DNA from: Aromatoleum toluclasticum ATCC 700605
GTDB taxonomy: Bacteria > Pseudomonadota > Gammaproteobacteria > Burkholderiales > Rhodocyclaceae
DNA length: 64,000 nucleotides
Direction of reading: 5' to 3'
Assembly (NCBI RefSeq): GCF_000378245.1
Contig: NZ_KB899496.1
Coordinates: 1-64,000, forward strand
Shown: positions 1 through 64,000 of the stretch, piece by piece
Numbering within the stretch: position 1 is the stretch's first letter
How the letters are laid out: every line of letters begins with the position of its first letter
Program-made: the position numbers and the translations under genes
Notes under the pieces: model-generated
Database searches by the model: none
Seen by the model: the letters and a program-made list of their open reading frames with translations, nothing else
Told to the model about the DNA's origin: nothing

Positions 1-1281
<1,281 letters not shown>

Positions 1282-1298
1282 AGACGAGGAGATAGGAC

Positions 1299-2549
1299 AT
1301 GCAGCATTACTCGGGATTCGGGCTCGTCAAGCACGCGCTCACCTACCACGAGAACTGGCAGCGCGCGTGGCGCAACCCGACGCCGAAGAAGAAATACGAC
1401 ATCGTGATCGTCGGCGGCGGCGGCCACGGGCTCGCCACCGCCTATTACCTCGCCAAGGAACACGGCATCACCAACGTCGCGGTGGTCGAGAAGGGCTGGC
1501 TGGGCGGGGGCAACACCGCGCGCAACACCACCATCGTGCGCTCGAACTACCTGTGGGACGAGGCCGCGTGGCTGTACGAGCACGCGATGAAGCTGTGGGA
1601 AGGCCTCTCCCAGGATCTGAACTACAACGTGATGTACTCCCAGCGCGGCGTGATGAACCTCGGCCACACGCTGCAGGACATGCGCGACATCCACCGCCGC
1701 GTCAATGCCAACCGCCTCAACGGCATCGACGGCGAAGTGCTGGACGTCAAGCAGATCCAGGAGATCGTGCCGATCATGGACCTGTCGAAGAACACGCGCT
1801 ATCCGGTGATGGGCGCCTCCTGGCAGCCGCGCGGCGGCGTGGCGCGCCATGATGCGGTGGCCTGGGGCTTCGCCCGCGGCGCGGACGCGCTGGGCGTGGA
1901 CATGCTGCAGCAGACCGAAGTCACCGGCATCCGCAAGAACGGCAACAAGGTCGTCGGCGTCGAGACCAACCGCGGCTTCATCGCCGCCGACACGGTGGGG
2001 GTCGTGACTGCCGGCAACTCCGGTGTGCTCGCGAAGATGGCGGGCTTCCAGCTGCCGATCGAATCGCACCCGCTGCAGGCGCTGGTGTCCGAGCCGATGA
2101 AGCCCATCCTCGACACCGTCGTGATGTCGAACAAGGTGCACGGCTACGTGAGCCAGTCGGACAAGGGCGACCTCGTGATCGGCGCGGGCATCGACGGCTA
2201 CAACGGCTACGGCCAGCGCGGCAGCTACGCGACCATCGAACACACGCTGCAGGCCATCGTCGAGATGTTCCCGATCTTCTCGCGCGTGCGCATGAACCGC
2301 CAGTGGGGCGGCATCGTCGATACCTGCCCGGACGCGTGCCCGATCATCTCGGCCACCCCGGTGGGGGGGCTCTTCTTCAACTGCGGCTGGGGCACCGGCG
2401 GCTTCAAGGCCACCCCGGGCTCGGGCAACGTCTTTGCGGCGACCTTGGCCGCGGGCAAGGCGCATCCGCTCGCCGCGCCGTTCTCCATCGACCGCTTCAT
2501 CTCCGGAAAACTCATCGACGAGCACGGCGCCGCGGGCGTCGCGCACTGA
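1299..2549 (+). CDS. soxB: sarcosine oxidase subunit beta
   Basis: Catalytic subunit of heterotetrameric sarcosine oxidase, which demethylates sarcosine to glycine, passing the methyl carbon to tetrahydrofolate and electrons to oxygen. The 416 residues carry a dinucleotide-binding GGGGHG at residues 39-44 after a beta strand (YDIVIVG), typical of a DAO-type FAD fold. The histidine in ARHDAVAW (residue 184) lies where FMN is attached covalently in characterised enzymes; that correspondence is my inference. The ATG follows an AGGAG ribosome site. The gene lies between sdaA and soxD, with short gaps on both sides, in the order soxBDAG known from Corynebacterium and Pseudomonas. Confidence 0.96.
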
Positions 2550-2563
2550 CAGGAGCCGCACCC

Positions 2564-2863
2564 ATGCTGCACATCTACTGCCCGCACTGCGCGGAAACCC
2601 GCGAAGAGGAAGAGTTCCGGCCGAAGGGCGAAGCGCACATCGCGCGCCCGGTGGAACCGGAAGCCACGAGCGACGAAGACTGGGGCAACTACCTCTTCTT
2701 CCGCAAGAACCCGCGCGGCCTGCACCACGAGCTGTGGTACCACGCCGCGGGCTGCCGCAAGTTCTTCAACGTGACGCGTGACACCGTGAGCTACCAGATT
2801 CACGAAACCTACAAGGTCGGCCAGAAGCCTTCGGTCACCGCTGACAAAGGAGCGGCCAAATGA
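2564..2863 (+). CDS. soxD: sarcosine oxidase subunit delta
   Basis: Small zinc-binding subunit of heterotetrameric sarcosine oxidase; 99 residues, normal for the family. The start is the ATG at 2564, preceded by an AGGAG motif. Residues CPHC at 6-9 and a later histidine/cysteine pair (HAAGC) form the expected zinc site. The stop overlaps the soxA start in an ATGA arrangement, which implies translational coupling. A longer frame upstream only shadows the end of soxB. Confidence 0.95.
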   Translation: MLHIYCPHCAETREEEEFRPKGEAHIARPVEPEATSDEDWGNYLFFRKNPRGLHHELWYHAAGCRKFFNVTRDTVSYQIHETYKVGQKPSVTADKGAAK

Positions 2864-5800
2864 GCCAGCAGAATCGTCTCGGTACGGGCGGGCGCATCGA
2901 CCGCAGCCGCCCGCTGCGCTTCAGCTTCAACGGCCAGACCCTTGAGGGCTTCGCCGGCGACACGCTCGCCTCCGCCTTGCTCGCCAACGGCGTCGATGTC
3001 GTGGGCCGCAGCTTCAAGTACTCACGCCCGCGCGGCATCGTTGCCGCGGGCGCCGAGGAGCCGAATGCGATCGTGCAGCTCGGGGCCACCGAAGCGGGCC
3101 AGGTGCCCAACGTGCGTGCGACGCAACAGGCGCTCTACGGCGGGCTGGTGGCCGCGAGCACCAACGGCTGGCCGAACGTCGACCGCGACCTGCTGGGCGT
3201 GATCGGCAGCGTCGGCGGGCGCATGATGCCCCCGGGCTTCTACTACAAGACCTTCATGGCACCGGCCTCGCTGTGGCCGAAGTACGAAAAGTACATCCGC
3301 AAGGCCGCCGGCCTCGGGCGCACGCCGAAGGAGAAGGACCCGGACATCTACGATCACATCAACCGCCACTGCGACGTGCTGGTGATCGGCGCGGGCCCGG
3401 CGGGATTGGCCGCAGCCTTGGCGGCGGGCCGTTCCGGCGCACGCGTGATCGTGTGCGACGAACAGGACGAGATGGGCGGATCGCTGCTCGATGCGCGCGA
3501 ACTCGTCGACGGCCGCCCGGCGTCCGCGTGGGTCGCCAGCGTGCTCGCCGAGCTCGCGACCCTGCCCGAAGTGCTGGTGCTGCCGCGCACCACCGCCAAC
3601 GGCTACCACGACCACAACTTCGTGACGCTGCACGAGCGCCGCACCGAGCATCTCGCGGATCTCGCGCCGAGCATCAACGGCCGCCGCCAGGTGCGCGCCC
3701 GCATGCACCGCGTGCGCGCCGGCGAGGTGATCCTCGCCACCGGCACGCACGAGCGTCCGCTCGTCTTCGCCAACAACGATGTGCCGGGCAGCATGGTGGC
3801 CGGTGCGGTGTCGACCTACATCCGCCGCTACGCCGTCGTCCCGGGCCGCCGCCTGGTGCTGTCGACCGCCAACGACCACGCCTACCGCGCCGCGCTCGAC
3901 TGGGCGGACGCCGGCCGCGAAGTGGTCGCGATCGTCGATGCCCGCGAGCATCCCGAGGGCGACCTCGTCAACGAAGCGCGTGCGCGCAACATCCGCATCA
4001 TCCCCGGCTCCGCGGTGATCGAAGCGAACGGCAAGAAGCGTGTCACGGGCGCGCAGGTCGCGCGCATCGACATCGGCGGCTTCAAGGTCGCCGGTCGCGT
4101 CGAAACCTTGTCCTGCGACACCATCGCGAGCTCGGGCGGCTACAGCCCCGTCGTGCATCTGGCGGCGCACACCGGTGCGCGTCCCGAGTGGCGCGATGAC
4201 ATCCTCGGCTTCGTGCCCGGCAAGGTGCCGGGCATGACCCCGGTGGGCGGCGTGCACGGCAAGAGCGCGATTGCCGAAGCGCTCGCCGACGGCGCCGCGG
4301 CCGGCGTGGCCGCGGCCCAGCGCACCGGCTTCAAGGTCGAAGCGCCCGCGCTGCCCAAGGTCGCCAAGGTGCGCGAAGGCAAGGCCGCGGCGCTCTACCA
4401 GGTGCCGCACGTGAAACCCGCGATGCGCGCCCCGAAGCAGTTCGTCGATCCGCAGAACGACGTCACCGCGGCCGGCATCGAGCTCGCCACGCGCGAAGGC
4501 TTCGAGTCGATCGAGCACGTCAAGCGCTACACCGGCATGGGCTTCGGCACCGACCAGGGCAAGCTCGGCAACATCAACGGCATGGCGATCGCCGCGCGCT
4601 GCCTGAAGCAGACCATCCCGCAGACCGGCACCACGGTGTTCCGCCCGAACTACACGCCGATCACCTTCGGCGCGATCGCCGGGCGCCACTGCCGCGAGTT
4701 CTTCGACCCGCGTCGGTTCACGGCACTGCACGCGTGGCACGTCGAGCACGGCGCGAAGTTCGAGGAAGTGGGCCAGTGGATGCGTCCGTGGTACTTCCCG
4801 CGCGGCAACGAGACCATGCACGAGGCGGTGCAGCGCGAATGCCGCGCCGTGCGCGAAGGCGTCGGCATCCTCGACGCCTCGACGCTGGGCAAGATCGAGA
4901 TCCAGGGCAAGGACGCGCGCGAGTTCCTCAACCGCATCTACACCAACGCCTGGACCAAGCTCGACGTCGGCAAGTGCCGCTATGGCCTCATGTGCAAGGA
5001 CGACGGCATGGTGATGGACGACGGCGTGACCGCGTGCATCGGCGACAACCACTTCCACATGACCACGACGACCGGCGGCGCCGCGGCGGTGCTGGACTGG
5101 ATGGAGCTGTGGCACCAGACCGAGTGGCCCGAGCTGGAGGTGTATTTCAACTCGGTGACCGACCACTGGGCGGCGATGGCGATCAACGGCCCCAACGCGC
5201 GGAAGCTCCTCGCGGAGCTCACCGACGACATCGACCTCGCGCGCGACAACTTCAAGTTCATGGACATGCGCGAAGGCACGGTCGCGGGCGTCCCGGCGCG
5301 CGTGTATCGCATCTCCTTCACCGGCGAGCTCTCCTACGAGATCAACGTGCAGGCCAACCACGCGCTGCATGTGTGGAAGGCGCTGTTCGAGAAGGGCGAG
5401 AAGTACGGCCTGACGCCCTACGGCACCGAGACCATGCACGTGCTGCGCGCCGAGAAGGGCTTCATCATCGTCGGCCAGGAAACCGACGGCTCGATGACGC
5501 CCGAGGATCTGGGCATGCAGTGGTGCGTGGGCTACAAGAAGCCCTTCTCGTGGATCGGGCGGCGCGCGCTGACGCGCCCGGACACCAAGCGCGAGGACCG
5601 CAAGCAGCTCGTCGGCCTCAAGCCCCTCGACCCGCAGCTGGTGCTCGACGAGGGTGCGCAGATCGTGCTCGAGAAGGAGATCCGCATCCCGATGCCCATG
5701 GTCGGGCACGTCACGTCGAGCTATTACAGCCCCAACCTGGGCCACTCGTTCGCGCTCGCGGTCGTCAAGGGCGGCAGCCAGCGCATCGGGCAAACCGTTT

Positions 5801-5889
5801 ATCTGCCGATGGCCGACGGCCGGGTGCATGCGGCCGAGGTCGTGAGCCCGGTCTTCCTGGATGCAGAAGGAGCACGCCAAAATGTCTGA
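2860..5889 (+). CDS. soxA: sarcosine oxidase subunit alpha
   Basis: Large subunit of sarcosine oxidase, 1009 residues. Order of parts: an N-terminal ferredoxin-like region (about 15-110), a pyridine-nucleotide disulfide-oxidoreductase-type domain with VLVIGAGPAGLAAALAAG near residue 170, and a C-terminal GcvT-like aminomethyltransferase domain (about 600-1000) that binds tetrahydrofolate and receives the methyl carbon. The GELSYEINV motif of the folate domain is visible. It overlaps soxD by 4 bases and soxG by 8, so the four subunits are probably made from one message in balanced amounts. No frameshift or truncation is seen. Confidence 0.96.
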   Translation: MSQQNRLGTGGRIDRSRPLRFSFNGQTLEGFAGDTLASALLANGVDVVGRSFKYSRPRGIVAAGAEEPNAIVQLGATEAGQVPNVRATQQALYGGLVAASTNGWPNVDRDLLGVIGSVGGRMMPPGFYYKTFMAPASLWPKYEKYIRKAAGLGRTPKEKDPDIYDHINRHCDVLVIGAGPAGLAAALAAGRSGARVIVCDEQDEMGGSLLDARELVDGRPASAWVASVLAELATLPEVLVLPRTTANGYHDHNFVTLHERRTEHLADLAPSINGRRQVRARMHRVRAGEVILATGTHERPLVFANNDVPGSMVAGAVSTYIRRYAVVPGRRLVLSTANDHAYRAALDWADAGREVVAIVDAREHPEGDLVNEARARNIRIIPGSAVIEANGKKRVTGAQVARIDIGGFKVAGRVETLSCDTIASSGGYSPVVHLAAHTGARPEWRDDILGFVPGKVPGMTPVGGVHGKSAIAEALADGAAAGVAAAQRTGFKVEAPALPKVAKVREGKAAALYQVPHVKPAMRAPKQFVDPQNDVTAAGIELATREGFESIEHVKRYTGMGFGTDQGKLGNINGMAIAARCLKQTIPQTGTTVFRPNYTPITFGAIAGRHCREFFDPRRFTALHAWHVEHGAKFEEVGQWMRPWYFPRGNETMHEAVQRECRAVREGVGILDASTLGKIEIQGKDAREFLNRIYTNAWTKLDVGKCRYGLMCKDDGMVMDDGVTACIGDNHFHMTTTTGGAAAVLDWMELWHQTEWPELEVYFNSVTDHWAAMAINGPNARKLLAELTDDIDLARDNFKFMDMREGTVAGVPARVYRISFTGELSYEINVQANHALHVWKALFEKGEKYGLTPYGTETMHVLRAEKGFIIVGQETDGSMTPEDLGMQWCVGYKKPFSWIGRRALTRPDTKREDRKQLVGLKPLDPQLVLDEGAQIVLEKEIRIPMPMVGHVTSSYYSPNLGHSFALAVVKGGSQRIGQTVYLPMADGRVHAAEVVSPVFLDAEGARQNV

Positions 5890-6580
5890 GATTGCACAGA
5901 TGGACCTGAATCCGCGTGGCGCGGTGAAGTCCGAGTCGCCGCTGGCGATGACGCGCGTGAACGTCGTGCTCGCCGCGTCGGCGCGTGACGCCGGCGTGGT
6001 GGTGCGCGAGAAACCCTTCCTCGGGCATCTCGTGCTGCGTGGGCGCGCCGAGGACGAAGCCTTCCGCGCCGGTGTCGAGCGCGTGCTGGGTCTGGCGCTG
6101 CCGCTCGCGCTCGGTCCGGTCGCGCGCGACGAGGCGCGCGGCGTGAGCCTGCAGTGGATGTCGCCCGACGAGTGGCTGATCGTCGTGCCGGCCGGGCTCG
6201 AGTTCGACGCCGAGGCGGCGCTGCGGCGCGAGCTCACCGGTCACTACGCGGTGATGAACACCAGCGGCGGCCAGACGGTGCTGGAGCTCACGGGCCCGAA
6301 GGTGCGCGAGCTCTTGATGAAGTGCACCCCCTACGACGTGCATCCGCGCGCCTTCCCGGTCGGCAAGGGCGTCTCCAGCGTCTTCGCGAAGAGCTCGGCA
6401 GTCATCCGCCGCGTCGATGAAGAGCGCTGGGAACTCGTGATCCGCCGCAGCTTCGCCGATTACCTGTACCGCTGGATCCTCGATGCGGCGGAGGAGTTCG
6501 GGGTGTTCGTCGCTGCGGGCGACGCGAGCCATTCCACCAGTCGCGCTGCGGTGCGCGAACTGGCGGCCGAGGCGAGGTGA
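5882..6580 (+). CDS. soxG: sarcosine oxidase subunit gamma
   Basis: Gamma subunit of heterotetrameric sarcosine oxidase, 232 residues, a structural relative of GcvT. I chose the ATG at 5882 because AAGGAG at 5867-5872 sits 9 bases ahead; an in-frame ATG at 5861 would put that ribosome site inside the gene. The segment LQWMSPDEWLIVVPAG and later GQTVLELTGPKVRELL are typical of the family. It overlaps the end of soxA by 8 bases and the start of folB by one base, so it lies inside the same operon. Confidence 0.93.
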   Translation: MSEIAQMDLNPRGAVKSESPLAMTRVNVVLAASARDAGVVVREKPFLGHLVLRGRAEDEAFRAGVERVLGLALPLALGPVARDEARGVSLQWMSPDEWLIVVPAGLEFDAEAALRRELTGHYAVMNTSGGQTVLELTGPKVRELLMKCTPYDVHPRAFPVGKGVSSVFAKSSAVIRRVDEERWELVIRRSFADYLYRWILDAAEEFGVFVAAGDASHSTSRAAVRELAAEAR

Positions 6581-7047
6581 TGGCGATGAAGCTCGACCGC
6601 GTCGCAGCTGCCGCGCCGGCGCGGCGACGGCCGGGGCTCGCCGTCCCGGCCGCGGCACCCGTGGAGCCCTGCGAGGACACGATCTTCCTGCGCGGCATCC
6701 GTGTCGAGGCGCTGATCGGCGTGTACGAACACGAGCGCCATGCGCCCCAGCCGCTCGTGATCGATCTCGAACTGGGCCTGCAGCACGCGCGCTGTTGCGC
6801 CAGCGACGACCTGCGTGACGCGGTCGACTACGGCCAGGTGCTCGCGGCCGTGCGCCGCCTCGCGCAGGTGAACCAAGCGGTGCTGCTCGAAGCCTTCGCG
6901 CAGAACGTCGCCGACGCGCTGCTCGCAGGTTTCGAGCTCTCCTCGGTTGCGATCAGCGTCAGCAAACCGGCCATCTTCGATGCTGCCGATAGCGTCGGCG
7001 TTTCGATCCGGCGCCGCCGTGCCTCGATTGCAGGCGCACCTGCATAG
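6580..7047 (+). CDS. folB: dihydroneopterin aldolase-type protein, last gene of the sox operon
   Basis: FolB-fold protein of about 155 residues. Dihydroneopterin aldolase cleaves 7,8-dihydroneopterin to the hydroxymethyl pterin precursor of folate. Residues matching the E. coli active site appear intact: glutamate in IGVYEHER, tyrosine in VDYGQVL and lysine in ISVSKPAIF. The first 35-40 residues are Ala/Arg/Pro-rich and are not part of the fold. ATG 6580 overlaps the soxG stop (TGATG); GTG 6577 and ATG 6586 are alternatives. Its place after soxG suggests extra pterin or folate supply for an enzyme that loads C1 units onto tetrahydrofolate. Whether it is the only FolB of the genome cannot be seen. 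Confidence 0.85.
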   Translation: MAMKLDRVAAAAPARRRPGLAVPAAAPVEPCEDTIFLRGIRVEALIGVYEHERHAPQPLVIDLELGLQHARCCASDDLRDAVDYGQVLAAVRRLAQVNQAVLLEAFAQNVADALLAGFELSSVAISVSKPAIFDAADSVGVSIRRRRASIAGAPA

Positions 7048-7063
7048 CGGCGATACCTGAATT

Positions 7064-7089
7064 GCCCGGCCTCCGTTGAGATGCCGGGC
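7064..7089 (+). terminator. weak hairpin after the sox operon
   Basis: GCCCGGC and GCCGGGC (7064-7070 and 7083-7089) form a perfect 7-bp stem with a 12-base loop 17 bases after folB. No T-run follows, so this is at best a weak or Rho-assisted terminator. Confidence 0.35.
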
Positions 7090-7224
7090 GCGCGCCGTCG
7101 GAGCGCGCGCAATTCCATTGCGTGACGTTGGAATATGTTGATCGAATGCTAAAAACCATGGCAAAGTCATGGTTGTTGCGGGCGCGGTTTGGCTATGACG
7201 GCCTCCCGCGTACTCGGGGTGCGA

Positions 7225-7270
7225 TTATTCACGAATGGAAATAAAGTTTCAGAAATTCGTGCATTTATTC
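7225..7270 (+). promoter_or_regulatory. putative LysR operator, copy 1 (two-part)
   Basis: A dyad TTATTC-N8-AAATAA at 7225-7244 is followed by ATTTATTC at 7263-7270. The surrounding 26 bases (7221-7246) match those at 8579-8604 at 24 positions, and the second element lies at the same offset of 38 bases in both copies. Copy 2 is in the control region of the adjacent LysR gene, so this is most simply a second site for that regulator, ahead of the small ORF at 7361. The rest of the gene-free stretch 7048-7360 holds only the hairpin at 7064 and an AAAGGAGG ribosome site ending just before 7361. Confidence 0.6.
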
Positions 7271-7360
7271 GCAATAGAGCCGCCGGTACAGTGCGCCTGC
7301 ATTTAAGCCATTCAGGCAATTCAAGCATTCGCGGCAGATCAACTTCAAAGGAGGATAGCC

Positions 7361-7567
7361 ATGGAGTTGTCGGTACAAGCAACAGCGCGGGCAACGGCAG
7401 GTATTACGGCGGCGGATCCTCGCGCGGATATCGAGGCCAACGCACGGAACATCATCATCAAGACGCGCGCCACCTTCGCACATCCCGTGCAGGCGAGTCG
7501 CTGCGACGAGCCGGAGGGCAGGCAGTGCCGCGCCAGGCGCGCGCAACGGCCCTTGCGAATCCGCTGA
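7361..7567 (+). CDS. small hypothetical protein behind a LysR-type operator
   Basis: 68-residue frame that I do not recognise. It starts MELSVQATARATAGITAADP and has an Arg-rich C-terminal third; no signal peptide or membrane segment. In favour of its being real are a strong AAAGGAGG motif a few bases before the ATG and the operator copy about 90 bases upstream. Third codon positions are GC-rich but less so than in neighbouring genes, and an overlapping frame is longer. It converges on the LysR gene (58-base gap). It could be a regulated small protein, a leader peptide or decayed coding sequence. Confidence 0.45.
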   Translation: MELSVQATARATAGITAADPRADIEANARNIIIKTRATFAHPVQASRCDEPEGRQCRARRAQRPLRIR

Positions 7568-7624
7568 CGCGGGTTCGTCCCGAGCTGATCGAATGCTGTT
7601 CCCGAGGGGCGGCGCCGACGGAAG

Positions 7625-8539
7625 TCAGCGCCGCCCCTCTGTATTCAAGGACGCGAAAAGCTCGGCGACCCAGTCGACGAAGACCCGGATCTTCGCGCTC
7701 AGATGACGGTTCGGGGGATAGACGATGTAGATCGGGAAGCCCGGTGAGGTCCAGTCCTCCAGTACCGGTACCAGTTCCCCCTCAATCAGTTGGCGATCGA
7801 GCATGAAGCGGGGCAGTTGCACGATCCCCAGCCCCGCGAGGGCTGCCGCGAGGTAGGCGTTGCTGTCATTGACGGCGAGGGCGTACCGGCCCGGCAGCTC
7901 GATGCGCTCGCCTTTGCGTTCGAATTCGAAGGGCGAGATCCGGCCCGTGCCCGCCGAGAAATAGCCGACGACGTGGTGCGGCCCGCCGAGTTCGGACGGG
8001 TGCCTGGGTATGCCGTACTCGGCGAGGTAGGCGGGTGCGGCACACGTGACGTATTCGATCTGTGCGATGCGTCGGGCAACCAGTGATTCGTCGGTGATGT
8101 TGCCGGCGCGCACCACGCAGTCGACGTTGTCCGCGATGAGGTTCACGAGACGGTCGCCCGCGCCGAGGTCGATCTGGATATCCGGATAGCGGGCGTGGAA
8201 GCCATGCAGCGCGGGGATGATGATCCGGGTGGCGACCGCCGCGGCGACGTCCACGCGGACGCGCCCCTTCGGCGAAGCCTGCGCGTTCGACAGGCTGGAG
8301 TCGATTTCCTCCAGCTCCGTCAGTAGCCGCGCCGTCCGCTCATAGTAGGCCGCGCCGTCGGCGGTGACGGTGACGCGCCGTGTGGTGCGGTTGAGCAGCT
8401 TCACCCGCAGGTGCGTTTCCAGGCTCTGGATCAGCTTCGTCACGGTCGGCTTCGGCATGCCTAGGGAGTCGGCCGCCTTCGTGAAGGTGCCTGCCTCGAC
8501 GACGCGTGCAAACACGCGCAAAGCCAGGAATTGGTCCAT
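7625..8539 (-). CDS. LysR-family regulator of the efflux locus (CeoR/BpeT-like)
   Basis: 304-residue LysR regulator with an N-terminal winged helix-turn-helix (ADSLGMPKPTVTKLIQSLE) and a CrgA-type effector-binding domain. I start it at ATG 8539 (MDQFLALRVF), which has GGAGGAG upstream; the longer frame to 8593 would run into the operator. The gene is divergent from the lipase-like gene at 8695 and next to an RND pump, the arrangement of ceoR-llpE-ceoAB-opcM and bpeT-llpE-bpeEF-oprC in Burkholderia. By that comparison it probably activates the pump operon in response to an aromatic or similar ligand and controls itself through the site at 8583. Ligand unknown. Confidence 0.88.
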   Translation of the reverse strand: MDQFLALRVFARVVEAGTFTKAADSLGMPKPTVTKLIQSLETHLRVKLLNRTTRRVTVTADGAAYYERTARLLTELEEIDSSLSNAQASPKGRVRVDVAAAVATRIIIPALHGFHARYPDIQIDLGAGDRLVNLIADNVDCVVRAGNITDESLVARRIAQIEYVTCAAPAYLAEYGIPRHPSELGGPHHVVGYFSAGTGRISPFEFERKGERIELPGRYALAVNDSNAYLAAALAGLGIVQLPRFMLDRQLIEGELVPVLEDWTSPGFPIYIVYPPNRHLSAKIRVFVDWVAELFASLNTEGRR

Positions 8540-8582
8540 TCGTTTCTCCTCCGGTCCGCCAGCCGCCATTGCTGCAGCGCGA

Positions 8583-8628
8583 TTATTCACCAAAGGAAAT
8601 AAAGAAGCTACGAAGCGATTATTTATTC
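8583..8628 (+). promoter_or_regulatory. putative LysR operator, copy 2 (two-part), LysR/lipase-like intergenic region
   Basis: Dyad TTATTC-N8-AAATAA at 8583-8602 and a second element ATTTATTC at 8621-8628, exactly as spaced in the copy at 7225. It lies 44 bases upstream of the LysR start and 67 bases upstream of the gene at 8695. That suits a LysR protein which represses itself and activates the divergent operon. The T-N11-A core of LysR sites falls within the dyad. Confidence 0.65.
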
Positions 8629-8694
8629 ATTGAAGTGCGGGAACTATCGTTCAGGCCATCAGCGCTGTCGGCGCCTACCGCAGGTCCCAACGAA

Positions 8695-9555
8695 ATGTTC
8701 CGCTTTCTGCAATCCTGCTGCCTTGCCAACCCGAACCGGCTTCCGGCCACGGAGGACTGCAGCATCGACGTCGGCCTCCCGCACCCGCTGGGAGTGCGTG
8801 TCTATGGGAAACGTCGTGCCGGGGCCGCACTGGTCGTGCATTTCCACGGCGGTGCCTTCGTTTCCGGTTCGCTCGACAGCGGCGCAACGGTGGCCCGTCT
8901 GCTGGCCGATGCGGGGGCGGTCGTGGTGTCGGTCGATTATCCGTTGGCACCTGCGAGCCCGTTTCCCGTCGCGGTCGATGCTGCCTACGCCGCGCTGCAG
9001 TGGGCGTGGCGCAGGCGCGCCCGGATTGCGGGGCAAGGGGCAGCGCTGTTCGTCGCCGGCGAGGAGGCGGGCGGCAATCTCGCCGCCGCCACGGCACTGA
9101 TGGCGCGCGATCGTCAGGCGCCGCGGCTTGCCGGCCAGATCCTGCTCTCGCCGATGCTCGATCCCTGCCTCGGCACCGCATCGGTTCGCCGCAGCGATCA
9201 GGGGCCGGCCGCTTGCCCCTTGGCGAAGGGCTGGTGTGGATACCTGCGCGAGCCGGCCGCCGCCGAGCACCCATATGCGACACCCGGGCGCTCGACGCGC
9301 CTGGCAGGTCTCGCCCCGGCGCTGCTGGTCACCGCGGACGATGATCCGCTGCGCGACGAGACGCTCGCCTATGCACGCAGGCTGGGGGAGGCCGGTGTGC
9401 CGGTATCCGAATTCGTTTTGCCGGCGCCCACCGCTTGGCCGGCCGTCCTGCAAGAGCCTGCGATCCCCGGAAGGCCGTGGGCGGAGGAGGTGGGTACTCG
9501 CTTCACGACCTTCCTCGCGAGGGCGGGCAGGCCGGAATCCGTCGATCCCGCCTGA
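8695..9555 (+). CDS. degenerate alpha/beta hydrolase (HSL/LlpE-like), probable pseudoenzyme
   Basis: 286 residues with the fold of the hormone-sensitive-lipase family: HGGAF (51-55), a Tyr-Pro-Leu-Ala-Pro segment, and a C-terminal TADDDPLRDE. The nucleophile elbow, normally GDSAGG, reads GEEAGG (122-127), with glutamate at the serine position. The C-terminal histidine expected near residues 244-248 is also absent (PAPTAWPAV). The fold seems kept but the catalytic triad lost. It occupies the llpE position of Burkholderia ceo/bpeEF operons. I start it at ATG 8695; the frame is open further upstream, but that would cross the operator. A role as binding or accessory protein for the pump is a guess. 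Confidence 0.85.
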   Translation: MFRFLQSCCLANPNRLPATEDCSIDVGLPHPLGVRVYGKRRAGAALVVHFHGGAFVSGSLDSGATVARLLADAGAVVVSVDYPLAPASPFPVAVDAAYAALQWAWRRRARIAGQGAALFVAGEEAGGNLAAATALMARDRQAPRLAGQILLSPMLDPCLGTASVRRSDQGPAACPLAKGWCGYLREPAAAEHPYATPGRSTRLAGLAPALLVTADDDPLRDETLAYARRLGEAGVPVSEFVLPAPTAWPAVLQEPAIPGRPWAEEVGTRFTTFLARAGRPESVDPA

Positions 9556-9580
9556 ACGATCTTTCCCTCGAAAAAAGGGG

Positions 9581-9611
9581 TTGACTCCGTACCTGACTAC
9601 GGACTTTTAGG
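9581..9611 (+). promoter_or_regulatory. MerR-family-type promoter/operator ahead of the efflux adaptor
   Basis: TTGACT (-35) at 9581-9586 is followed by a perfect dyad TCCGTA-N6-TACGGA (9586-9603) and a poor -10 (TTTAGG at 9606 or TAGGAT at 9608), giving a spacer of 19-21 bases. A dyad inside an over-long spacer next to TTGACT is the hallmark of MerR-type promoters. From memory, the 23-base stretch 9581-9603 matches the Tn501/Tn21 mer operator at all but two positions. It lies between the lipase-like gene and the adaptor, so the pump may have its own metal- or redox-responsive promoter. No merR-like gene is in the window. Confidence 0.5.
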
Positions 9612-9680
9612 ATGCCTCGCGTTCCCCGACGCTGCGACCGCAGCTCAGAACACATCAACAAAGCAATAAAGGAGTTTGCC

Positions 9681-10928
9681 ATGTCCCCAGAGAGCCATTC
9701 CAAGCACCGTCGGCTGTGGACCGCCGGCCTGGCCGTCACAACCCTGACCGCCATTTCCGCTGCCGTCCTCGGCCTGCGCCCGGCGCCGGTCGAAGCGAAC
9801 CCGAGTGCGGGTGCCCCGTCCGCGACGCCGGTGTCCGTCGCGACCGTCGAGCAGCGCGAAGTCGCGACCTGGGACGAGTTCTCCGGTCGCCTCGAAGCGG
9901 TCGAGCGCGTCGACATCCGCTCGCGCGTCGCCGGCACCGTGCAGGCGGTACATTTCCGCGAAGGCGGGCTCGTGAAGGCGGGGGACTTGCTGGTCACGAT
10001 CGATCCTGCGCCCTATGCGGCCGAGGTGGATCGCGCCGTGGCCCAGGTCGCGGCCGCGCAGTCGCGCGTGGCCTTCACGACGAGCGAACACGAACGCGCG
10101 CAGCGCCTATGGGAGCAGCGCGCGATCGCCGAGCGCGAATTCGAGGAGCGCGCCAACGCTCGTCGCGCGGCAGACGCCGAGCTGCGCGCAGCGCAGGCCG
10201 CGCTGCAATCGGCACGCCTGAACCTCGGTTACACGCAGGTGAGGGCGCCCGTATCCGGCCGCGTCGGCAAGCTCGAAATCACCGTCGGCAATCTCGTCGC
10301 CGCCGGACCAGGGGCGCCGGTGCTGACGACGCTGGTGTCCGTCAGCCCGATCTACGCGAGCTTCGACGCCAACGAGCAAATCGTGGCGCGCGCACTGCAG
10401 ACGCTGCGCGATGCCCACGGCAAGGCGGCGCGGATCGAAAGCATCCCGGTGCAGATGGCGACGACGATGAGCCAGGAAAGGATCTACGCGGGCCACCTCC
10501 AACTCGTCGATAACCAGGTCGACGCCCGCAGCGGGACGGTGCGCGTGCGCGCCGTGTTCGACAACGCCGACGAGAGCCTGATGGCGGGGCAGTTCGCGAA
10601 GCTGCGGATGGGGCGCCCGAAGGCCGAGCCCGCCGTGCTCATCGACGAGCGCGCGATCGGCACCGACCAGAGCCGCAAGTTCGTGCTGGTCGTCGACGCC
10701 GACAACAAGACCGCATACCGCGAAGTCACGCTGGGTGGCACGGCCGACGGGCTGCGCATCGTCAGTGCCGGGCTGCAGCCGGGCGAGCGCATCGTCGTGA
10801 ATGGCTTGCAGCGCGTGCGGCCGGGTTCGCTCGTCGCGCCGCAGGCGGTGGCGATGGACGGCCGCATGCAGGTCCGCAGCGACCGTGCCGTCCGCGCCGC
10901 GGATGCAGCCGGCTTGCCGCAATCCTGA
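9681..10928 (+). CDS. RND efflux periplasmic adaptor subunit (AcrA/MexE family)
   Basis: Links the inner-membrane pump to the outer-membrane channel. 415 residues; ATG 9681 has AAAGGAG just upstream. An N-terminal hydrophobic segment (about 13-30) acts as signal or anchor; no lipobox cysteine is seen. Then a biotinyl-lipoyl half motif (VDIRSRVAGTVQAVHFREG), a coiled-coil hairpin rich in Ala/Arg/Glu (about 115-190), the second lipoyl half (YTQVRAPVSGRVGKLEITVG) and beta-barrel domains ending near residue 400. The pump gene follows 25 bases later. By locus order it is closest to CeoA/BpeE/MexE; substrates are probably small hydrophobic or aromatic compounds, which the sequence cannot prove. Confidence 0.93.
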   Translation: MSPESHSKHRRLWTAGLAVTTLTAISAAVLGLRPAPVEANPSAGAPSATPVSVATVEQREVATWDEFSGRLEAVERVDIRSRVAGTVQAVHFREGGLVKAGDLLVTIDPAPYAAEVDRAVAQVAAAQSRVAFTTSEHERAQRLWEQRAIAEREFEERANARRAADAELRAAQAALQSARLNLGYTQVRAPVSGRVGKLEITVGNLVAAGPGAPVLTTLVSVSPIYASFDANEQIVARALQTLRDAHGKAARIESIPVQMATTMSQERIYAGHLQLVDNQVDARSGTVRVRAVFDNADESLMAGQFAKLRMGRPKAEPAVLIDERAIGTDQSRKFVLVVDADNKTAYREVTLGGTADGLRIVSAGLQPGERIVVNGLQRVRPGSLVAPQAVAMDGRMQVRSDRAVRAADAAGLPQS

Positions 10929-10953
10929 TTCGCCCGTAATCGAGAGCACCATC

Positions 10954-13900
10954 ATGAATCTGTCCCGCTTTTTCATCGATCGCCCGATCTTCGCCGGCGT
11001 GCTGTCGCTGCTGATGTTCGTCGCCGGCCTGCTCGCGCTGCGCGTGCTGCCGGTGTCGGAATACCCCGAAGTCGTGCCGCCGTCGATCGTTGTGCGCGCA
11101 CAGTATCCCGGCGCGAACCCCAAGGTGATCGCCGAGACGGTCGCGACCCCCCTCGAGGAGTCCATCAACGGCGTCGAAGGCATGCTCTACATGGGCAGCC
11201 AGGCGACCACCGACGGCCTGATGACGCTGACGGTCACCTTCCGCCTCGGCACCGATCCCGACAAGGCGCAGCAGCTGGTGCAGAACCGCGTCGCGCAGGC
11301 CGAGCCGCGCCTGCCCGAGGAGGTGCGCCGGCTCGGCGTGACGACGGTCAAGAGCTCGCCCGACCTGACGATGGTCGTGCACCTGCTGTCGCCCAACGGC
11401 CGCTACGACATGACCTACCTGCGCAACTACGCGCTGCTCAACGTCAAGGACCGCCTCGCGCGCATCGACGGCGTCGGCCAGGTGCAGCTGTTCGGCTCCG
11501 GTGACTACTCGATGCGCATCTGGCTGGATCCGCAGAAGGTCGCCGCGCGCGGCTTGTCGGCGGGCGACGTGGTGCGCGCGATCCGCGAGCAGAACGTGCA
11601 GGCCGCCGCCGGTGTCGTCGGCGCGTCGCCGGGCCTGCCGGGCGTCGATCTGCAACTCTCGGTGAACGCCCGCGGCCGCCTGCAGAGCGAGGAGGAGTTC
11701 GGCGACATCATCGTGCGCACCGGTGCGGACGGCGCCGTGACGCGTCTGCGCGATCTCGGCCGCATCGAGCTCGGCGCCTCAGACTACGCGCTGCGCTCGC
11801 TGCTCGACAACAAGGATGCGGTCGCGATTCCGATCTTCCAGGCGCCAGGTTCGAACGCGATCCAGATTTCCGACCATGTACGCGAGACGATGCAGCAGTT
11901 GAAGCAGCACATGCCCGAGGGCGTCGACTACGAGATCGTGTATGACCCGACGCAGTTCGTGCGCGCATCGATCGAAGCGGTCGTGAAGACCCTGCTCGAA
12001 GCGGTCGCGCTCGTGGTGCTGGTGGTGATCCTCTTTCTGCAGACCTGGCGCGCGTCGATCATTCCGCTGCTCGCGGTGCCGGTGTCGATCGTCGGCACCT
12101 TTGCGGTGATGCACCTCTTCGGCTTCTCGATCAACGCGCTCTCCCTCTTCGGGCTGGTGCTCGCGATCGGCATCGTCGTCGATGACGCGATCGTCGTCGT
12201 CGAAAACGTCGAGCGCAACATCGAGGCGGGGCTCTCACCGCGCGAGGCAACGTACCGGGCGATGCGCGAAGTCTCCGGCCCGATCATCGCGATCGCGCTG
12301 GTGCTGATCGCCGTGTTCGTCCCGCTTGCCTTCATCACCGGCCTCTCCGGGCAGTTCTACAAGCAGTTCGCGCTGACGATCGCGATGTCGACGGTGATCT
12401 CGGCGATCAACTCGCTGACGCTGTCGCCGGCGCTGTCCGCGCTGCTGCTGAAGGGCCACGACGCGCCCAAGGATGCGCTGACGCGCGGAATGGACAAGGT
12501 CTTCGGCCGCTTCTTCGCCGCCTTCAACCGGACCTTCCGCCGCGGCGCGGAAGCCTACGGCGGCGGGGTGCGCGGCGCGATCGGGCGCAAGGCGGTGATG
12601 ATGGCCGTCTATCTCGCACTCATCGGCCTGACGGCGGGGCTCTTCAAGGCGGTGCCCGGCGGCTTCGTGCCCGCGCAGGACAAGCAGTACCTGATCGGCT
12701 TCGCGCAGCTGCCGGACGGTGCCACGCTCGACCGCACGGAGGCGGTGATCCGCCGCATGGGCGAGATCGCGTTGCAGCAGCCCGGCGTCGAGCACTCCGT
12801 CGCCTTTCCCGGCCTGTCGATCAACGGCTTCACGAACAGCTCGAACTCGGGGATCGTGTTCACGCCGCTGAAACCGTTCGACGAGCGCAAGGGGGCGGAA
12901 CTCAGCGCCGGGGCGATCGCGATGGAACTGAACAAGAAGTTCGCCGGCATCGAGGACGCCTTCATCGTGATGTTCCCGCCGCCGCCGGTGCAGGGGCTCG
13001 GGACGACGGGGGGCTTCAAGCTACAGTTGGAGGACCGCGCATCGCTCGGCTACGAGGCGCTCGACGCGGCAACCAAGGCCTTCCTCGCGAAGGCGTCGAA
13101 AGCGCCGGAACTTGCGGGGCTGTTCTCCAGCTACCAGGTGAACGTGCCGCAGCTCTTCGCCGACATCGACCGCACCCGCGCGCGCCAGCTCGGCATCCCG
13201 GTCACCGACGTGTTCGACACGATGCAGATCTACCTCGGTAGCCTGTACGTGAACGACTTCAATCGCTTCGGCCGGACCTACTCGGTGCGCGTGCAGGCCG
13301 ACGCGCCTTTCCGCGCCCGCGCCGAGGACGTCGGTCTGCTGAAGGTGCGCGCGCCGGGCGGGGAGATGGTGCCGCTGTCGTCGCTGATGAACATCCAGAC
13401 GAGCTTCGGGCCCGAACGCGCGATGCGCTACAACGGCTTCCTCTCCGCCGACATCAGCGGCGCACCCGCGCCCGGCTACTCGTCGGGACAGGCGAAGGCG
13501 GCGGTCGAACGCATCGCGGCCGAAACGCTGCCGCCGGGCATCGGCTTCGAATGGACCGAACTGACCTACCAGGAGATCCTCGCCGGCAACTCGGCGGCAT
13601 GGGTCTTCCCGCTCGCGATCCTGCTGGTCTTCCTCGTGCTCGCGGCCCAGTACGAAAGCCTGACGCTGCCGCTCGCGATCATCCTCATCGTGCCGATGGG
13701 GATCCTCGCCGCGATGACCGGCGTGTGGCTCTCGGGCGGCGACAACAACGTCTTCACGCAGATCGGCCTGATCGTGCTGGTCGGGCTGTCGGCGAAGAAC
13801 GCGATCCTGATCGTCGAGTTCGCTCGCGAACTGGAATTTGCCGGACGCACGCCGGTACAGGCGGCGATCGAGGCGAGCCGTCTGCGGCTGCGCCCGATCC

Positions 13901-14196
13901 TGATGACCTCGCTCGCCTTCGTGATGGGCGTGCTGCCGCTGGTGCTGTCGACCGGCGCCGGCGCCGAGATGCGCAGCGCAATGGGGGTGGCGGTGTTCGC
14001 CGGGATGATCGGCGTGACGGCCTTCGGCCTCTTCCTGACGCCGGTGTTCTACGTGCTGCTGCGCCGCCTCGCCGGCAACCGCGCGCTGAAGCTGCACGGC
14101 GAGATCCCGCACCTCGAAGCCTTCGCCGCTTCGCCCGTTACCGGCGGCGCCGCAACCGCGACGGGGCTGGCTGCACCGCGTGCGCATCACGAATAA
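10954..14196 (+). CDS. RND multidrug efflux pump, HAE1 family (AcrB/MexF-like)
   Basis: Proton-driven drug transporter of the inner membrane, 1080 residues, normal length. ATG 10954 gives the classic N-terminus MNLSRFFIDRPIFAGVLSLL. Twelve membrane segments with two large periplasmic loops are apparent. The proton-relay aspartate pair in TM4 is present (GIVVDDAIVVVENVERN), as is the lysine of TM10 (VGLSAKNAILIVEFAREL). It lies between the adaptor and channel genes with gaps of 25 and 10 bases. The sequence resembles MexF/BpeF/CeoB more than AcrB in the first periplasmic loop. No defect seen. Confidence 0.95.
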   Translation: MNLSRFFIDRPIFAGVLSLLMFVAGLLALRVLPVSEYPEVVPPSIVVRAQYPGANPKVIAETVATPLEESINGVEGMLYMGSQATTDGLMTLTVTFRLGTDPDKAQQLVQNRVAQAEPRLPEEVRRLGVTTVKSSPDLTMVVHLLSPNGRYDMTYLRNYALLNVKDRLARIDGVGQVQLFGSGDYSMRIWLDPQKVAARGLSAGDVVRAIREQNVQAAAGVVGASPGLPGVDLQLSVNARGRLQSEEEFGDIIVRTGADGAVTRLRDLGRIELGASDYALRSLLDNKDAVAIPIFQAPGSNAIQISDHVRETMQQLKQHMPEGVDYEIVYDPTQFVRASIEAVVKTLLEAVALVVLVVILFLQTWRASIIPLLAVPVSIVGTFAVMHLFGFSINALSLFGLVLAIGIVVDDAIVVVENVERNIEAGLSPREATYRAMREVSGPIIAIALVLIAVFVPLAFITGLSGQFYKQFALTIAMSTVISAINSLTLSPALSALLLKGHDAPKDALTRGMDKVFGRFFAAFNRTFRRGAEAYGGGVRGAIGRKAVMMAVYLALIGLTAGLFKAVPGGFVPAQDKQYLIGFAQLPDGATLDRTEAVIRRMGEIALQQPGVEHSVAFPGLSINGFTNSSNSGIVFTPLKPFDERKGAELSAGAIAMELNKKFAGIEDAFIVMFPPPPVQGLGTTGGFKLQLEDRASLGYEALDAATKAFLAKASKAPELAGLFSSYQVNVPQLFADIDRTRARQLGIPVTDVFDTMQIYLGSLYVNDFNRFGRTYSVRVQADAPFRARAEDVGLLKVRAPGGEMVPLSSLMNIQTSFGPERAMRYNGFLSADISGAPAPGYSSGQAKAAVERIAAETLPPGIGFEWTELTYQEILAGNSAAWVFPLAILLVFLVLAAQYESLTLPLAIILIVPMGILAAMTGVWLSGGDNNVFTQIGLIVLVGLSAKNAILIVEFARELEFAGRTPVQAAIEASRLRLRPILMTSLAFVMGVLPLVLSTGAGAEMRSAMGVAVFAGMIGVTAFGLFLTPVFYVLLRRLAGNRALKLHGEIPHLEAFAASPVTGGAATATGLAAPRAHHE

Positions 14197-14206
14197 GGAG
14201 TTGAAC

Positions 14207-15673
14207 ATGACACTGCTGACTCATCCGCTGCGCACCGCGCTCGCACCGCTCGTTGCCGCCCTCGTGCTGGCCGGCTGCGCCACCGCGCCCGCGATCGATC
14301 CCGCCGCCTTGCCGTCGGCGCCCGCGGCCTTCAAGGAAGGCGACGGCCGCTGGACCCAGGCCTTGCCGACCCAGGTGCAGGCCGACGGCGCATGGTGGAA
14401 GACCTTCTCTGACCCGGTACTTGACGGGCTGGTCGAGCGCGCGCTGGAGCGCAACAACAGCATCCAGATCGCCGCCGCGCGGCTGGCGCAGTCCCGCGCG
14501 CTGCTGCAGGCGACCGATGCGCAGCGCGCCCCTCAGCTCGGCATCGGCGCCGACGCGACGCGGCAGGGCGGGGCGATCACGCCGGCCGGCGGCGGTGCCG
14601 GCAAGCTGCTGCGTGCCGGCGCGAACTTCTCGTGGGAGCTCGACCTCTTCGGCCGCCTCGCGCAGGCGAGCCAGGCCGCGTCGCTCGACGCCCGCAGCCG
14701 CGAAGCCCTGCTGCGCAACGCACGCCTCGTCGTGCAGGCGGACGTCGCGCGCAGCTATCTCGCGCTGCGGGCGCTCGACGCCGAACGCGCGCTGGTGCGC
14801 GAGACCATCGGCGCCTACCGCGACACGCTGGCGCTGACCGAACGGCGCTTCGAGGCCGGCGACATCGCCGAACTGGACGTCGCGCGCGTGCGCACCGAAC
14901 TGGCCGCAACCGAATCGGACGCACTCGCGCTCGACCGTCGGCGTGCCGAAATCGAACACGCCCTCGCGGTACTGGTCGGTGACGCAGCTTCGGACTTCCG
15001 GCTCGACTCCGGCAATTGGAACACGGCGCTGCCGGTGATCCCGGCCGGCGTCCCGAGTACGGTGCTCACGCGCCGGCCCGACGTCGACGCCGCGCGGCAA
15101 TCGATGCTCGCCGCCCAAGCACGCGTCGGCGTCGCGCAGGCGGCGTGGTTCCCGGACATCGCACTGACCGGTTCGGGGGGCTTCGCATCCACGGAGCTGG
15201 GCGACCTCTTCAAATGGTCGGCCCGCTCCTGGGGCGTCGGCGCCTTGCTGTCGCTGCCGATCTTCGACGGCGGGCGGCGCGACGCGGGCGTGCGCAGCGC
15301 CAATGCGGAACTGGACGCCGCGCTCGCCGGCTACCGCGAACAGGTGCTCGTTGCCTTCAAGGACGTAGAGGACCAGCTGTCCGCGCTGCGCCTCCTTGCC
15401 GAACAGGGCGAGGCGCAGGCGCGCGCGGTCACCTCGGCGAGCCGTGCGACAGTCCTGTCGGATGCGCGCTATCGCAATGGACTCGTCAGCCAGCTCGAAC
15501 TGCTCGACGCCCGACGCAGCGAACTGCGCAACCGGCGTGAGGCGCTGCAGGTGCGCTCGGCCCGGTACCAGGCGACGGTCGGGCTGGTTCGCGCCCTCGG
15601 CGGAGGGTGGGAGCCGGCCGATGATCCGGCCCTGGCCGGGCGCGATGCGGGGAACGGTAGCGCCGGAGGTTGA
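14207..15673 (+). CDS. outer-membrane efflux lipoprotein, OprM/NodT family
   Basis: Outer-membrane channel of the tripartite pump. 488 residues from ATG 14207 (AAGGAG ahead). A lipoprotein signal peptide ends in LVLAGC, so cysteine 24 would be lipidated. Two outer-membrane efflux repeats follow, with ANFSWELDLFGRLA in the first half and SWGVGALLSLPIFDGGRRD in the second. It closes the operon. Immediately after its stop lies the truncated end of a minus-strand gene remnant, suggesting this junction arose by a deletion or insertion. Confidence 0.94.
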   Translation: MTLLTHPLRTALAPLVAALVLAGCATAPAIDPAALPSAPAAFKEGDGRWTQALPTQVQADGAWWKTFSDPVLDGLVERALERNNSIQIAAARLAQSRALLQATDAQRAPQLGIGADATRQGGAITPAGGGAGKLLRAGANFSWELDLFGRLAQASQAASLDARSREALLRNARLVVQADVARSYLALRALDAERALVRETIGAYRDTLALTERRFEAGDIAELDVARVRTELAATESDALALDRRRAEIEHALAVLVGDAASDFRLDSGNWNTALPVIPAGVPSTVLTRRPDVDAARQSMLAAQARVGVAQAAWFPDIALTGSGGFASTELGDLFKWSARSWGVGALLSLPIFDGGRRDAGVRSANAELDAALAGYREQVLVAFKDVEDQLSALRLLAEQGEAQARAVTSASRATVLSDARYRNGLVSQLELLDARRSELRNRREALQVRSARYQATVGLVRALGGGWEPADDPALAGRDAGNGSAGG

Positions 15674-15675
15674 AG

Positions 15676-15990
15676 TCCGACCGGTGCAACGTAGTGCATC
15701 GCATCGCGGGCCGCCTCGATACCTTCCAGGCGGGCAATGACCCAACTGGCGAGATACTGGGAACCCAGGCAACCACCCGCCGTGGCGACGTTGCCTTTGG
15801 CGAGGAAGGGCTGGTCGAGCACTTCGACGCCGGCTTCCCGGTCCCACGTCTTGGTGATCAGGTCGGTACAGGTGGGAATGGCATCGAGCAGCCCGAGCCT
15901 GGCCAGAATCAAGGTCCCCGAGCACTGAGCCCCCAGCAACGGCCGTTGGGGGTCGAGCTTCAATGCGGCCATCAATCCGCGTCGCGCTGG
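15676..15990 (-). pseudogene. remnant of a DJ-1/PfpI (GATase1-like) family gene
   Basis: About 100 codons on the minus strand resemble the middle and C-terminal part of DJ-1/PfpI-type proteins. LLGAQCSGTLILARLGLL carries the nucleophile-elbow cysteine, followed by TDLITKTWDR and NVATAGGCLGSQYLASWVI. Homology starts near 15972-15990 without an N-terminal domain and stops near APVG at about 15679, where the frame runs antisense into the channel gene with no natural end. It is therefore truncated at both ends and probably not functional. From 15990 to 16129 I see nothing further. Confidence 0.6.
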
Positions 15991-16129
15991 GCTCGGTCGA
16001 CCTGGGCACCCTTCGGCTCGCACTGACGACGGTGCGGCGTGTCGTCGAGGACCAAACCTGTCACTGACCTGCCTGCCGCTTTGTAGTAGCCTTGCGCATT
16101 TTTGCGCCCCACGGGCGGCGCCTTTTCGG

Positions 16130-16951
16130 ATGACGCAAGGCTTGGCGCGTACGCATATCAACGGTTCCGGGCTGGTTCGTGCTCTCGGCGGGCTGACGTC
16201 CGCTGACGTGCCCGCGTCGAAGCAGTCCTTTGCCGACCGGCTCGGCCAATGGCTCGGTTTCGCGGATGCGCTCACGCTGTATTCCGCGCTCAATCCCGGG
16301 TCGTCAGGAGATGTGGTGCCTTCCCCCGTTACGACGTCGCGCGAGGCTGCGGCGCTGCGGCAGGCGATGGCGCGCGCGCGCGACGCACTGGCGGACTCTA
16401 TTATCAACGACGGCGTGTTCAAGCCCGGTCCGGCGCGGATCGAACTGCCGACGCCCGACCCGGCGGCGGCGGAGAAGGTGGCCGAGGACAAGGCGGCCGA
16501 CTTCGCGCCCTACCATCGCTACTATCTCGCCCACCAGCGCGACATGGCGGTGCGCATCGCCCCCTTGCGGGCGACGGTTCGCACGGCGCTGCAAGGACAG
16601 GCGAGCGCCCTCGCTCGGCTCGCCGCGCTCGATGCGGTGATGGACCAGGCGCTTGCGGCGCGCGAGCGCGACCTGCTGGCGACCGTGCCGGCACTGCTCG
16701 GCCGGCGCTTCGAGCAACGCTACGACGCGCATCGCGCGACGCTGGCCGAAACGCAGACGGCCGACGATGTGGCGAGGTGGATGCAGCCGGGCGGGTGGCT
16801 CGCGGATTTCTGCCGGGAGATGCAGTCCGTGCTCCTCGCGGAGCTCGATCTTCGGCTGCAGCCGATCGCAGGGCTCATTTCAGCCCTCGACGGAGAGGTT
16901 GCAAGTGAGGTCGCAAATGAGGCGGCCAATGAGGTGACAAGGAAGCAATGA
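16130..16951 (+). CDS. DUF3348 family protein, first gene of a putative motor operon
   Basis: 273-residue soluble, helix-rich protein matching my recollection of DUF3348: an N-terminal segment THINGSGLVRALGGL and FADRLGQWLGFADALTLYSAL, then acidic and alanine-rich helices, with PGGWLADFCREMQSVLLAELDLRLQP kept in pieces near the C-terminus. No signal peptide or membrane span. Function unknown. The stop overlaps the next gene in ATGA form, so it is translationally coupled to the DUF802 protein and may be its cytoplasmic partner or assembly factor. The ribosome site is poor; an upstream start is not available in frame with good codon use. Confidence 0.8.
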   Translation: MTQGLARTHINGSGLVRALGGLTSADVPASKQSFADRLGQWLGFADALTLYSALNPGSSGDVVPSPVTTSREAAALRQAMARARDALADSIINDGVFKPGPARIELPTPDPAAAEKVAEDKAADFAPYHRYYLAHQRDMAVRIAPLRATVRTALQGQASALARLAALDAVMDQALAARERDLLATVPALLGRRFEQRYDAHRATLAETQTADDVARWMQPGGWLADFCREMQSVLLAELDLRLQPIAGLISALDGEVASEVANEAANEVTRKQ

Positions 16952-19158
16952 ATAGAACCATCTGTATCGCGGCTTTCCTCGTAGGCCTGGTCGCCGTGTT
17001 CTGGGTCGGCGCCGGATATGTCGGCGCCAGTACGCTGGCGCTGGCGATGACGGCGATCATCGGCGCGGTCTATGTGACCGGCGCAGTCGAATTGGTGTGC
17101 TTTCACCGCACCACGACCGCCCTGGCGCGGGCGCTGGACGGGATTCCCGCGGATCTGTCGCACCCGGGCGAATGGCTGCGCCAGTTGCCGCAGTCCGTGC
17201 AGAACCCGGTACGCCTGCGTATAGAGGGCGAACGCGCGGGGCTGCCCGGCCCGGCCATGACGCCCTACCTTGTCGGCCTGCTGGTGCTGCTGGGCATGCT
17301 CGGCACCTTCCTCGGTATGGTCGTGACGCTCAATGGTGCGGTCATCGCACTGGAAAGCACGACCAACCTGGAGGCCATCCGCGCTTCGCTCGCGGCGCCG
17401 GTCCGCGGCCTGGGCGTCGCGTTCGGCACCTCCGTCGCCGGTGTGGCGGCCTCCGCGATGCTGGGCCTGGTTTCGGCCGTGTGCCGGCGCGAGCGGATGC
17501 TGGTCGCGCAACTGCTCGACACCCGCATCGGCACCTCGCTGCGCGGCTTCTCGCATGCTCATCAACGCGAAGAGACCTTCAAGGCGCTGCAATTGCAGGC
17601 GCGGGTGCTGCCCGAACTGGTCGACAAGCTGCAGGCGATGATGGAGCAGATGGAGCGGCAGGGCAGGGAGCTGAATGAGCGCCTCGTGTCCGGGCAGGAC
17701 GGATTCCACCGCGACGCGCGGGTGATGTACTCGGAGCTGGCCTCCTCGGTGGACAAGTCTCTCAGGACCAGCCTGACCGAAAGCGCCCGGCTCGCCGGCG
17801 AAACGATCCGACCCGTCGTGGCCGAGACGATGGCAGGCATCGCGCGCGAAACGAACGCGCTGCAGACGCACGTGGCCGACGCGGTGCGGACCCAGCTCGA
17901 CGGCATCTCCGGGCGTTTCGACGGCAGCGTCACCAGGGTCGCGGAAACCTGGAGCGCGGCGCTCGCGACGCACGAGCGCACCAGCGAAAACCTGAACCGG
18001 CAGATGCAGGATGCGCTGGGCGCCTTCGCCGAAACCTTCGAACGGCGCTCGGGTGCGCTGCTGAGTTCGGTCGAAGAGACGCACGCCGGCCTGCGCACCG
18101 ATCTCGCCGCCACGACGACGGCGCTGGTGCAGGGGACGGCCACGCTGCACACGCGGCTCGCCGACACCGTCGAACGGCAGCTCGACGGCGTGGCCGACCG
18201 TTTCGGCGGGACGGTCACCGCCGTCGCCGACACGTGGACGACGGCGCTCGCCAGCCACGAGCGCACGAGCGAACACCTCACCAGCGAACTCCGCAAGTCG
18301 CTCGAAGCCTTCGCCGACGCCTTTGCGCAACGCTCGGCGGCCTTGCTCGCTGCGGTCGGCGAAACCACGGCTGCGCAGCGGGCACAGCAGGCCGCGACGG
18401 ACGAGGCGCGCCTCGCCGCGCACACCCGGACGCTGGAGTCGATGGCGGCGTCGCTGCAGCAGGAATGGCACGAGGCCGGCGCACAGACCCTCGCGCGGCA
18501 GGAGCAGATCTGCAGGACCCTGGGCGAGACAGCGCACGAAATCGCCACCGCCGCGCAGGCACAGGCCAGCGGCACCATCGATGAAGTTGCACGCCTCATG
18601 CAGACCGCAGCCGAAGCGCCCCGCGCCGCGGCGGAAGTCATCGGCCAGCTGCGGCAGGAACTTTCCGCCAGCATCGCGCGCGACAACGGGCTGCTCGAGG
18701 AGCGCAGCCGCATCATGGAAACGCTGGGCACGCTGCTGTCCGCGATCAATCACGCATCGAGCGAGCAACGCTCGGCGATCGACGCGCTGGTGGCTTCCGC
18801 GACCGAACTGCTGGAGCGTGCCGGAACCTGCTTCTCCACCAGCATCGAGACGGAATCGGCGCGGATCGCCGGCGTCGCGGGCGAGATCACCGGCGGCGCC
18901 GCCGAGGTGGCCAGCCTGAGCGAGGCCTTCGGTCTCGCGGTGCAGCTCTTCAGCGAATCCAATGACAAGATGATGGCGACGCTTGCGCGCATCGAAGGGG
19001 CGCTCGACAAGTCCCTGACTCGCAGCGATGAGCAGCTCGCCTACTACGTCGCGCAGGCGCGCGAGATCATCGACCTGTCGATCATGTCGCAACGGCAGAT
19101 CGTCGAAGACCTGCAGCAGCTGCCCGGCAGGCAGGCATCGCTCGCCGGCGAGGTGTGA
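16948..19158 (+). CDS. DUF802 protein: MotA/TolQ/ZorA-like membrane protein with long coiled tail
   Basis: 736 residues. Four membrane segments are apparent at about 5-22, 28-50, 105-127 and 153-178; the third contains LGMLGTFLGMVVTL and the fourth GVAFGTSVAGVAASAMLGL, a pattern of the MotA/ExbB/TolQ superfamily. The remaining 550 residues are an Ala/Glu/Arg-rich helical tail with no output domain. The tail contains two related blocks of about 72 residues beginning at residues 311 and 406 (period 95), each with T-V-A-(E/D)-TW and A-L-A-(T/S)-HERTSE; these are DUF802 repeats. A MotB-like gene follows two bases later. I infer a proton-driven stator or motor with a long cytoplasmic lever, as in ZorA of the Zorya defence system. 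Confidence 0.82.
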   Translation: MNRTICIAAFLVGLVAVFWVGAGYVGASTLALAMTAIIGAVYVTGAVELVCFHRTTTALARALDGIPADLSHPGEWLRQLPQSVQNPVRLRIEGERAGLPGPAMTPYLVGLLVLLGMLGTFLGMVVTLNGAVIALESTTNLEAIRASLAAPVRGLGVAFGTSVAGVAASAMLGLVSAVCRRERMLVAQLLDTRIGTSLRGFSHAHQREETFKALQLQARVLPELVDKLQAMMEQMERQGRELNERLVSGQDGFHRDARVMYSELASSVDKSLRTSLTESARLAGETIRPVVAETMAGIARETNALQTHVADAVRTQLDGISGRFDGSVTRVAETWSAALATHERTSENLNRQMQDALGAFAETFERRSGALLSSVEETHAGLRTDLAATTTALVQGTATLHTRLADTVERQLDGVADRFGGTVTAVADTWTTALASHERTSEHLTSELRKSLEAFADAFAQRSAALLAAVGETTAAQRAQQAATDEARLAAHTRTLESMAASLQQEWHEAGAQTLARQEQICRTLGETAHEIATAAQAQASGTIDEVARLMQTAAEAPRAAAEVIGQLRQELSASIARDNGLLEERSRIMETLGTLLSAINHASSEQRSAIDALVASATELLERAGTCFSTSIETESARIAGVAGEITGGAAEVASLSEAFGLAVQLFSESNDKMMATLARIEGALDKSLTRSDEQLAYYVAQAREIIDLSIMSQRQIVEDLQQLPGRQASLAGEV

Positions 19159-19160
19159 CG

Positions 19161-19814
19161 ATGGACGAGTTCGACGGCGCCATCGAGCATTCGACCCCGG
19201 TCTGGGCGGTCTTCGGCGACCTCATGTCGGGCCTGCTGGGGGCCTTTGTGCTGATCCTGGTCGGCGTCCTCGGCGTGCAGCTGGACCTGGTGACCAGCCT
19301 GGAAGCGGAAGTGCAGAAGCGCCGCGTCGAGGAACAGCGCCGCGAGGCTCTGGAGAAGGCCCTCGCCGTGCCGCTTGCCGCGGGGCGCGTGACCCTCGAC
19401 GACGGCCGCATCGGCATCAGCGGCAGCGTGCTGTTCGCGCTCAATTCCGACGAGTTGCAGCCGGAAGGCCGCCAGCTGCTGAAGAGCCTCGCGCCGCCGC
19501 TGGCCGCCTTTCTTTCGGTCAGGGATGAGATGCTGATGGTGAGCGGTTTCACGGACGACCGGCCGGTGCGCGACACCAACCGGCAATTCGCCGACAACCT
19601 CGAACTGTCCGCGCAGCGGGCCCTGACCGTGACGCGCGCGTTGATCGACGAAGGCATCCCGTCCTCGTCCGTGTTCGCCGCCGCCTTCGGCCAGGAGCAG
19701 CCGGTGGCGTCCAATGCCGATGCGGAAGGGCGCTCGCGCAACCGGCGCGTCGAGATGGCCCCGGTTCCGCGGTCTGGCCAGGCGGGCAAGGCGGGCGCCG
19801 GGGGAAATGGCTGA
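19161..19814 (+). CDS. OmpA/MotB-like peptidoglycan-binding protein
   Basis: 217 residues from ATG 19161 (GTG 19155 would overlap the previous stop). A single N-terminal membrane segment has aspartate 20 at its start (PVWAVFGDLMSGLLGAFVL), the position of the proton-binding aspartate of MotB and ZorB. A short coiled linker follows, then an OmpA-C domain (about 75-205) with GFTDDRPV, NLELSAQRALTV and SRNRRVEM, which binds peptidoglycan. Together with the DUF802 protein this forms the pair expected of a MotA/MotB-type motor. It overlaps DUF2894 by 8 bases. No flagellar gene is nearby, so it is not an ordinary flagellar stator. Confidence 0.88.
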   Translation: MDEFDGAIEHSTPVWAVFGDLMSGLLGAFVLILVGVLGVQLDLVTSLEAEVQKRRVEEQRREALEKALAVPLAAGRVTLDDGRIGISGSVLFALNSDELQPEGRQLLKSLAPPLAAFLSVRDEMLMVSGFTDDRPVRDTNRQFADNLELSAQRALTVTRALIDEGIPSSSVFAAAFGQEQPVASNADAEGRSRNRRVEMAPVPRSGQAGKAGAGGNG

Positions 19815-20565
19815 CACGCGCCCGTCCGGAGCCGATCCCGGCGCGCTGATCGAAGCCCTGCGGGCGCAGAACGCTGAGCGCTTCGATCCGGTGGGCTTCC
19901 GCTTCATCGAGGCCCTGGCGCGCCGCGCCGCAAGCGGCGGCGACGCGGCCCGAGGTGTGCTGGAGCGCCGGCTGGCGACAGCCCTGTCCGACTACCGCGA
20001 GCGCCTCGACGCCGCCGGGCGCAAGGCCGGCGATGCGCTGGAACGGGCGATCACGCGCTTCCCCGAATCCGCCGACGCCCTGCGGCAATGCCGCGAATCC
20101 GGCGACCTCGCCGGCCTGCAGCGGCTGCTCGCACGGTTGGCGGGGCAGGGCGGCCACTCGCCCCTGAACGGGCTGCTCGCCCACATCGGCCGGCACACGC
20201 CCGCCGGGACCGCCGACCACTCTGTCGATGGCGGCCAAGGCGCCGGTGCCGCATTCTCCGCTCAGCCCGAACTCAAATCCCTGAGCTATTTCCGCAGCAC
20301 CTGGTCCCGCCTCAGTCTCGAGCGGCAGCTCGCCGACGCCTTCGCCCAGGCTCCGGAAAACGCCGGCCCGCTCAACTCGCATTTCCTCGTGCTGCAGGCG
20401 CTCGGGCAGATGCGCGACATCTCCCCCGAATACCTCAGGCAGTTCATGTCCTACGTCGATGCCCTGCTGTGGCTCGAGCAGGCCGACAACAGCCGCAATC
20501 CCCCACGCAACAACGCGGCGCGCAAGAACGCCGTCCGGGGCGAACGCGAGAAGAAGCGCAAATAA
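19807..20565 (+). CDS. DUF2894 family protein, last gene of the putative motor operon
   Basis: 252-residue soluble protein; ATG 19807 has GGGGAAA upstream and overlaps the OmpA-like gene by 8 bases. The C-terminal block with SYFRSTWSRLSLERQLADA and PENAGPLNSHFLVLQALGQM, then YLRQFMSYVDALLWLEQA, is what I recall as the DUF2894 core. The first half is helical with many Ala/Arg residues, and the last 25 residues are very basic (RKNAVRGEREKKRK), which could contact nucleic acid or membrane. Function unknown. It completes the four-gene order DUF3348-DUF802-OmpA-DUF2894. Confidence 0.82.
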   Translation: MADTRPSGADPGALIEALRAQNAERFDPVGFRFIEALARRAASGGDAARGVLERRLATALSDYRERLDAAGRKAGDALERAITRFPESADALRQCRESGDLAGLQRLLARLAGQGGHSPLNGLLAHIGRHTPAGTADHSVDGGQGAGAAFSAQPELKSLSYFRSTWSRLSLERQLADAFAQAPENAGPLNSHFLVLQALGQMRDISPEYLRQFMSYVDALLWLEQADNSRNPPRNNAARKNAVRGEREKKRK

Positions 20566-20670
20566 TCGGCACGACCCCGCGAGCAATCCGGCGACAAGCG
20601 CCTTCATGTGATCGCTGGATCGTGTCGGATGACCTGTCACGGCCCGCCCGAACCCTAGTAATCTGTTCAA

Positions 20671-22011
20671 ATGCTGACGACCGCACAGGACGCCCCGTTG
20701 CCCGGCTTTGTCGAACTGCTGCTCGACGCGGTCTTTCTCGTCGACGCTGGGGGACGCATCGTCTACGTGAGTGCCGCGTGCGAACGCATGCTCGGTTACA
20801 CGCCGCAGGAGATGATCGGCCGGGAGCTGTTCGGGTTTCTCGTCCCCGAAGACCGGACGCGGACCGTCGCCGAGGCCGGCTCGGTCATCGCGGGACGTTC
20901 GCGGATCGGCTTCGAGAACCGCTACGTCCATAAGGACGGCCGTCACGTCCACATCATGTGGTCCGCGCGCTGGTCCGAAAGGGACCGGCTGCGCGTCGGC
21001 GTGGCACGCGACGTCACCGAACTCAAGAACGCCGAGGCCATTCAGCGCGCCACGTACGCCATTTCGGAAGCGGCGCACGAAGCCGCGGACCTCGACGTCC
21101 TGCTGCGCGAGATCCACCGCATCATCGCGAGCCTCGTGCCGGTGGCGGGTCTTGCGCTCGCGACCTGCGACAGACAGACCAGGAAGCTCAGCTTCTCCTA
21201 CCAGCGCGATCGCCACGGCAACCCGCTGACCCTGCACGAACCCGTCGCGTGCGAGTTCTGCGCCCAGGTCATCTGCGGCGGCCGTCCGATGCACCTGCGC
21301 GACGCTGCGCTGGCCGCGCTGTCGGGCGACGCTGCGGCGTCCTGCGACGACGGATCCTGGCTCGCCATGCCGCTGATCGCGCAGCAGGACACGATCGGCG
21401 CCCTGGTGCTGAAAAGCGATCCGGGCATCCAATACTCGGACAAGGACAAGGAGCTGCTGCATTTCGTCGCCGAGCAGATCGCGATCGCCATCGACCGCGC
21501 CCAGCTCAAGTCCGACCTGCTGCGCGCGGCCCGCTACGACGAGCTGACCGGACTGCCGAACCGGCGCCTCTTCAACGACCGCATCAAGTCGGTCGTGGCC
21601 AGATGCGTGCGCAATCAGTCCCGCCTGGCGGTGCTGTACATCGACCTCGACGATTTCAAACAGGTCAATGACTCGCTCGGACACGCCAACGGCGATCTGC
21701 TGCTGCAGGAGGTCGCCCGCCGGCTTCAGCGATGCGTGCGCGGGACGGACACCGTCGCCCGCCTGGGCGGCGACGAATTCGTCATTCTGCTCGAAAACGT
21801 GCAGACGCCCGACGATGCCCGCGCCGTCGCGGACAAGATCCGGGAGGCAGTGAGCCACCCGGTCGACCTCGACACCTGCGTCCTGCGCGCGCAGGCGAGC
21901 ATCGGCATCGCCGTCTATCCCGAACACGGGCAGGAAGTCGAGCGCATCCTGCAGCACGCCGACGCTGCAATGTACGCGGACAAACGGAACAAGCCCTTTC
22001 AGGCGATGTAG
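20671..22011 (+). CDS. PAS-GAF-GGDEF diguanylate cyclase
   Basis: 446 residues, soluble. An N-terminal PAS domain (about 10-120), a GAF domain (about 135-280) and a GGDEF domain (about 290-440). The active-site loop reads LGGDEF and an inhibitory I-site RGTD lies five residues upstream, so it should make cyclic di-GMP under product inhibition. YDELTGLPNRRLFNDR marks the start of the catalytic domain. A TAGTAA hexamer ends 9 bases before the ATG, so the message may have a very short leader. It is convergent with the hemerythrin gene. The signal sensed by PAS or GAF is unknown; the cysteines in CEFCAQVICGG in the GAF region might bind a cofactor. Confidence 0.93.
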   Translation: MLTTAQDAPLPGFVELLLDAVFLVDAGGRIVYVSAACERMLGYTPQEMIGRELFGFLVPEDRTRTVAEAGSVIAGRSRIGFENRYVHKDGRHVHIMWSARWSERDRLRVGVARDVTELKNAEAIQRATYAISEAAHEAADLDVLLREIHRIIASLVPVAGLALATCDRQTRKLSFSYQRDRHGNPLTLHEPVACEFCAQVICGGRPMHLRDAALAALSGDAAASCDDGSWLAMPLIAQQDTIGALVLKSDPGIQYSDKDKELLHFVAEQIAIAIDRAQLKSDLLRAARYDELTGLPNRRLFNDRIKSVVARCVRNQSRLAVLYIDLDDFKQVNDSLGHANGDLLLQEVARRLQRCVRGTDTVARLGGDEFVILLENVQTPDDARAVADKIREAVSHPVDLDTCVLRAQASIGIAVYPEHGQEVERILQHADAAMYADKRNKPFQAM

Positions 22012-22071
22012 GACTGAGTCGATCGACGCACCATATCGCCCGAAGCGGGACGGTGGCCTGTGCCGGCGACC

Positions 22072-22662
22072 TCACTCGAGGCAGCACGCGGCCTCCGCGG
22101 GTTCCTTGCACCCGCAGCCCGCCTGGTCCGCAATGCGCCGATGGATCGACTTGAAGCGATCCTGCACCGTGTCGCCGAAGATCGGATCCCACGCGAAATG
22201 GATCGCGGAGTCGACGAGGAACCATTCCTCGTCGCCCAGCGAAGCCGCCAGCCGCGGGAAGATCTCGCGTTCCTCGATCGCCATGTGATCCTTCAGGAAG
22301 TTCGTGTAGTCGAGCACGTCCGCCTGCAGCGTGGCACGCGGCATCATCGTCCCCGCCGCTGCGGCGCCCAGGTCCGCGGCCAGTTTCGCTCCGCTTTCGG
22401 CGATCGATCGGTGCTCGTCCGCGAGCGCTGCGATCAGGGTTTCGGCCTCGGGGTCGTGCGGAAGCAGGCGCCTGAACGCAACATCCTCGCGCGGATGGTG
22501 GTAGCGGTCCGGGTACTGCGTCATGTAATACACGATGTCCGCCATCAAGTCGTAATCCGGGTCTTCGCCACGGACCAGGGGGACGGTCAGTGCCTGGAGC
22601 AGATCGAGCAGTTTGCGGTAATTGGCGTGCTCGGTTTGCCATTTTTGTATCTGTGCGGTCAT
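22072..22662 (-). CDS. hemerythrin HHE-domain protein with cysteine-rich tail
   Basis: 196 residues. Two HHE halves supply likely di-iron ligands: H12, H55 or H56, E59, H84, H126 and E130. Such proteins bind oxygen or respond to NO and oxidants. An unusual addition is a C-terminal tail with five cysteines (AGCGCKEPAEAACCLE) that could bind metal or form disulfides. A GGAGAG motif precedes the ATG. The gene is divergent from the ferredoxin gene, and the perfect 20-bp dyad at 22766 lies between them, suggesting shared control. Confidence 0.9.
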   Translation of the reverse strand: MTAQIQKWQTEHANYRKLLDLLQALTVPLVRGEDPDYDLMADIVYYMTQYPDRYHHPREDVAFRRLLPHDPEAETLIAALADEHRSIAESGAKLAADLGAAAAGTMMPRATLQADVLDYTNFLKDHMAIEEREIFPRLAASLGDEEWFLVDSAIHFAWDPIFGDTVQDRFKSIHRRIADQAGCGCKEPAEAACCLE

Positions 22663-22765
22663 GACGCTCTCCAGCAGTCGTTGGGGCGCATCCGGCGTCC
22701 GGGTGGGTTCGACCCGGTGCCGGTGGGTGCGGTGTACCAGATGCTAGGGAGGCGGGCCGCAGCGG

Positions 22766-22785
22766 TGAATGACTTTTGTCATTCA
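22766..22785. promoter_or_regulatory. perfect 20-bp palindrome, putative Crp/Fnr-type operator
   Basis: TGAATGAC-TTTT-GTCATTCA is a perfect 8-bp inverted repeat with a 4-base spacer, the geometry of Fnr-type sites. The core ATGAC-N4-GTCAT differs from TTGAT-N4-ATCAA at the outer and inner bases. For the ferredoxin gene, TACATT at 22805-22810 would be the -10; a transcript start near 22817 places the centre at -41.5, the class II activator position. The Crp/Fnr-type gene at 23198 is the obvious candidate binder. Confidence 0.6.
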
Positions 22786-22852
22786 GCCCGCCGCGGCCCG
22801 GGCCTACATTGCACTCACACTCCAACCGAACTGCCAGAACGAGGGAAAAACC

Positions 22853-23176
22853 ATGACATACGTCGTCACCGAAGCCTGCATCAAGTGCAAACACACCGAT
22901 TGCGTCGATGTCTGCCCCGTCGACGCCTTTCGCGAAGGCCCGAATTTCCTCGTGATCGACCCGGGCGAATGCATCGACTGCACGCTGTGCGTCGCCGAAT
23001 GTCCCGTCGATGCGATCTATGCCGAGGACGACGTGCCGGTCGATCAACGGCACTTCATCGCGCTCAACGAAGAACTCGCAAAGGTCTGGATCCCGATCGT
23101 CGAGGTCAAGCCCGCGCCCCCCGATGCCGGGGTGTGGGCGAAAGTGAAGGACAAGCTCGGGCTGCTCGAACGCTGA
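22853..23176 (+). CDS. fdxA: seven-iron ferredoxin
   Basis: 107-residue FdxA-type ferredoxin carrying one [3Fe-4S] and one [4Fe-4S] cluster. By alignment to Azotobacter ferredoxin I, cysteines 9, 17 and 50 hold the three-iron cluster and 21, 40, 43 and 46 the four-iron cluster; cysteine 12 is extra. The C-terminal extension ([14 protein letters not shown] and after) is normal for this group. The start is ATG 22853, since the upstream frame crosses the palindromic operator. It converges on the Crp/Fnr gene with a 21-base gap. Electron partner unknown. Confidence 0.94.
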
Positions 23177-23197
23177 GGGCCCTGGCCGGAGCGCCGC

Positions 23198-23962
23198 TCA
23201 GGACTCGACGATCCGCTCCAGCATGTCCGGGCGCATGATCTCGATCCGGCCGGGCCGCGACGCGATCCAGCCGGCCTTCTGCCAGCGGCTGAGGATCCGG
23301 ATCACCGTTTCGACGCGTGCGCTCACGAGCTGGCTGAGTTCGTCGCGGGCGAGATGCACGTCGACGATCACGCTGCCCGTGGCCGTCGTTCGGCCGAATC
23401 GCCCGATCAGGTAACGCATCAGTGCCGCGAGGCGGCGTGGCACCGAGCCGGCGCTGACGATGTCGATCTTCGCGCGCAGCGCGACGGTGTGGCCCAGCAG
23501 CGCGTGATTCACCGCGCGTCCCACGGCGATGGAGTCGTCCAGGGCGTCCCGCAGTGCCTCCGCACGGATCGACAGCACCTCCACCGGTTCTCCGAGCGCG
23601 ATGGCGTCGGCCGGAAACACGCCGCCCTCCAGCGCGGCTGCAAGGCCGACGGCCTCGCCGCGCCGGAACAGGCCCACCAGGATGCCTTCCCCGGTCGGCG
23701 TCATCTGCCGGATCTGCAGCACGCCCGATTCGATGACCGCGAACCAGTTCGCGTGCTCCCCGGCGAACCACAGCGATTCACCCGGATCCAGACGGCGCGA
23801 GCGCGCACCTTGCGCAAGATGGCGAAGATCGGCCGGTCCCACTTGCGAAAACAGTTCGAGCTCGCCGAGTCGCCGCGCCAGCGCGTCGGCGTGCGCTCCT
23901 CCGTGCCCTTCGAATGGGGCGGGCGGAGGATGCAGCAGCGACGTTTGTGGAGCGTGTCCCAT
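23198..23962 (-). CDS. Crp/Fnr-family regulator without cysteines, at the end of the sdh operon
   Basis: 254 residues: a cyclic-nucleotide-binding-type effector domain (about 30-150), a long dimer helix and a winged HTH at the C-terminus (LARDELSQLVSARVETVIR). The recognition helix keeps the Glu and Arg that read the G and C of a TGA half-site. There is no cysteine anywhere, so it cannot carry the Fnr iron-sulfur cluster; a DNR/NnrR-like (haem, NO) or redox-independent mode is more likely. ATG 23962 lies 17 bases after the sdhB stop, so it is probably co-transcribed with sdhCDB. The palindrome at 22766 is a plausible target. Confidence 0.85.
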   Translation of the reverse strand: MGHAPQTSLLHPPPAPFEGHGGAHADALARRLGELELFSQVGPADLRHLAQGARSRRLDPGESLWFAGEHANWFAVIESGVLQIRQMTPTGEGILVGLFRRGEAVGLAAALEGGVFPADAIALGEPVEVLSIRAEALRDALDDSIAVGRAVNHALLGHTVALRAKIDIVSAGSVPRRLAALMRYLIGRFGRTTATGSVIVDVHLARDELSQLVSARVETVIRILSRWQKAGWIASRPGRIEIMRPDMLERIVES

Positions 23963-23979
23963 GACTTTCTCGTGCGCCT

Positions 23980-24675
23980 CTACGACGACTCGCGCACCAG
24001 CGCCTGCCGGATACGCTCGATCGCGTGCGAAGGGCTCAATCCCTTGGGGCAGACTTCGGTGCAGTTCATGATCGTGCGGCAGCGGAACAGGCGATAGACG
24101 TCGTCGAGATAGGCCAGTCGCTCCGCGGTGGCCGTGTCGCGCGAATCGGAGATGAAGCGGTAAGCCTGCAGCAGCCCGGCCGGCCCGATGAACTTGTCCG
24201 GATTCCACCAAAAGGACGGACAGAACGAGCTGCAGCACGCACACAGGATGCATTCGTACAGCCCGTTCAGCTTCTCGCGCTCGGCCGGCGACTGCAGACG
24301 CTCGCGTTCGGGAGGTGCCGTATCGTTGATCAGGTAGGGCTTGATCGAGTGGTAATGCGCAAAGAACTGCGTCATGTCGACGATCAGGTCGCGGATCACC
24401 GGGAAGCCCGGCAGCGGTCGCAGCACGACGGGTTCCTTCAGGCCGGCGAGGGGCGTCAGGCACGCCAGTCCATTGCGGCCGTTGATGTTCATCGCATCCG
24501 ACCCGCACACGCCTTCGCGGCAGGAACGGCGGAACGACAGGCTGTCGTCGATCGTCTTGAGCCGCATTAGCGCATCGAGCAGCTTCTTGTCGTCTGCCTC
24601 CGGGGCCAATTCGTAATCCTGCATGTGCGGTTTCAGATCGCTTTCCGGATTGAAGCGATAGATGCTCAATCGCAT
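23980..24675 (-). CDS. sdhB: succinate dehydrogenase iron-sulfur subunit
   Basis: 231 residues; carries electrons from flavin to quinone in complex II. The [2Fe-2S] cysteines lie in SCREGVCGSDAMNINGRNG and LAC; the [4Fe-4S] and [3Fe-4S] ligands are in CILCACCSSFCP and CRTIMNCTEVCPKG. AAGGAGG precedes the ATG. Upstream is sdhD at only 24 bases, with no room for sdhA, which normally sits between sdhD and sdhB. Downstream is a Crp/Fnr gene where sdhE and gltA are usual. The protein itself looks intact. Confidence 0.95.
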   Translation of the reverse strand: MRLSIYRFNPESDLKPHMQDYELAPEADDKKLLDALMRLKTIDDSLSFRRSCREGVCGSDAMNINGRNGLACLTPLAGLKEPVVLRPLPGFPVIRDLIVDMTQFFAHYHSIKPYLINDTAPPERERLQSPAEREKLNGLYECILCACCSSFCPSFWWNPDKFIGPAGLLQAYRFISDSRDTATAERLAYLDDVYRLFRCRTIMNCTEVCPKGLSPSHAIERIRQALVRESS

Positions 24676-24699
24676 GATTCCTCCTTGGCGCGGCTGCCC

Positions 24700-25044
24700 T
24701 CAGGCACCGCCAGCGAAATGCGCCGCCATCGTCAGCACGACGCGGATCACGATCGCGAACAGGATCACCCCGACCACGGTCAGCACGGCGAGGCGCAGGA
24801 ATGGCGGGTGGACGTAGTCGAGCGCGATGTCACGAACGCCGATCCAGCCGTGCAGGGCCAGCGTCGCGAAGAACACCACGATCAGCACCGCCCCGTGCGT
24901 ACTGGTCGCCAGCGCATACCAGCGCTCGTAGGCAAGCGGGGGGGCAATCAGCAGCGTCGCCGCGCCCAGTGCAAGCAGGAACAGCTGCACCAATGCCGTC
25001 AGGCGCTGCAGCACCCACGCGCGTTGTCCGAGAAACAGCCTCAT
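24700..25044 (-). CDS. sdhD: succinate dehydrogenase membrane anchor subunit
   Basis: 114 residues with three membrane segments; helps hold haem b and the quinone site. VLQRLTALVQLFLLAL opens the first segment and LHGWIGVRDIALDYV is the family signature, with the histidine and Asp-Tyr pair near the haem and quinone site. ATG 25044 overlaps the sdhC stop as ATGA; GTG 25053 is a weaker option. Normal length. Next gene is sdhB, not sdhA. Confidence 0.9.
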   Translation of the reverse strand: MRLFLGQRAWVLQRLTALVQLFLLALGAATLLIAPPLAYERWYALATSTHGAVLIVVFFATLALHGWIGVRDIALDYVHPPFLRLAVLTVVGVILFAIVIRVVLTMAAHFAGGA

Positions 25045-25427
25045 GACAGCCACCGTGCCGCGGCAATGAGGGCGACGGCAGCCGCCGCGACGATCGCGGC
25101 CCAGGCGCTCGTGCGCGCCTGCGGCAAGCCGCTGCCGATGCCCGCATCCATCAGCAGGTGACGTATCCCCGCGAGCAGGTGATGCGTCGCGGCCCAGACG
25201 AAAAGGACCAGGAGCGCCGCCCGCCAGGGTGCGGACACAAGGTCGCGCAGCGCGGCAAACTCGGCCTCGCCGCGCAGCGAGCGGTCGAGCGCAAGCGCCA
25301 GGAGCGGCAGGCTGAGCACCAGCAGCACGCCGGAAATCCGATGGCCGATCGACGCGATCGCCCCGATCGGGAAGCGGATCTGCAGGAGATTCAGGAATTT
25401 GGGTGCAGCTCCCGCTGATGTTCGCAT
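25041..25427 (-). CDS. sdhC: succinate dehydrogenase cytochrome b556 subunit
   Basis: 128 residues, three membrane segments. SIGHRISGVLLVL and THHLLAGIRHLLMDAG carry the conserved His-Arg and the haem-ligand histidine of SdhC. I start at ATG 25427, with a GAGGAC motif before it; the upstream ATG 25475 would lie within 15 bases of the predicted -10. First gene of the sdhC-sdhD-sdhB-crp run and preceded by a strong sigma-70-type promoter. Confidence 0.92.
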   Translation of the reverse strand: MRTSAGAAPKFLNLLQIRFPIGAIASIGHRISGVLLVLSLPLLALALDRSLRGEAEFAALRDLVSAPWRAALLVLFVWAATHHLLAGIRHLLMDAGIGSGLPQARTSAWAAIVAAAAVALIAAARWLS

Positions 25428-25489
25428 GTCCTCGTCCCTGTTCGATTCGGCACGGAACGTGCGCGCGTGGCGCAACGGCCGTCTACCGG

Positions 25490-25517
25490 ACTATAGTGGT
25501 GCTTGCAAAAGAGTCAA
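25490..25517 (-). promoter_or_regulatory. sigma-70-type promoter of the sdhCDB operon
   Basis: Read on the minus strand: TTGACT (25517-25512), a 16-base spacer, TATAGT (25495-25490). Both hexamers are one base off consensus (TTGACA, TATAAT). It lies 63 bases upstream of the sdhC start. This suggests the sdhA-less operon is transcribed and not simply decaying. Confidence 0.7.
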
Positions 25518-25633
25518 CAAAAATGCATCTTTAGCGCATGTCCACAATTTCGCACGTGTCCGTACCCGTCATCCAGTGCCATATGGCTGATCCGGACTAG
25601 GATGGAGGGAGCGATCTGCTTCGTGGTGTCACC

Positions 25634-26392
25634 ATGTCGATGAATGATAGTCGCCCCGAGCCGCGGCATGTCCGCCCCGCCCAGGTCATGGCAGCCGTGT
25701 CCTGCGGACTGCGCGTGTTCGCCGACACCGCGCCCCTTTCCCTGTTGTATGCGGGCGGGTTTGCCGTGTTCGGCGTGGGACTCGTTTCCCTGCTCGCCGT
25801 CGTCGGGCTGGCGCCGATGGCCTTGCCGCTGGTGGGCGGTTTCCTGATCGTGGCGCCGGCCCTGCTGGCGGGCTTCTTCGCCATGTCGGCAGCGCTGCGG
25901 AATGGCCGCAAACCGACGTGGCGCGATGTCGGCGCGGGCTTCCTGCGATCGCCTCCTGCGCTCTGGGGCCTCGTGCTCGTCTGCCTGTTCCTCTTCGTGA
26001 TCTGGATGACCGATGCCGGCATCCTCTACAGCTTCATGCTCGGGCGCAGCTACACCGGCTGGAAGATGCTGTTTCCGTTTTCCGCCGAACTCCTGCGCTT
26101 CCACCTGGGGGCGATCGTCGCGGGCGGGCTGTTCGCGGTGATCGCCTTCTGCATCACCGCATATGCCGTTCCCCTGCTCATCGAGCGCCGCACCAGCCTG
26201 GTCGTCGCCGTGAGTGCGAGCGTTCGCGCGATATTTCGCAGCTTTCCGGCGAATCTCACGTGGAGTCTCGTCCTCGGCGGCACGATCATCGTATCGATCA
26301 TCGTGCCGCTGCTGCTGACGGTGACGCTGCCCGTCACCGCGTTCGCGACCGAATGCCTGTACCGGACGGTGTTTCCGGATGACTCGGCCTGA
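25634..26392 (+). CDS. DUF2189 family inner-membrane protein
   Basis: 252 residues with about six hydrophobic segments (roughly 37-60, 63-86, 110-130, 155-180 and two in the last 60 residues). Segments ALLAGFFAMSAALRNGRKPTW and FAVIAFCITAYAVPLLIERR resemble what I recall of DUF2189 membrane proteins. Function unknown. It is divergent from the sdh operon; TAGGAT lies about 30 bases before the ATG. The next gene is a PAS protein 105 bases away, with no clear link. Confidence 0.75.
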   Translation: MSMNDSRPEPRHVRPAQVMAAVSCGLRVFADTAPLSLLYAGGFAVFGVGLVSLLAVVGLAPMALPLVGGFLIVAPALLAGFFAMSAALRNGRKPTWRDVGAGFLRSPPALWGLVLVCLFLFVIWMTDAGILYSFMLGRSYTGWKMLFPFSAELLRFHLGAIVAGGLFAVIAFCITAYAVPLLIERRTSLVVAVSASVRAIFRSFPANLTWSLVLGGTIIVSIIVPLLLTVTLPVTAFATECLYRTVFPDDSA

Positions 26393-26497
26393 GCCGGTCG
26401 AGCGAGCGGGCGAGCACCCGGAGCCTTGGTCGCAGGATTTCATTTGGTTCATCCAATAACGAGCCGCCGGGCCGCGGCCGCATCATAGGAGGCAAGC

Positions 26498-26962
26498 TTG
26501 AGCAGCAACGCCACGGACATCAGCCGCTTCATCGTCGAACAGACGTCGGACGCCATCATCTTCGCCGACAGGGAAGGTCGGATCCGCGTGTGGAACGCCG
26601 CGGCGGAAGCTCTGTTCGGCTTCCCGCGCACGGAGGCGATCGGGCAGAGCCTCGACCTCATCATTCCCGAGAGGTTGCGCGCCGCGCACTGGGAGGGTTT
26701 TCACCGTGCGGTGGCGAGCGGCCGTACGCGGCTCGGCGGCCGTGCGGTGATCACGCGATCGCTGAACGCCGCCGGCGCCACCATCTACGTGGAAATGAGC
26801 TTCGCGCTGGTCTCCGACGAGCGTGGCGAAGTCGTCGGGTCGGTCGCCGTGGCGCGCGATGCGACGCAGCGACGGGAGGACGAAAGACTGCTTCGGGAGC
26901 GAGTGCGGATGCTGGAGGCGGAATCGCCACGGCAACCCGATTCTCCTGCGCGCACGAAGTGA
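26498..26962 (+). CDS. single-domain PAS sensor protein (TTG start)
   Basis: 154 residues made of one PAS domain (about 8-125; TSDAIIFADREGRIRVWNAA, then FGFPRTEAIGQSLDLIIPE) and a short coiled tail. The frame begins with TTG at 26498, chosen because AGGAGG sits 5 bases upstream and no in-frame ATG precedes the PAS fold. No histidine kinase, GGDEF or HTH output domain follows. PAS proteins of this type often bind haem or flavin, but I cannot assign a ligand. A 97-residue gene follows after 9 bases and may be its partner. Confidence 0.82.
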   Translation: MSSNATDISRFIVEQTSDAIIFADREGRIRVWNAAAEALFGFPRTEAIGQSLDLIIPERLRAAHWEGFHRAVASGRTRLGGRAVITRSLNAAGATIYVEMSFALVSDERGEVVGSVAVARDATQRREDERLLRERVRMLEAESPRQPDSPARTK

Positions 26963-26971
26963 CGGGACGAC

Positions 26972-27265
26972 ATGGAGCAGTGGTTCGCGGCAAATCTCGG
27001 TGATGCGATGCTGGCCGGCGAGGAACTGGAGCGCGTGTGCGCGCTATTCGAGCAGCAGCGCGAGCGGAACGCCGCGACAGCGGTGCTGATGCGCCACGAG
27101 AACCTCGGGCGCCTGCATTGCGAGCTCGTGCTCTACTTTCCCCCCGAGCTGGCGGAACTCGCCGCTGCCGTCGGGGCGCAAGCCTGCGGCAGGCCCGGCT
27201 TGTCCGGGTTGGGGGTGGCGATCGGATCGCCGCAGCGCCTGGCCGAACTCGCGGCCAAGGATTGA
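26972..27265 (+). CDS. small hypothetical protein paired with the PAS gene
   Basis: 97 residues, not recognised. The first half is helical and charged (EELERVCALFEQQRERNAA); the middle is mixed (GRLHCELVLYFPPELAELA) and the end is Ala/Gly-rich. No signal peptide, no membrane segment, two cysteines. It starts 9 bases after the PAS gene, with a weak purine-rich ribosome site, so the two are probably co-transcribed. Codon use fits the neighbourhood. Confidence 0.6.
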   Translation: MEQWFAANLGDAMLAGEELERVCALFEQQRERNAATAVLMRHENLGRLHCELVLYFPPELAELAAAVGAQACGRPGLSGLGVAIGSPQRLAELAAKD

Positions 27266-27389
27266 CGCCGCCATACGGTGCAAAACGCGGCCCCGGATTC
27301 GCCGCCATGGGCGTGTCATGAGTTCTTAACCTCTGCAGATTACCGTGCGCCTGCAAGCGGCATCGCGTAATCCCACAGAGGAACCTCCA

Positions 27390-29579
27390 ATGAACGACAT
27401 GCAATCCCTGCGCCCCGGCAGCGACGACGAATCCACCAATACCTCGGTAAATCCGGGCTTCGACAGCATCCTGCAGGCGCGCCTGTCGCGACGCCGGCTC
27501 CTCGGCGGCAGCATCGGCGCAGCCGCGCTGGCGATGCTCGGCGGCGCGTCGCCGGCCCTCGCGGCAGCGTCCGCACAAGGCGCTGCCGCACCCGGTCGCA
27601 AGCTGCCCAAGCTCGCCTTCAATCCGGTTGCGAAGAGCCTCGCCGATGCCGTGTCGGTGCCGGAAGGCTACCGCTACATGGTGCTCTACCGCCTCGGCGA
27701 CCCGATCGACGGCAGCGTGGGCGAGTACCTCAACGACGGCACCGACCCGGCCGAAAGCTTCGCGCTGCGCGCGGGCGATCATCACGACGGCATGCATTAC
27801 TTCGGCCTCGGCCCCGACGGCAAGCACCACAAGAACGAGTCCGACCGCGGCCTGCTGTGCCTGAACCACGAAGCCATCACTCCGGCCTACCTGCATCCGA
27901 ACGGGGCTACGGTGGTCGGCGGCGTGCGCACGGTGGCGGAGGAAGTGCTGCGCGAGTTCTACGTGCATGGCGTGAGCGTGGTCGAGATTGCGCGCGCGGG
28001 CGGCGAATGGCGCTACCAGCGCGACTCGCACTTCAACCGGCGCGTGCACACCCTGACCGAAATGGAACTCTCCGGCCCGGCCGGCAAGACGCCCTACATG
28101 GTCACGAAGTATTCGCCGGACGGCAGCCGTACGCGCGGCACCGTCAACAACTGCGCCAGCGGCAGCACGCCATGGGGCACCTACCTCACGTGCGAGGAAA
28201 ACTGGGCCGGCTACTTCCGCCGCATCGAGGCAGCGGACAACCCGAACCGCAGCGTCAAGGAATTGACCTCCTTCTCACGCTACGGCGTTCGCGGCAACGG
28301 CCGCGAACTGTGGGCGACCGTCACGCCCGATACGGCGGACGACCTCTACGGCCGCTGGAACGCGATGAAACTCGGCAGCTCGACGGATGGCAGTGACGAC
28401 TACCGCAACGTGCCGAACACCTACGGCTGGGTTGTCGAGATCGACCCGTTCAGCCCGGACGCGACGCCGAAGAAGCGCACGGCGCTGGGCCGCTTCGCGC
28501 ACGAAGGCGCATGGCTCGGCCCGGTTCGCGTCGGCCACCCGCTGGTGTGGTACATGGGCTGTGACTCGCGCAACGAGTACATCTACAAGTACGTCTCGAA
28601 CGCCGTGTGGCACCCGGACGACGCCAACGGCGGCATGGCTGCCGGCGACAAGTACCTCGACGACGGCAGGCTCTACGTCGCACGCTTCGATGCGGACGGC
28701 ACCGGCCAGTGGGTCGAACTGGGCTTCGGTGTCGGCAACGTGTCGCCGGCGAACGCGGCCTACGGGTTTGCCGACCAGGCCGATGTCCTCGTGCATGCGC
28801 GCCTCGCGGCCGATGCGGCGGGCGCGACGAAGATGGACCGTCCCGAGTGGGGCGCCGTGAACCCGCGCAACGGCGAGGTCTATATGTCCCTCACCAACAC
28901 CAATGCCGCGAGCCGTCCGCTCTCCCGCCTCGATGCCGCCAACCCGCGCTTCTACAACGACCGCAAGACCACGGGCCAGGACCAGCGCGGCAATCCCAAC
29001 GGCCACATCATCCGCTTCGCCGAAGCCGGGGACGATGTCGCCGCGACGTCGTTCAAGTGGGACGTGTTCCTGTTCGGTGCACGTGCGACTGCCGATGCCG
29101 CGAACGTGAACATTTCCGGCCTGACCGATACCAACGACTTCTCCAGCCCCGACGGACTCTGGTTCAGCCAGGCGACCGGCGTGCTGTGGATCGAGACCGA
29201 CGACGGCGCCTACACCGACGTCACGAACTGCATGCTGCTCGCGGCGGTGCCGGGCGAGGTCGGCGACGGCAGCGCGCGGACCATCGTGAGCAGCGACGGA
29301 GCGAGCACGCGCGCGGTCGATACCTACGTCGGCAAGGCGCCCGGCGAGGAGAACCTGCGGCGCTTCCTTGTCGGCCCGAAGGAATGCGAAATCACCGGGG
29401 TTGCGGAAACGCCGGACGGCAAGGCGCTGTTCGTGAACATCCAGCATCCGGGCGAGGACACGCGCCCGGACTTCGCCACGGGCAGCTTCGGCAGCCATTG
29501 GCCGGATGGCGGGCTGTCGCGTCCGCGATCGTCCACCATCGTCATCACTCGCGTGGACGGCGGCCGCATCGGCGTCTGA
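27390..29579 (+). CDS. PhoX-family (DUF839) secreted phosphatase-like protein, Tat substrate
   Basis: 729 residues from ATG 27390. A twin-arginine signal (LSRRRLLGGSIGAAALAML) begins near residue 30, so the folded protein would be exported by Tat. The rest matches PhoX/DUF839 proteins: CLNHEAITPAYLHPNG, GTYLTCEENWAGYF, RFAHEGAW, SSPDGLWF and GPKECEITGVAETPDG. Known PhoX enzymes hydrolyse phosphate monoesters in the periplasm using Fe(III) and Ca. I see no Pho box upstream, so phosphate control is not evident. Followed by a tandem repeat and a strong terminator. Confidence 0.88.
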   Translation: MNDMQSLRPGSDDESTNTSVNPGFDSILQARLSRRRLLGGSIGAAALAMLGGASPALAAASAQGAAAPGRKLPKLAFNPVAKSLADAVSVPEGYRYMVLYRLGDPIDGSVGEYLNDGTDPAESFALRAGDHHDGMHYFGLGPDGKHHKNESDRGLLCLNHEAITPAYLHPNGATVVGGVRTVAEEVLREFYVHGVSVVEIARAGGEWRYQRDSHFNRRVHTLTEMELSGPAGKTPYMVTKYSPDGSRTRGTVNNCASGSTPWGTYLTCEENWAGYFRRIEAADNPNRSVKELTSFSRYGVRGNGRELWATVTPDTADDLYGRWNAMKLGSSTDGSDDYRNVPNTYGWVVEIDPFSPDATPKKRTALGRFAHEGAWLGPVRVGHPLVWYMGCDSRNEYIYKYVSNAVWHPDDANGGMAAGDKYLDDGRLYVARFDADGTGQWVELGFGVGNVSPANAAYGFADQADVLVHARLAADAAGATKMDRPEWGAVNPRNGEVYMSLTNTNAASRPLSRLDAANPRFYNDRKTTGQDQRGNPNGHIIRFAEAGDDVAATSFKWDVFLFGARATADAANVNISGLTDTNDFSSPDGLWFSQATGVLWIETDDGAYTDVTNCMLLAAVPGEVGDGSARTIVSSDGASTRAVDTYVGKAPGEENLRRFLVGPKECEITGVAETPDGKALFVNIQHPGEDTRPDFATGSFGSHWPDGGLSRPRSSTIVITRVDGGRIGV

Positions 29580-29610
29580 GGCAAGGTGCATGCGGGCGTC
29601 GCTGACGCCC

Positions 29611-29697
29611 GCGCCACAAACGAAAAATGCGGCCAAACCGCGCCACAAACGAAAAATGCGGCCAAACCGCGCCACAAACAAAAAACGCGGCCAGGCC
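29611..29697. repeat. three tandem 29-bp copies containing a small hairpin
   Basis: Units at 29611-29639, 29640-29668 and 29669-29697, each beginning GCGCCACAAAC. The first two are identical; the third differs at four positions (29680, 29686, 29694 and 29695). Each of the first two, read into the next, can form GCGG-CCAAA-CCGC. In the third copy the changes turn the unit into the left side of a full terminator. Non-coding. Confidence 0.85.
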
Positions 29698-29705
29698 GCG
29701 TTTTT
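29681..29705. terminator. bidirectional intrinsic terminator
   Basis: AAAAACGCGGCC (29681-29692) and GGCCGCGTTTTT (29694-29705) are perfect complements around a single base, giving a GC-rich stem with a T-run on either strand. It can end both the PhoX-like gene (plus) and the 89-residue gene (minus). Confidence 0.88.
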
Positions 29706-29743
29706 CGTTGAACGGTCCGGCTGGTGCCGGACGACGCCTCCCG

Positions 29744-30013
29744 TTATGCGTTCGCGGGGCGGCCGTACATCCGCAGGATGTTCTGGTAACTGCGGTGACG
29801 TTCGTTCGGATCGTACTTGCTGAAGATCTTCTCCTGACGCGCGCGGTTGAGCGGCGGCAGCGCGTCCAGGATCACGCGGCGCTCGTTCAGGATGTGTTGG
29901 CGCATGCGGTCGTTCACAAAGACGAAGCGCACGGGATCGTAGAGGCCGTCGTCGCGCTCGCGGTGGAAGCCTGCTTCGGCCGGCAGGAAGGTTTCATTGG
30001 TATGGCTTTTCAT
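29744..30013 (-). CDS. small conserved-looking hypothetical protein
   Basis: 89 residues from ATG 30013, highly charged: FHRERDDGLYDPVRFVFVND, then RMRQHILNERRVILDALPPL and NERHRSYQNILRMYGRP. No membrane span or signal. I do not recognise the family. A TAGAAT hexamer lies upstream on the minus strand (30063-30058); there is no good ribosome site. A longer frame to 30202 has poor codon use. It ends just before the bidirectional terminator and is downstream of ppnN on the same strand (gap 166 bases, no other feature seen). Confidence 0.6.
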   Translation of the reverse strand: MKSHTNETFLPAEAGFHRERDDGLYDPVRFVFVNDRMRQHILNERRVILDALPPLNRARQEKIFSKYDPNERHRSYQNILRMYGRPANA

Positions 30014-30179
30014 GATCGTCGGTGGTGTGGTGATGTCCGGTTTTGTATTTTTGGGCGATTCTACCCAATAAACGTTACGGACATATTTCCCCGCGCGCTG
30101 CCCGACGGCATATTCCACCCGGAAGTCATGGCATTCACGCAACATGTTTCCGCGCCGCCGCGGGACATGAGCCGCCGGC

Positions 30180-31601
30180 TCAGGCTGAGGGCGCTGCCTC
30201 ATGTGTGCGCGGCACGACGCGATAACACGGGTTGTAGGCCGTCCCCGGCAGCTTCATGCGCCCCTGCGCGACGAAGGAAGCGAGCAGGGCGTCCATCGGG
30301 CCCATGATCTCCGGATCGCCGTGGATCTCGAACGGACCGTGCTGCTCGATCTCGCGGATGCCGTCGTTCTTGACGTTGCCGGCGACCACGCCGGAGAACG
30401 CGCGGCGCAGATCGGCCGCGAGCAGGTGCTTCGGCTCGCCGCGATGCAGCCTGAGGCGCCGCATGTTCGCGTGCGTCGGCCGGAAGGGCTGCTGGAACTC
30501 GTGTTCGATGCGCAGCAGCCAGTTGAAGTAATAGGCGTCGCGATGTTCCTTGCGGAAGGCGCGCACCCTGCAGATGCCGCCGTGGATCTCGCGCGCGACC
30601 GCCGCCGGATCGTCGATGATGATGCGGTAACGGCTGCGTGCCTCGTCGCCCAGCGTCTCGCCGATGAAGCTGTCGATGCGGTGGAAGTATTCCCCGGTAT
30701 GCTTCGGCCCGGTGAATACCAGCGGGAAGGGCTGGGCGGCATTGGCCGGATGCAGCAGGATGCCCAGCACGTAGAGGATCTCCTCGGCCGTGCCGACGCC
30801 GCCGGGGAACACGACGAAGCCGTGGCCCGCGCGCACGAAAGCCTCCAGGCGCTTTTCCACGTCAGGCAGGATAACGAGGTCATTGACGATGGGGTTGGGC
30901 GATTCGGCCGCGATGATCCCGGGCTCGGTGAAGCCGAGATAGCGCGGCTTGCCGATGCGCTGCTTGGCGTGTCCGATCGTCGCGCCCTTCATCGGCCCCT
31001 TCATCGCTCCCGGGCCGCAGCCGGTGCAGATGTCCAGCCCGCGCAGCCCCATCTCGTAGCCGACGCGCTTGGTGTAGTCGTACTCCTCGCGGCTGATCGA
31101 ATGGCCGCCCCAGCACACCGCGACGCTGGGCTGCATCACCGGCTGCACGATCCCGGCGTTGCGCAGGATGTGGAAAACGGCGTCGGTGATGCCCTCGGAG
31201 GAGCCCAGTTCGAATCGCCCGCCTGCCGCGTCACCGGGTTCGCCATTCGCATAGACCACGTCGCGCAGCACCGCGAACAGGTGTTCCTGGATGCCGCGGA
31301 TCATCTGCCCGTCGACGAAGGCGCTCGCCGGCGCGTTACGGATGTCCAGCTTGATGCCGCGCGAGCGCTGGATGATCTCGATGTCGAAGTCCGGGTAGCG
31401 GGCGAGGAGCTCCTTGCCGTCGTCGAGCGGATTGCCGCAGTTGAGCACCGCGAGGGCGCAATTGCGGAAAATTTCCCGCAGTCCGCCCTGACCCTGGCTC
31501 GAAAGACGTGCAGCTTCCGTGCGCGACAGCACCTCCATGCGCCCGGTGGGCGAAACCTGGGCGTCGACGACGGGGAATCTTGCGGCAGAAGGCTGGCTCA
31601 T
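30180..31601 (-). CDS. ppnN: pyrimidine/purine nucleotide 5'-monophosphate nucleosidase
   Basis: 473 residues, close to the length of E. coli PpnN (YgdH). It hydrolyses the N-glycosidic bond of nucleoside monophosphates, releasing base and ribose 5-phosphate, and is stimulated by (p)ppGpp in E. coli. The LOG/Rossmann core shows CTGCGPGAMKGPMKGA and FPGGVGTAEEILYV, which hold the phosphate-binding and catalytic residues, flanked by N- and C-terminal PpnN domains. ATG 31601 gives MSQPSAARFPVVDAQV; the longer frame upstream is Arg/Pro-rich and unlikely. relA, whose product makes its likely effector, lies about 26 kb away. Confidence 0.9.
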   Translation of the reverse strand: MSQPSAARFPVVDAQVSPTGRMEVLSRTEAARLSSQGQGGLREIFRNCALAVLNCGNPLDDGKELLARYPDFDIEIIQRSRGIKLDIRNAPASAFVDGQMIRGIQEHLFAVLRDVVYANGEPGDAAGGRFELGSSEGITDAVFHILRNAGIVQPVMQPSVAVCWGGHSISREEYDYTKRVGYEMGLRGLDICTGCGPGAMKGPMKGATIGHAKQRIGKPRYLGFTEPGIIAAESPNPIVNDLVILPDVEKRLEAFVRAGHGFVVFPGGVGTAEEILYVLGILLHPANAAQPFPLVFTGPKHTGEYFHRIDSFIGETLGDEARSRYRIIIDDPAAVAREIHGGICRVRAFRKEHRDAYYFNWLLRIEHEFQQPFRPTHANMRRLRLHRGEPKHLLAADLRRAFSGVVAGNVKNDGIREIEQHGPFEIHGDPEIMGPMDALLASFVAQGRMKLPGTAYNPCYRVVPRTHEAAPSA

Positions 31602-31805
31602 GGGATGGGATCTCGTGCTCTGGGTTGGCCGGTCGCGCGGGGCTGTGGCTCCCGCCCGCCGGTCCGGAACCGTGCATGGTATTCGTGTCGGGCGTTGAAT
31701 GCATGCCGGCAACGCCGGCTGTGCTTCCGCGGTCCGTCCGCGTCAGCGGCGGATGTCGAGGTGCACGACCAGGTTTGCCTCGTGTGTGCGCCAGCGCAGC
31801 GGGAG

Positions 31806-32294
31806 TCAGATCGTCGGCGAGCTGCAGAGGCGCACGTTGCGCGTGTTGCTCAGCGTTACCGCGGCGTCGATTGCGGCCCGGTCCGGCGTAGCCGAGGCAA
31901 GAAGCGCGATCGCCGCGCTCCGGAGCGGTTGCCACTGCCGATCGAGCTTGTCCGCGAGTTCGAGCGCAGGACCGTCCTGCGAGTCCGCCGCAAACGCCTG
32001 CACCTCGGCAAGGGCCTGGTCGAAGGCCTGGTAGGCCTCCGAGATCTGCGCCTGGCTCGTCTGCACCGGCTCGTCCGCAGCCGATTCATGCGAAAGTGTG
32101 AGCACGGCCTTGGCGAGCTGCTGCGAGTAGCCGCGCAGCTTGCCGCCCTCGTTGATGCTCTTCGCGTCGCGTTCGACGTTCTGCAGCAGGACGTAGTTGA
32201 GCGTATAGACGCCGACGCTCACGAGAAAGAAGGCGGCGACGGCAAACACGAGCACACGGTATTTGCCGAGCAGGGACGAGAGCAGCAAGGGCAT
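31806..32294 (-). CDS. membrane-anchored PilJ-N-like sensor without output domain; in-frame TGA near its end
   Basis: 162 residues. One membrane segment (about 12-35) is followed by a helical periplasmic domain with NEGGKLRGYSQQLAKAVLTLS, similar to the N-terminal module of type IV pilus methyl-accepting proteins (PilJ/NarX-type NxxGxxR). No HAMP or signalling domain follows. The frame stops with TGA at 31808-31806, but translation beyond it continues in the same frame for 20 codons with strongly GC-rich third positions (LRWRTHEANLVVHLDIRR) to a stop at 31743. The gene may be longer and interrupted by a nonsense change. Confidence 0.65.
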   Translation of the reverse strand: MPLLLSSLLGKYRVLVFAVAAFFLVSVGVYTLNYVLLQNVERDAKSINEGGKLRGYSQQLAKAVLTLSHESAADEPVQTSQAQISEAYQAFDQALAEVQAFAADSQDGPALELADKLDRQWQPLRSAAIALLASATPDRAAIDAAVTLSNTRNVRLCSSPTI

Positions 32295-32416
32295 CCGGGG
32301 CGACCGAGGGAGTGGGGCAGAGGCCGCGGAGGCTACCTTTCAGGTGTTACATTTTTGCGTCAATGTGCGAAAAGGGCCAAAGGACGGGGCTGTGCAAGAA
32401 TATTTCATCGGCGCGT

Positions 32417-32444
32417 TAAAGATTTTACGGTCGGGCGCCGATAA
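32417..32444 (+). promoter_or_regulatory. sigma-28 (FliA)-type promoter
   Basis: TAAAGATT at 32417-32424, a 12-base spacer and GCCGATAA at 32437-32444. The consensus is TAAAGTTT-N11-GCCGATAA, so the -10 is perfect, the -35 has one mismatch and the spacer is one base long. It is about 100 bases upstream of the gene at 32547, in the otherwise empty region 32295-32546, and would link the next two genes to the motility regulon. Confidence 0.6.
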
Positions 32445-32546
32445 ATATGCTTGTAGCGTTCCTTTGCATCCCGGTAATATCTACTTACAAGTTCCACGCT
32501 CGATGCTGCAGTCCGCTACTGCGATCGACATACAGTGAAAGATCCG

Positions 32547-32789
32547 ATGTCAGTAAATCCGTCCTGGAAGCAGTTCACCATCGAGCGCCTGGCACGCGAG
32601 ATCGGCGTTTTGGGCGAAATCATCGTCGATGATGTCCTTTTCGATCTCGGATTCGAGGACGGCGAACTGCCGCCCCGACAGCTGATGACATTCCTCGCCC
32701 GCCTGCAGCGCGAGCTCCCGGAAACCGTCGATCGCGAGGCGATCATCCAGGAACTCGTGGCCGGACTCCTCTCAACTCCAAATTCCTGA
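32547..32789 (+). CDS. small acidic hypothetical protein, first gene behind the sigma-28 promoter
   Basis: 80 residues from ATG 32547 (GTG 32535 also possible). Acidic and helical: FTIERLAREIGVLGEIIVDD, then LPPRQLMTFLARLQRELPE and IIQELVAGLL. No membrane segment or known motif. It ends 5 bases before the HAMP sensor, so the two are probably co-transcribed, and it may be a cytoplasmic partner of that sensor. I do not recognise the family. Confidence 0.7.
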   Translation: MSVNPSWKQFTIERLAREIGVLGEIIVDDVLFDLGFEDGELPPRQLMTFLARLQRELPETVDREAIIQELVAGLLSTPNS

Positions 32790-32794
32790 CCGTC

Positions 32795-33658
32795 ATGACC
32801 ATCCGAAACAAGCTGATCCTCGGTTTTTCCGTGCTGCTCGCGTTCATCCTCGTTCAGGGTGCCGCCAGCTTCTTCTACGGTTCGCGCACGCAGGGCCTCG
32901 TGGACACGGCCGTGAACCGGAACTTCATCGCGGCGACGGAAATCACCGACCTCCTCGCGTCGGCGCAACAGCTGCGGCGTCAGGAAAAGGAATACCTGAT
33001 CTACGTCGGCAACGTCGATGGGCGCAATGCGGTGCTCAAGGACTGGAACGCCACGCATGCCCGCATCCTGGGCCAGATCGAAGCAATGGTCGCCAACAGC
33101 AGGGGTATCTACTTGCCCGCCGACAGTGGCGCCTTCACGCAATGGAAGGCCGCGCTGGACGACTACCAGAAGGGCTTTGCCCGCATCATCGAAGGCTTCA
33201 GCTACGACGTCACGATGCTCGACGAAGGTGAAACCGCCGGCGGTTCGCAGACCTACAACAAGGCGGTGCGTGCCAACGAGGAGCTGCGCCCGGCGGTCGA
33301 TCGCTTCGACAACGTCCTGATTCAAGGCGCTACGAAGATGGCGCGCGCCCGTGCCGACGAATCGGCCCAAGCCTATCAGGCCATCCGCAGCAACTTCGAC
33401 GTGGTCGATTACGTGAACATCGGCTTTGCCGTCGCGGGCCTGCTGCTGGCCGGTGCCCTGCTGGCAACGATCCCTGCGTCGATCACCCGGCCGCTCGACT
33501 CGTTGATCGAATCGGCCGACAAGATGAGCCTCGGTGACCTTGGCAAGAAGTTCGAGGCCGGCGGAGTCAAGGACTTCGAGCGGCTTGCCGCTTCGCTGGA
33601 GCGCATGCGTGTGACGATGGAAGCCATGATCGTCCGCCTCAAGGCGCGTTCCCGCTGA
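32795..33658 (+). CDS. HAMP-domain periplasmic sensor lacking a signalling domain
   Basis: 287 residues: membrane segment about 7-25, a helical periplasmic domain of some 180 residues (QLRRQEKEYLIYVGN is typical of HBM/4-helix-bundle sensors), a second membrane segment at about 209-232, and a HAMP domain to near residue 285 (PASITRPLDSLIESADKMS; FERLAASLERMRVTMEAM). The layout is that of a chemoreceptor cut right after HAMP. With no stop or frameshift and intact coding quality, it looks like a real short protein that would signal by docking to partners. The sigma-28-type promoter upstream supports a motility role. Confidence 0.82.
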   Translation: MTIRNKLILGFSVLLAFILVQGAASFFYGSRTQGLVDTAVNRNFIAATEITDLLASAQQLRRQEKEYLIYVGNVDGRNAVLKDWNATHARILGQIEAMVANSRGIYLPADSGAFTQWKAALDDYQKGFARIIEGFSYDVTMLDEGETAGGSQTYNKAVRANEELRPAVDRFDNVLIQGATKMARARADESAQAYQAIRSNFDVVDYVNIGFAVAGLLLAGALLATIPASITRPLDSLIESADKMSLGDLGKKFEAGGVKDFERLAASLERMRVTMEAMIVRLKARSR

Positions 33659-33719
33659 GAACAGACACCTGATCACACGAATCGGCTTCAACCGGCAACT
33701 CTTGAAACAAGGAACTACC

Positions 33720-34379
33720 ATGCGTATCGCTCTTCGCCCGCTGCTCCTCGCCCTGACCCTGGGAACCGCCCTGGCGCTGCCTGCTCACGCGCAGCAGTCG
33801 GCTTCGGGCGCCGTCGCGACCAAGGCGGCCGCACGCACCGCCGCGGCCAAGCCCGCCGCGGAAGATCTCGTCGCCGGGGATTACGTGATCGACGTGGCAC
33901 ACTCGCACGTCTATTTCTTCATTTCGCACCTTGGCGTCAGCCGTTTCATGGGCCGTTTCGACGACATCAAGGGGACCTTCATGATCGGGCAGAAGCCGAC
34001 CGACAGCGCGGTCAGCGCGACGGTGTCCGTGTCCAGCGTCAATACCAAGCACCAGAAGCTCGAAGATCACCTGAGGAGCCCCGATTTCTTCGATGCCGCG
34101 CAGTTCCCGACCATGACCTTCGAGTCGACGCGGGTGCGCTGGAACAACCGCGGCGAAGGCGTCCTGTCGGGCAACCTGACGATCCACGGCGTCACCAAGC
34201 CGGTCGATTTCGACCTGAAGCTGACGGGCGCAGGGAAGGGGCCGCGCGGCGATACCCGTGCCGGATTCGAAAGCACGGCCACGATCAAGCGCAGCGACTT
34301 CGGCATGAACTACGGTCTGCCGCGCGTCGTCGGCGACACCGTCGAGATCGCCCTGTCGATCGAAGGCATCCGCCAGTAA
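33720..34379 (+). CDS. YceI-family periplasmic lipid-binding-type protein
   Basis: 219 residues. Signal peptide cleaved after about residue 25 (LALPAHAQQ), then an Ala-rich linker and a YceI lipocalin-like barrel: DYVIDVAHSHVYFFISHLG, then DDIKGTF and SSVNTKHQKLEDHLRSPDFF, and TIHGVTKPVDFDL. YceI proteins bind isoprenoid or fatty molecules in the periplasm; the ligand here is unknown. AAGGAAC lies before the ATG. It is 61 bases after the HAMP sensor and converges on the DsbA-like gene. Confidence 0.9.
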   Translation: MRIALRPLLLALTLGTALALPAHAQQSASGAVATKAAARTAAAKPAAEDLVAGDYVIDVAHSHVYFFISHLGVSRFMGRFDDIKGTFMIGQKPTDSAVSATVSVSSVNTKHQKLEDHLRSPDFFDAAQFPTMTFESTRVRWNNRGEGVLSGNLTIHGVTKPVDFDLKLTGAGKGPRGDTRAGFESTATIKRSDFGMNYGLPRVVGDTVEIALSIEGIRQ

Positions 34380-34507
34380 GCATCCGCTGCAGAGGCGGCC
34401 CCGGAAGGCCGTCTTCGCAGTGTGCCGTATCGCATTCGGCCCTGCCATCCGGCGGGGCCGATGTCTTTTCTGCGGGGCTCGGCCGCGGCTCGGCGCGGAA
34501 TTGATGC

Positions 34508-35158
34508 TCAGTACTGGCTTTTCAGTTCTTCCGCGACGAGCTGTTTGAGCTGCTCGTAGCCGAAGCTGGGCATAGGGCGTCCGTTTACGAAGAATTCCGG
34601 CGTCTTCGTCACGTTGAGCGCGCGTGCGTCGGCCAGATCCTGCCTGACGATCGCGTCGATCGCCGGGTCGGCCATGTCGGTCTTCAGCTTCGCAATGTCC
34701 AGGCCGATGCCGTTGATGAAGTTCCACACCATGTCGGGCTGCGGGTCGTGGTGCGACGCCCAGTTCGGCTGCGCCGCAAACAGCGCTTCCAGCGTTTCCC
34801 AGAATTTGCCCTGGAGTTTCGCCGCCGCCAGCAGCTTCACGACCTGCTCCGAGCCGTCGTGGAACGGCGCGTAGCGCACGCTGACGCGGATCTGCCCGGG
34901 CGCTGCAGCCATCAGCTGCTTTACGTACGGGTAGAAATCGCGGCAGGTTTCGCAGGCCGGATCGAGGAATTCGACGATGTGCACGCGCGCATCGGCCTCG
35001 CCCAGCGACGGCGAATGTACGCGCACGAGTGCGGAACGGTTCTGCTCGGCGACCTCGTCGCGTTGAGCGCTCTTCTCCGAATCATGGACGAGCGTCGCGG
35101 TGGCGAACACCCCCACCATCAATGCGGCGGCGATGCCGAAAATGTACTTCTGGTTCAT
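34508..35158 (-). CDS. DsbA-family thioredoxin-fold protein, membrane-anchored
   Basis: 216 residues. An uncleaved-looking N-terminal hydrophobic segment (about 5-24), then a thioredoxin fold with active site CETC (residues 69-72, in FLDPACETCRDFYP) and the cis-proline loop TKTPEFFVNG. The inserted helical region matches DsbA/BdbD-type oxidoreductases of the periplasm. ATG 35158 is chosen since the extra N-terminal stretch to 35209 is not signal-like. It follows the DUF1330 gene by 53 bases on the same strand. Confidence 0.88.
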   Translation of the reverse strand: MNQKYIFGIAAALMVGVFATATLVHDSEKSAQRDEVAEQNRSALVRVHSPSLGEADARVHIVEFLDPACETCRDFYPYVKQLMAAAPGQIRVSVRYAPFHDGSEQVVKLLAAAKLQGKFWETLEALFAAQPNWASHHDPQPDMVWNFINGIGLDIAKLKTDMADPAIDAIVRQDLADARALNVTKTPEFFVNGRPMPSFGYEQLKQLVAEELKSQY

Positions 35159-35211
35159 CTGGACATCCTGTGTTAAGCAAAAAGGGATCCCGCCGGCGAC
35201 ACTTCGCACGT

Positions 35212-35508
35212 TCAGCTTTCATAGGAGATCAGGACGACGTCGGCAGCCTGTTCGCGCAGCGGGATCAGGGCCTGATAGACGGGCGAATTGAACCAGCCGT
35301 TGAGCGAATCGATGTCGGGGAAGCGCAGCACCACGGTATCCGTGTGCGCATGCTCGCCGCCCAGCACGGTCACGCGCTTGCCGCGCAGCACCAGCTCCCC
35401 GCCCCAGCCCTCCAGCGTGCCGGGTACCCGCGAACGGTATTGGTCCCACTTGGCGGGATCCTTGATCGTGATGTGGCCGATGACGTAGGCAGGGGCTTTC
35501 TGTCTCAT
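35212..35508 (-). CDS. DUF1330 family protein
   Basis: 98 residues of the ferredoxin-like dimeric alpha-beta barrel group: YVIGHITIKDPAKWDQYRS, then TVVLRFPDIDSLNGWFNS and YQALIPLREQAADVVLI are typical of DUF1330. Catalytic role unknown. ATG 35508 has AGGA upstream; the longer frame to 35679 has atypical composition. Likely co-transcribed with the downstream DsbA-like gene. Confidence 0.85.
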   Translation of the reverse strand: MRQKAPAYVIGHITIKDPAKWDQYRSRVPGTLEGWGGELVLRGKRVTVLGGEHAHTDTVVLRFPDIDSLNGWFNSPVYQALIPLREQAADVVLISYES

Positions 35509-35580
35509 CAGATGTCCTGGAGGCTGGAGAGCGAGAGGCGCCGCGCGGCAATGCTTCGACGGATCTGAATGTCGGGGCGG

Positions 35581-35618
35581 AAAGGCGCGAATTATATCCG
35601 AGTCATAGGGGCGCCTTT
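35581..35618 (-). promoter_or_regulatory. TATAAT box flanked by an 8-bp inverted repeat (DUF1330 promoter region)
   Basis: On the minus strand a perfect TATAAT occupies 35596-35591, without a clear -35. It sits between AAAGGCGC (35581-35588) and GCGCCTTT (35611-35618), a perfect dyad with a 22-base spacer, which could be an operator. The rest of the gene-free stretch 35509-35825 holds an AT-rich segment at 35700-35755, presumably the sbp promoter; I could not place its hexamers. Confidence 0.45.
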
Positions 35619-35825
35619 GGTTCCGCGTCCATGACGTGCGTGGCCACGCGGTCGGGGGCGGTGTGATGTCTTCCGGCAAGAGCTCTTATGGCCGAACAAC
35701 ATGGTTGATAGCGGGCTTTATAGCGTATCTGGTTATATTGAAATAAGGTTTTATGCGTTGCCACGCACCCAGTCATGGGCTATCGTCAAGGCCTTTCCTG
35801 TTCATCGCTCGCTATTGGATTCCGC

Positions 35826-36821
35826 ATGAAAAAACTGACCAGCCTGTTGCTCGCAGCCGGACTTGCCTTCGCAAGCGGAGCCTTTGCCCAGTCCAATCTG
35901 CTCAACGTTTCCTACGATGTGGCGCGCGACGTTTACAAGGATTTCAACCCGCTGTTCCAGAAGCACTGGAAGGAAAAGACCGGCGAGACCGTCGAACTGC
36001 GCCAGTCGCACGGCGGTTCGTCGAAGCAGGCCCGCGCGGTGGCCGACGGCCTCGAGGCCGACGTCGTGACGATGAACCAGGCCACCGACGTCGATTTCCT
36101 CGCCGAGAAGGGCCTCGTCGCGAAGGATTACCCGAAGAAGTTCCCCGACAACGCCTCGCCCTACACTTCGACGATGGTGTTCATCGTGCGCAAGGGCAAC
36201 CCGAAGGCGATCAAGGACTGGAACGACATCGCCAAGCCGGGCATCCAGCTGATCATCCCGCATCCGAAGAACACCGGTAACGGCCGCTACTCGTATCTCG
36301 CCGCATGGGGTTACGCGCTGAAGCAGCCCGGTGGCAACGACAAGACCGCGCAGGAGTTCGTCGGCCAGCTGCTCAGGAACGCGCCGCTGTTCGGCTCGGG
36401 CGGCCGCGATGCGACGACCACGTTCATGCAGCGCAAGATCGGCGACGTGCTCGTCACCTTCGAGTCCGAGGCCGAACTGATCGCCAGGGAATTCGGACGT
36501 GGCGAGTTCGAGGTGGTGTATCCGAGCATCTCCATCCTGGCCGAATTCCCGGTTGCGATCGTAGACAAGGTTGTCGACAAGAAGGGCACGCGCAAGGTGG
36601 CGCAGGCCTACCTGGAATATCTGTGGTCGAAGGAAGGGCAGGAAAACGCGGCGGCGAACTACCTGCGCCCGCGTGATGCAGAAGTGCTGAAGAAGCACGC
36701 GGCAGCGTTCCCGCCGATCAAGACATTTACCGTGGATGAGGTGTTCGGCGGCTGGAGCAAGGCGGCATCCGCCCACTTCAAGGATGGCGGCAGCTTCGAC
36801 CAGATCTACGTTCAGAAGTAA
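35826..36821 (+). CDS. sbp: periplasmic sulfate-binding protein
   Basis: 331 residues. Signal peptide of about 22 residues (LLLAAGLAFASGAFAQ), then a type II periplasmic binding fold with NVSYDVARDVYKDFNPLF, HGGSSKQARAV, TSTMVFIVRKGNPK and KNTGNGRYSYLAAW, all standard in Sbp/CysP. It captures sulfate (or thiosulfate) for the CysTWA transporter. The next gene is cysT, separated by a hairpin, so more Sbp than membrane subunits is expected. Sbp versus CysP specificity is not certain. Confidence 0.92.
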   Translation: MKKLTSLLLAAGLAFASGAFAQSNLLNVSYDVARDVYKDFNPLFQKHWKEKTGETVELRQSHGGSSKQARAVADGLEADVVTMNQATDVDFLAEKGLVAKDYPKKFPDNASPYTSTMVFIVRKGNPKAIKDWNDIAKPGIQLIIPHPKNTGNGRYSYLAAWGYALKQPGGNDKTAQEFVGQLLRNAPLFGSGGRDATTTFMQRKIGDVLVTFESEAELIAREFGRGEFEVVYPSISILAEFPVAIVDKVVDKKGTRKVAQAYLEYLWSKEGQENAAANYLRPRDAEVLKKHAAAFPPIKTFTVDEVFGGWSKAASAHFKDGGSFDQIYVQK

Positions 36822-36838
36822 GATCCGGGGTTTTTCTC

Positions 36839-36868
36839 GCGCAGCGGCCCCATCGCGGGCCGCTGCGC
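36839..36868 (+). terminator. strong hairpin between sbp and cysT
   Basis: Perfect 12-bp stem GCGCAGCGGCCC / GGGCCGCTGCGC (36839-36850, 36857-36868) with a 6-base loop and only a short T-rich tail. It probably acts as a partial terminator and 3' stabiliser that sets a higher level of sbp message than of cysTWA. Confidence 0.7.
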
Positions 36869-36904
36869 CTTTCGATTTCCACGACAGACGGTTCCGACTT
36901 CGAC

Positions 36905-37801
36905 ATGTTTCCCGCTCCCGCCAAACGGGATGGCGTATTGCCCGGCTTCAGGCTGGGGCTGGGCTATACGCTGACCTACCTGACCCTGCTGGTACTGATC
37001 CCGCTCGGCGGCATGATCCTCATGACCGGCAAGCTGAGCTGGGGCAGTTTCTGGGACATCGCGACCGCCGAGCGTGCGCTGGCCTCGTATCGGGTCACCT
37101 TCGGTGCATCCCTTTTCGCGGCGGTCGTGAATGCCGTGTTCGGGCTGATCGTCGCGTGGGTGCTGGTGCGCTACCCGTTCCCCGGCAAGCGCTTCGTCGA
37201 CGCCCTCGTCGATCTGCCCTTCGCGCTGCCGACCGCGGTGGCAGGCATCACGCTCGCGACGCTGTACGCGGAGAACGGCTGGGTCGGACAGTTCCTCGCC
37301 AAGCTCGGCATCAAGGTCGCCTTCACGCCGCTGGGCATCGTCGTCGCGCTGATCTTCGTGACGCTGCCTTTCGTCGTCCGCACGCTGCAGCCGGTGATCG
37401 AGGACATCGAGGCCGAGGTCGAGGAGGCCGCTGCGTCGCTGGGCGCGACGCGCTGGCAGACCTTCGCCCGGGTGCTGCTGCCGGGCATCTTCCCGGCCTG
37501 GCTGACGGGCTTCACGCTCGCATTCTCGCGTGCGATCGGCGAATTCGGCTCGGTGATCTTCATCGCCGGCAACATGCCGCTGATCTCCGAGATCACGCCC
37601 CTGCTGATCATCTCCAAGCTCGAGCAGTACGACCTGGTCGGCGCAACCGCGCTCGCGGTCGTGATGCTGGTGATCTCCTTCGTGATGTTGCTCGTGATCA
37701 ACCTGCTGCAGTGGTGGGCGGCCAACCGCCACGCGAAGGGCAGTGACGCCGAACCCGCCGAAGCGCTCGCGCCCGGCGCACTGGTAGAGGCCCGGCCATG
37801 A
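36905..37801 (+). CDS. cysT: sulfate ABC transporter permease CysT
   Basis: 298 residues, about six membrane segments, with the EAA loop [22 protein letters not shown] that contacts CysA and [15 protein letters not shown] near the end, as in CysT/CysU. Forms the pore with CysW. Its stop overlaps cysW in ATGA form. Confidence 0.95.
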
Positions 37802-38690
37802 CAGTACGCCGTGCCACCGCGGAGCCGCGCTGGGTCCGCCTGCTGCTGACGGGCGTCGCCCTCGGCTTCCTGTTCCTGTTCCTCGTGCTGCCGCTGATCG
37901 CGGTCTTCTGGGAAGCTTTCGCGCAGGGTGCGCAGGCCTACTGGGAGGCGCTGAAGGACTCCGAAGCCCGTTCCGCGATGCTGCTGACGCTGACGATCGC
38001 CGCGGTCGTGCTGCCCTTCAACATCGCCTTCGGCGTCGCCGCGGCGTGGGCGATCGCGAAGTTCGAATTCCGCGGCAAAAGCCTGCTCACGACGCTGATC
38101 GACCTGCCGTTCGCGGTGTCGCCGGTCGTCGCCGGCCTGATCTTCATCATCCTGTTCGGCGCACAGGGCTTCTTCGGCTCCTGGCTCGCCGCGAACGACG
38201 TCAAGATCATCTTCGCGCTGCCCGGCATGGTGCTCGCGACGCTGTTCGTGACCTTCCCCTTCGTCGCGCGCGAACTGATCCCGTTGATGCAGGCGCAGGG
38301 GCGCGACGAGGAAGAGGCAGCGATCTCGCTCGGCGCCTCCGGCTGGCAGATGTTCTGGCGCGTGACGGTGCCGAACATCAAATGGGGCCTGATGTACGGC
38401 GTGATCCTCGCGAACGCGCGCGCAATGGGCGAATTCGGCGCCGTGAGCGTCGTCTCCGGCCACATCCGCGGCGAAACCAACACGCTGCCGCTGCACGTCG
38501 AGATCCTCTACAACGAATACAACCAGATCGGGGCCTTCGCCGCGGCGACCGTCCTCGCCTTCCTTGGCCTCGTGACGCTGGTCGCGAAGACCGTCGTCGA
38601 GTGGCGCATGCGCAAGGAAACCGAGATGCTGACCGCCGATCTGCCGCCCGAAAAAACCGAACAGCCGCCCGTCGTGGCCACGGAAAGCTC

Positions 38691-38694
<4 letters not shown>
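37798..38694 (+). CDS. cysW: sulfate ABC transporter permease CysW
   Basis: 298 residues, six membrane segments. [19 protein letters not shown] is the EAA loop, and [20 protein letters not shown] distinguishes CysW from CysT. Overlaps cysT and cysA by 4 bases each, so the three subunits are coupled. Confidence 0.95.
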
Positions 38695-39758
<1,064 letters not shown>

Positions 39759-39776
39759 TCCCCATGCCGGGGTCTG

Positions 39777-40706
39777 CTAACTCGTCAGCCCCTGCGCGAT
39801 GGCAACGATGTAGACCGCGTACAGTGCGAGCAGCACGACGCCCCTGCGTCGGCTGATGAAGCCGCTGCGGGGCGGCCAGGTCACGGCGACGGCGACCAGG
39901 CCGCAGACGAGCGCGACCATCACCTCGCGCCAGCCGATGGCGATCGGGTGGATCACCGCGGCGATCGGGACGATGAGCAGGCCGTTGAAGATGTTGCTGC
40001 CGAGGATCGTGCCCAGGCTCACCTCGTCGTGGCCGCGCAGTTTGGCGATGACGGTGGTCGCCAGTTCCGGGGTGGAGGTGCCGATGGCTACGAGTGTCGC
40101 GCCGATGATGAATTCGTCGATGCCGTAGCTGGCTGCGATGCCCTTGGCGGCGACAACGATGATGTTGCCGGCCAGCACGAGAAATCCCAGTCCGACTACG
40201 CCGGATGCAAGCGCCTTACCGACACGCGGGGCGCCCATCACGGACTCAGCCGCGCTGCGCTGGCGCCGCGCCTCCATCACCGCAGCACTGAGCCATGCGG
40301 CGAAGAGGGCCAGCATCAGGAGCCCGTCGACGCGTGACAGCACGCCGTCCAGGAACAGCACCCCGGTAACCACGGGCACCAGCAGCGCGACTGGAAAGTC
40401 GCGCCTGACACTGTCGCGGGGACTCTGAATGCCGGCGATCACCAACGCCAGCGCAAGGACCAGCGCGATGTTCACGACGTTGCTGCCCAGCGCGTCGCCG
40501 AGCGCGATCTCGGGGGTTCCGGCGAGCGCGGAATTCACCGACACCGACAGTTCCGGACTGGATGTGGCAAAGGCGGCGACGGTGGCGCCGATGATGCCGG
40601 GAGAGATGCGCGCCCAGTGTGCGAGGCCGACGGCGCCGCGCACGAACAGTTCTCCGCCGATGCCCGCGGCAGCTACGCCCGCGAGCAGGCCCACGTAGTC
40701 GTTCAT
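39777..40706 (-). CDS. calcium/sodium antiporter-type membrane protein (CaCA family)
   Basis: 309 residues with ten membrane segments and the two internally repeated alpha motifs of the cation/Ca exchanger family: GATVAAFATSSPELSVS with GDALGSNVVNIALVLAL, and GATLVAIGTSTPELATT with GTILGSNIFNGLLIVP. The acidic and Ser/Thr residues that bind cations are intact. Resembles E. coli YrbG. Convergent with cysA (18-base gap). Ion specificity is not proven. Confidence 0.9.
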   Translation of the reverse strand: MNDYVGLLAGVAAAGIGGELFVRGAVGLAHWARISPGIIGATVAAFATSSPELSVSVNSALAGTPEIALGDALGSNVVNIALVLALALVIAGIQSPRDSVRRDFPVALLVPVVTGVLFLDGVLSRVDGLLMLALFAAWLSAAVMEARRQRSAAESVMGAPRVGKALASGVVGLGFLVLAGNIIVVAAKGIAASYGIDEFIIGATLVAIGTSTPELATTVIAKLRGHDEVSLGTILGSNIFNGLLIVPIAAVIHPIAIGWREVMVALVCGLVAVAVTWPPRSGFISRRRGVVLLALYAVYIVAIAQGLTS

Positions 40707-40752
40707 CGAATTGGTGCCCGCGTCATGGGCACCAAGATACCGGAATCGGCTG

Positions 40753-41175
40753 CTAATCGGCGAGATCGAGCTGTGGGTTCCACACCACTTCCCACAGGTG
40801 GCCGTCCGGATCGGCAAAATAGCCCGCGTAACCGCCCCAGAACGTGTCGCCGGCCTGCTTGACGATGCGCGCGCCGGCCTGCCGGGCCTGGGACATGACC
40901 GCATCGACGTCCTGTCTCGAGGCAACGTTGTGCCCCAGTGAGCACTCGGTGGAAGAAGGGGCGCCGGCGGGCAGCCCCGTATCGTGCACGAGGCTGGTCC
41001 GCGGCCAGAGCGCCAGCTTGACGCCGTGCTGAAGGTCGAAGAACGCGACGGCGCCATGTTCGAACTCGGTACCGATGATGCCTTCCGTCGGCAGGCCGAG
41101 CCCGTCGCGGTAAAAGCGTAGCGCGCGTTCGAGATCGTCGACTGCGAGGGTCAGGACTGTCAGTCGGGGTTTCAT
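40753..41175 (-). CDS. glyoxalase/bleomycin-resistance-like (VOC) protein
   Basis: 140 residues, VOC fold with two beta-alpha-beta-beta-beta units: LTVLTLAVDDLERALRFYRD and AGYFADPDGHLWEVVWNP. Metal ligand candidates are the His in FEHGAVAFF or GHNVASR and the Glu of LWEVVW. ATG 41175 has AGGTGG upstream. Family members are lyases, dioxygenases or binding proteins; I cannot choose. 46 bases from the exchanger gene on the same strand. Confidence 0.85.
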   Translation of the reverse strand: MKPRLTVLTLAVDDLERALRFYRDGLGLPTEGIIGTEFEHGAVAFFDLQHGVKLALWPRTSLVHDTGLPAGAPSSTECSLGHNVASRQDVDAVMSQARQAGARIVKQAGDTFWGGYAGYFADPDGHLWEVVWNPQLDLAD

Positions 41176-41208
41176 GTTTCCCACCTGTGACTTCGCGGTC
41201 TATGTGGC

Positions 41209-41991
41209 TCAGCGCGCGGCGCTCTTGTCGCGGATCAGTTCGGCAACGCGTGCGCCCTCCCGGGTGTCGAGCCGGGTTGCCAGTGTGAGTGCGGTTTCGC
41301 CCTTGCGCGTGCTCGCGAAGATGTTCGCTCCGCGTTCGGCCAGCAGCTCGGCGATGTCGACGACCCCGCCCGACAGGGACAGGAGGAAGGGCGTGTTGCC
41401 CAGCGGGTCGCGTACGTTCACCTGTGCGCCGCGGAGGATGAGCGCTTCGGCAATGCTGCGGTAGCCCTCGGTCGGCTTGCCGCAGGCGACGAGGAGTGGA
41501 GTGAGGCCCAGCCCGTCGCGCGCGTTCACGTCCGCGCCGGCGTTCACGAGGATGCTTGCGATCACGGTGAAGCCGCGCTTCAGTGCGAAGAGAAGGGGGG
41601 GCGTGCCGTCCACGTCGATACCGTGGATGCAGAATCTGGCCCGCACGAAGAGGTCGACGAGCTCGCGATCGCCGGTGCGCAAGGCGGCAAGGAAGGCCTC
41701 CCGGTCGACCGTGATGCCGCGCTCGGCGAGTTCCTGCACCGCATGTTCGCGGCGCTCTGCTTGGCGGAAGGTCTCCAGTTCGCGGAATTCGCGCAACGTG
41801 ATGATGTCTGCGAGCACCAGGGGCGGGAAGCCCTGTCGGCCGCCGCGCTTGTCGATCAGCAGATCGCTGAAGTAGTCGTGGATTTCGGGCGTGTCCCACA
41901 GGAACTCGATGCGCGTGAGGATGCGGTCGAATTTCTCTTCGAGATGGATCGGGTACTTGTCGCCAAGGCACTCGAAGAGGGGATGTTTCAT
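41209..41991 (-). CDS. ankyrin-repeat protein
   Basis: 260 residues. The first 100 are helical and charged without a known motif (FDRILTRIEFLWDTPEIHDY); from about residue 115 there are four or five ankyrin repeats (DVDGTPPLLFALKRGFTVIA; ADVNARDGLGLTPLLVACG; AQVNVRDPLGNTPFLLSLSG; KGETALTLATRLDTREGARV). No signal peptide, so probably a cytoplasmic binding protein. ATG 41991 chosen; a weak ribosome site. The partner is unknown. Confidence 0.88.
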   Translation of the reverse strand: MKHPLFECLGDKYPIHLEEKFDRILTRIEFLWDTPEIHDYFSDLLIDKRGGRQGFPPLVLADIITLREFRELETFRQAERREHAVQELAERGITVDREAFLAALRTGDRELVDLFVRARFCIHGIDVDGTPPLLFALKRGFTVIASILVNAGADVNARDGLGLTPLLVACGKPTEGYRSIAEALILRGAQVNVRDPLGNTPFLLSLSGGVVDIAELLAERGANIFASTRKGETALTLATRLDTREGARVAELIRDKSAAR

Positions 41992-42169
41992 GGGTGAGCG
42001 TCCCGTTGCCGGTTGTTCGCGATTTGCGGCCGACGTGCGAACGCGGGGCGGGCTGTGCATCGCTGAGGTCGTGCTACAAGGTTGCGAGAATCGTTTGCAT
42101 TCTCGCATACCTGCGATGAAGCGGCACCCGGACGATGGGAAGCGCACGAACCTTCGTAGCACGAACTTT

Positions 42170-42270
42170 CGTAGGGCGGGAGGAGCGCAGCGCATCCCGC
42201 CAATCCAGCCGCGTCGAAGGCATTTCCAAGCGCCATGGCGGGATCCGCCTTCGGCTCCTCCCGCCCTACG
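42170..42270. repeat. hairpin-forming dispersed repeat, copy A
   Basis: CGTAGGGCGGGAGGAGC (42170-42186) is the perfect complement of 42254-42270, and ATCCCGCC (42194-42201) of 42237-42244, so the element folds into a long interrupted hairpin. Related copies are at 53872 and 61821. The remainder of the gene-free stretch 41992-42307 shows nothing else. Confidence 0.85.
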
Positions 42271-42307
42271 GATCCGTGCCTCTGGCGTAGTGCCGCCGTC
42301 CGTGCGT

Positions 42308-43582
42308 TCAGTGCCCCTTGAGCTTCATCACGCCAAGCGCATCCATGACGATCTTCTCGTAGATCGGTTCGGATTTGCCCTTGCGCAGCTTGTACATGAA
42401 GTATTTCTCGAAGGCGACCTTGGCGAGGTGCACCCACTTGCCTTCGGAGAACCAGTTGACGTTGCGTGGCGGAATCTGCGGCAGGGCGATGAATGCGGCA
42501 CCGGAACTGCCGAAGTCCGCGAGGCACACGGCATTCCAGGTCGCCTTTTCGGTCGGTTCGCGCCCGTCGAGCGCGGCGCGGATGTTCTTCGCGGTGGCGG
42601 TGACCATGGATTCGATCATGAAGCCGGTCTTGGGGGTGCCGATCGGCACCGGGGTCGCCTCGACGGGCGGGATCGCGACGCACACGCCGACGGCGAAGAC
42701 GTTCGGATAGGCCGGATTGCGCTGGTAGGCGTCGATGGGGACGAAACCGCGCGGGTTGCTCAGGCCTTCGACACCCAGGACGGCATCGACGCCCTTGAAG
42801 GCCGGCAGCATCATCGAGTAACGGAACGGCAACTCGTGCTCCTTCTTCGGTTTGCCGTCCTCGTCGTGCTCGGTCACGAACATCCTGCCGTCCTCGACCC
42901 GTGTCACCTTGGCGTTGCAGATCCATTTGATGTGCCGGTCGCGGAACATCGACTCGAGCATGCCCCTGGAGTCGCCGACGCCACCCAACCCCAGATGCCC
43001 GATGTAGGGTTCCGAGGTCACGAAAGTCATCGGGACGCGGTCGCGCAGCTTGCGCTTGCGCAGGTCGGTTTCCATGATGAATGCGAACTCGTAGGCCGGT
43101 CCGAAGCAGGAGGCACCCTGGACCGCCCCGACGACGATGGGGCCGGGATCGGCGATGAAGTCCGACCACACGTCCGCGGCTGCCGTGGCGTGGTCGACGT
43201 GGCAGATCGACTGCGTATGCCCCGCCGGACCGAGACCCGGGATCTCCTCGAAGGCGAGCCGTGGTCCGGTTGCGATCACGAGGTAGTCGTAGTCGACGAA
43301 GCTGCCGTCGGCGAGCTCGACCTGGTTGCGACCGGGATGCACGCGCGCCGCGGCCTGCTGGATGAAGCGGACCTTGCGCGCGGCAAGCAGCGGGGCTATC
43401 TCGAGTTCGATTTCGTCACGCTTGCGCCAGTTGACGGCCACCCACGGGTTGGACGGCACGAAGTGGAAGGTCGCGGTATTTGCGATTACCGTCACCTCGT
43501 CCCCGGGGCGCGCGTGCTGTTTCATCTCATAGGCCATCGGCATGCCGCCGATGCCGGCTCCGATGATTACGATGTGAGCCAT
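42308..43582 (-). CDS. sqr: sulfide:quinone oxidoreductase-type flavoprotein
   Basis: 424 residues. An N-terminal FAD-binding motif HIVIIGAGIGGMPMAYEM, a second strand YDYLVIATGPRLAF, and two redox cysteines in the expected places (VQGASCFGPAYEF and NVFAVGVCVAIPP) with GTPKTGFMIESM near the C-terminus. Such enzymes sit on the inner membrane and oxidise sulfide to polysulfide, feeding quinone. GGAGGAG precedes the ATG. The perfect 22-bp dyad at 43714 in its upstream region suggests repressor control. Type (I versus others) and true substrate are inferred; a relative such as a flavocytochrome c-like enzyme is less likely. Confidence 0.85.
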   Translation of the reverse strand: MAHIVIIGAGIGGMPMAYEMKQHARPGDEVTVIANTATFHFVPSNPWVAVNWRKRDEIELEIAPLLAARKVRFIQQAAARVHPGRNQVELADGSFVDYDYLVIATGPRLAFEEIPGLGPAGHTQSICHVDHATAAADVWSDFIADPGPIVVGAVQGASCFGPAYEFAFIMETDLRKRKLRDRVPMTFVTSEPYIGHLGLGGVGDSRGMLESMFRDRHIKWICNAKVTRVEDGRMFVTEHDEDGKPKKEHELPFRYSMMLPAFKGVDAVLGVEGLSNPRGFVPIDAYQRNPAYPNVFAVGVCVAIPPVEATPVPIGTPKTGFMIESMVTATAKNIRAALDGREPTEKATWNAVCLADFGSSGAAFIALPQIPPRNVNWFSEGKWVHLAKVAFEKYFMYKLRKGKSEPIYEKIVMDALGVMKLKGH

Positions 43583-43713
43583 GTGTCTCCTCCGTTTGTC
43601 GATTGCGTGCGCCCGCTTACCGGGTCTGTCGGCGGTGGAGGGAGACCGAGAGGACGGCCTCGCTCCGACTGCATCGCTGCGCCTGAAGGCTGTCAACGTG
43701 CACGACCGATAGT

Positions 43714-43735
43714 AACATTAGAATAGTCTAATGTT
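43714..43735. promoter_or_regulatory. perfect 9-bp inverted repeat upstream of sqr
   Basis: AACATTAGA and TCTAATGTT flank ATAG, giving a perfect 22-bp dyad 132 bases upstream of the sqr start. AT-rich dyads of this length and spacing are typical of ArsR/SmtB-family repressors, some of which respond to sulfide or persulfide. No arsR-like gene lies in the window. The rest of the 307-base gap 43583-43889 contains no other feature I can support. Confidence 0.55.
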
Positions 43736-43889
43736 TTGATCTGTGACGCGGGTTACATGGAGGAGGGATGGGGCAGGCAAGCGGAAATACGGGGCCTGGC
43801 ACAACCAGGGGCGCCAGCGTCGAAGTCGTCGCCTCGCGCCCGCAGTCCGGCCTCGCGAATGCAAGGCCCGGACGCGAATCCGTGTGGGA

Positions 43890-46800
43890 TCAGGCTTTCA
43901 CGGCTTCCAGCAGCTCCCTGACGCCCTGCACGCGTTGCTTCAGGTTCGGCAGGCTCGCCTTGCGGATCAGGCGATCGGGGCCGGACATCTTCGTGCTGCG
44001 GTCCTTCTGGATCAGCATGATGACCTTGACCGGGTCGATCGGCGGGTTGGGGCCGAACTGCACGCTGATCTGCGCGTCGCTGGCGTCGAGCTTGGCGACG
44101 CCGAAGGGTTTCACGAGCAGGCGCAGGCGGTGCGATTCGATCAGGGCCTGGGTCTGCGGCGGCAGTTCGCCGAAGCGGTCGATCAGCTCTTCCTGCAAGC
44201 TGCGCAGCTCGTCGTCGGCCTCGCAGTTGGCGAGGCGCTTGTAGAGCGTCAGGCGCTCCTGCACGTCGGGGCAGTAATTGTTGGGCAGCAGCGCGGGCGT
44301 GTGGAGGTTGATTTCCGACACGACTTCCAGCGGCTGGCTGAGGTCGGGTTCCTTGCCGGCCTGCAGGTCGCGCACGGCGCGCTTGAGCATCTCGGTGTAC
44401 AGGCTGAAGCCGACCTGCTGGATCTCGCCGGACTGGTTTTCGCCGAGCACCTCGCCCGCGCCGCGGATCTCCAGATCGTGCATCGCGAGGTAGAAGCCGG
44501 AACCGAGCTCCTCCATCATCGTGATCGCCTCGAGGCGCTTTTGCGCCAGTGCCGTCGGCTTCGCGTGGGCGTCCGTCAGCAGGTAGGCGTAGGCCTGGTG
44601 ATGGCTGCGGCCGACGCGACCGCGCAGCTGGTGCAGCTGGGCGAGGCCGAAGCGGTCGGCGCGGTTGATGATGATGGTGTTGGCAGTCGGGATGTTGATG
44701 CCGGTCTCGATGATGGTCGTGCACAGCAGCAGGTTGGCGCGCTGCGCGGTGAAGTCGCGCATGACCCGTTCGAGCTCGCGTTCGGGCAGCTGGCCGTGGC
44801 CGACGACGATGCGCGCCTCGGGCAGCAGCTCCGCGAGGTCGTCGCGCACGTTCTCGATCGTCTCGACCTCGTTGTGCAGGAAATACACCTGGCCGCCGCG
44901 CTTGAACTCGCGCAGCACCGCTTCGCGCACGATGCCCTTGCTGTGGCGCTGCACGAAGGTCTTGATCGCGAGGCGCTTCTGCGGTGCCGTGGCGATCACA
45001 GAGAACTCGCGCAGGCCTTCGAGCGCGAGGCCCAGCGTGCGCGGGATCGGCGTCGCGGTGAGGGTCAGGATGTCGATTTCGCTGCGCAGCGCCTTCAACG
45101 ACTCCTTCTGGCGCACGCCGAAGCGGTGTTCCTCGTCGATGATGACGAGTCCCAGGCGCTTGAACTGGACGTCCTTCTGCAGCAGGCGGTGCGTGCCGAT
45201 GATGATGTCGACCTTGCCTTCGCCGAGCTGCTTCAGGGCTTCGGTCTGTTCCTTGGCGCTCTTGAAGCGCGACAGTTCGGCGATGCGGATCGGGAAGTCG
45301 GCGAAGCGGTCGGAGAAGGTCTGGTAGTGCTGTTCGGCCAGCAGCGTGGTCGGCGTCAGCACGACGACCTGCTTGCCGTCCGCAACCGCAATGAAGGCCG
45401 CGCGCAGGGCGACTTCGGTCTTGCCGAAGCCGACGTCGCCGCACACGAGGCGGTCCATCGGCCGGCCGGACTTCATGTCGGCGATGACGGCGTCGATCGC
45501 GCCCTGCTGGTCGGGCGTGGTCTCGAAGCCGAAGCCTTCGGCGAAGGCGTCGAGGTCGTGCTGCTTGAAGTCGAAGCGATGGCCGGCCCGGGCCGCGCGC
45601 TGTGCGTACAGGGCCAGCAGTTCGGCCGCCGTGTCGCGCACCTGCATCGCGGCCTTCTTCTTCGCTTTCTCCCACTGGCCGGAGCCGAGGCGGTGCAGTT
45701 CGACCGCTTCCGGGTCGGCGCCGGCGTAGCGCGAGATCACGTGCAGCTGCGCGACCGGGACGTAGAGCTTGTCGCCGTTGGCGTACTCCAGGTCGAGGAA
45801 CTCGGTCTGCCCCTCGCCGAGGTCCATGTGGATCAGGCCGAGGTAGCGGCCGATGCCGTGCGATTCATGCACGACGGGGTCGCCCGGCCTCAGCTCGGAG
45901 AGGTCGCGCAGCCAGCCTTCCATCGTCGCCGCCTTGCGTGCGTCGCGGCGGACGCGCGTGCGCGTGGTCGCGGCGTACAGCTCGGACTCGGTGACGATCG
46001 CGATCTTCGCGTCGGGCAGCAGGAAGCCGGTCGCGAGCGGGCCGACGCCCAGCGCGAGCGGCTCGGCGGATTCGACAAAACCCGTGAAGTCCGCGCTCGC
46101 GGCGGGCTTCAGGCCATACTCGCCGAAGAACTCCGAGATCGTCTCGCGCCGGCCCGGCGCGTCGGCCAGCACCAGCACCCGACCGCCGCTTCCGGCCCAG
46201 TCGCCTTCGAGGAAAGCCTTGAGGCGGTGCAGCGGATCGGTCGCCTTGCGCTCGACGGACAAGTCGGGAAGCGTCGCCGCGGCGGCTTCGGCGCCGGCAT
46301 CCGGCGCGGCGATGTGGACGCGCGGGCGATCCTTGAGCGCGGCGTAGAAGGATTCCTGCCCGAGGAACAGCGCTTCCGGCGGTAGCACCGGACGCGTGCG
46401 GTCGCCCTTGAGGAAGTCGTAGCGCGAGCGCGTGTCGCGCCAGAACTCGTCGATCGCGGTGGGAACGTCGCGGTGCAGGACCACCGCGGCCTCGGCCGGC
46501 AGGTAGTCGAAGAGGGTCGCCGTGTCGTCGAAGAACAGCGGCAGGAAGTACTCGATGCCCGCCGGGGCGATGCCGTTCGACACGTCCTTATACAGCGACA
46601 CGCGCGAAGGATCGCCTTCGAAAGTCTCGCGGAAGCGGCTGCGGAAGTGCGTGCGCCCCTTCTCGTCCATGGGGAACTCGCGCGCCGGCAGCAGGCGGAT
46701 TTCAGGCACGGGATAGACGGTGCGCTGCGTGTCCGGATCGAAGGTCTTGATGTTTTCGACTTCGTCGTCGAAGAGGTCGATGCGGAAGGGCAGGGCCGCG

Positions 46801-47345
46801 CCCATCGGATAGAGGTCGACGAGACCGCCGCGCACGGAGAACTCGCCGGGGCTGACGACCTGCGTGACGTGGGTGTAGCCGGCGACCGCCATCTGGTTGC
46901 GCAGCTGGTCGACGTCGAGCTTCGCACCCTGCTTCAGGAAGAAGGTGTAGGCCGCGAGGAAGGCGGGCGGCGCCATGCGGTACAGCGCCGTCGAGGCCGG
47001 CACGAGGACGATGTCGGCCTCGCCGCGGCCCACCGCGTAGAGCGTCGACAGCCGCTCTGAGATCAGGTCCTGGTGGGGCGAGAAGCTCTCGTACGGGAGG
47101 GTTTCCCAGTCGGGCAGCAGGTGGGTGCGCAAGCCCGGCGCGATCCATGCGATTTCGTCCTGCAGCCGCTGGGCGTCGAGCGGGTTGGCCGTCACCAGCA
47201 GGAGGCAGCGGCCGCGCGACGCGAGCTGGGCGACCGCGACCGCGTCGGCAGAGCCGGCGAGGGGGGGGAGGTCGAGGCGTGCGCCGGGTTTTGGAAAGGC
47301 GAGGGAGGCGAGTTGCGGAATCAGGGCGTCGAGCGGTCGGGACAT
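43890..47345 (-). CDS. mfd: transcription-repair coupling factor
   Basis: 1151 residues, standard length. Mfd removes stalled RNA polymerase and recruits UvrA. Visible parts: UvrB-like N-terminal region (LPDWETLPYESFSPHQDLIS), the RNA-polymerase-interacting domain around residues 480-560 (GDPVVHESHGIGRYLGL), helicase motifs (Walker A GDVGFGKTEVALRA; DEEHRFGVRQKE; TATPIPRTLGLAL; FLHNEVETI), and a C-terminal TRCF domain. All intact. It follows the degenerate hydrolase by 49 bases and has its own TATAAT box. Confidence 0.97.
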   Translation of the reverse strand: MSRPLDALIPQLASLAFPKPGARLDLPPLAGSADAVAVAQLASRGRCLLLVTANPLDAQRLQDEIAWIAPGLRTHLLPDWETLPYESFSPHQDLISERLSTLYAVGRGEADIVLVPASTALYRMAPPAFLAAYTFFLKQGAKLDVDQLRNQMAVAGYTHVTQVVSPGEFSVRGGLVDLYPMGAALPFRIDLFDDEVENIKTFDPDTQRTVYPVPEIRLLPAREFPMDEKGRTHFRSRFRETFEGDPSRVSLYKDVSNGIAPAGIEYFLPLFFDDTATLFDYLPAEAAVVLHRDVPTAIDEFWRDTRSRYDFLKGDRTRPVLPPEALFLGQESFYAALKDRPRVHIAAPDAGAEAAAATLPDLSVERKATDPLHRLKAFLEGDWAGSGGRVLVLADAPGRRETISEFFGEYGLKPAASADFTGFVESAEPLALGVGPLATGFLLPDAKIAIVTESELYAATTRTRVRRDARKAATMEGWLRDLSELRPGDPVVHESHGIGRYLGLIHMDLGEGQTEFLDLEYANGDKLYVPVAQLHVISRYAGADPEAVELHRLGSGQWEKAKKKAAMQVRDTAAELLALYAQRAARAGHRFDFKQHDLDAFAEGFGFETTPDQQGAIDAVIADMKSGRPMDRLVCGDVGFGKTEVALRAAFIAVADGKQVVVLTPTTLLAEQHYQTFSDRFADFPIRIAELSRFKSAKEQTEALKQLGEGKVDIIIGTHRLLQKDVQFKRLGLVIIDEEHRFGVRQKESLKALRSEIDILTLTATPIPRTLGLALEGLREFSVIATAPQKRLAIKTFVQRHSKGIVREAVLREFKRGGQVYFLHNEVETIENVRDDLAELLPEARIVVGHGQLPERELERVMRDFTAQRANLLLCTTIIETGINIPTANTIIINRADRFGLAQLHQLRGRVGRSHHQAYAYLLTDAHAKPTALAQKRLEAITMMEELGSGFYLAMHDLEIRGAGEVLGENQSGEIQQVGFSLYTEMLKRAVRDLQAGKEPDLSQPLEVVSEINLHTPALLPNNYCPDVQERLTLYKRLANCEADDELRSLQEELIDRFGELPPQTQALIESHRLRLLVKPFGVAKLDASDAQISVQFGPNPPIDPVKVIMLIQKDRSTKMSGPDRLIRKASLPNLKQRVQGVRELLEAVKA

Positions 47346-47393
47346 CTGGCTGTTGCGGTCGGGCCGCTAACGGACGGGGAGGTAGGGGGGGGA

Positions 47394-47399
47394 ATTATA
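47394..47399 (-). promoter_or_regulatory. TATAAT -10 box for mfd
   Basis: Perfect TATAAT on the minus strand at 47399-47394, which overlaps the last codon of the upstream hydrolase gene and lies 48 bases before the mfd start. The -35 region (GCAATC at 47422-47417) is poor. Confidence 0.5.
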
Positions 47400-48105
47400 G
47401 GGGATGCGGCGGCGGCGATTGCTCCGCAGATCCTCCGGACGTCGGCGCAGCCGCGGTACCGTCGTGGATGCGTTGCTCGACGGGGCCGGGTGCGGGCAGC
47501 TTGTCGCGCAACCAGGCCGCGGCGAGTTGGCCGAAGTGTTCTATCGCTCCGGGTTCCCGGAATTCGTCCGACGCCCCCGGGAGCACGTGCCAGTCGTGCG
47601 GGCAGCGCAGGTGTTCGCAGGCCTGACGGATCGTTCCCGCGTGCGGGTCGTCGCTGCCGACCACCATGCGCAGCGGGACGGCAAGCGTGTTGAGCGGCGT
47701 CAGGCCGGCGAGATCGGGCCGGCCGGCGCGGCAGACGATCGCGGAGAGTCGGTCGCCGGCTTTCCATCCGGCGCGGATCGCGGCGCCGCTCGCGGTGTCG
47801 GAGGCGACCAGACCCACTCCGAGCCCGGCCAGCGGTGGCTGGTGACCGATCCAGTCGAGCGCGGCCACCACCCGGTTGGCCATCTGCGGCACGTTGAAGC
47901 GGGCGTCCGGGTCGCGCGCTTCCTCGTAGGCGGTGAGCAGGTTGAGCAGCAGCGTCGCAAATCCGGCCTGCTGCAGTTCGCGCGCAACGCGCAGGTCGCG
48001 CGACTGTGCGAACGGGCTGCCGGCCGGACGCAACACCACGGCAAGGCCCTCGACGTCGGGTGCATGGACGAGCTCGCCGCTGAGCCAGACGTGCTCGAAG
48101 GGCAT
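47395..48105 (-). CDS. alpha/beta hydrolase fold protein, catalytic residues doubtful
   Basis: 236 residues with the layout of dienelactone-hydrolase-type proteins: VLRPAGSPFAQSRDLRVARE, then QQAGFATLLLNLLTAYEEA, GVGLVASDTASGAA in the nucleophile elbow, and VVGSDDPHAG for the acid. The region that normally reads GAxHxFxEPGA is GASDEFREPGA here, with aspartate in place of the catalytic histidine, and the elbow does not give a clean GxSxG. It may be inactive or use other residues. I use ATG 48105; GTG 48132 is possible. It lies between the radical SAM gene and mfd on the same strand. Confidence 0.75.
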   Translation of the reverse strand: MPFEHVWLSGELVHAPDVEGLAVVLRPAGSPFAQSRDLRVARELQQAGFATLLLNLLTAYEEARDPDARFNVPQMANRVVAALDWIGHQPPLAGLGVGLVASDTASGAAIRAGWKAGDRLSAIVCRAGRPDLAGLTPLNTLAVPLRMVVGSDDPHAGTIRQACEHLRCPHDWHVLPGASDEFREPGAIEHFGQLAAAWLRDKLPAPGPVEQRIHDGTAAAPTSGGSAEQSPPPHPL

Positions 48106-48149
48106 GCTGATGTCTGTCGTTCGCAGTTTCACGATTGGGCGGGTCCGGA

Positions 48150-49241
48150 TCAGGGTTTGGCGCGCACGGCGGGCTGCCGATGGATGGCGACCGGGATGCG
48201 GCGCGAACCGAAGGGTGACGAGAAGGGGCCGAAGCGGCCGGCGAGCGCCGTACCGCAGTTGCGGCAAGCCCCCTTGTCGTCGAGGGCGTAATTCAGGATT
48301 TCGTACCAGTCGCGTTCGATGACCGCAGCGCCGCAGTGCGTGCAGCGCGTGATGCCGCCTTCGCGGTCATGCACGTTGCCCGTGTACACATGCTTCAGCC
48401 CTTCCGCGAGCGCGATGCGGCGCGAGCGCGCCAGGGTCGTCGGCGGCGTAGGCGGCGTGTCCGTGAGCTTGTAGTCGGGATGGAAGGCGCTGAAATGCAG
48501 GGGCACCTCGGGGCCGAGTTCCTTCGCGATCCATTGCGACAGCGCGCGGACCTCGTCCTCCGAGTCGTTGAGGCCGGGGATCAGCAGCGTCGTGATCTCG
48601 ACCCACACGTCGCTCTCGTGCACGAGCCACTTCAACGTATCGAGCACCGGCTGCAGGTGCGCGCCGCATTCCTTGACGTAGAACTCGTCCGTGAAGGCCT
48701 TGAGGTCGACGTTGGCGGCGTCCATGTGGGCGTAGAAGTCGGGGCGCGCGATCTCGGTGATGTAGCCGGCCGTCACCGCGACGGTCTTCAGTCCCAGCGC
48801 ATGGCACGCCTTGGCCGTGTCGATCGCGTACTCGGCAAAGATCACCGGGTCGTTGTAGGTGAAGGCGACGCTGCTGCAGCCCCATTCAGCTGCGGTCCGC
48901 GCGATCTCCCCGGGGGAGGCGGCGTCCATCAGGCGATCCATGTCGCGGGACTTGGAGATATCCCAGTTCTGGCAGAACTTGCACGCGAGGTTGCAGCCCG
49001 CGGTGCCGAACGAGAACACGCTGGTGCCGGGGTAGAAGTGGTTGAGCGGCTTCTTCTCGATCGGATCGATGCAGAAACCCGAGCTCCGCCCATAGGTGGT
49101 GAGCACGATCGCATCGCCTTCACGCATGCGCACGAAGCAGGCCCCGCGCTGGTCCGCGTGCAGTCGGCAGTATCGCGGACACAGATCGCACTGGATGCGA
49201 CCGTCGTCAAGATGATGCCAGTAGCGCGCGGGGTAGTTCAT
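48150..49241 (-). CDS. AmmeMemoRadiSam system radical SAM enzyme
   Basis: 363 residues. The radical SAM cluster motif is GCNLACKFCQNW (CxxxCxxC); an N-terminal four-cysteine region (CDLCPRYCRL, GACFVR) and a C-terminal CTHCGAAVIERD with CRNCGTAL may bind zinc or extra clusters. It is the third member of the widespread AmmeMemoRadiSam set, whose reaction is unknown. It starts one base after the AMMECR1 gene stop. The Arg/Pro-rich last 25 residues look unstructured. Confidence 0.9.
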   Translation of the reverse strand: MNYPARYWHHLDDGRIQCDLCPRYCRLHADQRGACFVRMREGDAIVLTTYGRSSGFCIDPIEKKPLNHFYPGTSVFSFGTAGCNLACKFCQNWDISKSRDMDRLMDAASPGEIARTAAEWGCSSVAFTYNDPVIFAEYAIDTAKACHALGLKTVAVTAGYITEIARPDFYAHMDAANVDLKAFTDEFYVKECGAHLQPVLDTLKWLVHESDVWVEITTLLIPGLNDSEDEVRALSQWIAKELGPEVPLHFSAFHPDYKLTDTPPTPPTTLARSRRIALAEGLKHVYTGNVHDREGGITRCTHCGAAVIERDWYEILNYALDDKGACRNCGTALAGRFGPFSSPFGSRRIPVAIHRQPAVRAKP

Positions 49242-49242
49242 C

Positions 49243-49800
49243 TCACGGCTCCTTCCACTTTCGCACCGTGTAGGTCGCCGCCATCAGGTTCGGAGCGGGG
49301 CGGTCGGGTGCGAGGCCGGCCTTCTGCTTGAGTGCGGCGAGGAACATCCGCGGTTCCTGGAGCTGCTCCCATACCTGCGGCAGGAAGGTCGCGCTGTGAC
49401 AGCCGGAGAACAGCAGCAACCCATCGACGCCGGGACGCAGCTTGTCGATCAACTCGTCCTCCCCGGAGAACTCGACGAACTCGGCCGACGAGAGCAACGA
49501 CACTTCGATATCGACCTTGTCGAGTTCCTCGCGCGACATCGGCGGAAATCGCGGATCCCTGGTTGCGGCGCCTACCGCATTGATTACGACATCTTCGCCG
49601 AGCGATCGTTGCGGGCGCACGCTGCCGATGCAGCCGCGCAGCTCTCCCTTGCGCTTGATCGTCACGAAGGTCGCGCCGCGCTCCTCGAGCCGCGGATCGC
49701 CGTTGGGCGGATTCCTTTCGGCGCCGAGTTCATGCGCGATCGCGTGGCGTGCGCGGGCAAGCAGGATCTGGCCGAGTTCAGTGTCGGGCGGAAGCGGCAT
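49243..49800 (-). CDS. AmmeMemoRadiSam system protein A (AMMECR1 domain)
   Basis: 185 residues of AMMECR1 type: FVTIKRKGELRGCIGSVRP holds the conserved LRGCIG motif, followed by RDPRFPPMSREELDKVDIEV and SLLS. Function unknown. The start ATG 49800 overlaps the end of the Memo-like gene by 23 bases, and its stop is one base from the radical SAM gene. Confidence 0.9.
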   Translation of the reverse strand: MPLPPDTELGQILLARARHAIAHELGAERNPPNGDPRLEERGATFVTIKRKGELRGCIGSVRPQRSLGEDVVINAVGAATRDPRFPPMSREELDKVDIEVSLLSSAEFVEFSGEDELIDKLRPGVDGLLLFSGCHSATFLPQVWEQLQEPRMFLAALKQKAGLAPDRPAPNLMAATYTVRKWKEP

Positions 49801-50605
49801 GGCTGGTCGATTCGCAGAAGGCGATGCTGGTGTAGCCGACGACGCGCGAGCGGTCACCCGCCGTGTCGCCGGAATTGCGCAGGTCGAGGAGGTGGGGCTC
49901 GATGCCGTGACGTGCCGCGACGCGCAGCAGTCCGTTGATCGGCGTCGCGCCGCAGGCCTGGTCGTGGTCGAGGCCGGTGCGCAGCTTGAGGATCTGGTCG
50001 ACCGAGCTGCGGTCGGTGCAGCAGGCCTGCGCATAGGGCTGATAGTGCGAGAGGTCGGAACTGATGACGATCAGTGTTTCCGGTCCGCCCCACAGTGCGT
50101 CGAGGATCTGTGCCACCTGTTCGCCGCTCGCGCCGCCCACCAGCAGCGGGACGAGCTCGAAGGCGTCGAGGATGGTCTGCAGGAAGGGAAGCTGGACCTC
50201 CAGGCAATGCTCGAGCGCATGCGGGCGGTCGTCGACGACGACATCGGCGCGTTCCTGCAGCGCGAGCCAGTCCGTGCGGCTGACCGGTACGGGCCCGAGC
50301 GGCGTGGTAAACACCTGGGCCGCGGGGAGGGCGAACGATGCTACCGGCACGCGGTGGGCGGGCCCCAGCAGCACCACGCGCCGCACCACGTCGCGCAGCC
50401 CCGCGGCGGCGGCATAGGCGCTGGCCGCGACCGGACCGGAGTAGACGTAGCCTGCATGAGGCACGATGAGCGCCTTCGGCGCGGACACCGTCTCCAGCGG
50501 CACGGCGGTCGAGAGCATTTCACCGATCTGGGCCTGCAACACCTGCGGATCGTCAGGATAAAAGTAGCCGGCGACCGCAGCGGGGCGAATGGAGGCAGTG
50601 GCCAT
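49778..50605 (-). CDS. AmmeMemoRadiSam system protein B (Memo-like)
   Basis: 275 residues of the Memo family, related to non-haem-iron dioxygenases: AVAGYFYPDDPQVLQAQI, then IVPHAGYVYSGPVAASAY, LGPAHRVPV, LEVQLPFLQTILDAF and SSDLSHYQPY. The His and Cys residues that bind metal in Memo relatives are present. AAAGGAA lies before ATG 50605. Starts the trio Memo-AMMECR1-radical SAM on the minus strand, 59 bases after a DUF4010 membrane protein gene. Confidence 0.9.
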   Translation of the reverse strand: MATASIRPAAVAGYFYPDDPQVLQAQIGEMLSTAVPLETVSAPKALIVPHAGYVYSGPVAASAYAAAAGLRDVVRRVVLLGPAHRVPVASFALPAAQVFTTPLGPVPVSRTDWLALQERADVVVDDRPHALEHCLEVQLPFLQTILDAFELVPLLVGGASGEQVAQILDALWGGPETLIVISSDLSHYQPYAQACCTDRSSVDQILKLRTGLDHDQACGATPINGLLRVAARHGIEPHLLDLRNSGDTAGDRSRVVGYTSIAFCESTSHAASARH

Positions 50606-50664
50606 GGAATTCCTTTTGGGTAAAGGGGCGGGGCCGAATTCGTGATTCAGTCTTCGCTGATGGA

Positions 50665-51936
50665 TTATAGGCTTCCCGGAAACATTGCGAGCCAGGCGAT
50701 GCCACCGCCCAGGCCGGCCGCGACCGCGCCCATGCCGCCGAGAATCTTCATGCCCAGCGGCCGTCCGCCCACGACGACGGCAATGCCGGTCTTGAACACG
50801 AGGTTCGCGATCATCGCCAGGCCGATGGCGATCACCGCGACGTCGAGCGCGAGCTTTCCGAGGTTGAACAGGCGCATGCTCGACAGCGCGATGGCATCCA
50901 TGTCGGTGAGCCCGGATACCAGCGCGAGGACGTACATCCCCTGCCTGCCGGCGATGTCCGAGAGCCAGGCCGAAATGAAGAGCACTACGGCATACACCGC
51001 GCCGAAACCGAGTGCCGTGCGCAGTTCGGTGGGGTTGCGTGTCTCCGGCATGAAGGCCTGGCCGTTCGACTGCTCGCGCCAGTACCAGAACAGGCTGATC
51101 GAACCGAGGAGCAGGGCGGGGGCAATCGCCAGCGCCAGCGACTTCACGATGCCCGGCGCCACCACGGCGGCGATTACCGCGACGCGGATCATCATCACCA
51201 GATTCGCGAGCACGATCACGAGCGCGGCCATCGGTGCGGAGGGCGGCGTCTCGCGCGCGTTGCGCGCATACACCAGTGTGGTCGCCGTGCTCGAGGCGAG
51301 CCCCCCGGCAATGCCGACGAATGCCGCGCCGTAGCGCGCCCCCACCAGGCGCAGCGTCGCATAGCCCGCCAGGCTCAGGCCCGAGATCAGCACCACCATC
51401 CACCACACCTGGCGCGGATTGATCGCGTGGTACGGGTCGAAGGTCTCGTTCGGCAGGAAGGGCAGGACGACCAGCGACAGAACGGCGAACTGGAAGATCG
51501 AGATCCATTCCTTCGCCTCCAGCCGGGTCGCGACGCCGCGCAATTCGGTCTTGAAGTAAAGCAGGATCGTCGTCGCAACCGACAGGATCACCGCGATCAT
51601 CGCATGGCCGAGCCACACGGCGACCCCCAGGCAGTAGCACACCAGCAGTGCGGCGACGGAGGTCGTCCCCGGATCGACCGGGTCGGGGTGGCGCAGGTAG
51701 GCTGCGATGATCATCGCCCCCATGATCGCCATGCCGACGACTACCGGGGCGATGGAGGCGAGGTGCTCGCCGAGCATGCCGGCCAGTGCGCCGAACAGCC
51801 CCACGAGGCCGAAGGTACGCACGCCGGCACGCGCCGAGGCGACCCGCTCGCGCTCGAAGCCGATGAGCAGGCCGATGCCGATCGCGATCAGGAAAGCCTC
51901 GATCTGGGAGAAATCGACCGGTTTTGCAAAAGGCAC
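50665..51936 (-). CDS. MgtC/DUF4010-family membrane protein (GTG start)
   Basis: 423 residues, 11-12 hydrophobic segments. The N-terminal third has the MgtC/SapB pattern (FLIAIGIGLLIGFERERV, ARAGVRTFGLVGLFGALAG), and the C-terminal part (LVSGLTDMDAIALSSMRL, GGLASSTATTLVYARNA) is DUF4010. GTG 51936 is chosen because AAAGGAGA lies 8 bases before it; the in-frame ATG far upstream overlaps the ispD promoter. Transport function is likely but substrate unknown. First gene of the minus-strand run. Confidence 0.85.
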   Translation of the reverse strand: MPFAKPVDFSQIEAFLIAIGIGLLIGFERERVASARAGVRTFGLVGLFGALAGMLGEHLASIAPVVVGMAIMGAMIIAAYLRHPDPVDPGTTSVAALLVCYCLGVAVWLGHAMIAVILSVATTILLYFKTELRGVATRLEAKEWISIFQFAVLSLVVLPFLPNETFDPYHAINPRQVWWMVVLISGLSLAGYATLRLVGARYGAAFVGIAGGLASSTATTLVYARNARETPPSAPMAALVIVLANLVMMIRVAVIAAVVAPGIVKSLALAIAPALLLGSISLFWYWREQSNGQAFMPETRNPTELRTALGFGAVYAVVLFISAWLSDIAGRQGMYVLALVSGLTDMDAIALSSMRLFNLGKLALDVAVIAIGLAMIANLVFKTGIAVVVGGRPLGMKILGGMGAVAAGLGGGIAWLAMFPGSL

Positions 51937-52074
51937 TTCGGGCTCTCCTTTCGCACATTCCGTGCGGGTTTCGGCGGGCGGCCTCGTTCCTTCATTCCTG
52001 TGTGCAACTCTATTCCAATCGCCGTCGGCACGCACGCCGCGTGCGGCGTTTCGCCAGGTCTGGCACGGCACGGT

Positions 52075-52080
52075 TAGAAT
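52075..52080 (+). promoter_or_regulatory. -10 box (TAGAAT) placed for a leaderless ispD message
   Basis: TAGAAT at 52075-52080 ends 7 bases before the ispD ATG (52088), so the transcript would begin at or next to the start codon. A similar box precedes relA. No clear -35 seen. Confidence 0.45.
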
Positions 52081-52087
52081 CCGCGCC

Positions 52088-52792
52088 ATGCAGAAATTTC
52101 ATCCCCGCCATTTCGCGATCGTCCCGGCCGCCGGCAGCGGCAGCCGCATGGGCGCATCGCAGCCGAAGCAGTATCTGGAGCTCCTCGGCAAGCCGCTCAT
52201 CCGCCATTCGCTCGAAGTGTTGTGCGCGACGCCGGAGATCGACAAGGTCTTCGTCGTGCTGTCGGTCGGCGATGCGGAGTGGAAGCGCCACGACTGGTCC
52301 GGCCTCGGCCCCAAGCTCGTGCCGCTGTTCTGCGGAGGCGCCACGCGCGCCGACAGCGTGCTGGGCGGCTTGCGCGCGATCGTGCGCGAGGCGGAGCAGT
52401 CGGACTGGGTGCTCGTGCATGACGCGGCGCGCCCCTGTCTCGCCCGCTGGCACATCGAGAAGTTGATCCGCGATCTCGCCCACGACGAGGTCGGCGGCAT
52501 CCTGGCGGTGCCCGTCGCCGATACGCTCAAGCGTGCCGACGCGCACCGCCATGTGCTCGAGACCGTGCCGCGCGACAGCCTGTGGCAGGCGCAGACGCCG
52601 CAGATGTTCCGCTACGTGATGCTGCGCCGCGCGCTGGAGGCCGCGAGCAATGTCACCGACGAGGCCAGCGCAATCGAGGCCGCCGGCCTGCGTCCGCGGC
52701 TGATCGAGGGCGACGCCACCAACCTGAAAGTCACCTATCCGCTCGACCTCCACCTGGCCGAGTGGATCCTCACGAACAGGGATTCCCGCTGA
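52088..52792 (+). CDS. ispD: 2-C-methyl-D-erythritol 4-phosphate cytidylyltransferase
   Basis: 234 residues; third step of the MEP isoprenoid pathway. Motifs: [20 protein letters not shown] (CTP-binding loop), [21 protein letters not shown] and [10 protein letters not shown]. Followed by ispF after one base. No ribosome site of note, consistent with a leaderless or very short leader message. Confidence 0.96.
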
Positions 52793-52793
52793 C

Positions 52794-53291
52794 ATGAAAG
52801 TACCCTTCCGCATCGGCCAGGGCTTCGACGTGCATGCCCTGGTGCCGGGGCGCCCGCTGATCCTCGGCGGCGTCACGATCCCACACGAGCGCGGGCTCCT
52901 CGGCCATTCCGACGCCGACGTGCTGCTGCACGCGCTGACCGACGCGCTGCTCGGCGCGGCGGGGCTGGGCGACATCGGGCGCCTCTTCCCCGATACCGAC
53001 CCGCAGCACGCCGGCGCAGACAGCCGCGTGCTGCTGCGCGAGGCCTTCGCCGCCGTGCGCGCCGCAGGTTTTGCGGTCGTCAACGTCGATGCCACCGTGA
53101 TCTGCCGTGCCCCGCGCATCCTGCCGCATGCCCCGGCGATGGTCGCCAATATCGCGGCCGATCTGGGGATCGAGGAAGCGATGGTGAACATCAAGGGCAA
53201 GACCACCGAGAAGCTCGGCTTCACGGGGCGCGGCGAAGGCATCGCCGCCCAGGTCGTGGCGCTGCTTGTGCGGGATGACGCGGCCGCCTGA
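52794..53291 (+). CDS. ispF: 2-C-methyl-D-erythritol 2,4-cyclodiphosphate synthase
   Basis: 165 residues; next MEP-pathway enzyme after IspE. Metal ligands in GQGFDVHAL (Asp, His) and [20 protein letters not shown]; the C-terminal [17 protein letters not shown] is standard. Trimer in the cytoplasm. Overlaps thpR by 17 bases. Confidence 0.96.
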
Positions 53292-53847
53292 ACCCGCTCC
53301 CGCTGCAAGGCAGCGCGCGCGGGTATTCTTCGCCATCTGGCCCGCAGCGGCGATTGCGCGCAGGCTGCACAAGGAGGGCGAGCGAGCCCACGGCCTCACC
53401 GGGGGCCGCCGCATGCGCCGCGACACCCTGCACCTGACGCTCGCCTTCATCGGCGACATTCCGCGCGAACGCCTCGACGCGCTGCGCGCGGCGGCGGACA
53501 CGGTCGCGTTCGCGCCGTTCACGTTCCGGGTCGACCGCATCGCCCGCTGGCGCCACAACCACATCGTATGGGCGGGGGCGAGCGGATTGCCGGGGGAGCT
53601 CGAGTCGCTCGTGACAAAGCTCAACGCCGCGCTCGCCGAAGGGGGCTTCCCCGTCGAACGCCGCAATTTCGCTGCGCACGTCACGCTGCTGCGCAACGCT
53701 CGTGGCGAGCTCCCCGCGGCCGAACTCGCCCCCCCGATCGAGTGGCCGGTGGGCGAATTCGTGCTGGTCGAGTCCGATCCTCGGCCCGAAGGGGCGCAAT
53801 ACAGGGTGCTCCAAAGCTGGCCCGGGGTCTTTGGCTCGCAGAGTTGA
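53275..53847 (+). CDS. thpR: RNA 2',3'-cyclic phosphodiesterase
   Basis: 190 residues of the 2H phosphoesterase superfamily. The two H-x-T-L motifs are LHLTLAFIG and AHVTLLRN. It opens 2',3'-cyclic phosphate ends of RNA. Begins within ispF (ATG 53275), so probably coupled to it. Ends 25 bases before dispersed repeat copy B. Confidence 0.9.
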
Positions 53848-53871
53848 ATATCGTGCGTGGAAGCACGGATT

Positions 53872-53971
53872 CGTAGGGCGCGAGGAGCCGAAGGCGGATC
53901 CCGCCATGCGGCGGCCGGCCGCGTTCCTGCGCCTGGATTGGCGGGATACGTCACGCTCCTCCCGCCTTACG
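53872..53971. repeat. hairpin-forming dispersed repeat, copy B
   Basis: Outer arms 53872-53888 and 53955-53971 pair with two mismatches; inner arms ATCCCGCC (53898-53905) and GGCGGGAT (53940-53947) pair perfectly. Flanks GCACGGATT and GTGCGATTGC are shared with copy C. The rest of the gap 53848-54139 holds no gene. Confidence 0.85.
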
Positions 53972-54139
53972 TGGGTGCGTGCGATTGCCTTGGGCTGCCG
54001 GCCAGCAAGCCCGCTGCCGGCGTCCTAGAATGTATCGTCGGCGAACGCGCAGGGGCGCCGCAGGGAGGGTGTCCGGATCCCATTATTGCCAAGGGCGACG
54101 CACAAGAATTGCCCGCACCTGAAGACCAGGAGAACTGCC

Positions 54140-54625
54140 ATGGCAATCCCGTCGAGAGTCCACGAATTCATGATGGAGCACGGTCTGCGCTACGACGTGC
54201 TGAGCCATCCCCATTCACACAGCAGCATGGATACCGCGCACCTTGCGCGCATTCCGGCGAGCAGCCTCGCGAAGTCGGTCGTGCTCGAAGACGACCACGG
54301 CTACCTGATGGCCGTGCTGCCGTCGACGCAGCACGTGCAGCTGGGCATCCTGAGCCGCGCGATGCAGCGCGAGCTGCGGCTGGCGAGCGAGTCCGAACTG
54401 TCGACGCTGTTCGGCGACTGCGAAGCCGGCGCGGTGCCGCCGCTCGGTGCGGCCTATGGCATGCGCATGATCGTCGATGAAAGCCTGGGCGACGAGGCCG
54501 AGATCTACTTCGAGGCCGGCGACCACGAGCAGATCATCCAGATGAGCCGCGGCGACTTCATGACCATGATGGACATGGAGAATGCCCAGCGGATGCACTT
54601 CAGCGGACGCCAGTGGCGGCACTGA
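54140..54625 (+). CDS. YbaK/EbsC-type aminoacyl-tRNA deacylase-like protein
   Basis: 161 residues. YbaK/ProX editing domain (about 20-145): HSSMDTAHLARIPASSLAKS carries the conserved lysine after the A-R-I-P-A segment, followed by VLEDDHGYLMAVLPS and PPLGAAYGMRMIVDE. Such proteins clear mischarged tRNAs, but some act as regulators. CAGGAG precedes ATG 54140. Monocistronic by position; convergent with the host-attachment gene. Confidence 0.85.
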   Translation: MAIPSRVHEFMMEHGLRYDVLSHPHSHSSMDTAHLARIPASSLAKSVVLEDDHGYLMAVLPSTQHVQLGILSRAMQRELRLASESELSTLFGDCEAGAVPPLGAAYGMRMIVDESLGDEAEIYFEAGDHEQIIQMSRGDFMTMMDMENAQRMHFSGRQWRH

Positions 54626-54652
54626 AATCGTGTCGGGGGCGGAGCGCAGGTG

Positions 54653-54681
54653 AAAAAAAGCGGGGCGCCAAGCGCCCCGCT
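54653..54681 (-). terminator. intrinsic terminator of the host-attachment gene
   Basis: On the minus strand a 10-bp GC-rich stem (GCGGGGCGC with GCGCCCCGC and one more pair, loop of three bases) is followed directly by seven T. A textbook terminator 69 bases after the gene at 54750; it can also slow transcription from the plus strand. Confidence 0.9.
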
Positions 54682-54749
54682 GCTCTTCGGGACCGCTCTT
54701 CACGGTCCCATCGTCTCCTGAAGAGAGACGCTCGAAGAATCGGCCGGAA

Positions 54750-55190
54750 TCAGACGAACAGGCAGGACGCGAGGCGTTCGCGCAGCACCGGTTCGGGTTC
54801 CTTGGTGTAGTCCTTTTCGAATCGGTCCGTGATCAGCTGTGCGGTCGGGTTGTCGAGCACCGAATTGAGCATTCCCATGAATGCCGGCGGCGCAAAGACG
54901 ATGGCCCGGCCGAAGGCGTTCGTGGCTCGTCCTTTGTATAGTTCCTGTGCAATCTCCTGGGCAAAGACCTTGGCTTCGTGCGTCTTGGGCTCGGTCTGGG
55001 CCTGCTTCGAACCCGATGCGTTGCCTGCCGACGGTGACGAGCCGGCGCGATCGGTAACGAGTTCGGAATTTTTCTGTCGACTTTCGGGGTGGATCAGCTC
55101 CTTAACCAGCGTCAGCCCCTTGTTGGGACCAAGGTTCGCATACAGTTTGGCCAGGCTGGCATTGGCAACCAGAATCCAGGTAATCGCCAT
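54750..55190 (-). CDS. host attachment family protein
   Basis: 146 residues of the Host_attach group (related to AtsE of Agrobacterium, eRF1-like fold): ITWILVANASLAKLYANLG at the start and FGRAIVFAPPAFMGMLNSVL with AQLITDRFEKDYTKEP in the second half. A hydrophilic central loop (about 40-72) is rich in Ser, Glu and Lys. The name comes from a plant attachment phenotype; the biochemical role is unknown. Confidence 0.85.
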   Translation of the reverse strand: MAITWILVANASLAKLYANLGPNKGLTLVKELIHPESRQKNSELVTDRAGSSPSAGNASGSKQAQTEPKTHEAKVFAQEIAQELYKGRATNAFGRAIVFAPPAFMGMLNSVLDNPTAQLITDRFEKDYTKEPEPVLRERLASCLFV

Positions 55191-55401
55191 GAATCGTCCT
55201 CCGGGATTTGAGTCGAACGGACAGCACGCTGCGCCTGCGAAAGCAGCGATTCCAGCTTAGACCGGCTGTCACGGGATCGCAATCGAATTTCGTCTGCAGA
55301 GTTTGCGGCGATTTGCAGGAGGCACGCAGGGTGCTAATTCAAAGGATTTTTCTGGCGCCGCGCATACGCCGGAAAACGTCGATGGAATATGCGGGGGTCG
55401 C

Positions 55402-56217
55402 TCATGGCGAATCGACGCCCGCGTCGCGTGGCGGTTCGCCATACACGCGCCGTTCGCCGGCTGCGGGGTCGGCGCCGTAGAACTGCCGGAGCTGCCCGTA
55501 GATGGCCGGGAAGTCCTCCTGCAACAGGCAGGGGGCTTCGAAGAAGGCTTCCGACGCGACGGCGAAGAACTCCCCCGGGCTCTCGGACCCGTAGGGGTCC
55601 AGCACCGTCTCCGCATGGGCATCGACCTGTCGGCAGAAGCGCTCGTAGCCTTCCGAGAAGGCCTCCGCCCAGCCCTTGCGCGACATCCCCGAGGGCAGCA
55701 GGGGCAGTCCGTCGACCTCACCGTTTTCCATGTCCAGCTTGTGGGCGAACTCGTGGATGACGACGTTCACGCCTTCCGGCGCATCCTCCCCGTCGTGCCA
55801 CGACACCAGCACCGGCCCGCCTTCCCACGCTTCGCCGAGCACCTCGTCGTCGTATTCATGCACGACGCCGGCCTCGTCCATGACCTTGCGCGGAATGACG
55901 AAATCGCCCGGGTAGACGATGACGCCGACCCAGCCGCGGTAGGCGCGCAAGCCGATGCGCAGCACGGGCAGGCAGGCCTGCAGGGCGATCGTGACGATGA
56001 CCTCGTCGGTGAGTGCGAAGCCGTGGGCGCCGTAAAACTGCTTCTCGGCGATGAAGGTACGAGCCAGTTCGCGCAGCCGCAGGCGGTGCTCCGGTTCGAG
56101 GTAGTCGAGGAAGGGCAGACGCGCTTCCGCACGTATCCACATCGCGTCGGAAACCGACACCGCATCGACGCGGCGCGCCCTGCGCCAGCGGCGGAAGCGT
56201 TCCAGGATGCTGATCAT
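55402..56217 (-). CDS. mtfA: MtfA-family zinc peptidase
   Basis: 271 residues, matching MtfA (YeeI), which in E. coli is an aminopeptidase that binds the glucose-PTS repressor Mlc. The zinc motif HEFAH is at residues 155-159 in NVVIHEFAHKLDMENG. Upstream are a positively charged N-terminus and GWVGVIVYPGDFVIPR. ATG 56217 is 4 bases after the EamA stop, so the two genes are probably co-transcribed. No Mlc gene in the window. 55191-55401 contains no feature. Confidence 0.88.
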   Translation of the reverse strand: MISILERFRRWRRARRVDAVSVSDAMWIRAEARLPFLDYLEPEHRLRLRELARTFIAEKQFYGAHGFALTDEVIVTIALQACLPVLRIGLRAYRGWVGVIVYPGDFVIPRKVMDEAGVVHEYDDEVLGEAWEGGPVLVSWHDGEDAPEGVNVVIHEFAHKLDMENGEVDGLPLLPSGMSRKGWAEAFSEGYERFCRQVDAHAETVLDPYGSESPGEFFAVASEAFFEAPCLLQEDFPAIYGQLRQFYGADPAAGERRVYGEPPRDAGVDSP

Positions 56218-56221
56218 CGCG

Positions 56222-57115
56222 TCAGCGCGCCGGGCCGCGGGTTGCCAGCACGATGCCCGCAAACACCAGCGCGATTCCCGCGAAGTGGTACCACAGCGGC
56301 CGTTCGCCGAGGAAGATCGCCGCCAGTACGGTCGTGAACACGGGCATCAGATGGATGAACTGCGCACCGCGGCTCGGGCCGACGGCTGCCACGGCGGCGT
56401 TGTAGAACACATAGCCGAGAAAGCCCGGGAATATTCCCGTGTAGAGGATGCCCGTGATCGACGCGGCGCTGACTGCGATCGTCCGCCCGGAGGCGATTTC
56501 CCAAAGATAGGCGGGGATCAGCGGCAGCAGCCCGACCAGCGTGAAGGCGGCGAGCAGCAGCATCGGATCCACTCCGGCGGGGCGTCGCTGCAGCCCGACG
56601 GTGTAGATGCCCCAGGTCAGCACCGCGAGCAGCATCCACAGGTCGCCGAGGTTGAGGCTCAGCCCGAGCAGGGTCGCGATGCTGCCGCGGCTCACGATCG
56701 TCATCACGCCGGCGAAGGACAGCACGATCGCCAGCGCCTCCAGCCGCCCGAGGCGCTTGCCGAGGAACAGGAAGGCCAGCACGATCGTCGCGATGGGGGT
56801 GAAGGAGTTGAGCAGCGTCGCGCTCGTCGCGGTCGTGTACTGGAGGGCGATGTAGGCGAAGGTGTTGTAGCCCCCGACGCCGACAAGGCCGAGGAACACC
56901 ACCGTCGGCCAGCGCGCCCGCAGTTGCGGCCACTGGCTACGCAGGTGCGGCAGCGCGAACGGCAGCATCAGCGTCAGCGCGATCGTCCAGCGCCAGAAAG
57001 CCAGCGCCAGCGGCGGGACCGCCCCGTGCAGGCCACGGCCGACGATCATGTTGCCGGACCAGAACAGCACGGTGAGGGTGAGCAGGAGGTAGGGGTTGGC
57101 GAATGTTTTTTTCAT
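56222..57115 (-). CDS. EamA/DMT-superfamily transporter
   Basis: 297 residues, ten membrane segments in two EamA repeats; LTVLFWSGNMIVGRGLHG opens the first and LTWGIYTVGLQRRPAG the second. Probable exporter of a metabolite or amino acid; substrate unknown. Divergent from relA. Confidence 0.9.
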   Translation of the reverse strand: MKKTFANPYLLLTLTVLFWSGNMIVGRGLHGAVPPLALAFWRWTIALTLMLPFALPHLRSQWPQLRARWPTVVFLGLVGVGGYNTFAYIALQYTTATSATLLNSFTPIATIVLAFLFLGKRLGRLEALAIVLSFAGVMTIVSRGSIATLLGLSLNLGDLWMLLAVLTWGIYTVGLQRRPAGVDPMLLLAAFTLVGLLPLIPAYLWEIASGRTIAVSAASITGILYTGIFPGFLGYVFYNAAVAAVGPSRGAQFIHLMPVFTTVLAAIFLGERPLWYHFAGIALVFAGIVLATRGPAR

Positions 57116-57233
57116 TATGGGTGCGAGCCCGGTTGCGTGGCGGCGCATCCGCGTGGCGCATCGTTCGGGCCGAAGATGATCTCACAACGAGCGGATGTGG
57201 CGTGCTCCGCGGCGTGATTGACGCACCATATGG

Positions 57234-57239
57234 GATAAT
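57234..57239 (+). promoter_or_regulatory. extended -10 box close to relA start
   Basis: GATAAT at 57234-57239 with TG one base upstream (TGGGATAAT) is an extended -10. It ends 7 bases before the ATG at 57246, so the message would be leaderless or nearly so. Confidence 0.45.
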
Positions 57240-57245
57240 CCGCAC

Positions 57246-59450
57246 ATGGTTTCCGTCACGCATGCAATTTCCCAGTCCGAGTCCGCGGCTCCCATCGACC
57301 TGCTCGCCGAAGGGCTGAGCACGGAGGAGCGCGCGGCCATCGTCGATGCCGTCGCCCTTGCCGAGGGCGTCTATGAAGGACATTTCCTCGGCACCGGGGA
57401 ATCCGTCTGGACACACGCGATCGGTATGGCGCTGATCGTGGCCTCGTTGCGCCTCGACGTCGAGACGCGGATCGCGGCGATCCTGTTTGCCGTCGGTGAT
57501 TACATCGAAGACGCCACCGACAAGATCGGGGAAAAGTTCGGTCAGCCCGCCGCCCTGCTCGTCGATGGGCTGCGCCGCCTGAATGGCCTGCGCCTGCTCA
57601 CGCGCATGACCGCGACCGCGACGGCGCCCGAGATCCGCGCCCAGACCGAGGTCCTGCGCAAGATGCTGCTCGCGATGGTCGAGGACATCCGCGTCGTGCT
57701 GCTGCGGCTCGCGTCGCGCACGCAGACGCTGCGCTACTTCACGGAGCACAAGGTCGACGTCCGCGCCGACGTCGCGCGCGAAAGCCTCGACATCTACGCG
57801 CCGCTCGCGAACCGCCTCGGCGTGTGGCAGCTCAAGTGGGAACTGGAAGACCTGTCCTTCCGCTTCCTCGAGCCGGAAACCTACAAGCGCATCGCCAAGA
57901 TGCTCGACGAGCGCCGGGTCGAGCGCGAGGAATTCATCCAGTCGTCGATCGAGCGGCTGCAGAAGGAAATCGCCGCGGTCGGCATCGAGGCCGAGGTCTA
58001 CGGGCGGCCGAAGCATATCTACAGCATCTACAACAAGATGCGCGCCAAGCGGCTCGACTTCTCGCAGGTGTACGACATCCGCGCCCTGCGGGTGCTCGTC
58101 GACAACGTGCGCGACTGCTACACGGTGCTCGGCATCGTGAACCAGTTGTGGCAGCCGATCGGCCAGGAATTCGACGACTACATCACGAACCCCAAGGGCA
58201 ACAACTACCAGTCCCTGCACACCGCGGTGCTGGCCGGCGACGGCCGTGCGCTGGAGGTCCAGATCCGCACGCACGAGATGCACCGCCACGCGGAACTCGG
58301 CGTCGCCGCGCACTGGCGCTACAAGGAAGGCAACAAGAGCCACGGCCACGAGTACGACGAAAAGATCGCGCTGCTGCGCAGCCTGCTGTCGTGGCGCGAC
58401 GAAGTGACCGACTCGGCCGACTGGGTCGAGAAATTCAAGCGCGCCTCGCTCGACGACGCGATCTACGTGCTCACGCCGCAGGGCAAGGTCGTGGACCTGC
58501 CGCGCGGCGCCACGCCGATCGATTTCGCTTACCGCCTGCATACCGACCTCGGTCACCGTTGCCGCGGCGCCAAGGTTGACGGCCACCTCGTACCCCTCAG
58601 CACGCAGCTCGAAAACGGGCAGACCGTCGAGATCAACGTCGCCAAGGAGGGTGGCCCCTCGCGCGACTGGTTGAACCCCACGCAGCACTACGTCGCGACC
58701 AGCCGTGCGCGCAACAAGATCCGGCAGTTTTTCAGCCAGCAGGAAGAGGAAGAACTGCTGGCCCGGGGGCGCAGCTTCGTCACGCGCGAACTGCAGCGCG
58801 AACGCCAGTCGCGTGCGAACATCGACGAGCTTGCCGGCCGGCTGGGCTTCAAGAATGCGGAATCGATGTATCTCGCCGCCGGCCGCGGTGAAGTCGGGGT
58901 CCGCGCGGTGCAGATGGCGCTGCGCGAGGGCGAGGCGCCCGAAGCGTCGGTTCCCGAACCCGAGATCGTCATCGGCCGGCGCCACAAGGACGAGTCCAAC
59001 GACAAGGTGCTCGTCGTCGGCGTCGGCAAGCTCATGACCTCGCTCGGCCGCTGCTGCAAGCCGGCACCCCCGGATGCCATCGAAGGCTTCGTCACCCGCG
59101 GCCGCGGGGTGTCCATCCACCGCATCGACTGCCCCGACTTCCAGCGCCTGGTGCGCGATCACCCGGAACGGGTCATCGAGGCGAATTGGGGCGAACAGGC
59201 CTTCAACAATCGCGAATCGGTCTTTCCGGTCGACGTCGCCGTTCAGGCCGCCGACAGGCAGGGGCTGCTGCGCGATATTTCCGAAGTCCTGTCGCGCGAG
59301 AAACTCAACGTCATCGCCGTCAATACCATCACGAAGAAGGGTATGGCGTTCATGCGCTTCACGATGGAGGTCAACAGCGTGGCGCAGGTGCAGCGCGCGA
59401 TCGCGCTCATCCGCGAAGTGCGCGATGTGATCGATGTGCAGCGCAAGTAA
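57246..59450 (+). CDS. relA: (p)ppGpp synthetase RelA
   Basis: 734 residues. Pseudo-hydrolase domain (about 35-180): the HD pair is lost (FAVGDYIED where hydrolases have HDVIED), so it should not degrade (p)ppGpp. Synthetase domain (about 235-350): YDIRALRVLVDNVRDCYTVL and the acidic EFDD motif of monofunctional RelA enzymes, then NPKGNNYQSLHTAV. TGS domain (about 400-460), helical and zinc-finger-like region (GRCCKPAPPD, HRIDCPDF) and C-terminal ACT. It transfers pyrophosphate to GTP or GDP when ribosomes carry uncharged tRNA. Confidence 0.95.
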   Translation: MVSVTHAISQSESAAPIDLLAEGLSTEERAAIVDAVALAEGVYEGHFLGTGESVWTHAIGMALIVASLRLDVETRIAAILFAVGDYIEDATDKIGEKFGQPAALLVDGLRRLNGLRLLTRMTATATAPEIRAQTEVLRKMLLAMVEDIRVVLLRLASRTQTLRYFTEHKVDVRADVARESLDIYAPLANRLGVWQLKWELEDLSFRFLEPETYKRIAKMLDERRVEREEFIQSSIERLQKEIAAVGIEAEVYGRPKHIYSIYNKMRAKRLDFSQVYDIRALRVLVDNVRDCYTVLGIVNQLWQPIGQEFDDYITNPKGNNYQSLHTAVLAGDGRALEVQIRTHEMHRHAELGVAAHWRYKEGNKSHGHEYDEKIALLRSLLSWRDEVTDSADWVEKFKRASLDDAIYVLTPQGKVVDLPRGATPIDFAYRLHTDLGHRCRGAKVDGHLVPLSTQLENGQTVEINVAKEGGPSRDWLNPTQHYVATSRARNKIRQFFSQQEEEELLARGRSFVTRELQRERQSRANIDELAGRLGFKNAESMYLAAGRGEVGVRAVQMALREGEAPEASVPEPEIVIGRRHKDESNDKVLVVGVGKLMTSLGRCCKPAPPDAIEGFVTRGRGVSIHRIDCPDFQRLVRDHPERVIEANWGEQAFNNRESVFPVDVAVQAADRQGLLRDISEVLSREKLNVIAVNTITKKGMAFMRFTMEVNSVAQVQRAIALIREVRDVIDVQRK

Positions 59451-59554
59451 GGCGCGGTCCCGGGGAGATGTCGGGCGCGTGGCAGGATCTTGAAGCCGGG
59501 CGCCTGAGCACGACCTTGCCGGGGTTGAGCAGATCCGGCGGGTCACGTGGCCCT

Positions 59555-61636
59555 TTAGTGGCCCTTCGCGAGCTCCGCCAGCAGGATCATCTGTGCGGCG
59601 CGATGCACGCCGCGCGGCGTCTTGCGCCGGTAGCGGCCATCTTCCTGCATCTCCCAAGCCTGGCAGTTGTCGCCGAGGTAAGCGCGCAGTCCTTCCTTGA
59701 TCACGCGGCGCTTGAGGCGCTGGTCGAGCACGGGGAAGGCGATCTCGATGCGGCCGAAGAAGTTGCGGTCCATCCAGTCCGCGCTCGACAGGTAGACGCG
59801 CTCGTCGCCGCCCGAGCGGAAGTAGAAGATGCGATGGTGCTCGAGGAAACGTCCGACGATGGAGCGCACGCGGATGTTGTCCGATAGTCCGGGAACGCCC
59901 GGGCGCAGCGCGCACGGGCCGCGCACGATGAGGTCGATCTCGACGCCGGCCTGCGACGCCGCGTACAGCGCCTCGATCGTTTCCGGTTCGAGCAGCGCGT
60001 TCATCTTCGCCATGATCTGCGCGCGCCCGCCCTGGCGTGCAATCTCCGCTTCGGCCTCGATCGCCTCGACCACGTTGTGTTGCAGTGCAAACGGCGCCTG
60101 CCAGAGATGCCTGAGGGTGGATGCCTGGCCCAGGCCGGTGAGCTGCTTGAACACTTCGGCAACGTCGCGGCCGATTTCCTCGTTGCAGGTGAGAAGGCCG
60201 AAATCGGTATAGAAACGCGTCGTGCGCGGGTGGTAGTTGCCCGTGCCCAGATGCACGTAACGGCGCAGCCCGCCATCCTCGCGCCGCACCAGCATCAGCA
60301 GTTTCGCGTGGGTCTTGTAGCCGAACACGCCGTACACCACGTGGGCGCCCACCTCCTCGAGCTTGTTCGCCCAGGTGATGTTGGCTTCCTCGTCGAAGCG
60401 GGCGCGCAGTTCCAGCACCACCGTCACTTCCTTGCCCTTCTGTGCCGCGCGCACGAGGTGGTCCATCAGCACCGAGTCGGTGCCCGTACGGTACACCGTC
60501 ATCTTGATCGCGAGCACCTGCGGATCGTCGGCCGCCGCCCGCAGCAGCTCGATCACCGGGCTGAAGCTCTGGAACGGGTGGTGCAGCAGGATGTCCTGCC
60601 GCCGGATCGCCTCGAAGATCTCGACGCGCTGCTCCAGCGCCTTCGGCAGGCTCGGCAGGAAGGGCGAGTAGTTCAGGTCCGGACGGTTCACCCAGTCCGG
60701 CACCTGCATCAGCCGCACCAAGTTGACGATGCCCGGCGTGCGGTACAGCTCCTTCGGGGTCAGGCGGAAATGCTGCAGCAGGAAGGCCGCCATTTCCTCC
60801 GAACAGTTGTCGGCCACTTCCAGGCGCACCGCGTCGCCGAAATGGCGCTGTTGCAGTTCGCCCTTCAGCGAGGCGCGCAGATCCTTCACTTCTTCCTCGT
60901 CCACGAAGAGGTCCGAGTTGCGCGTGACGCGGAACTGATAGCAGCCGTGCACATGCATGCCCGAGAACAGCTCCCCGACGTGGCGATGCAGGACGGAAGA
61001 CAGGAATACGAAGCTGTATTCGTGCTCGCAGATCTCGGCGGGCAGGCGGATCACGCGGGGCAGGGCGCGCGGCGCCTGCACGATCGCCGCGCCCGAGTCG
61101 CGCCCGAAGGCGTCGAGGCCTTCGAGCTCGACGGCGAAATTCAGGCTCTTGTTCAATACGCGCGGGAACGGATGCGCCTGGTCCAGCCCGATAGGGGTGA
61201 GCACCGGCATCACTTCGCGCATGAAGTAGTCGCGCACCCACGCCCCCTGCGCGTCGCTCCACAGGCTGCGGCGCAGGAACACGATGCCCTGGGCTTCCAG
61301 GGCCGGCAGGATGTCGTCGTTCAGCAGGGCGTACTGCTCGGCAATCAGCGCATGGACTTCCTGGCTCACGCGATCCAGCAGCTCGTTCGGCATCAGACCG
61401 TCGGTGCCCGCAGTGTGGCTGCCCAGCCGGATCTGCTCCTTGATCCCCGACACGCGAATCTCGAAGAACTCATCGAGGTTGCTCGACACGATGCACAGGA
61501 AGCGCAACCGTTCGAGCAGCGGCACCGCCTTGTCCGCCGCCTGCGCCAGCACCCGGCGCTGGAATTGCAGAAGCGACAATTCGCGATTGATGAAGTGGTC
61601 GGTGGGGAAACTCTGCGGACGGGCTGGTCTGTGCAT
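59555..61636 (-). CDS. ppk: polyphosphate kinase 1
   Basis: 693 residues, standard for PPK1. N domain starts FINRELSLLQFQRRVLAQA; the phosphorylated histidine is in RYVHLGTGNYHPRT, the second histidine in FLEHHRIFYFRSGG, and DWMDRNFFGRIEIAFPV lies in the C2 domain. Makes polyphosphate from ATP. ATG 61636 gives MHRPARPQSFPTDHF; the longer frame runs into intergenic DNA. Converges on relA. Confidence 0.95.
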   Translation of the reverse strand: MHRPARPQSFPTDHFINRELSLLQFQRRVLAQAADKAVPLLERLRFLCIVSSNLDEFFEIRVSGIKEQIRLGSHTAGTDGLMPNELLDRVSQEVHALIAEQYALLNDDILPALEAQGIVFLRRSLWSDAQGAWVRDYFMREVMPVLTPIGLDQAHPFPRVLNKSLNFAVELEGLDAFGRDSGAAIVQAPRALPRVIRLPAEICEHEYSFVFLSSVLHRHVGELFSGMHVHGCYQFRVTRNSDLFVDEEEVKDLRASLKGELQQRHFGDAVRLEVADNCSEEMAAFLLQHFRLTPKELYRTPGIVNLVRLMQVPDWVNRPDLNYSPFLPSLPKALEQRVEIFEAIRRQDILLHHPFQSFSPVIELLRAAADDPQVLAIKMTVYRTGTDSVLMDHLVRAAQKGKEVTVVLELRARFDEEANITWANKLEEVGAHVVYGVFGYKTHAKLLMLVRREDGGLRRYVHLGTGNYHPRTTRFYTDFGLLTCNEEIGRDVAEVFKQLTGLGQASTLRHLWQAPFALQHNVVEAIEAEAEIARQGGRAQIMAKMNALLEPETIEALYAASQAGVEIDLIVRGPCALRPGVPGLSDNIRVRSIVGRFLEHHRIFYFRSGGDERVYLSSADWMDRNFFGRIEIAFPVLDQRLKRRVIKEGLRAYLGDNCQAWEMQEDGRYRRKTPRGVHRAAQMILLAELAKGH

Positions 61637-61820
61637 CGGTGCGTTTCTTGTGCGCGGAATGGATTGCACAATTATGTGACATTTGTGTTGCGGAATCATG
61701 ACGCGGTGCAATCGGCATGAACGGCCGCGCACGGTGAGGAGATCGCCGCCGGCCCAGGGCAATCGCATGAAAGCGCTTGCCGCCGGATTCGTCCCGGAAT
61801 CGTCCGTGGAGGCACGGATT

Positions 61821-61919
61821 CGTAGGGCGGGAGGAGCCGAAGGCGTATCCCGCCGTGCGGCGCTGGAATACCTTCGTCCGGTGGATTGGCGGAATACGCT
61901 GCGCTCCTCCCGCCCTGCG
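61821..61919. repeat. hairpin-forming dispersed repeat, copy C
   Basis: Outer arms 61821-61837 and 61903-61919 pair with one mismatch; inner arms 61847-61854 and 61888-61895 with one. Closest to copy B in the flanks. It sits in the ppk/ppx intergenic region (61637-62025), which contains no gene; TAGAAT at 61980-61985 is a possible -10 for ppx. Confidence 0.85.
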
Positions 61920-62025
61920 AAGGTTCGTGCGATTGCTTGGGCCCCAGCGCTTGTGCCGGGTCGCTCCGCGGTGCGGTGATAGAATGCCAGCCATTGCCCT
62001 GAAGCTATCCCCCAGCCACCTAGCC

Positions 62026-63534
62026 ATGATGCAAGAGCTGATCGCCGCGATCGATCTCGGATCCAACAGTTTCCGGCTGCAGGTCGGAAGGATCGTCAAC
62101 GACCAGATCTATCCGCTGGACGGGCTCAAGGAAGCGGTGCGTCTTGCGGCCGGGCTGTCTCCCAACAAGATCCTGGATGCGGCTTCGCGGCAGCGCGGAC
62201 TCGCGGCGCTGCGGCGCTTCAACGAACGTCTGCGCGGCTTCGACGGCGGCTCGGTGCGCGCAGTGGCGACGAACACCCTGCGCGTCGCGAAGAACGCGCC
62301 CGAGTTCCTCGTGCAGGCGGAGGCCGCGCTGGGCGTGCCGATCGAAGTCATCGCCGGCCGCGAGGAAGCGCGGCTCATCTACGTCGGCGTTGCGCACACG
62401 CTGCCCGATCCGCACAGGCAGCAGCTGGTCGTCGATATCGGCGGCGGTTCCACCGAATTCATCATCGGCAAGAGCTTCGAGCCCATCCTGCTCGAATCGC
62501 TGTACATGGGCTGCGTCAGCTACAGCCTGCAGTATTTTCCCGACGGAAAGATCGACAAGCGCGGACTCAAGGACGCCGAGATGGCCGCCAGCCGCGAGTT
62601 GCAGGCGATCGCGCACGCGTACCGGGCGACGGGCTGGGAGGTGGCCGTCGGATCGAGCGGCTCGGCCAAGGCGCTCGCCGAGATCCTCGAGCAGAACGGA
62701 TTGTCCGACGGCGGCATCACGCGCGAGGGCATGGAGCGCCTGAAGGCCATCCTGCTGCGCGCCGGCAGCCTCGACCGCTTGCAACTTGCCGGACTCAGGG
62801 GGGACCGCCTGCCGGTCCTGCTCGGCGGATTTGCGATCATGTCGGCAGTGTTCAAGGAGTTCGGCGTCGAACGCATGGTGTTCTCCGAAGGTGCGCTGCG
62901 CCTGGGCGTGCTTTACGACCTTCTCGGGCGCTACCATCACCACGACCTGCGCGATGCCACCGTGTCTGCGTTCGTCGCGCGCTACGCGGTGGACCGCCGC
63001 CAGGCCGACGAAGTCGCGGACACCGCCGCACACCTTTTCGCGGGCCTGGTTCCCGAGAGCCTGCACGGGGAAGGCCCGCATCCCGATCTGCGCTTCCTCC
63101 GCTGGGCCGCCTTGCTGCACGAGATCGGCATTTCGGTCGCGCACTCCAGCTACCACAAGCACAGCGCCTACATTCTCGCCAACGCCGATATGCCAGGATT
63201 TTCGCGCATGGACCAGGGGCGGATCGCGCGCCTCGTGCTCGCGCATCGTGGCAAGCTTGAACGCGTCGCCGCGCTCGATCCGGACAGCTCCGACTGGCTG
63301 CTGATCGTCTGCCTGCGCCTGGCAGCCGTCATCCACCGCGCGCGCGACGGGCGCGGCGTCCCACCGATCCAGCTTCGGCGCGACGGCCGCGGCTTCATCG
63401 TCACGGCGAAGGAGGGCTGGCTCAAGCAGCTGCCGCTCACGGCAGCGGCAATCGACGAAGAGCAGCGGCAATGGTTCTCCGTCGGGCGCAGTCTCGTCCT
63501 GCACACGCATACAGGCCGTACGCTCGCCGCCTGA
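62026..63534 (+). CDS. ppx: exopolyphosphatase (Ppx/GppA family)
   Basis: 502 residues. The actin-like ATPase fold starts AAIDLGSNSFRLQVGRI; VVDIGGGSTEFIIG is the second phosphate loop; a C-terminal HD-like domain holds HEIGISVAHSSYHKHSAYI. It removes phosphate from polyphosphate ends and may also act on pppGpp. ATG 62026 is preferred over 61984 because a TAGAAT -10 box overlaps the latter; 62029 is also possible. Divergent from ppk. Confidence 0.93.
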   Translation: MMQELIAAIDLGSNSFRLQVGRIVNDQIYPLDGLKEAVRLAAGLSPNKILDAASRQRGLAALRRFNERLRGFDGGSVRAVATNTLRVAKNAPEFLVQAEAALGVPIEVIAGREEARLIYVGVAHTLPDPHRQQLVVDIGGGSTEFIIGKSFEPILLESLYMGCVSYSLQYFPDGKIDKRGLKDAEMAASRELQAIAHAYRATGWEVAVGSSGSAKALAEILEQNGLSDGGITREGMERLKAILLRAGSLDRLQLAGLRGDRLPVLLGGFAIMSAVFKEFGVERMVFSEGALRLGVLYDLLGRYHHHDLRDATVSAFVARYAVDRRQADEVADTAAHLFAGLVPESLHGEGPHPDLRFLRWAALLHEIGISVAHSSYHKHSAYILANADMPGFSRMDQGRIARLVLAHRGKLERVAALDPDSSDWLLIVCLRLAAVIHRARDGRGVPPIQLRRDGRGFIVTAKEGWLKQLPLTAAAIDEEQRQWFSVGRSLVLHTHTGRTLAA

Positions 63535-63541
63535 GAACGGA

Positions 63542-64000
63542 ATGCGCAGCCCCGAGATCGCCACCGACCCGGCGACGCCGCCCGGCGCACGCAGCGTAGT
63601 GCGCCTGCAGGGCGACTGGACGCTGCGTGCACTGGCCAACCGGCTGCGGAGCTTCCGCGAACAGCTTGCGGGCAGGCGCGACGATGTGGCGTGGTCCTTG
63701 AATGGAATCTCGCGTCTCGACAGCTTCGGTGCCGCGCTGATGTGGCACGCGTGGGGCAAGCGCTGGCCGGAATCCATCGAAATCCCGGACGACCTGCGGG
63801 CGGTCATCGGCCGCGTGGCCGCCAGTGCCGAGTCGCCCCTGCCGGGCGTGCCGCGCTTCAACGTCGTAGACGCCGTCATCGTGCTCGGCAGCATGCTGCT
63901 CTCGTTCCGCGACCATGCGCTCGACTTCACCCGCCTGCTCGGCCAGTTGTGCCTCGATCTCGCTTACCTCCTGCGCCATCCCGCGGAGTGGCCGCTGCGC
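63542..64000 (+). CDS. MlaE-family ABC transporter permease with N-terminal STAS-like domain (partial)
   Basis: First 153 residues of a gene that runs out of the window. Residues about 18-100 resemble a STAS domain (VVRLQGDWTLRALANRLRSF; SRLDSFGAALMWHAWG), then a hydrophobic segment (VVDAVIVLGSMLLSF) and FTRLLGQLCLDLAYLLRHPA at the start of the MlaE permease. STAS-MlaE fusions serve phospholipid or toluene-tolerance type transporters. It begins 7 bases after ppx and may share its message. Confidence 0.8.
   Translation, partial: MRSPEIATDPATPPGARSVVRLQGDWTLRALANRLRSFREQLAGRRDDVAWSLNGISRLDSFGAALMWHAWGKRWPESIEIPDDLRAVIGRVAASAESPLPGVPRFNVVDAVIVLGSMLLSFRDHALDFTRLLGQLCLDLAYLLRHPAEWPLR

Follow-up and report, generated by a model that had tools for sequence, protein, structure and literature searches.

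The closest described relatives of the operon analyzed here are the Zorya anti-phage systems. In Payne et al. 2021 (PMC8565338), the gene set composed of zorAB and the genes for DUF3348 and DUF2894 proteins was named Zorya type III, and a type III system from S. nitritireducens (Stenotrophomonas) was reported to lower phage plaquing in E. coli cells expressing it from a plasmid. The same text refers to DUF3348 as ZorF and DUF2894 as ZorG, and PADLOC-DB lists DUF3348 as ZorG3 and DUF2894 as ZorF3. Types I and II pair ZorA and ZorB with ZorC and ZorD or with ZorE (ZorABCD and ZorABE). For these types, a published account (PMC11890865) describes the aspartate of ZorB, peptidoglycan binding, and the ZorA tail as important for defense, and identifies ZorE as the effector of type II.

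Gene content and order of the operon

The window, a stretch of 64,000 nucleotides from Aromatoleum toluclasticum ATCC 700605, contains an operon at positions 16130-20565 whose gene content is identical to that of Zorya type III as given by Payne et al. 2021 (PMC8565338). Open reading frames and Pfam matches place four adjoining genes on the plus strand, and dedicated PADLOC type III models match all four proteins. The first gene (16130..16951) encodes a DUF3348 protein of 273 aa (Pfam PF11828, E = 1e-82; PADLOC PDLC00658, E = 7.5e-82). It is followed by the gene for type III ZorA, the DUF802 protein (16948..19158; PDLC00650 [ZorA3], E = 7.3e-301), and by the gene for type III ZorB, the OmpA protein, which begins with a GTG at 19155 or an ATG at 19161 and ends at 19814 (PDLC00651 [ZorB3], E = 4e-113, 374 bits). 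The last gene (19807..20565) encodes a DUF2894 protein of 252 aa (Pfam PF11445, E = 1.5e-62; PDLC00652, E = 9.9e-71, in a PADLOC scan that started at the ATG at 19714).

A preliminary description had proposed that these genes overlap or abut and form one unit, and the coordinates bear this out. The DUF3348 and ZorA genes overlap by 4 bases and the ZorB and DUF2894 genes by 8 bases, and the ZorA/ZorB junction is a 2-base gap if translation of ZorB starts at ATG 19161 or a 4-base overlap if it starts at GTG 19155. Related loci keep the same arrangement. The four-gene order was retained in 29/30 loci of a first set, the exception (L056) being cut by a contig end. In a second set of 80 loci, which shares some genomes with the first, 67 were collinear as called, 5 more became so after over-long mechanical ORF starts were discounted, and the remaining 8 were cut by contig ends. 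Because the same order recurs across both sets, gene order and adjacency are not due to chance. No constant fifth partner was found within 5 kb among the mechanically called flanking ORFs of 105 loci; the largest flanking families occurred in 8 loci, and families at fixed positions were confined to one genus.

ZorA, ZorB, and the assignment to Zorya type III

Hydropathy analysis of ZorA revealed four hydrophobic segments (residues 5-23, 32-50, 108-126, and 157-175). They belong to a protein with a MotA/TolQ-like core followed by a tail of ~520 residues. DUF802, as defined by Pfam, is a 53-residue repeat that occurs twice in this tail (residues 320-372 and 415-467), with the two copies 95 residues apart. 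The four membrane segments, MotA/TolQ-like core, and long tail of the preliminary description are thus retained, but the DUF802 label belongs to the tail repeat and not to the membrane part. A ZorA profile matched chain 8vvn_C of a solved ZorAB structure (E = 9.1e-6, profile positions 109-194). In this alignment T120, T161, and S162 of ZorA (residues 120-162 are encoded at 17305..17433, plus strand) align with T, T, and S of the solved chain, and all three are present in 135/135 sequences.

ZorB has a single hydrophobic segment (residues 23-41 by hydropathy) and a periplasmic OmpA/Pal-type peptidoglycan-binding domain (Pfam E = 1.3e-17), which was also the only part of the operon matched in a PHROGs search. 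Its sequence matches the solved ZorAB chains 8qyd_F (E = 7.4e-5) and 8vvn_B (E = 3.1e-4). The presumed ion-carrier aspartate (codon 19218..19220, plus strand) is residue 20 when counted from ATG 19161 and residue 22 when counted from the GTG start; it lies at the start of the membrane helix, where it had been noted at the outset, and is invariant in 129/129 aligned ZorB sequences.

These results uphold the earlier proposal of a ZorA/ZorB-like motor layout, and the chain matches and the invariant Asp, Thr, and Ser residues indicate a motor core common to the operon and Zorya types I and II. The operon differs from types I and II in lacking ZorC, ZorD, and ZorE; as first suggested, DUF3348 and DUF2894 take their place, and a dedicated type III model matches each. 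Unlike types I and II, the window ZorA scores far under the NCBIfam ZorA cut-offs (36.3 versus 100 bits and 21.5 versus 190 bits). Relatives also differ greatly in tail length (530 to 1193 residues, with one at 456), whereas component sizes within each of types I and II are described as well conserved (PMC11890865).

We assign the operon, with a probability of roughly 0.85, to the anti-phage system Zorya type III, all of whose components it encodes. We do so because all four dedicated PADLOC models match, because ZorA and ZorB match solved ZorAB chains and the motor residues are invariant, because the four-gene unit is constant without a constant fifth gene, and because another type III system reduced phage plaquing (PMC8565338). 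The published importance of the ZorB aspartate, of peptidoglycan binding, and of the ZorA tail for defense by types I and II (PMC11890865) also favors this assignment. The suggestion that the operon may be a new proton-powered machine has to be withdrawn, since the gene set received its name in 2021 and phage assays of one such system have been published.

Helical partner proteins and a possible mechanism

Both partner proteins are predicted to be all-helical by AlphaFold2 (mean pLDDT 88 and pTM 0.84 for DUF3348; mean pLDDT 79.5 and pTM 0.50 for DUF2894). Foldseek returned 0 matches at E ≤ 0.001 for either model. The best VIA-align rows were dynamin/Mx stalks for DUF3348 (Z = 7.9; RMSD = 5.7-7.0 over 163-170 residues) and Borrelia BB0323 for DUF2894 (Z = 8.7; RMSD = 9.8 over 131 residues), and they barely covered the first 63 residues of DUF3348 or the C-terminal portion of DUF2894. 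We set these likenesses aside and draw nothing from them because their scores lie in a range common for helical bundles. The best profile matches in the PDB, the MYG1 exonuclease for DUF3348 (E = 0.87) and PscE for DUF2894 (E = 0.0036), were unconvincing, and no kinship between the two proteins was recognizable by hhalign (probability 0.6%). Pfam, NCBIfam, and fold searches recognized no nuclease, helicase, or other enzyme in DUF3348, DUF2894, or the rest of the operon.

By homology with types I and II, for which this arrangement was established by others, five ZorA and two ZorB subunits would form an ion-driven rotary motor in the inner membrane. The OmpA domain of ZorB may grip peptidoglycan when phage entry disturbs the envelope, and ion flow past the ZorB aspartate and a ring of ZorA Thr/Ser residues would then turn the cytoplasmic DUF802-repeat tail. 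DUF3348 and DUF2894 could serve as cytoplasmic partners of this tail, standing in for ZorC, ZorD, and ZorE. The least certain step is how the phage is stopped. No nuclease or helicase is recognizable in the operon; therefore, type III probably blocks phage by a route other than that of types I and II, perhaps through coupling to a host factor or through an ion leak.

The last option can be developed into a variant of the type III reading, with which it can hold together. A triggered ion leak, gated by DUF3348 and DUF2894, would cause abortive infection by depolarization without any effector further downstream. This comes close to the proposal of Payne et al. 2021 that the two proteins regulate ZorAB (PMC8565338), and it fits both the absence of recognized enzymes from the operon and the lack of a consistently present fifth gene within 5 kb. 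A simple leak, however, would have no use for a long tail, and the relatives measured do have one, most of them with their first DUF802 repeat at about residue 321. In addition, the need for the tail in types I and II and the effector role of ZorE in type II (PMC11890865) speak against it. We consider a pure leak possible but doubtful.

Distribution of the cassette

Payne et al. 2021 stressed a patchy, horizontally moved distribution of type III at the genus level (PMC8565338), whereas we found the cassette to be near-universal in at least one genus, Variovorax. It was present in 98/101 Variovorax genomes (85/87 of those of good quality), as one match in 95 of the 98 positives and as two partial, non-repeating matches in the other 3; by comparison, the type I restriction protein HsdR was present in 39/101 and Wadjet JetB in 14/101. 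This is unusual for a defense system and counts against the type III reading. A second genus had the cassette in 51/60 genomes. The genus of the window, Aromatoleum, had it in 11/17, a count that leaves out weak DUF3348 matches in four genomes of the genus (E = 1.9e-4 to 9.5e-4, 147-aa frames, below the cut-off). As for direct experiment, anti-phage activity has been observed with a single type III system, which came from a different genus and was assayed in E. coli rather than in the window's genus as native host; this limit also weighs against the type III reading. So do the lack of a defense island in the window and the lack of a recognized effector enzyme or significant fold match.

Such near-fixation would suit a lineage-fixed envelope or stress machine whose chief role in Variovorax and comparable genera, upkeep of the envelope or a general response to stress, is permanent, with phage protection upon expression elsewhere as a by-product. 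Consistent with this, the cassette was found in 0/50,697 phage records and in 27/72,556 plasmid records, the smallest such plasmid being 366 kb. The preliminary description had also raised association with a defense island, and none was seen in the window: 0/10 neighboring proteins matched any PADLOC model at E ≤ 1e-5. Across the loci tested, the neighbors of the cassette were mostly metabolic or transport genes. We nevertheless regard this alternative as unlikely. It accords poorly with the reduced plaquing and patchy distribution reported in 2021 (PMC8565338), and the cassette is dispensable overall, since only 23/399 genomes of the window's order and 8/369 of its class have it. Within Variovorax, ZorAB and gyrB trees had 8/27 splits in common, 7/14 supported ZorAB splits conflicted with supported gyrB splits, and flanks were common to only 45/435 pairs; together these indicate that the cassette has been replaced and relocated in the manner of immune genes. 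Moreover, in two members of the window's genus the cassette has an AbiEii gene and an integrase of phage type beside it, and one plasmid carries an IS3 transposase and an integron integrase in the vicinity of the cassette.

A flagellar stator (MotAB/PomAB) or Tol/Exb-type energizer is highly improbable: the four-helix A subunit, the one-helix B subunit with its aspartate and peptidoglycan-binding domain, and an OmpA domain close to that of MotB (3khn, E = 7e-14) are shared features, but Pfam MotA_ExbB had no match to ZorA at E ≤ 1; among the best 25 of 42 matches listed for ZorB, the MotB/MotD/MotS models reached at most 88.6 bits, under their cut-offs, and the "hypothetical protein" family PRK09040.1 was the sole model over its cut-off (373.3 versus 194), next to the 374 bits of ZorB3; and the operon encodes a long tail with DUF802 repeats, has DUF3348 and DUF2894 as additional helical partners, and contains no flagellar gene.

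With Zorya type III as the preferred reading, we offer one extension as speculation: type III might be a built-in, genus-wide envelope motor and not an accessory defense island, kept as a single copy by nearly every member of lineages such as Variovorax and rarely lost while its alleles and positions are swapped, and it might, unlike types I and II, work without a nuclease through two helical tail partners. The phage test of type III reported by Payne et al. 2021 (PMC8565338) used E. coli as the host. What the present analysis adds to this family is that the cassette is near-fixed in Variovorax, while most of the window's order is without it.

Identity and gene order of the operon

We found that the four-gene operon is a complete and already known defense system, Zorya type III. 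It consists of a DUF3348 gene (window 16130-16951; Pfam DUF3348, E = 1e-82), the gene for the DUF802 protein ZorA (16948-19158; two Pfam DUF802 copies), the gene for the OmpA protein ZorB (19155 or 19161 to 19814, depending on the start codon; Pfam OmpA, E = 1.3e-17), and a DUF2894 gene (19807-20565; Pfam DUF2894, E = 1.5e-62). As the preliminary description had claimed, all four lie on the forward strand as one unit whose neighbors overlap or abut. Dedicated PADLOC-DB models matched every product (ZorA3, E = 7.3e-301; ZorB3, 4e-113; DUF3348, 7.5e-82; DUF2894, 9.9e-71); thus, the suggestion that these genes encode a new machine does not hold. Payne et al. 2021 (PMC8565338) gave this gene set the name Zorya type III, DUF3348 being ZorF and DUF2894 ZorG, and observed that a type III system from Stenotrophomonas lowered phage plaquing when placed in E. 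coli. The ZorF and ZorG labels are reversed in PADLOC-DB 2.0.0 relative to that naming, with DUF3348 as ZorG3 (models PDLC00652-00658). The introduction to a study of type I and type II structures (PMC11890865) also names Zorya III.

The four-gene order was retained in 29 of 30 loci in a first set of relatives, the remaining locus being cut by a contig end. A second set of 80 loci included 67 that were collinear as called, 5 more that were collinear when over-long open reading frame starts were discounted, and 8 cut by contig ends. All four genes were present in each of the 30 Variovorax loci examined, and flanking families held a fixed position only within one genus (105 loci). The operon is a self-contained unit.

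Probable motor core, tail, and accessory proteins

Hydropathy analysis bore out the four membrane segments described for ZorA and the single one for ZorB, and assigned none to the DUF3348 and DUF2894 proteins. A ZorB search matched MotB- and Pal-like domains as well as 8qyd_F (E = 7.4e-5, residues 11 to 175) and 8vvn_B (E = 3.1e-4, residues 10 to 66), the latter two matches taking in the membrane helix. The record for 8qyd_F, which we take to be a Zorya ZorB, is titled just "Membrane protein." In a search with a profile built from the N termini of 16 ZorA sequences (A1), the relevant match of known structure was a single chain, 8vvn_C (titled "MotA/TolQ/ExbB proton channel domain-containing protein"; E = 9.1e-6). 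Its length of 696 residues agrees with the Shewanella numbering in PMC11890865, and on that ground we regard it as the published type I ZorA. ZorA residues T120, T161, and S162 align with T, T, and S of this chain. These three residues and T127 were invariant in 135/135 ZorA sequences, as was the ZorB aspartate (D22 from the GTG at 19155, D20 from the ATG at 19161) in 129/129 ZorB sequences; four known duplicates were removed from these counts, and further ones are still included, given that some genomes belong to both collections (examples are the contigs of 356,219 and 421,318 bases). By homology, the pair would form a ZorAB-like motor.

DUF802 is a 53-residue repeat that belongs to the ZorA tail and not to the membrane part. 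Among 103 ZorA sequences (duplicates included, with 7 contig-end-cut sequences set aside), length ranged from 530 to 1193 residues, with a single exception of 456 (locus L113, on a metagenome-assembled contig). The first DUF802 copy begins near residue 321 in most of these sequences, and no copy was detected in 11. In the genus of the window, ZorA has 736 residues and two copies in the window and eight other members and 641 residues and one copy in two members, so that the two forms differ by exactly one DUF802 unit of 95 residues. Tail length thus changes in repeat units between the window gene (16948-19158) and its relatives, among which the commonest copy spacings were 95 (24 cases) and 55 (17 cases).

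AlphaFold2 models from 71-sequence alignments were all-helical for both DUF3348 (pLDDT 88, pTM 0.84) and DUF2894 (pLDDT 79.5, pTM 0.50). Neither model had a significant structural neighbor, and neither protein had a convincing solved sequence relative. No catalytic domain was recognized in either protein; therefore, type III has no obvious effector.

Genomic surroundings

Directly upstream, at window 9612-15673, genes for a fusion protein, a pump, and an outer-membrane factor appear to make up a complete RND efflux set. Downstream (20671-24675) are genes for a GGDEF/PAS/GAF protein and then hemerythrin-like, ferredoxin-like, Crp-like, and iron-sulfur (fumarate-reductase/succinate-dehydrogenase-like) proteins, the GGDEF and outer-membrane factor names coming from Pfam and the others from reading translations. 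The suggested check for a defense island revealed none in the window, where 0/10 neighbors matched PADLOC models at E ≤ 1e-5. One of 10 neighbors from five other genomes did match, an AbiEii gene at locus L042; five of these 10 came from a genome without the operon (G005), in which the GGDEF gene is nonetheless present.

Among 10 other operon-bearing loci of the genus, the GGDEF gene adjoins the operon in 8, and part of the block after it falls within the compared stretch in 6 (the stretch of L044 stops at a contig end). The left side is variable: the RND set adjoins the operon in none of the 10, and L047 and L049 carry there window genes of about 2.9 to 6.6 kb without it. In genus members, the AbiEii toxin gene adjoins the operon at L042 (11862-12776) and a phage-type integrase does so at L043 (10478-11584). 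Annotated operon neighbors on two large plasmids were largely metabolic and transport genes, and on one of the two they included an IS3 transposase as well as an integron integrase.

Distribution and inheritance in Variovorax

DUF3348 scored above the cutoff in 11/17 Aromatoleum genomes, 23/399 genomes of the order, and 8/369 of the class, counts that take in the window's own genome and may be slightly low for order and class, where six or seven candidate places were scored per genome. It was found in 51/60 genomes of a further genus (that of G330) and in 98/101 Variovorax genomes (genus of G366), where the two controls, HsdR (PF04313) and Wadjet JetB (PF13835), were found in 39/101 and 14/101, respectively. 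Of 50,697 phage records, none was matched by the ZorA N terminus at E ≤ 1e-5. The same query, at E ≤ 1e-20, matched 27 of 72,556 plasmid records; each is at least 366 kb long, and 7 are typed as mobilizable.

Distances across 30 Variovorax genomes correlated with those of gyrB, which alone is a weak species marker and was only partially matched in G447 (Mantel r = 0.73 for ZorA, 0.72 for ZorB, and 0.68 for DUF3348; 0/2000 permutations each). Of 27 ZorAB splits, only 8 also occur in the gyrB tree (300 label shuffles gave a mean of 0.25 and a maximum of 2), and 7/14 supported ZorAB splits conflicted with supported gyrB splits, a discordance that counts against simple descent. Flanks were common to 14/14 pairs with a gyrB distance of <0.04 and to 45/435 pairs overall. 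Because of these gyrB, split, and flank comparisons, we conclude that Zorya type III in Variovorax is almost always retained, with shallow vertical descent, and was probably replaced or relocated at an older stage.

We did not find this near-fixation in print in our searches of open-license papers; one study (PMC11953036) gives a single Variovorax strain with Zorya type III among its PADLOC hits. This near-fixation is in tension with the "patchy" distribution published for type III. The system itself is already known, and its near-fixation in Variovorax is the part worth following.
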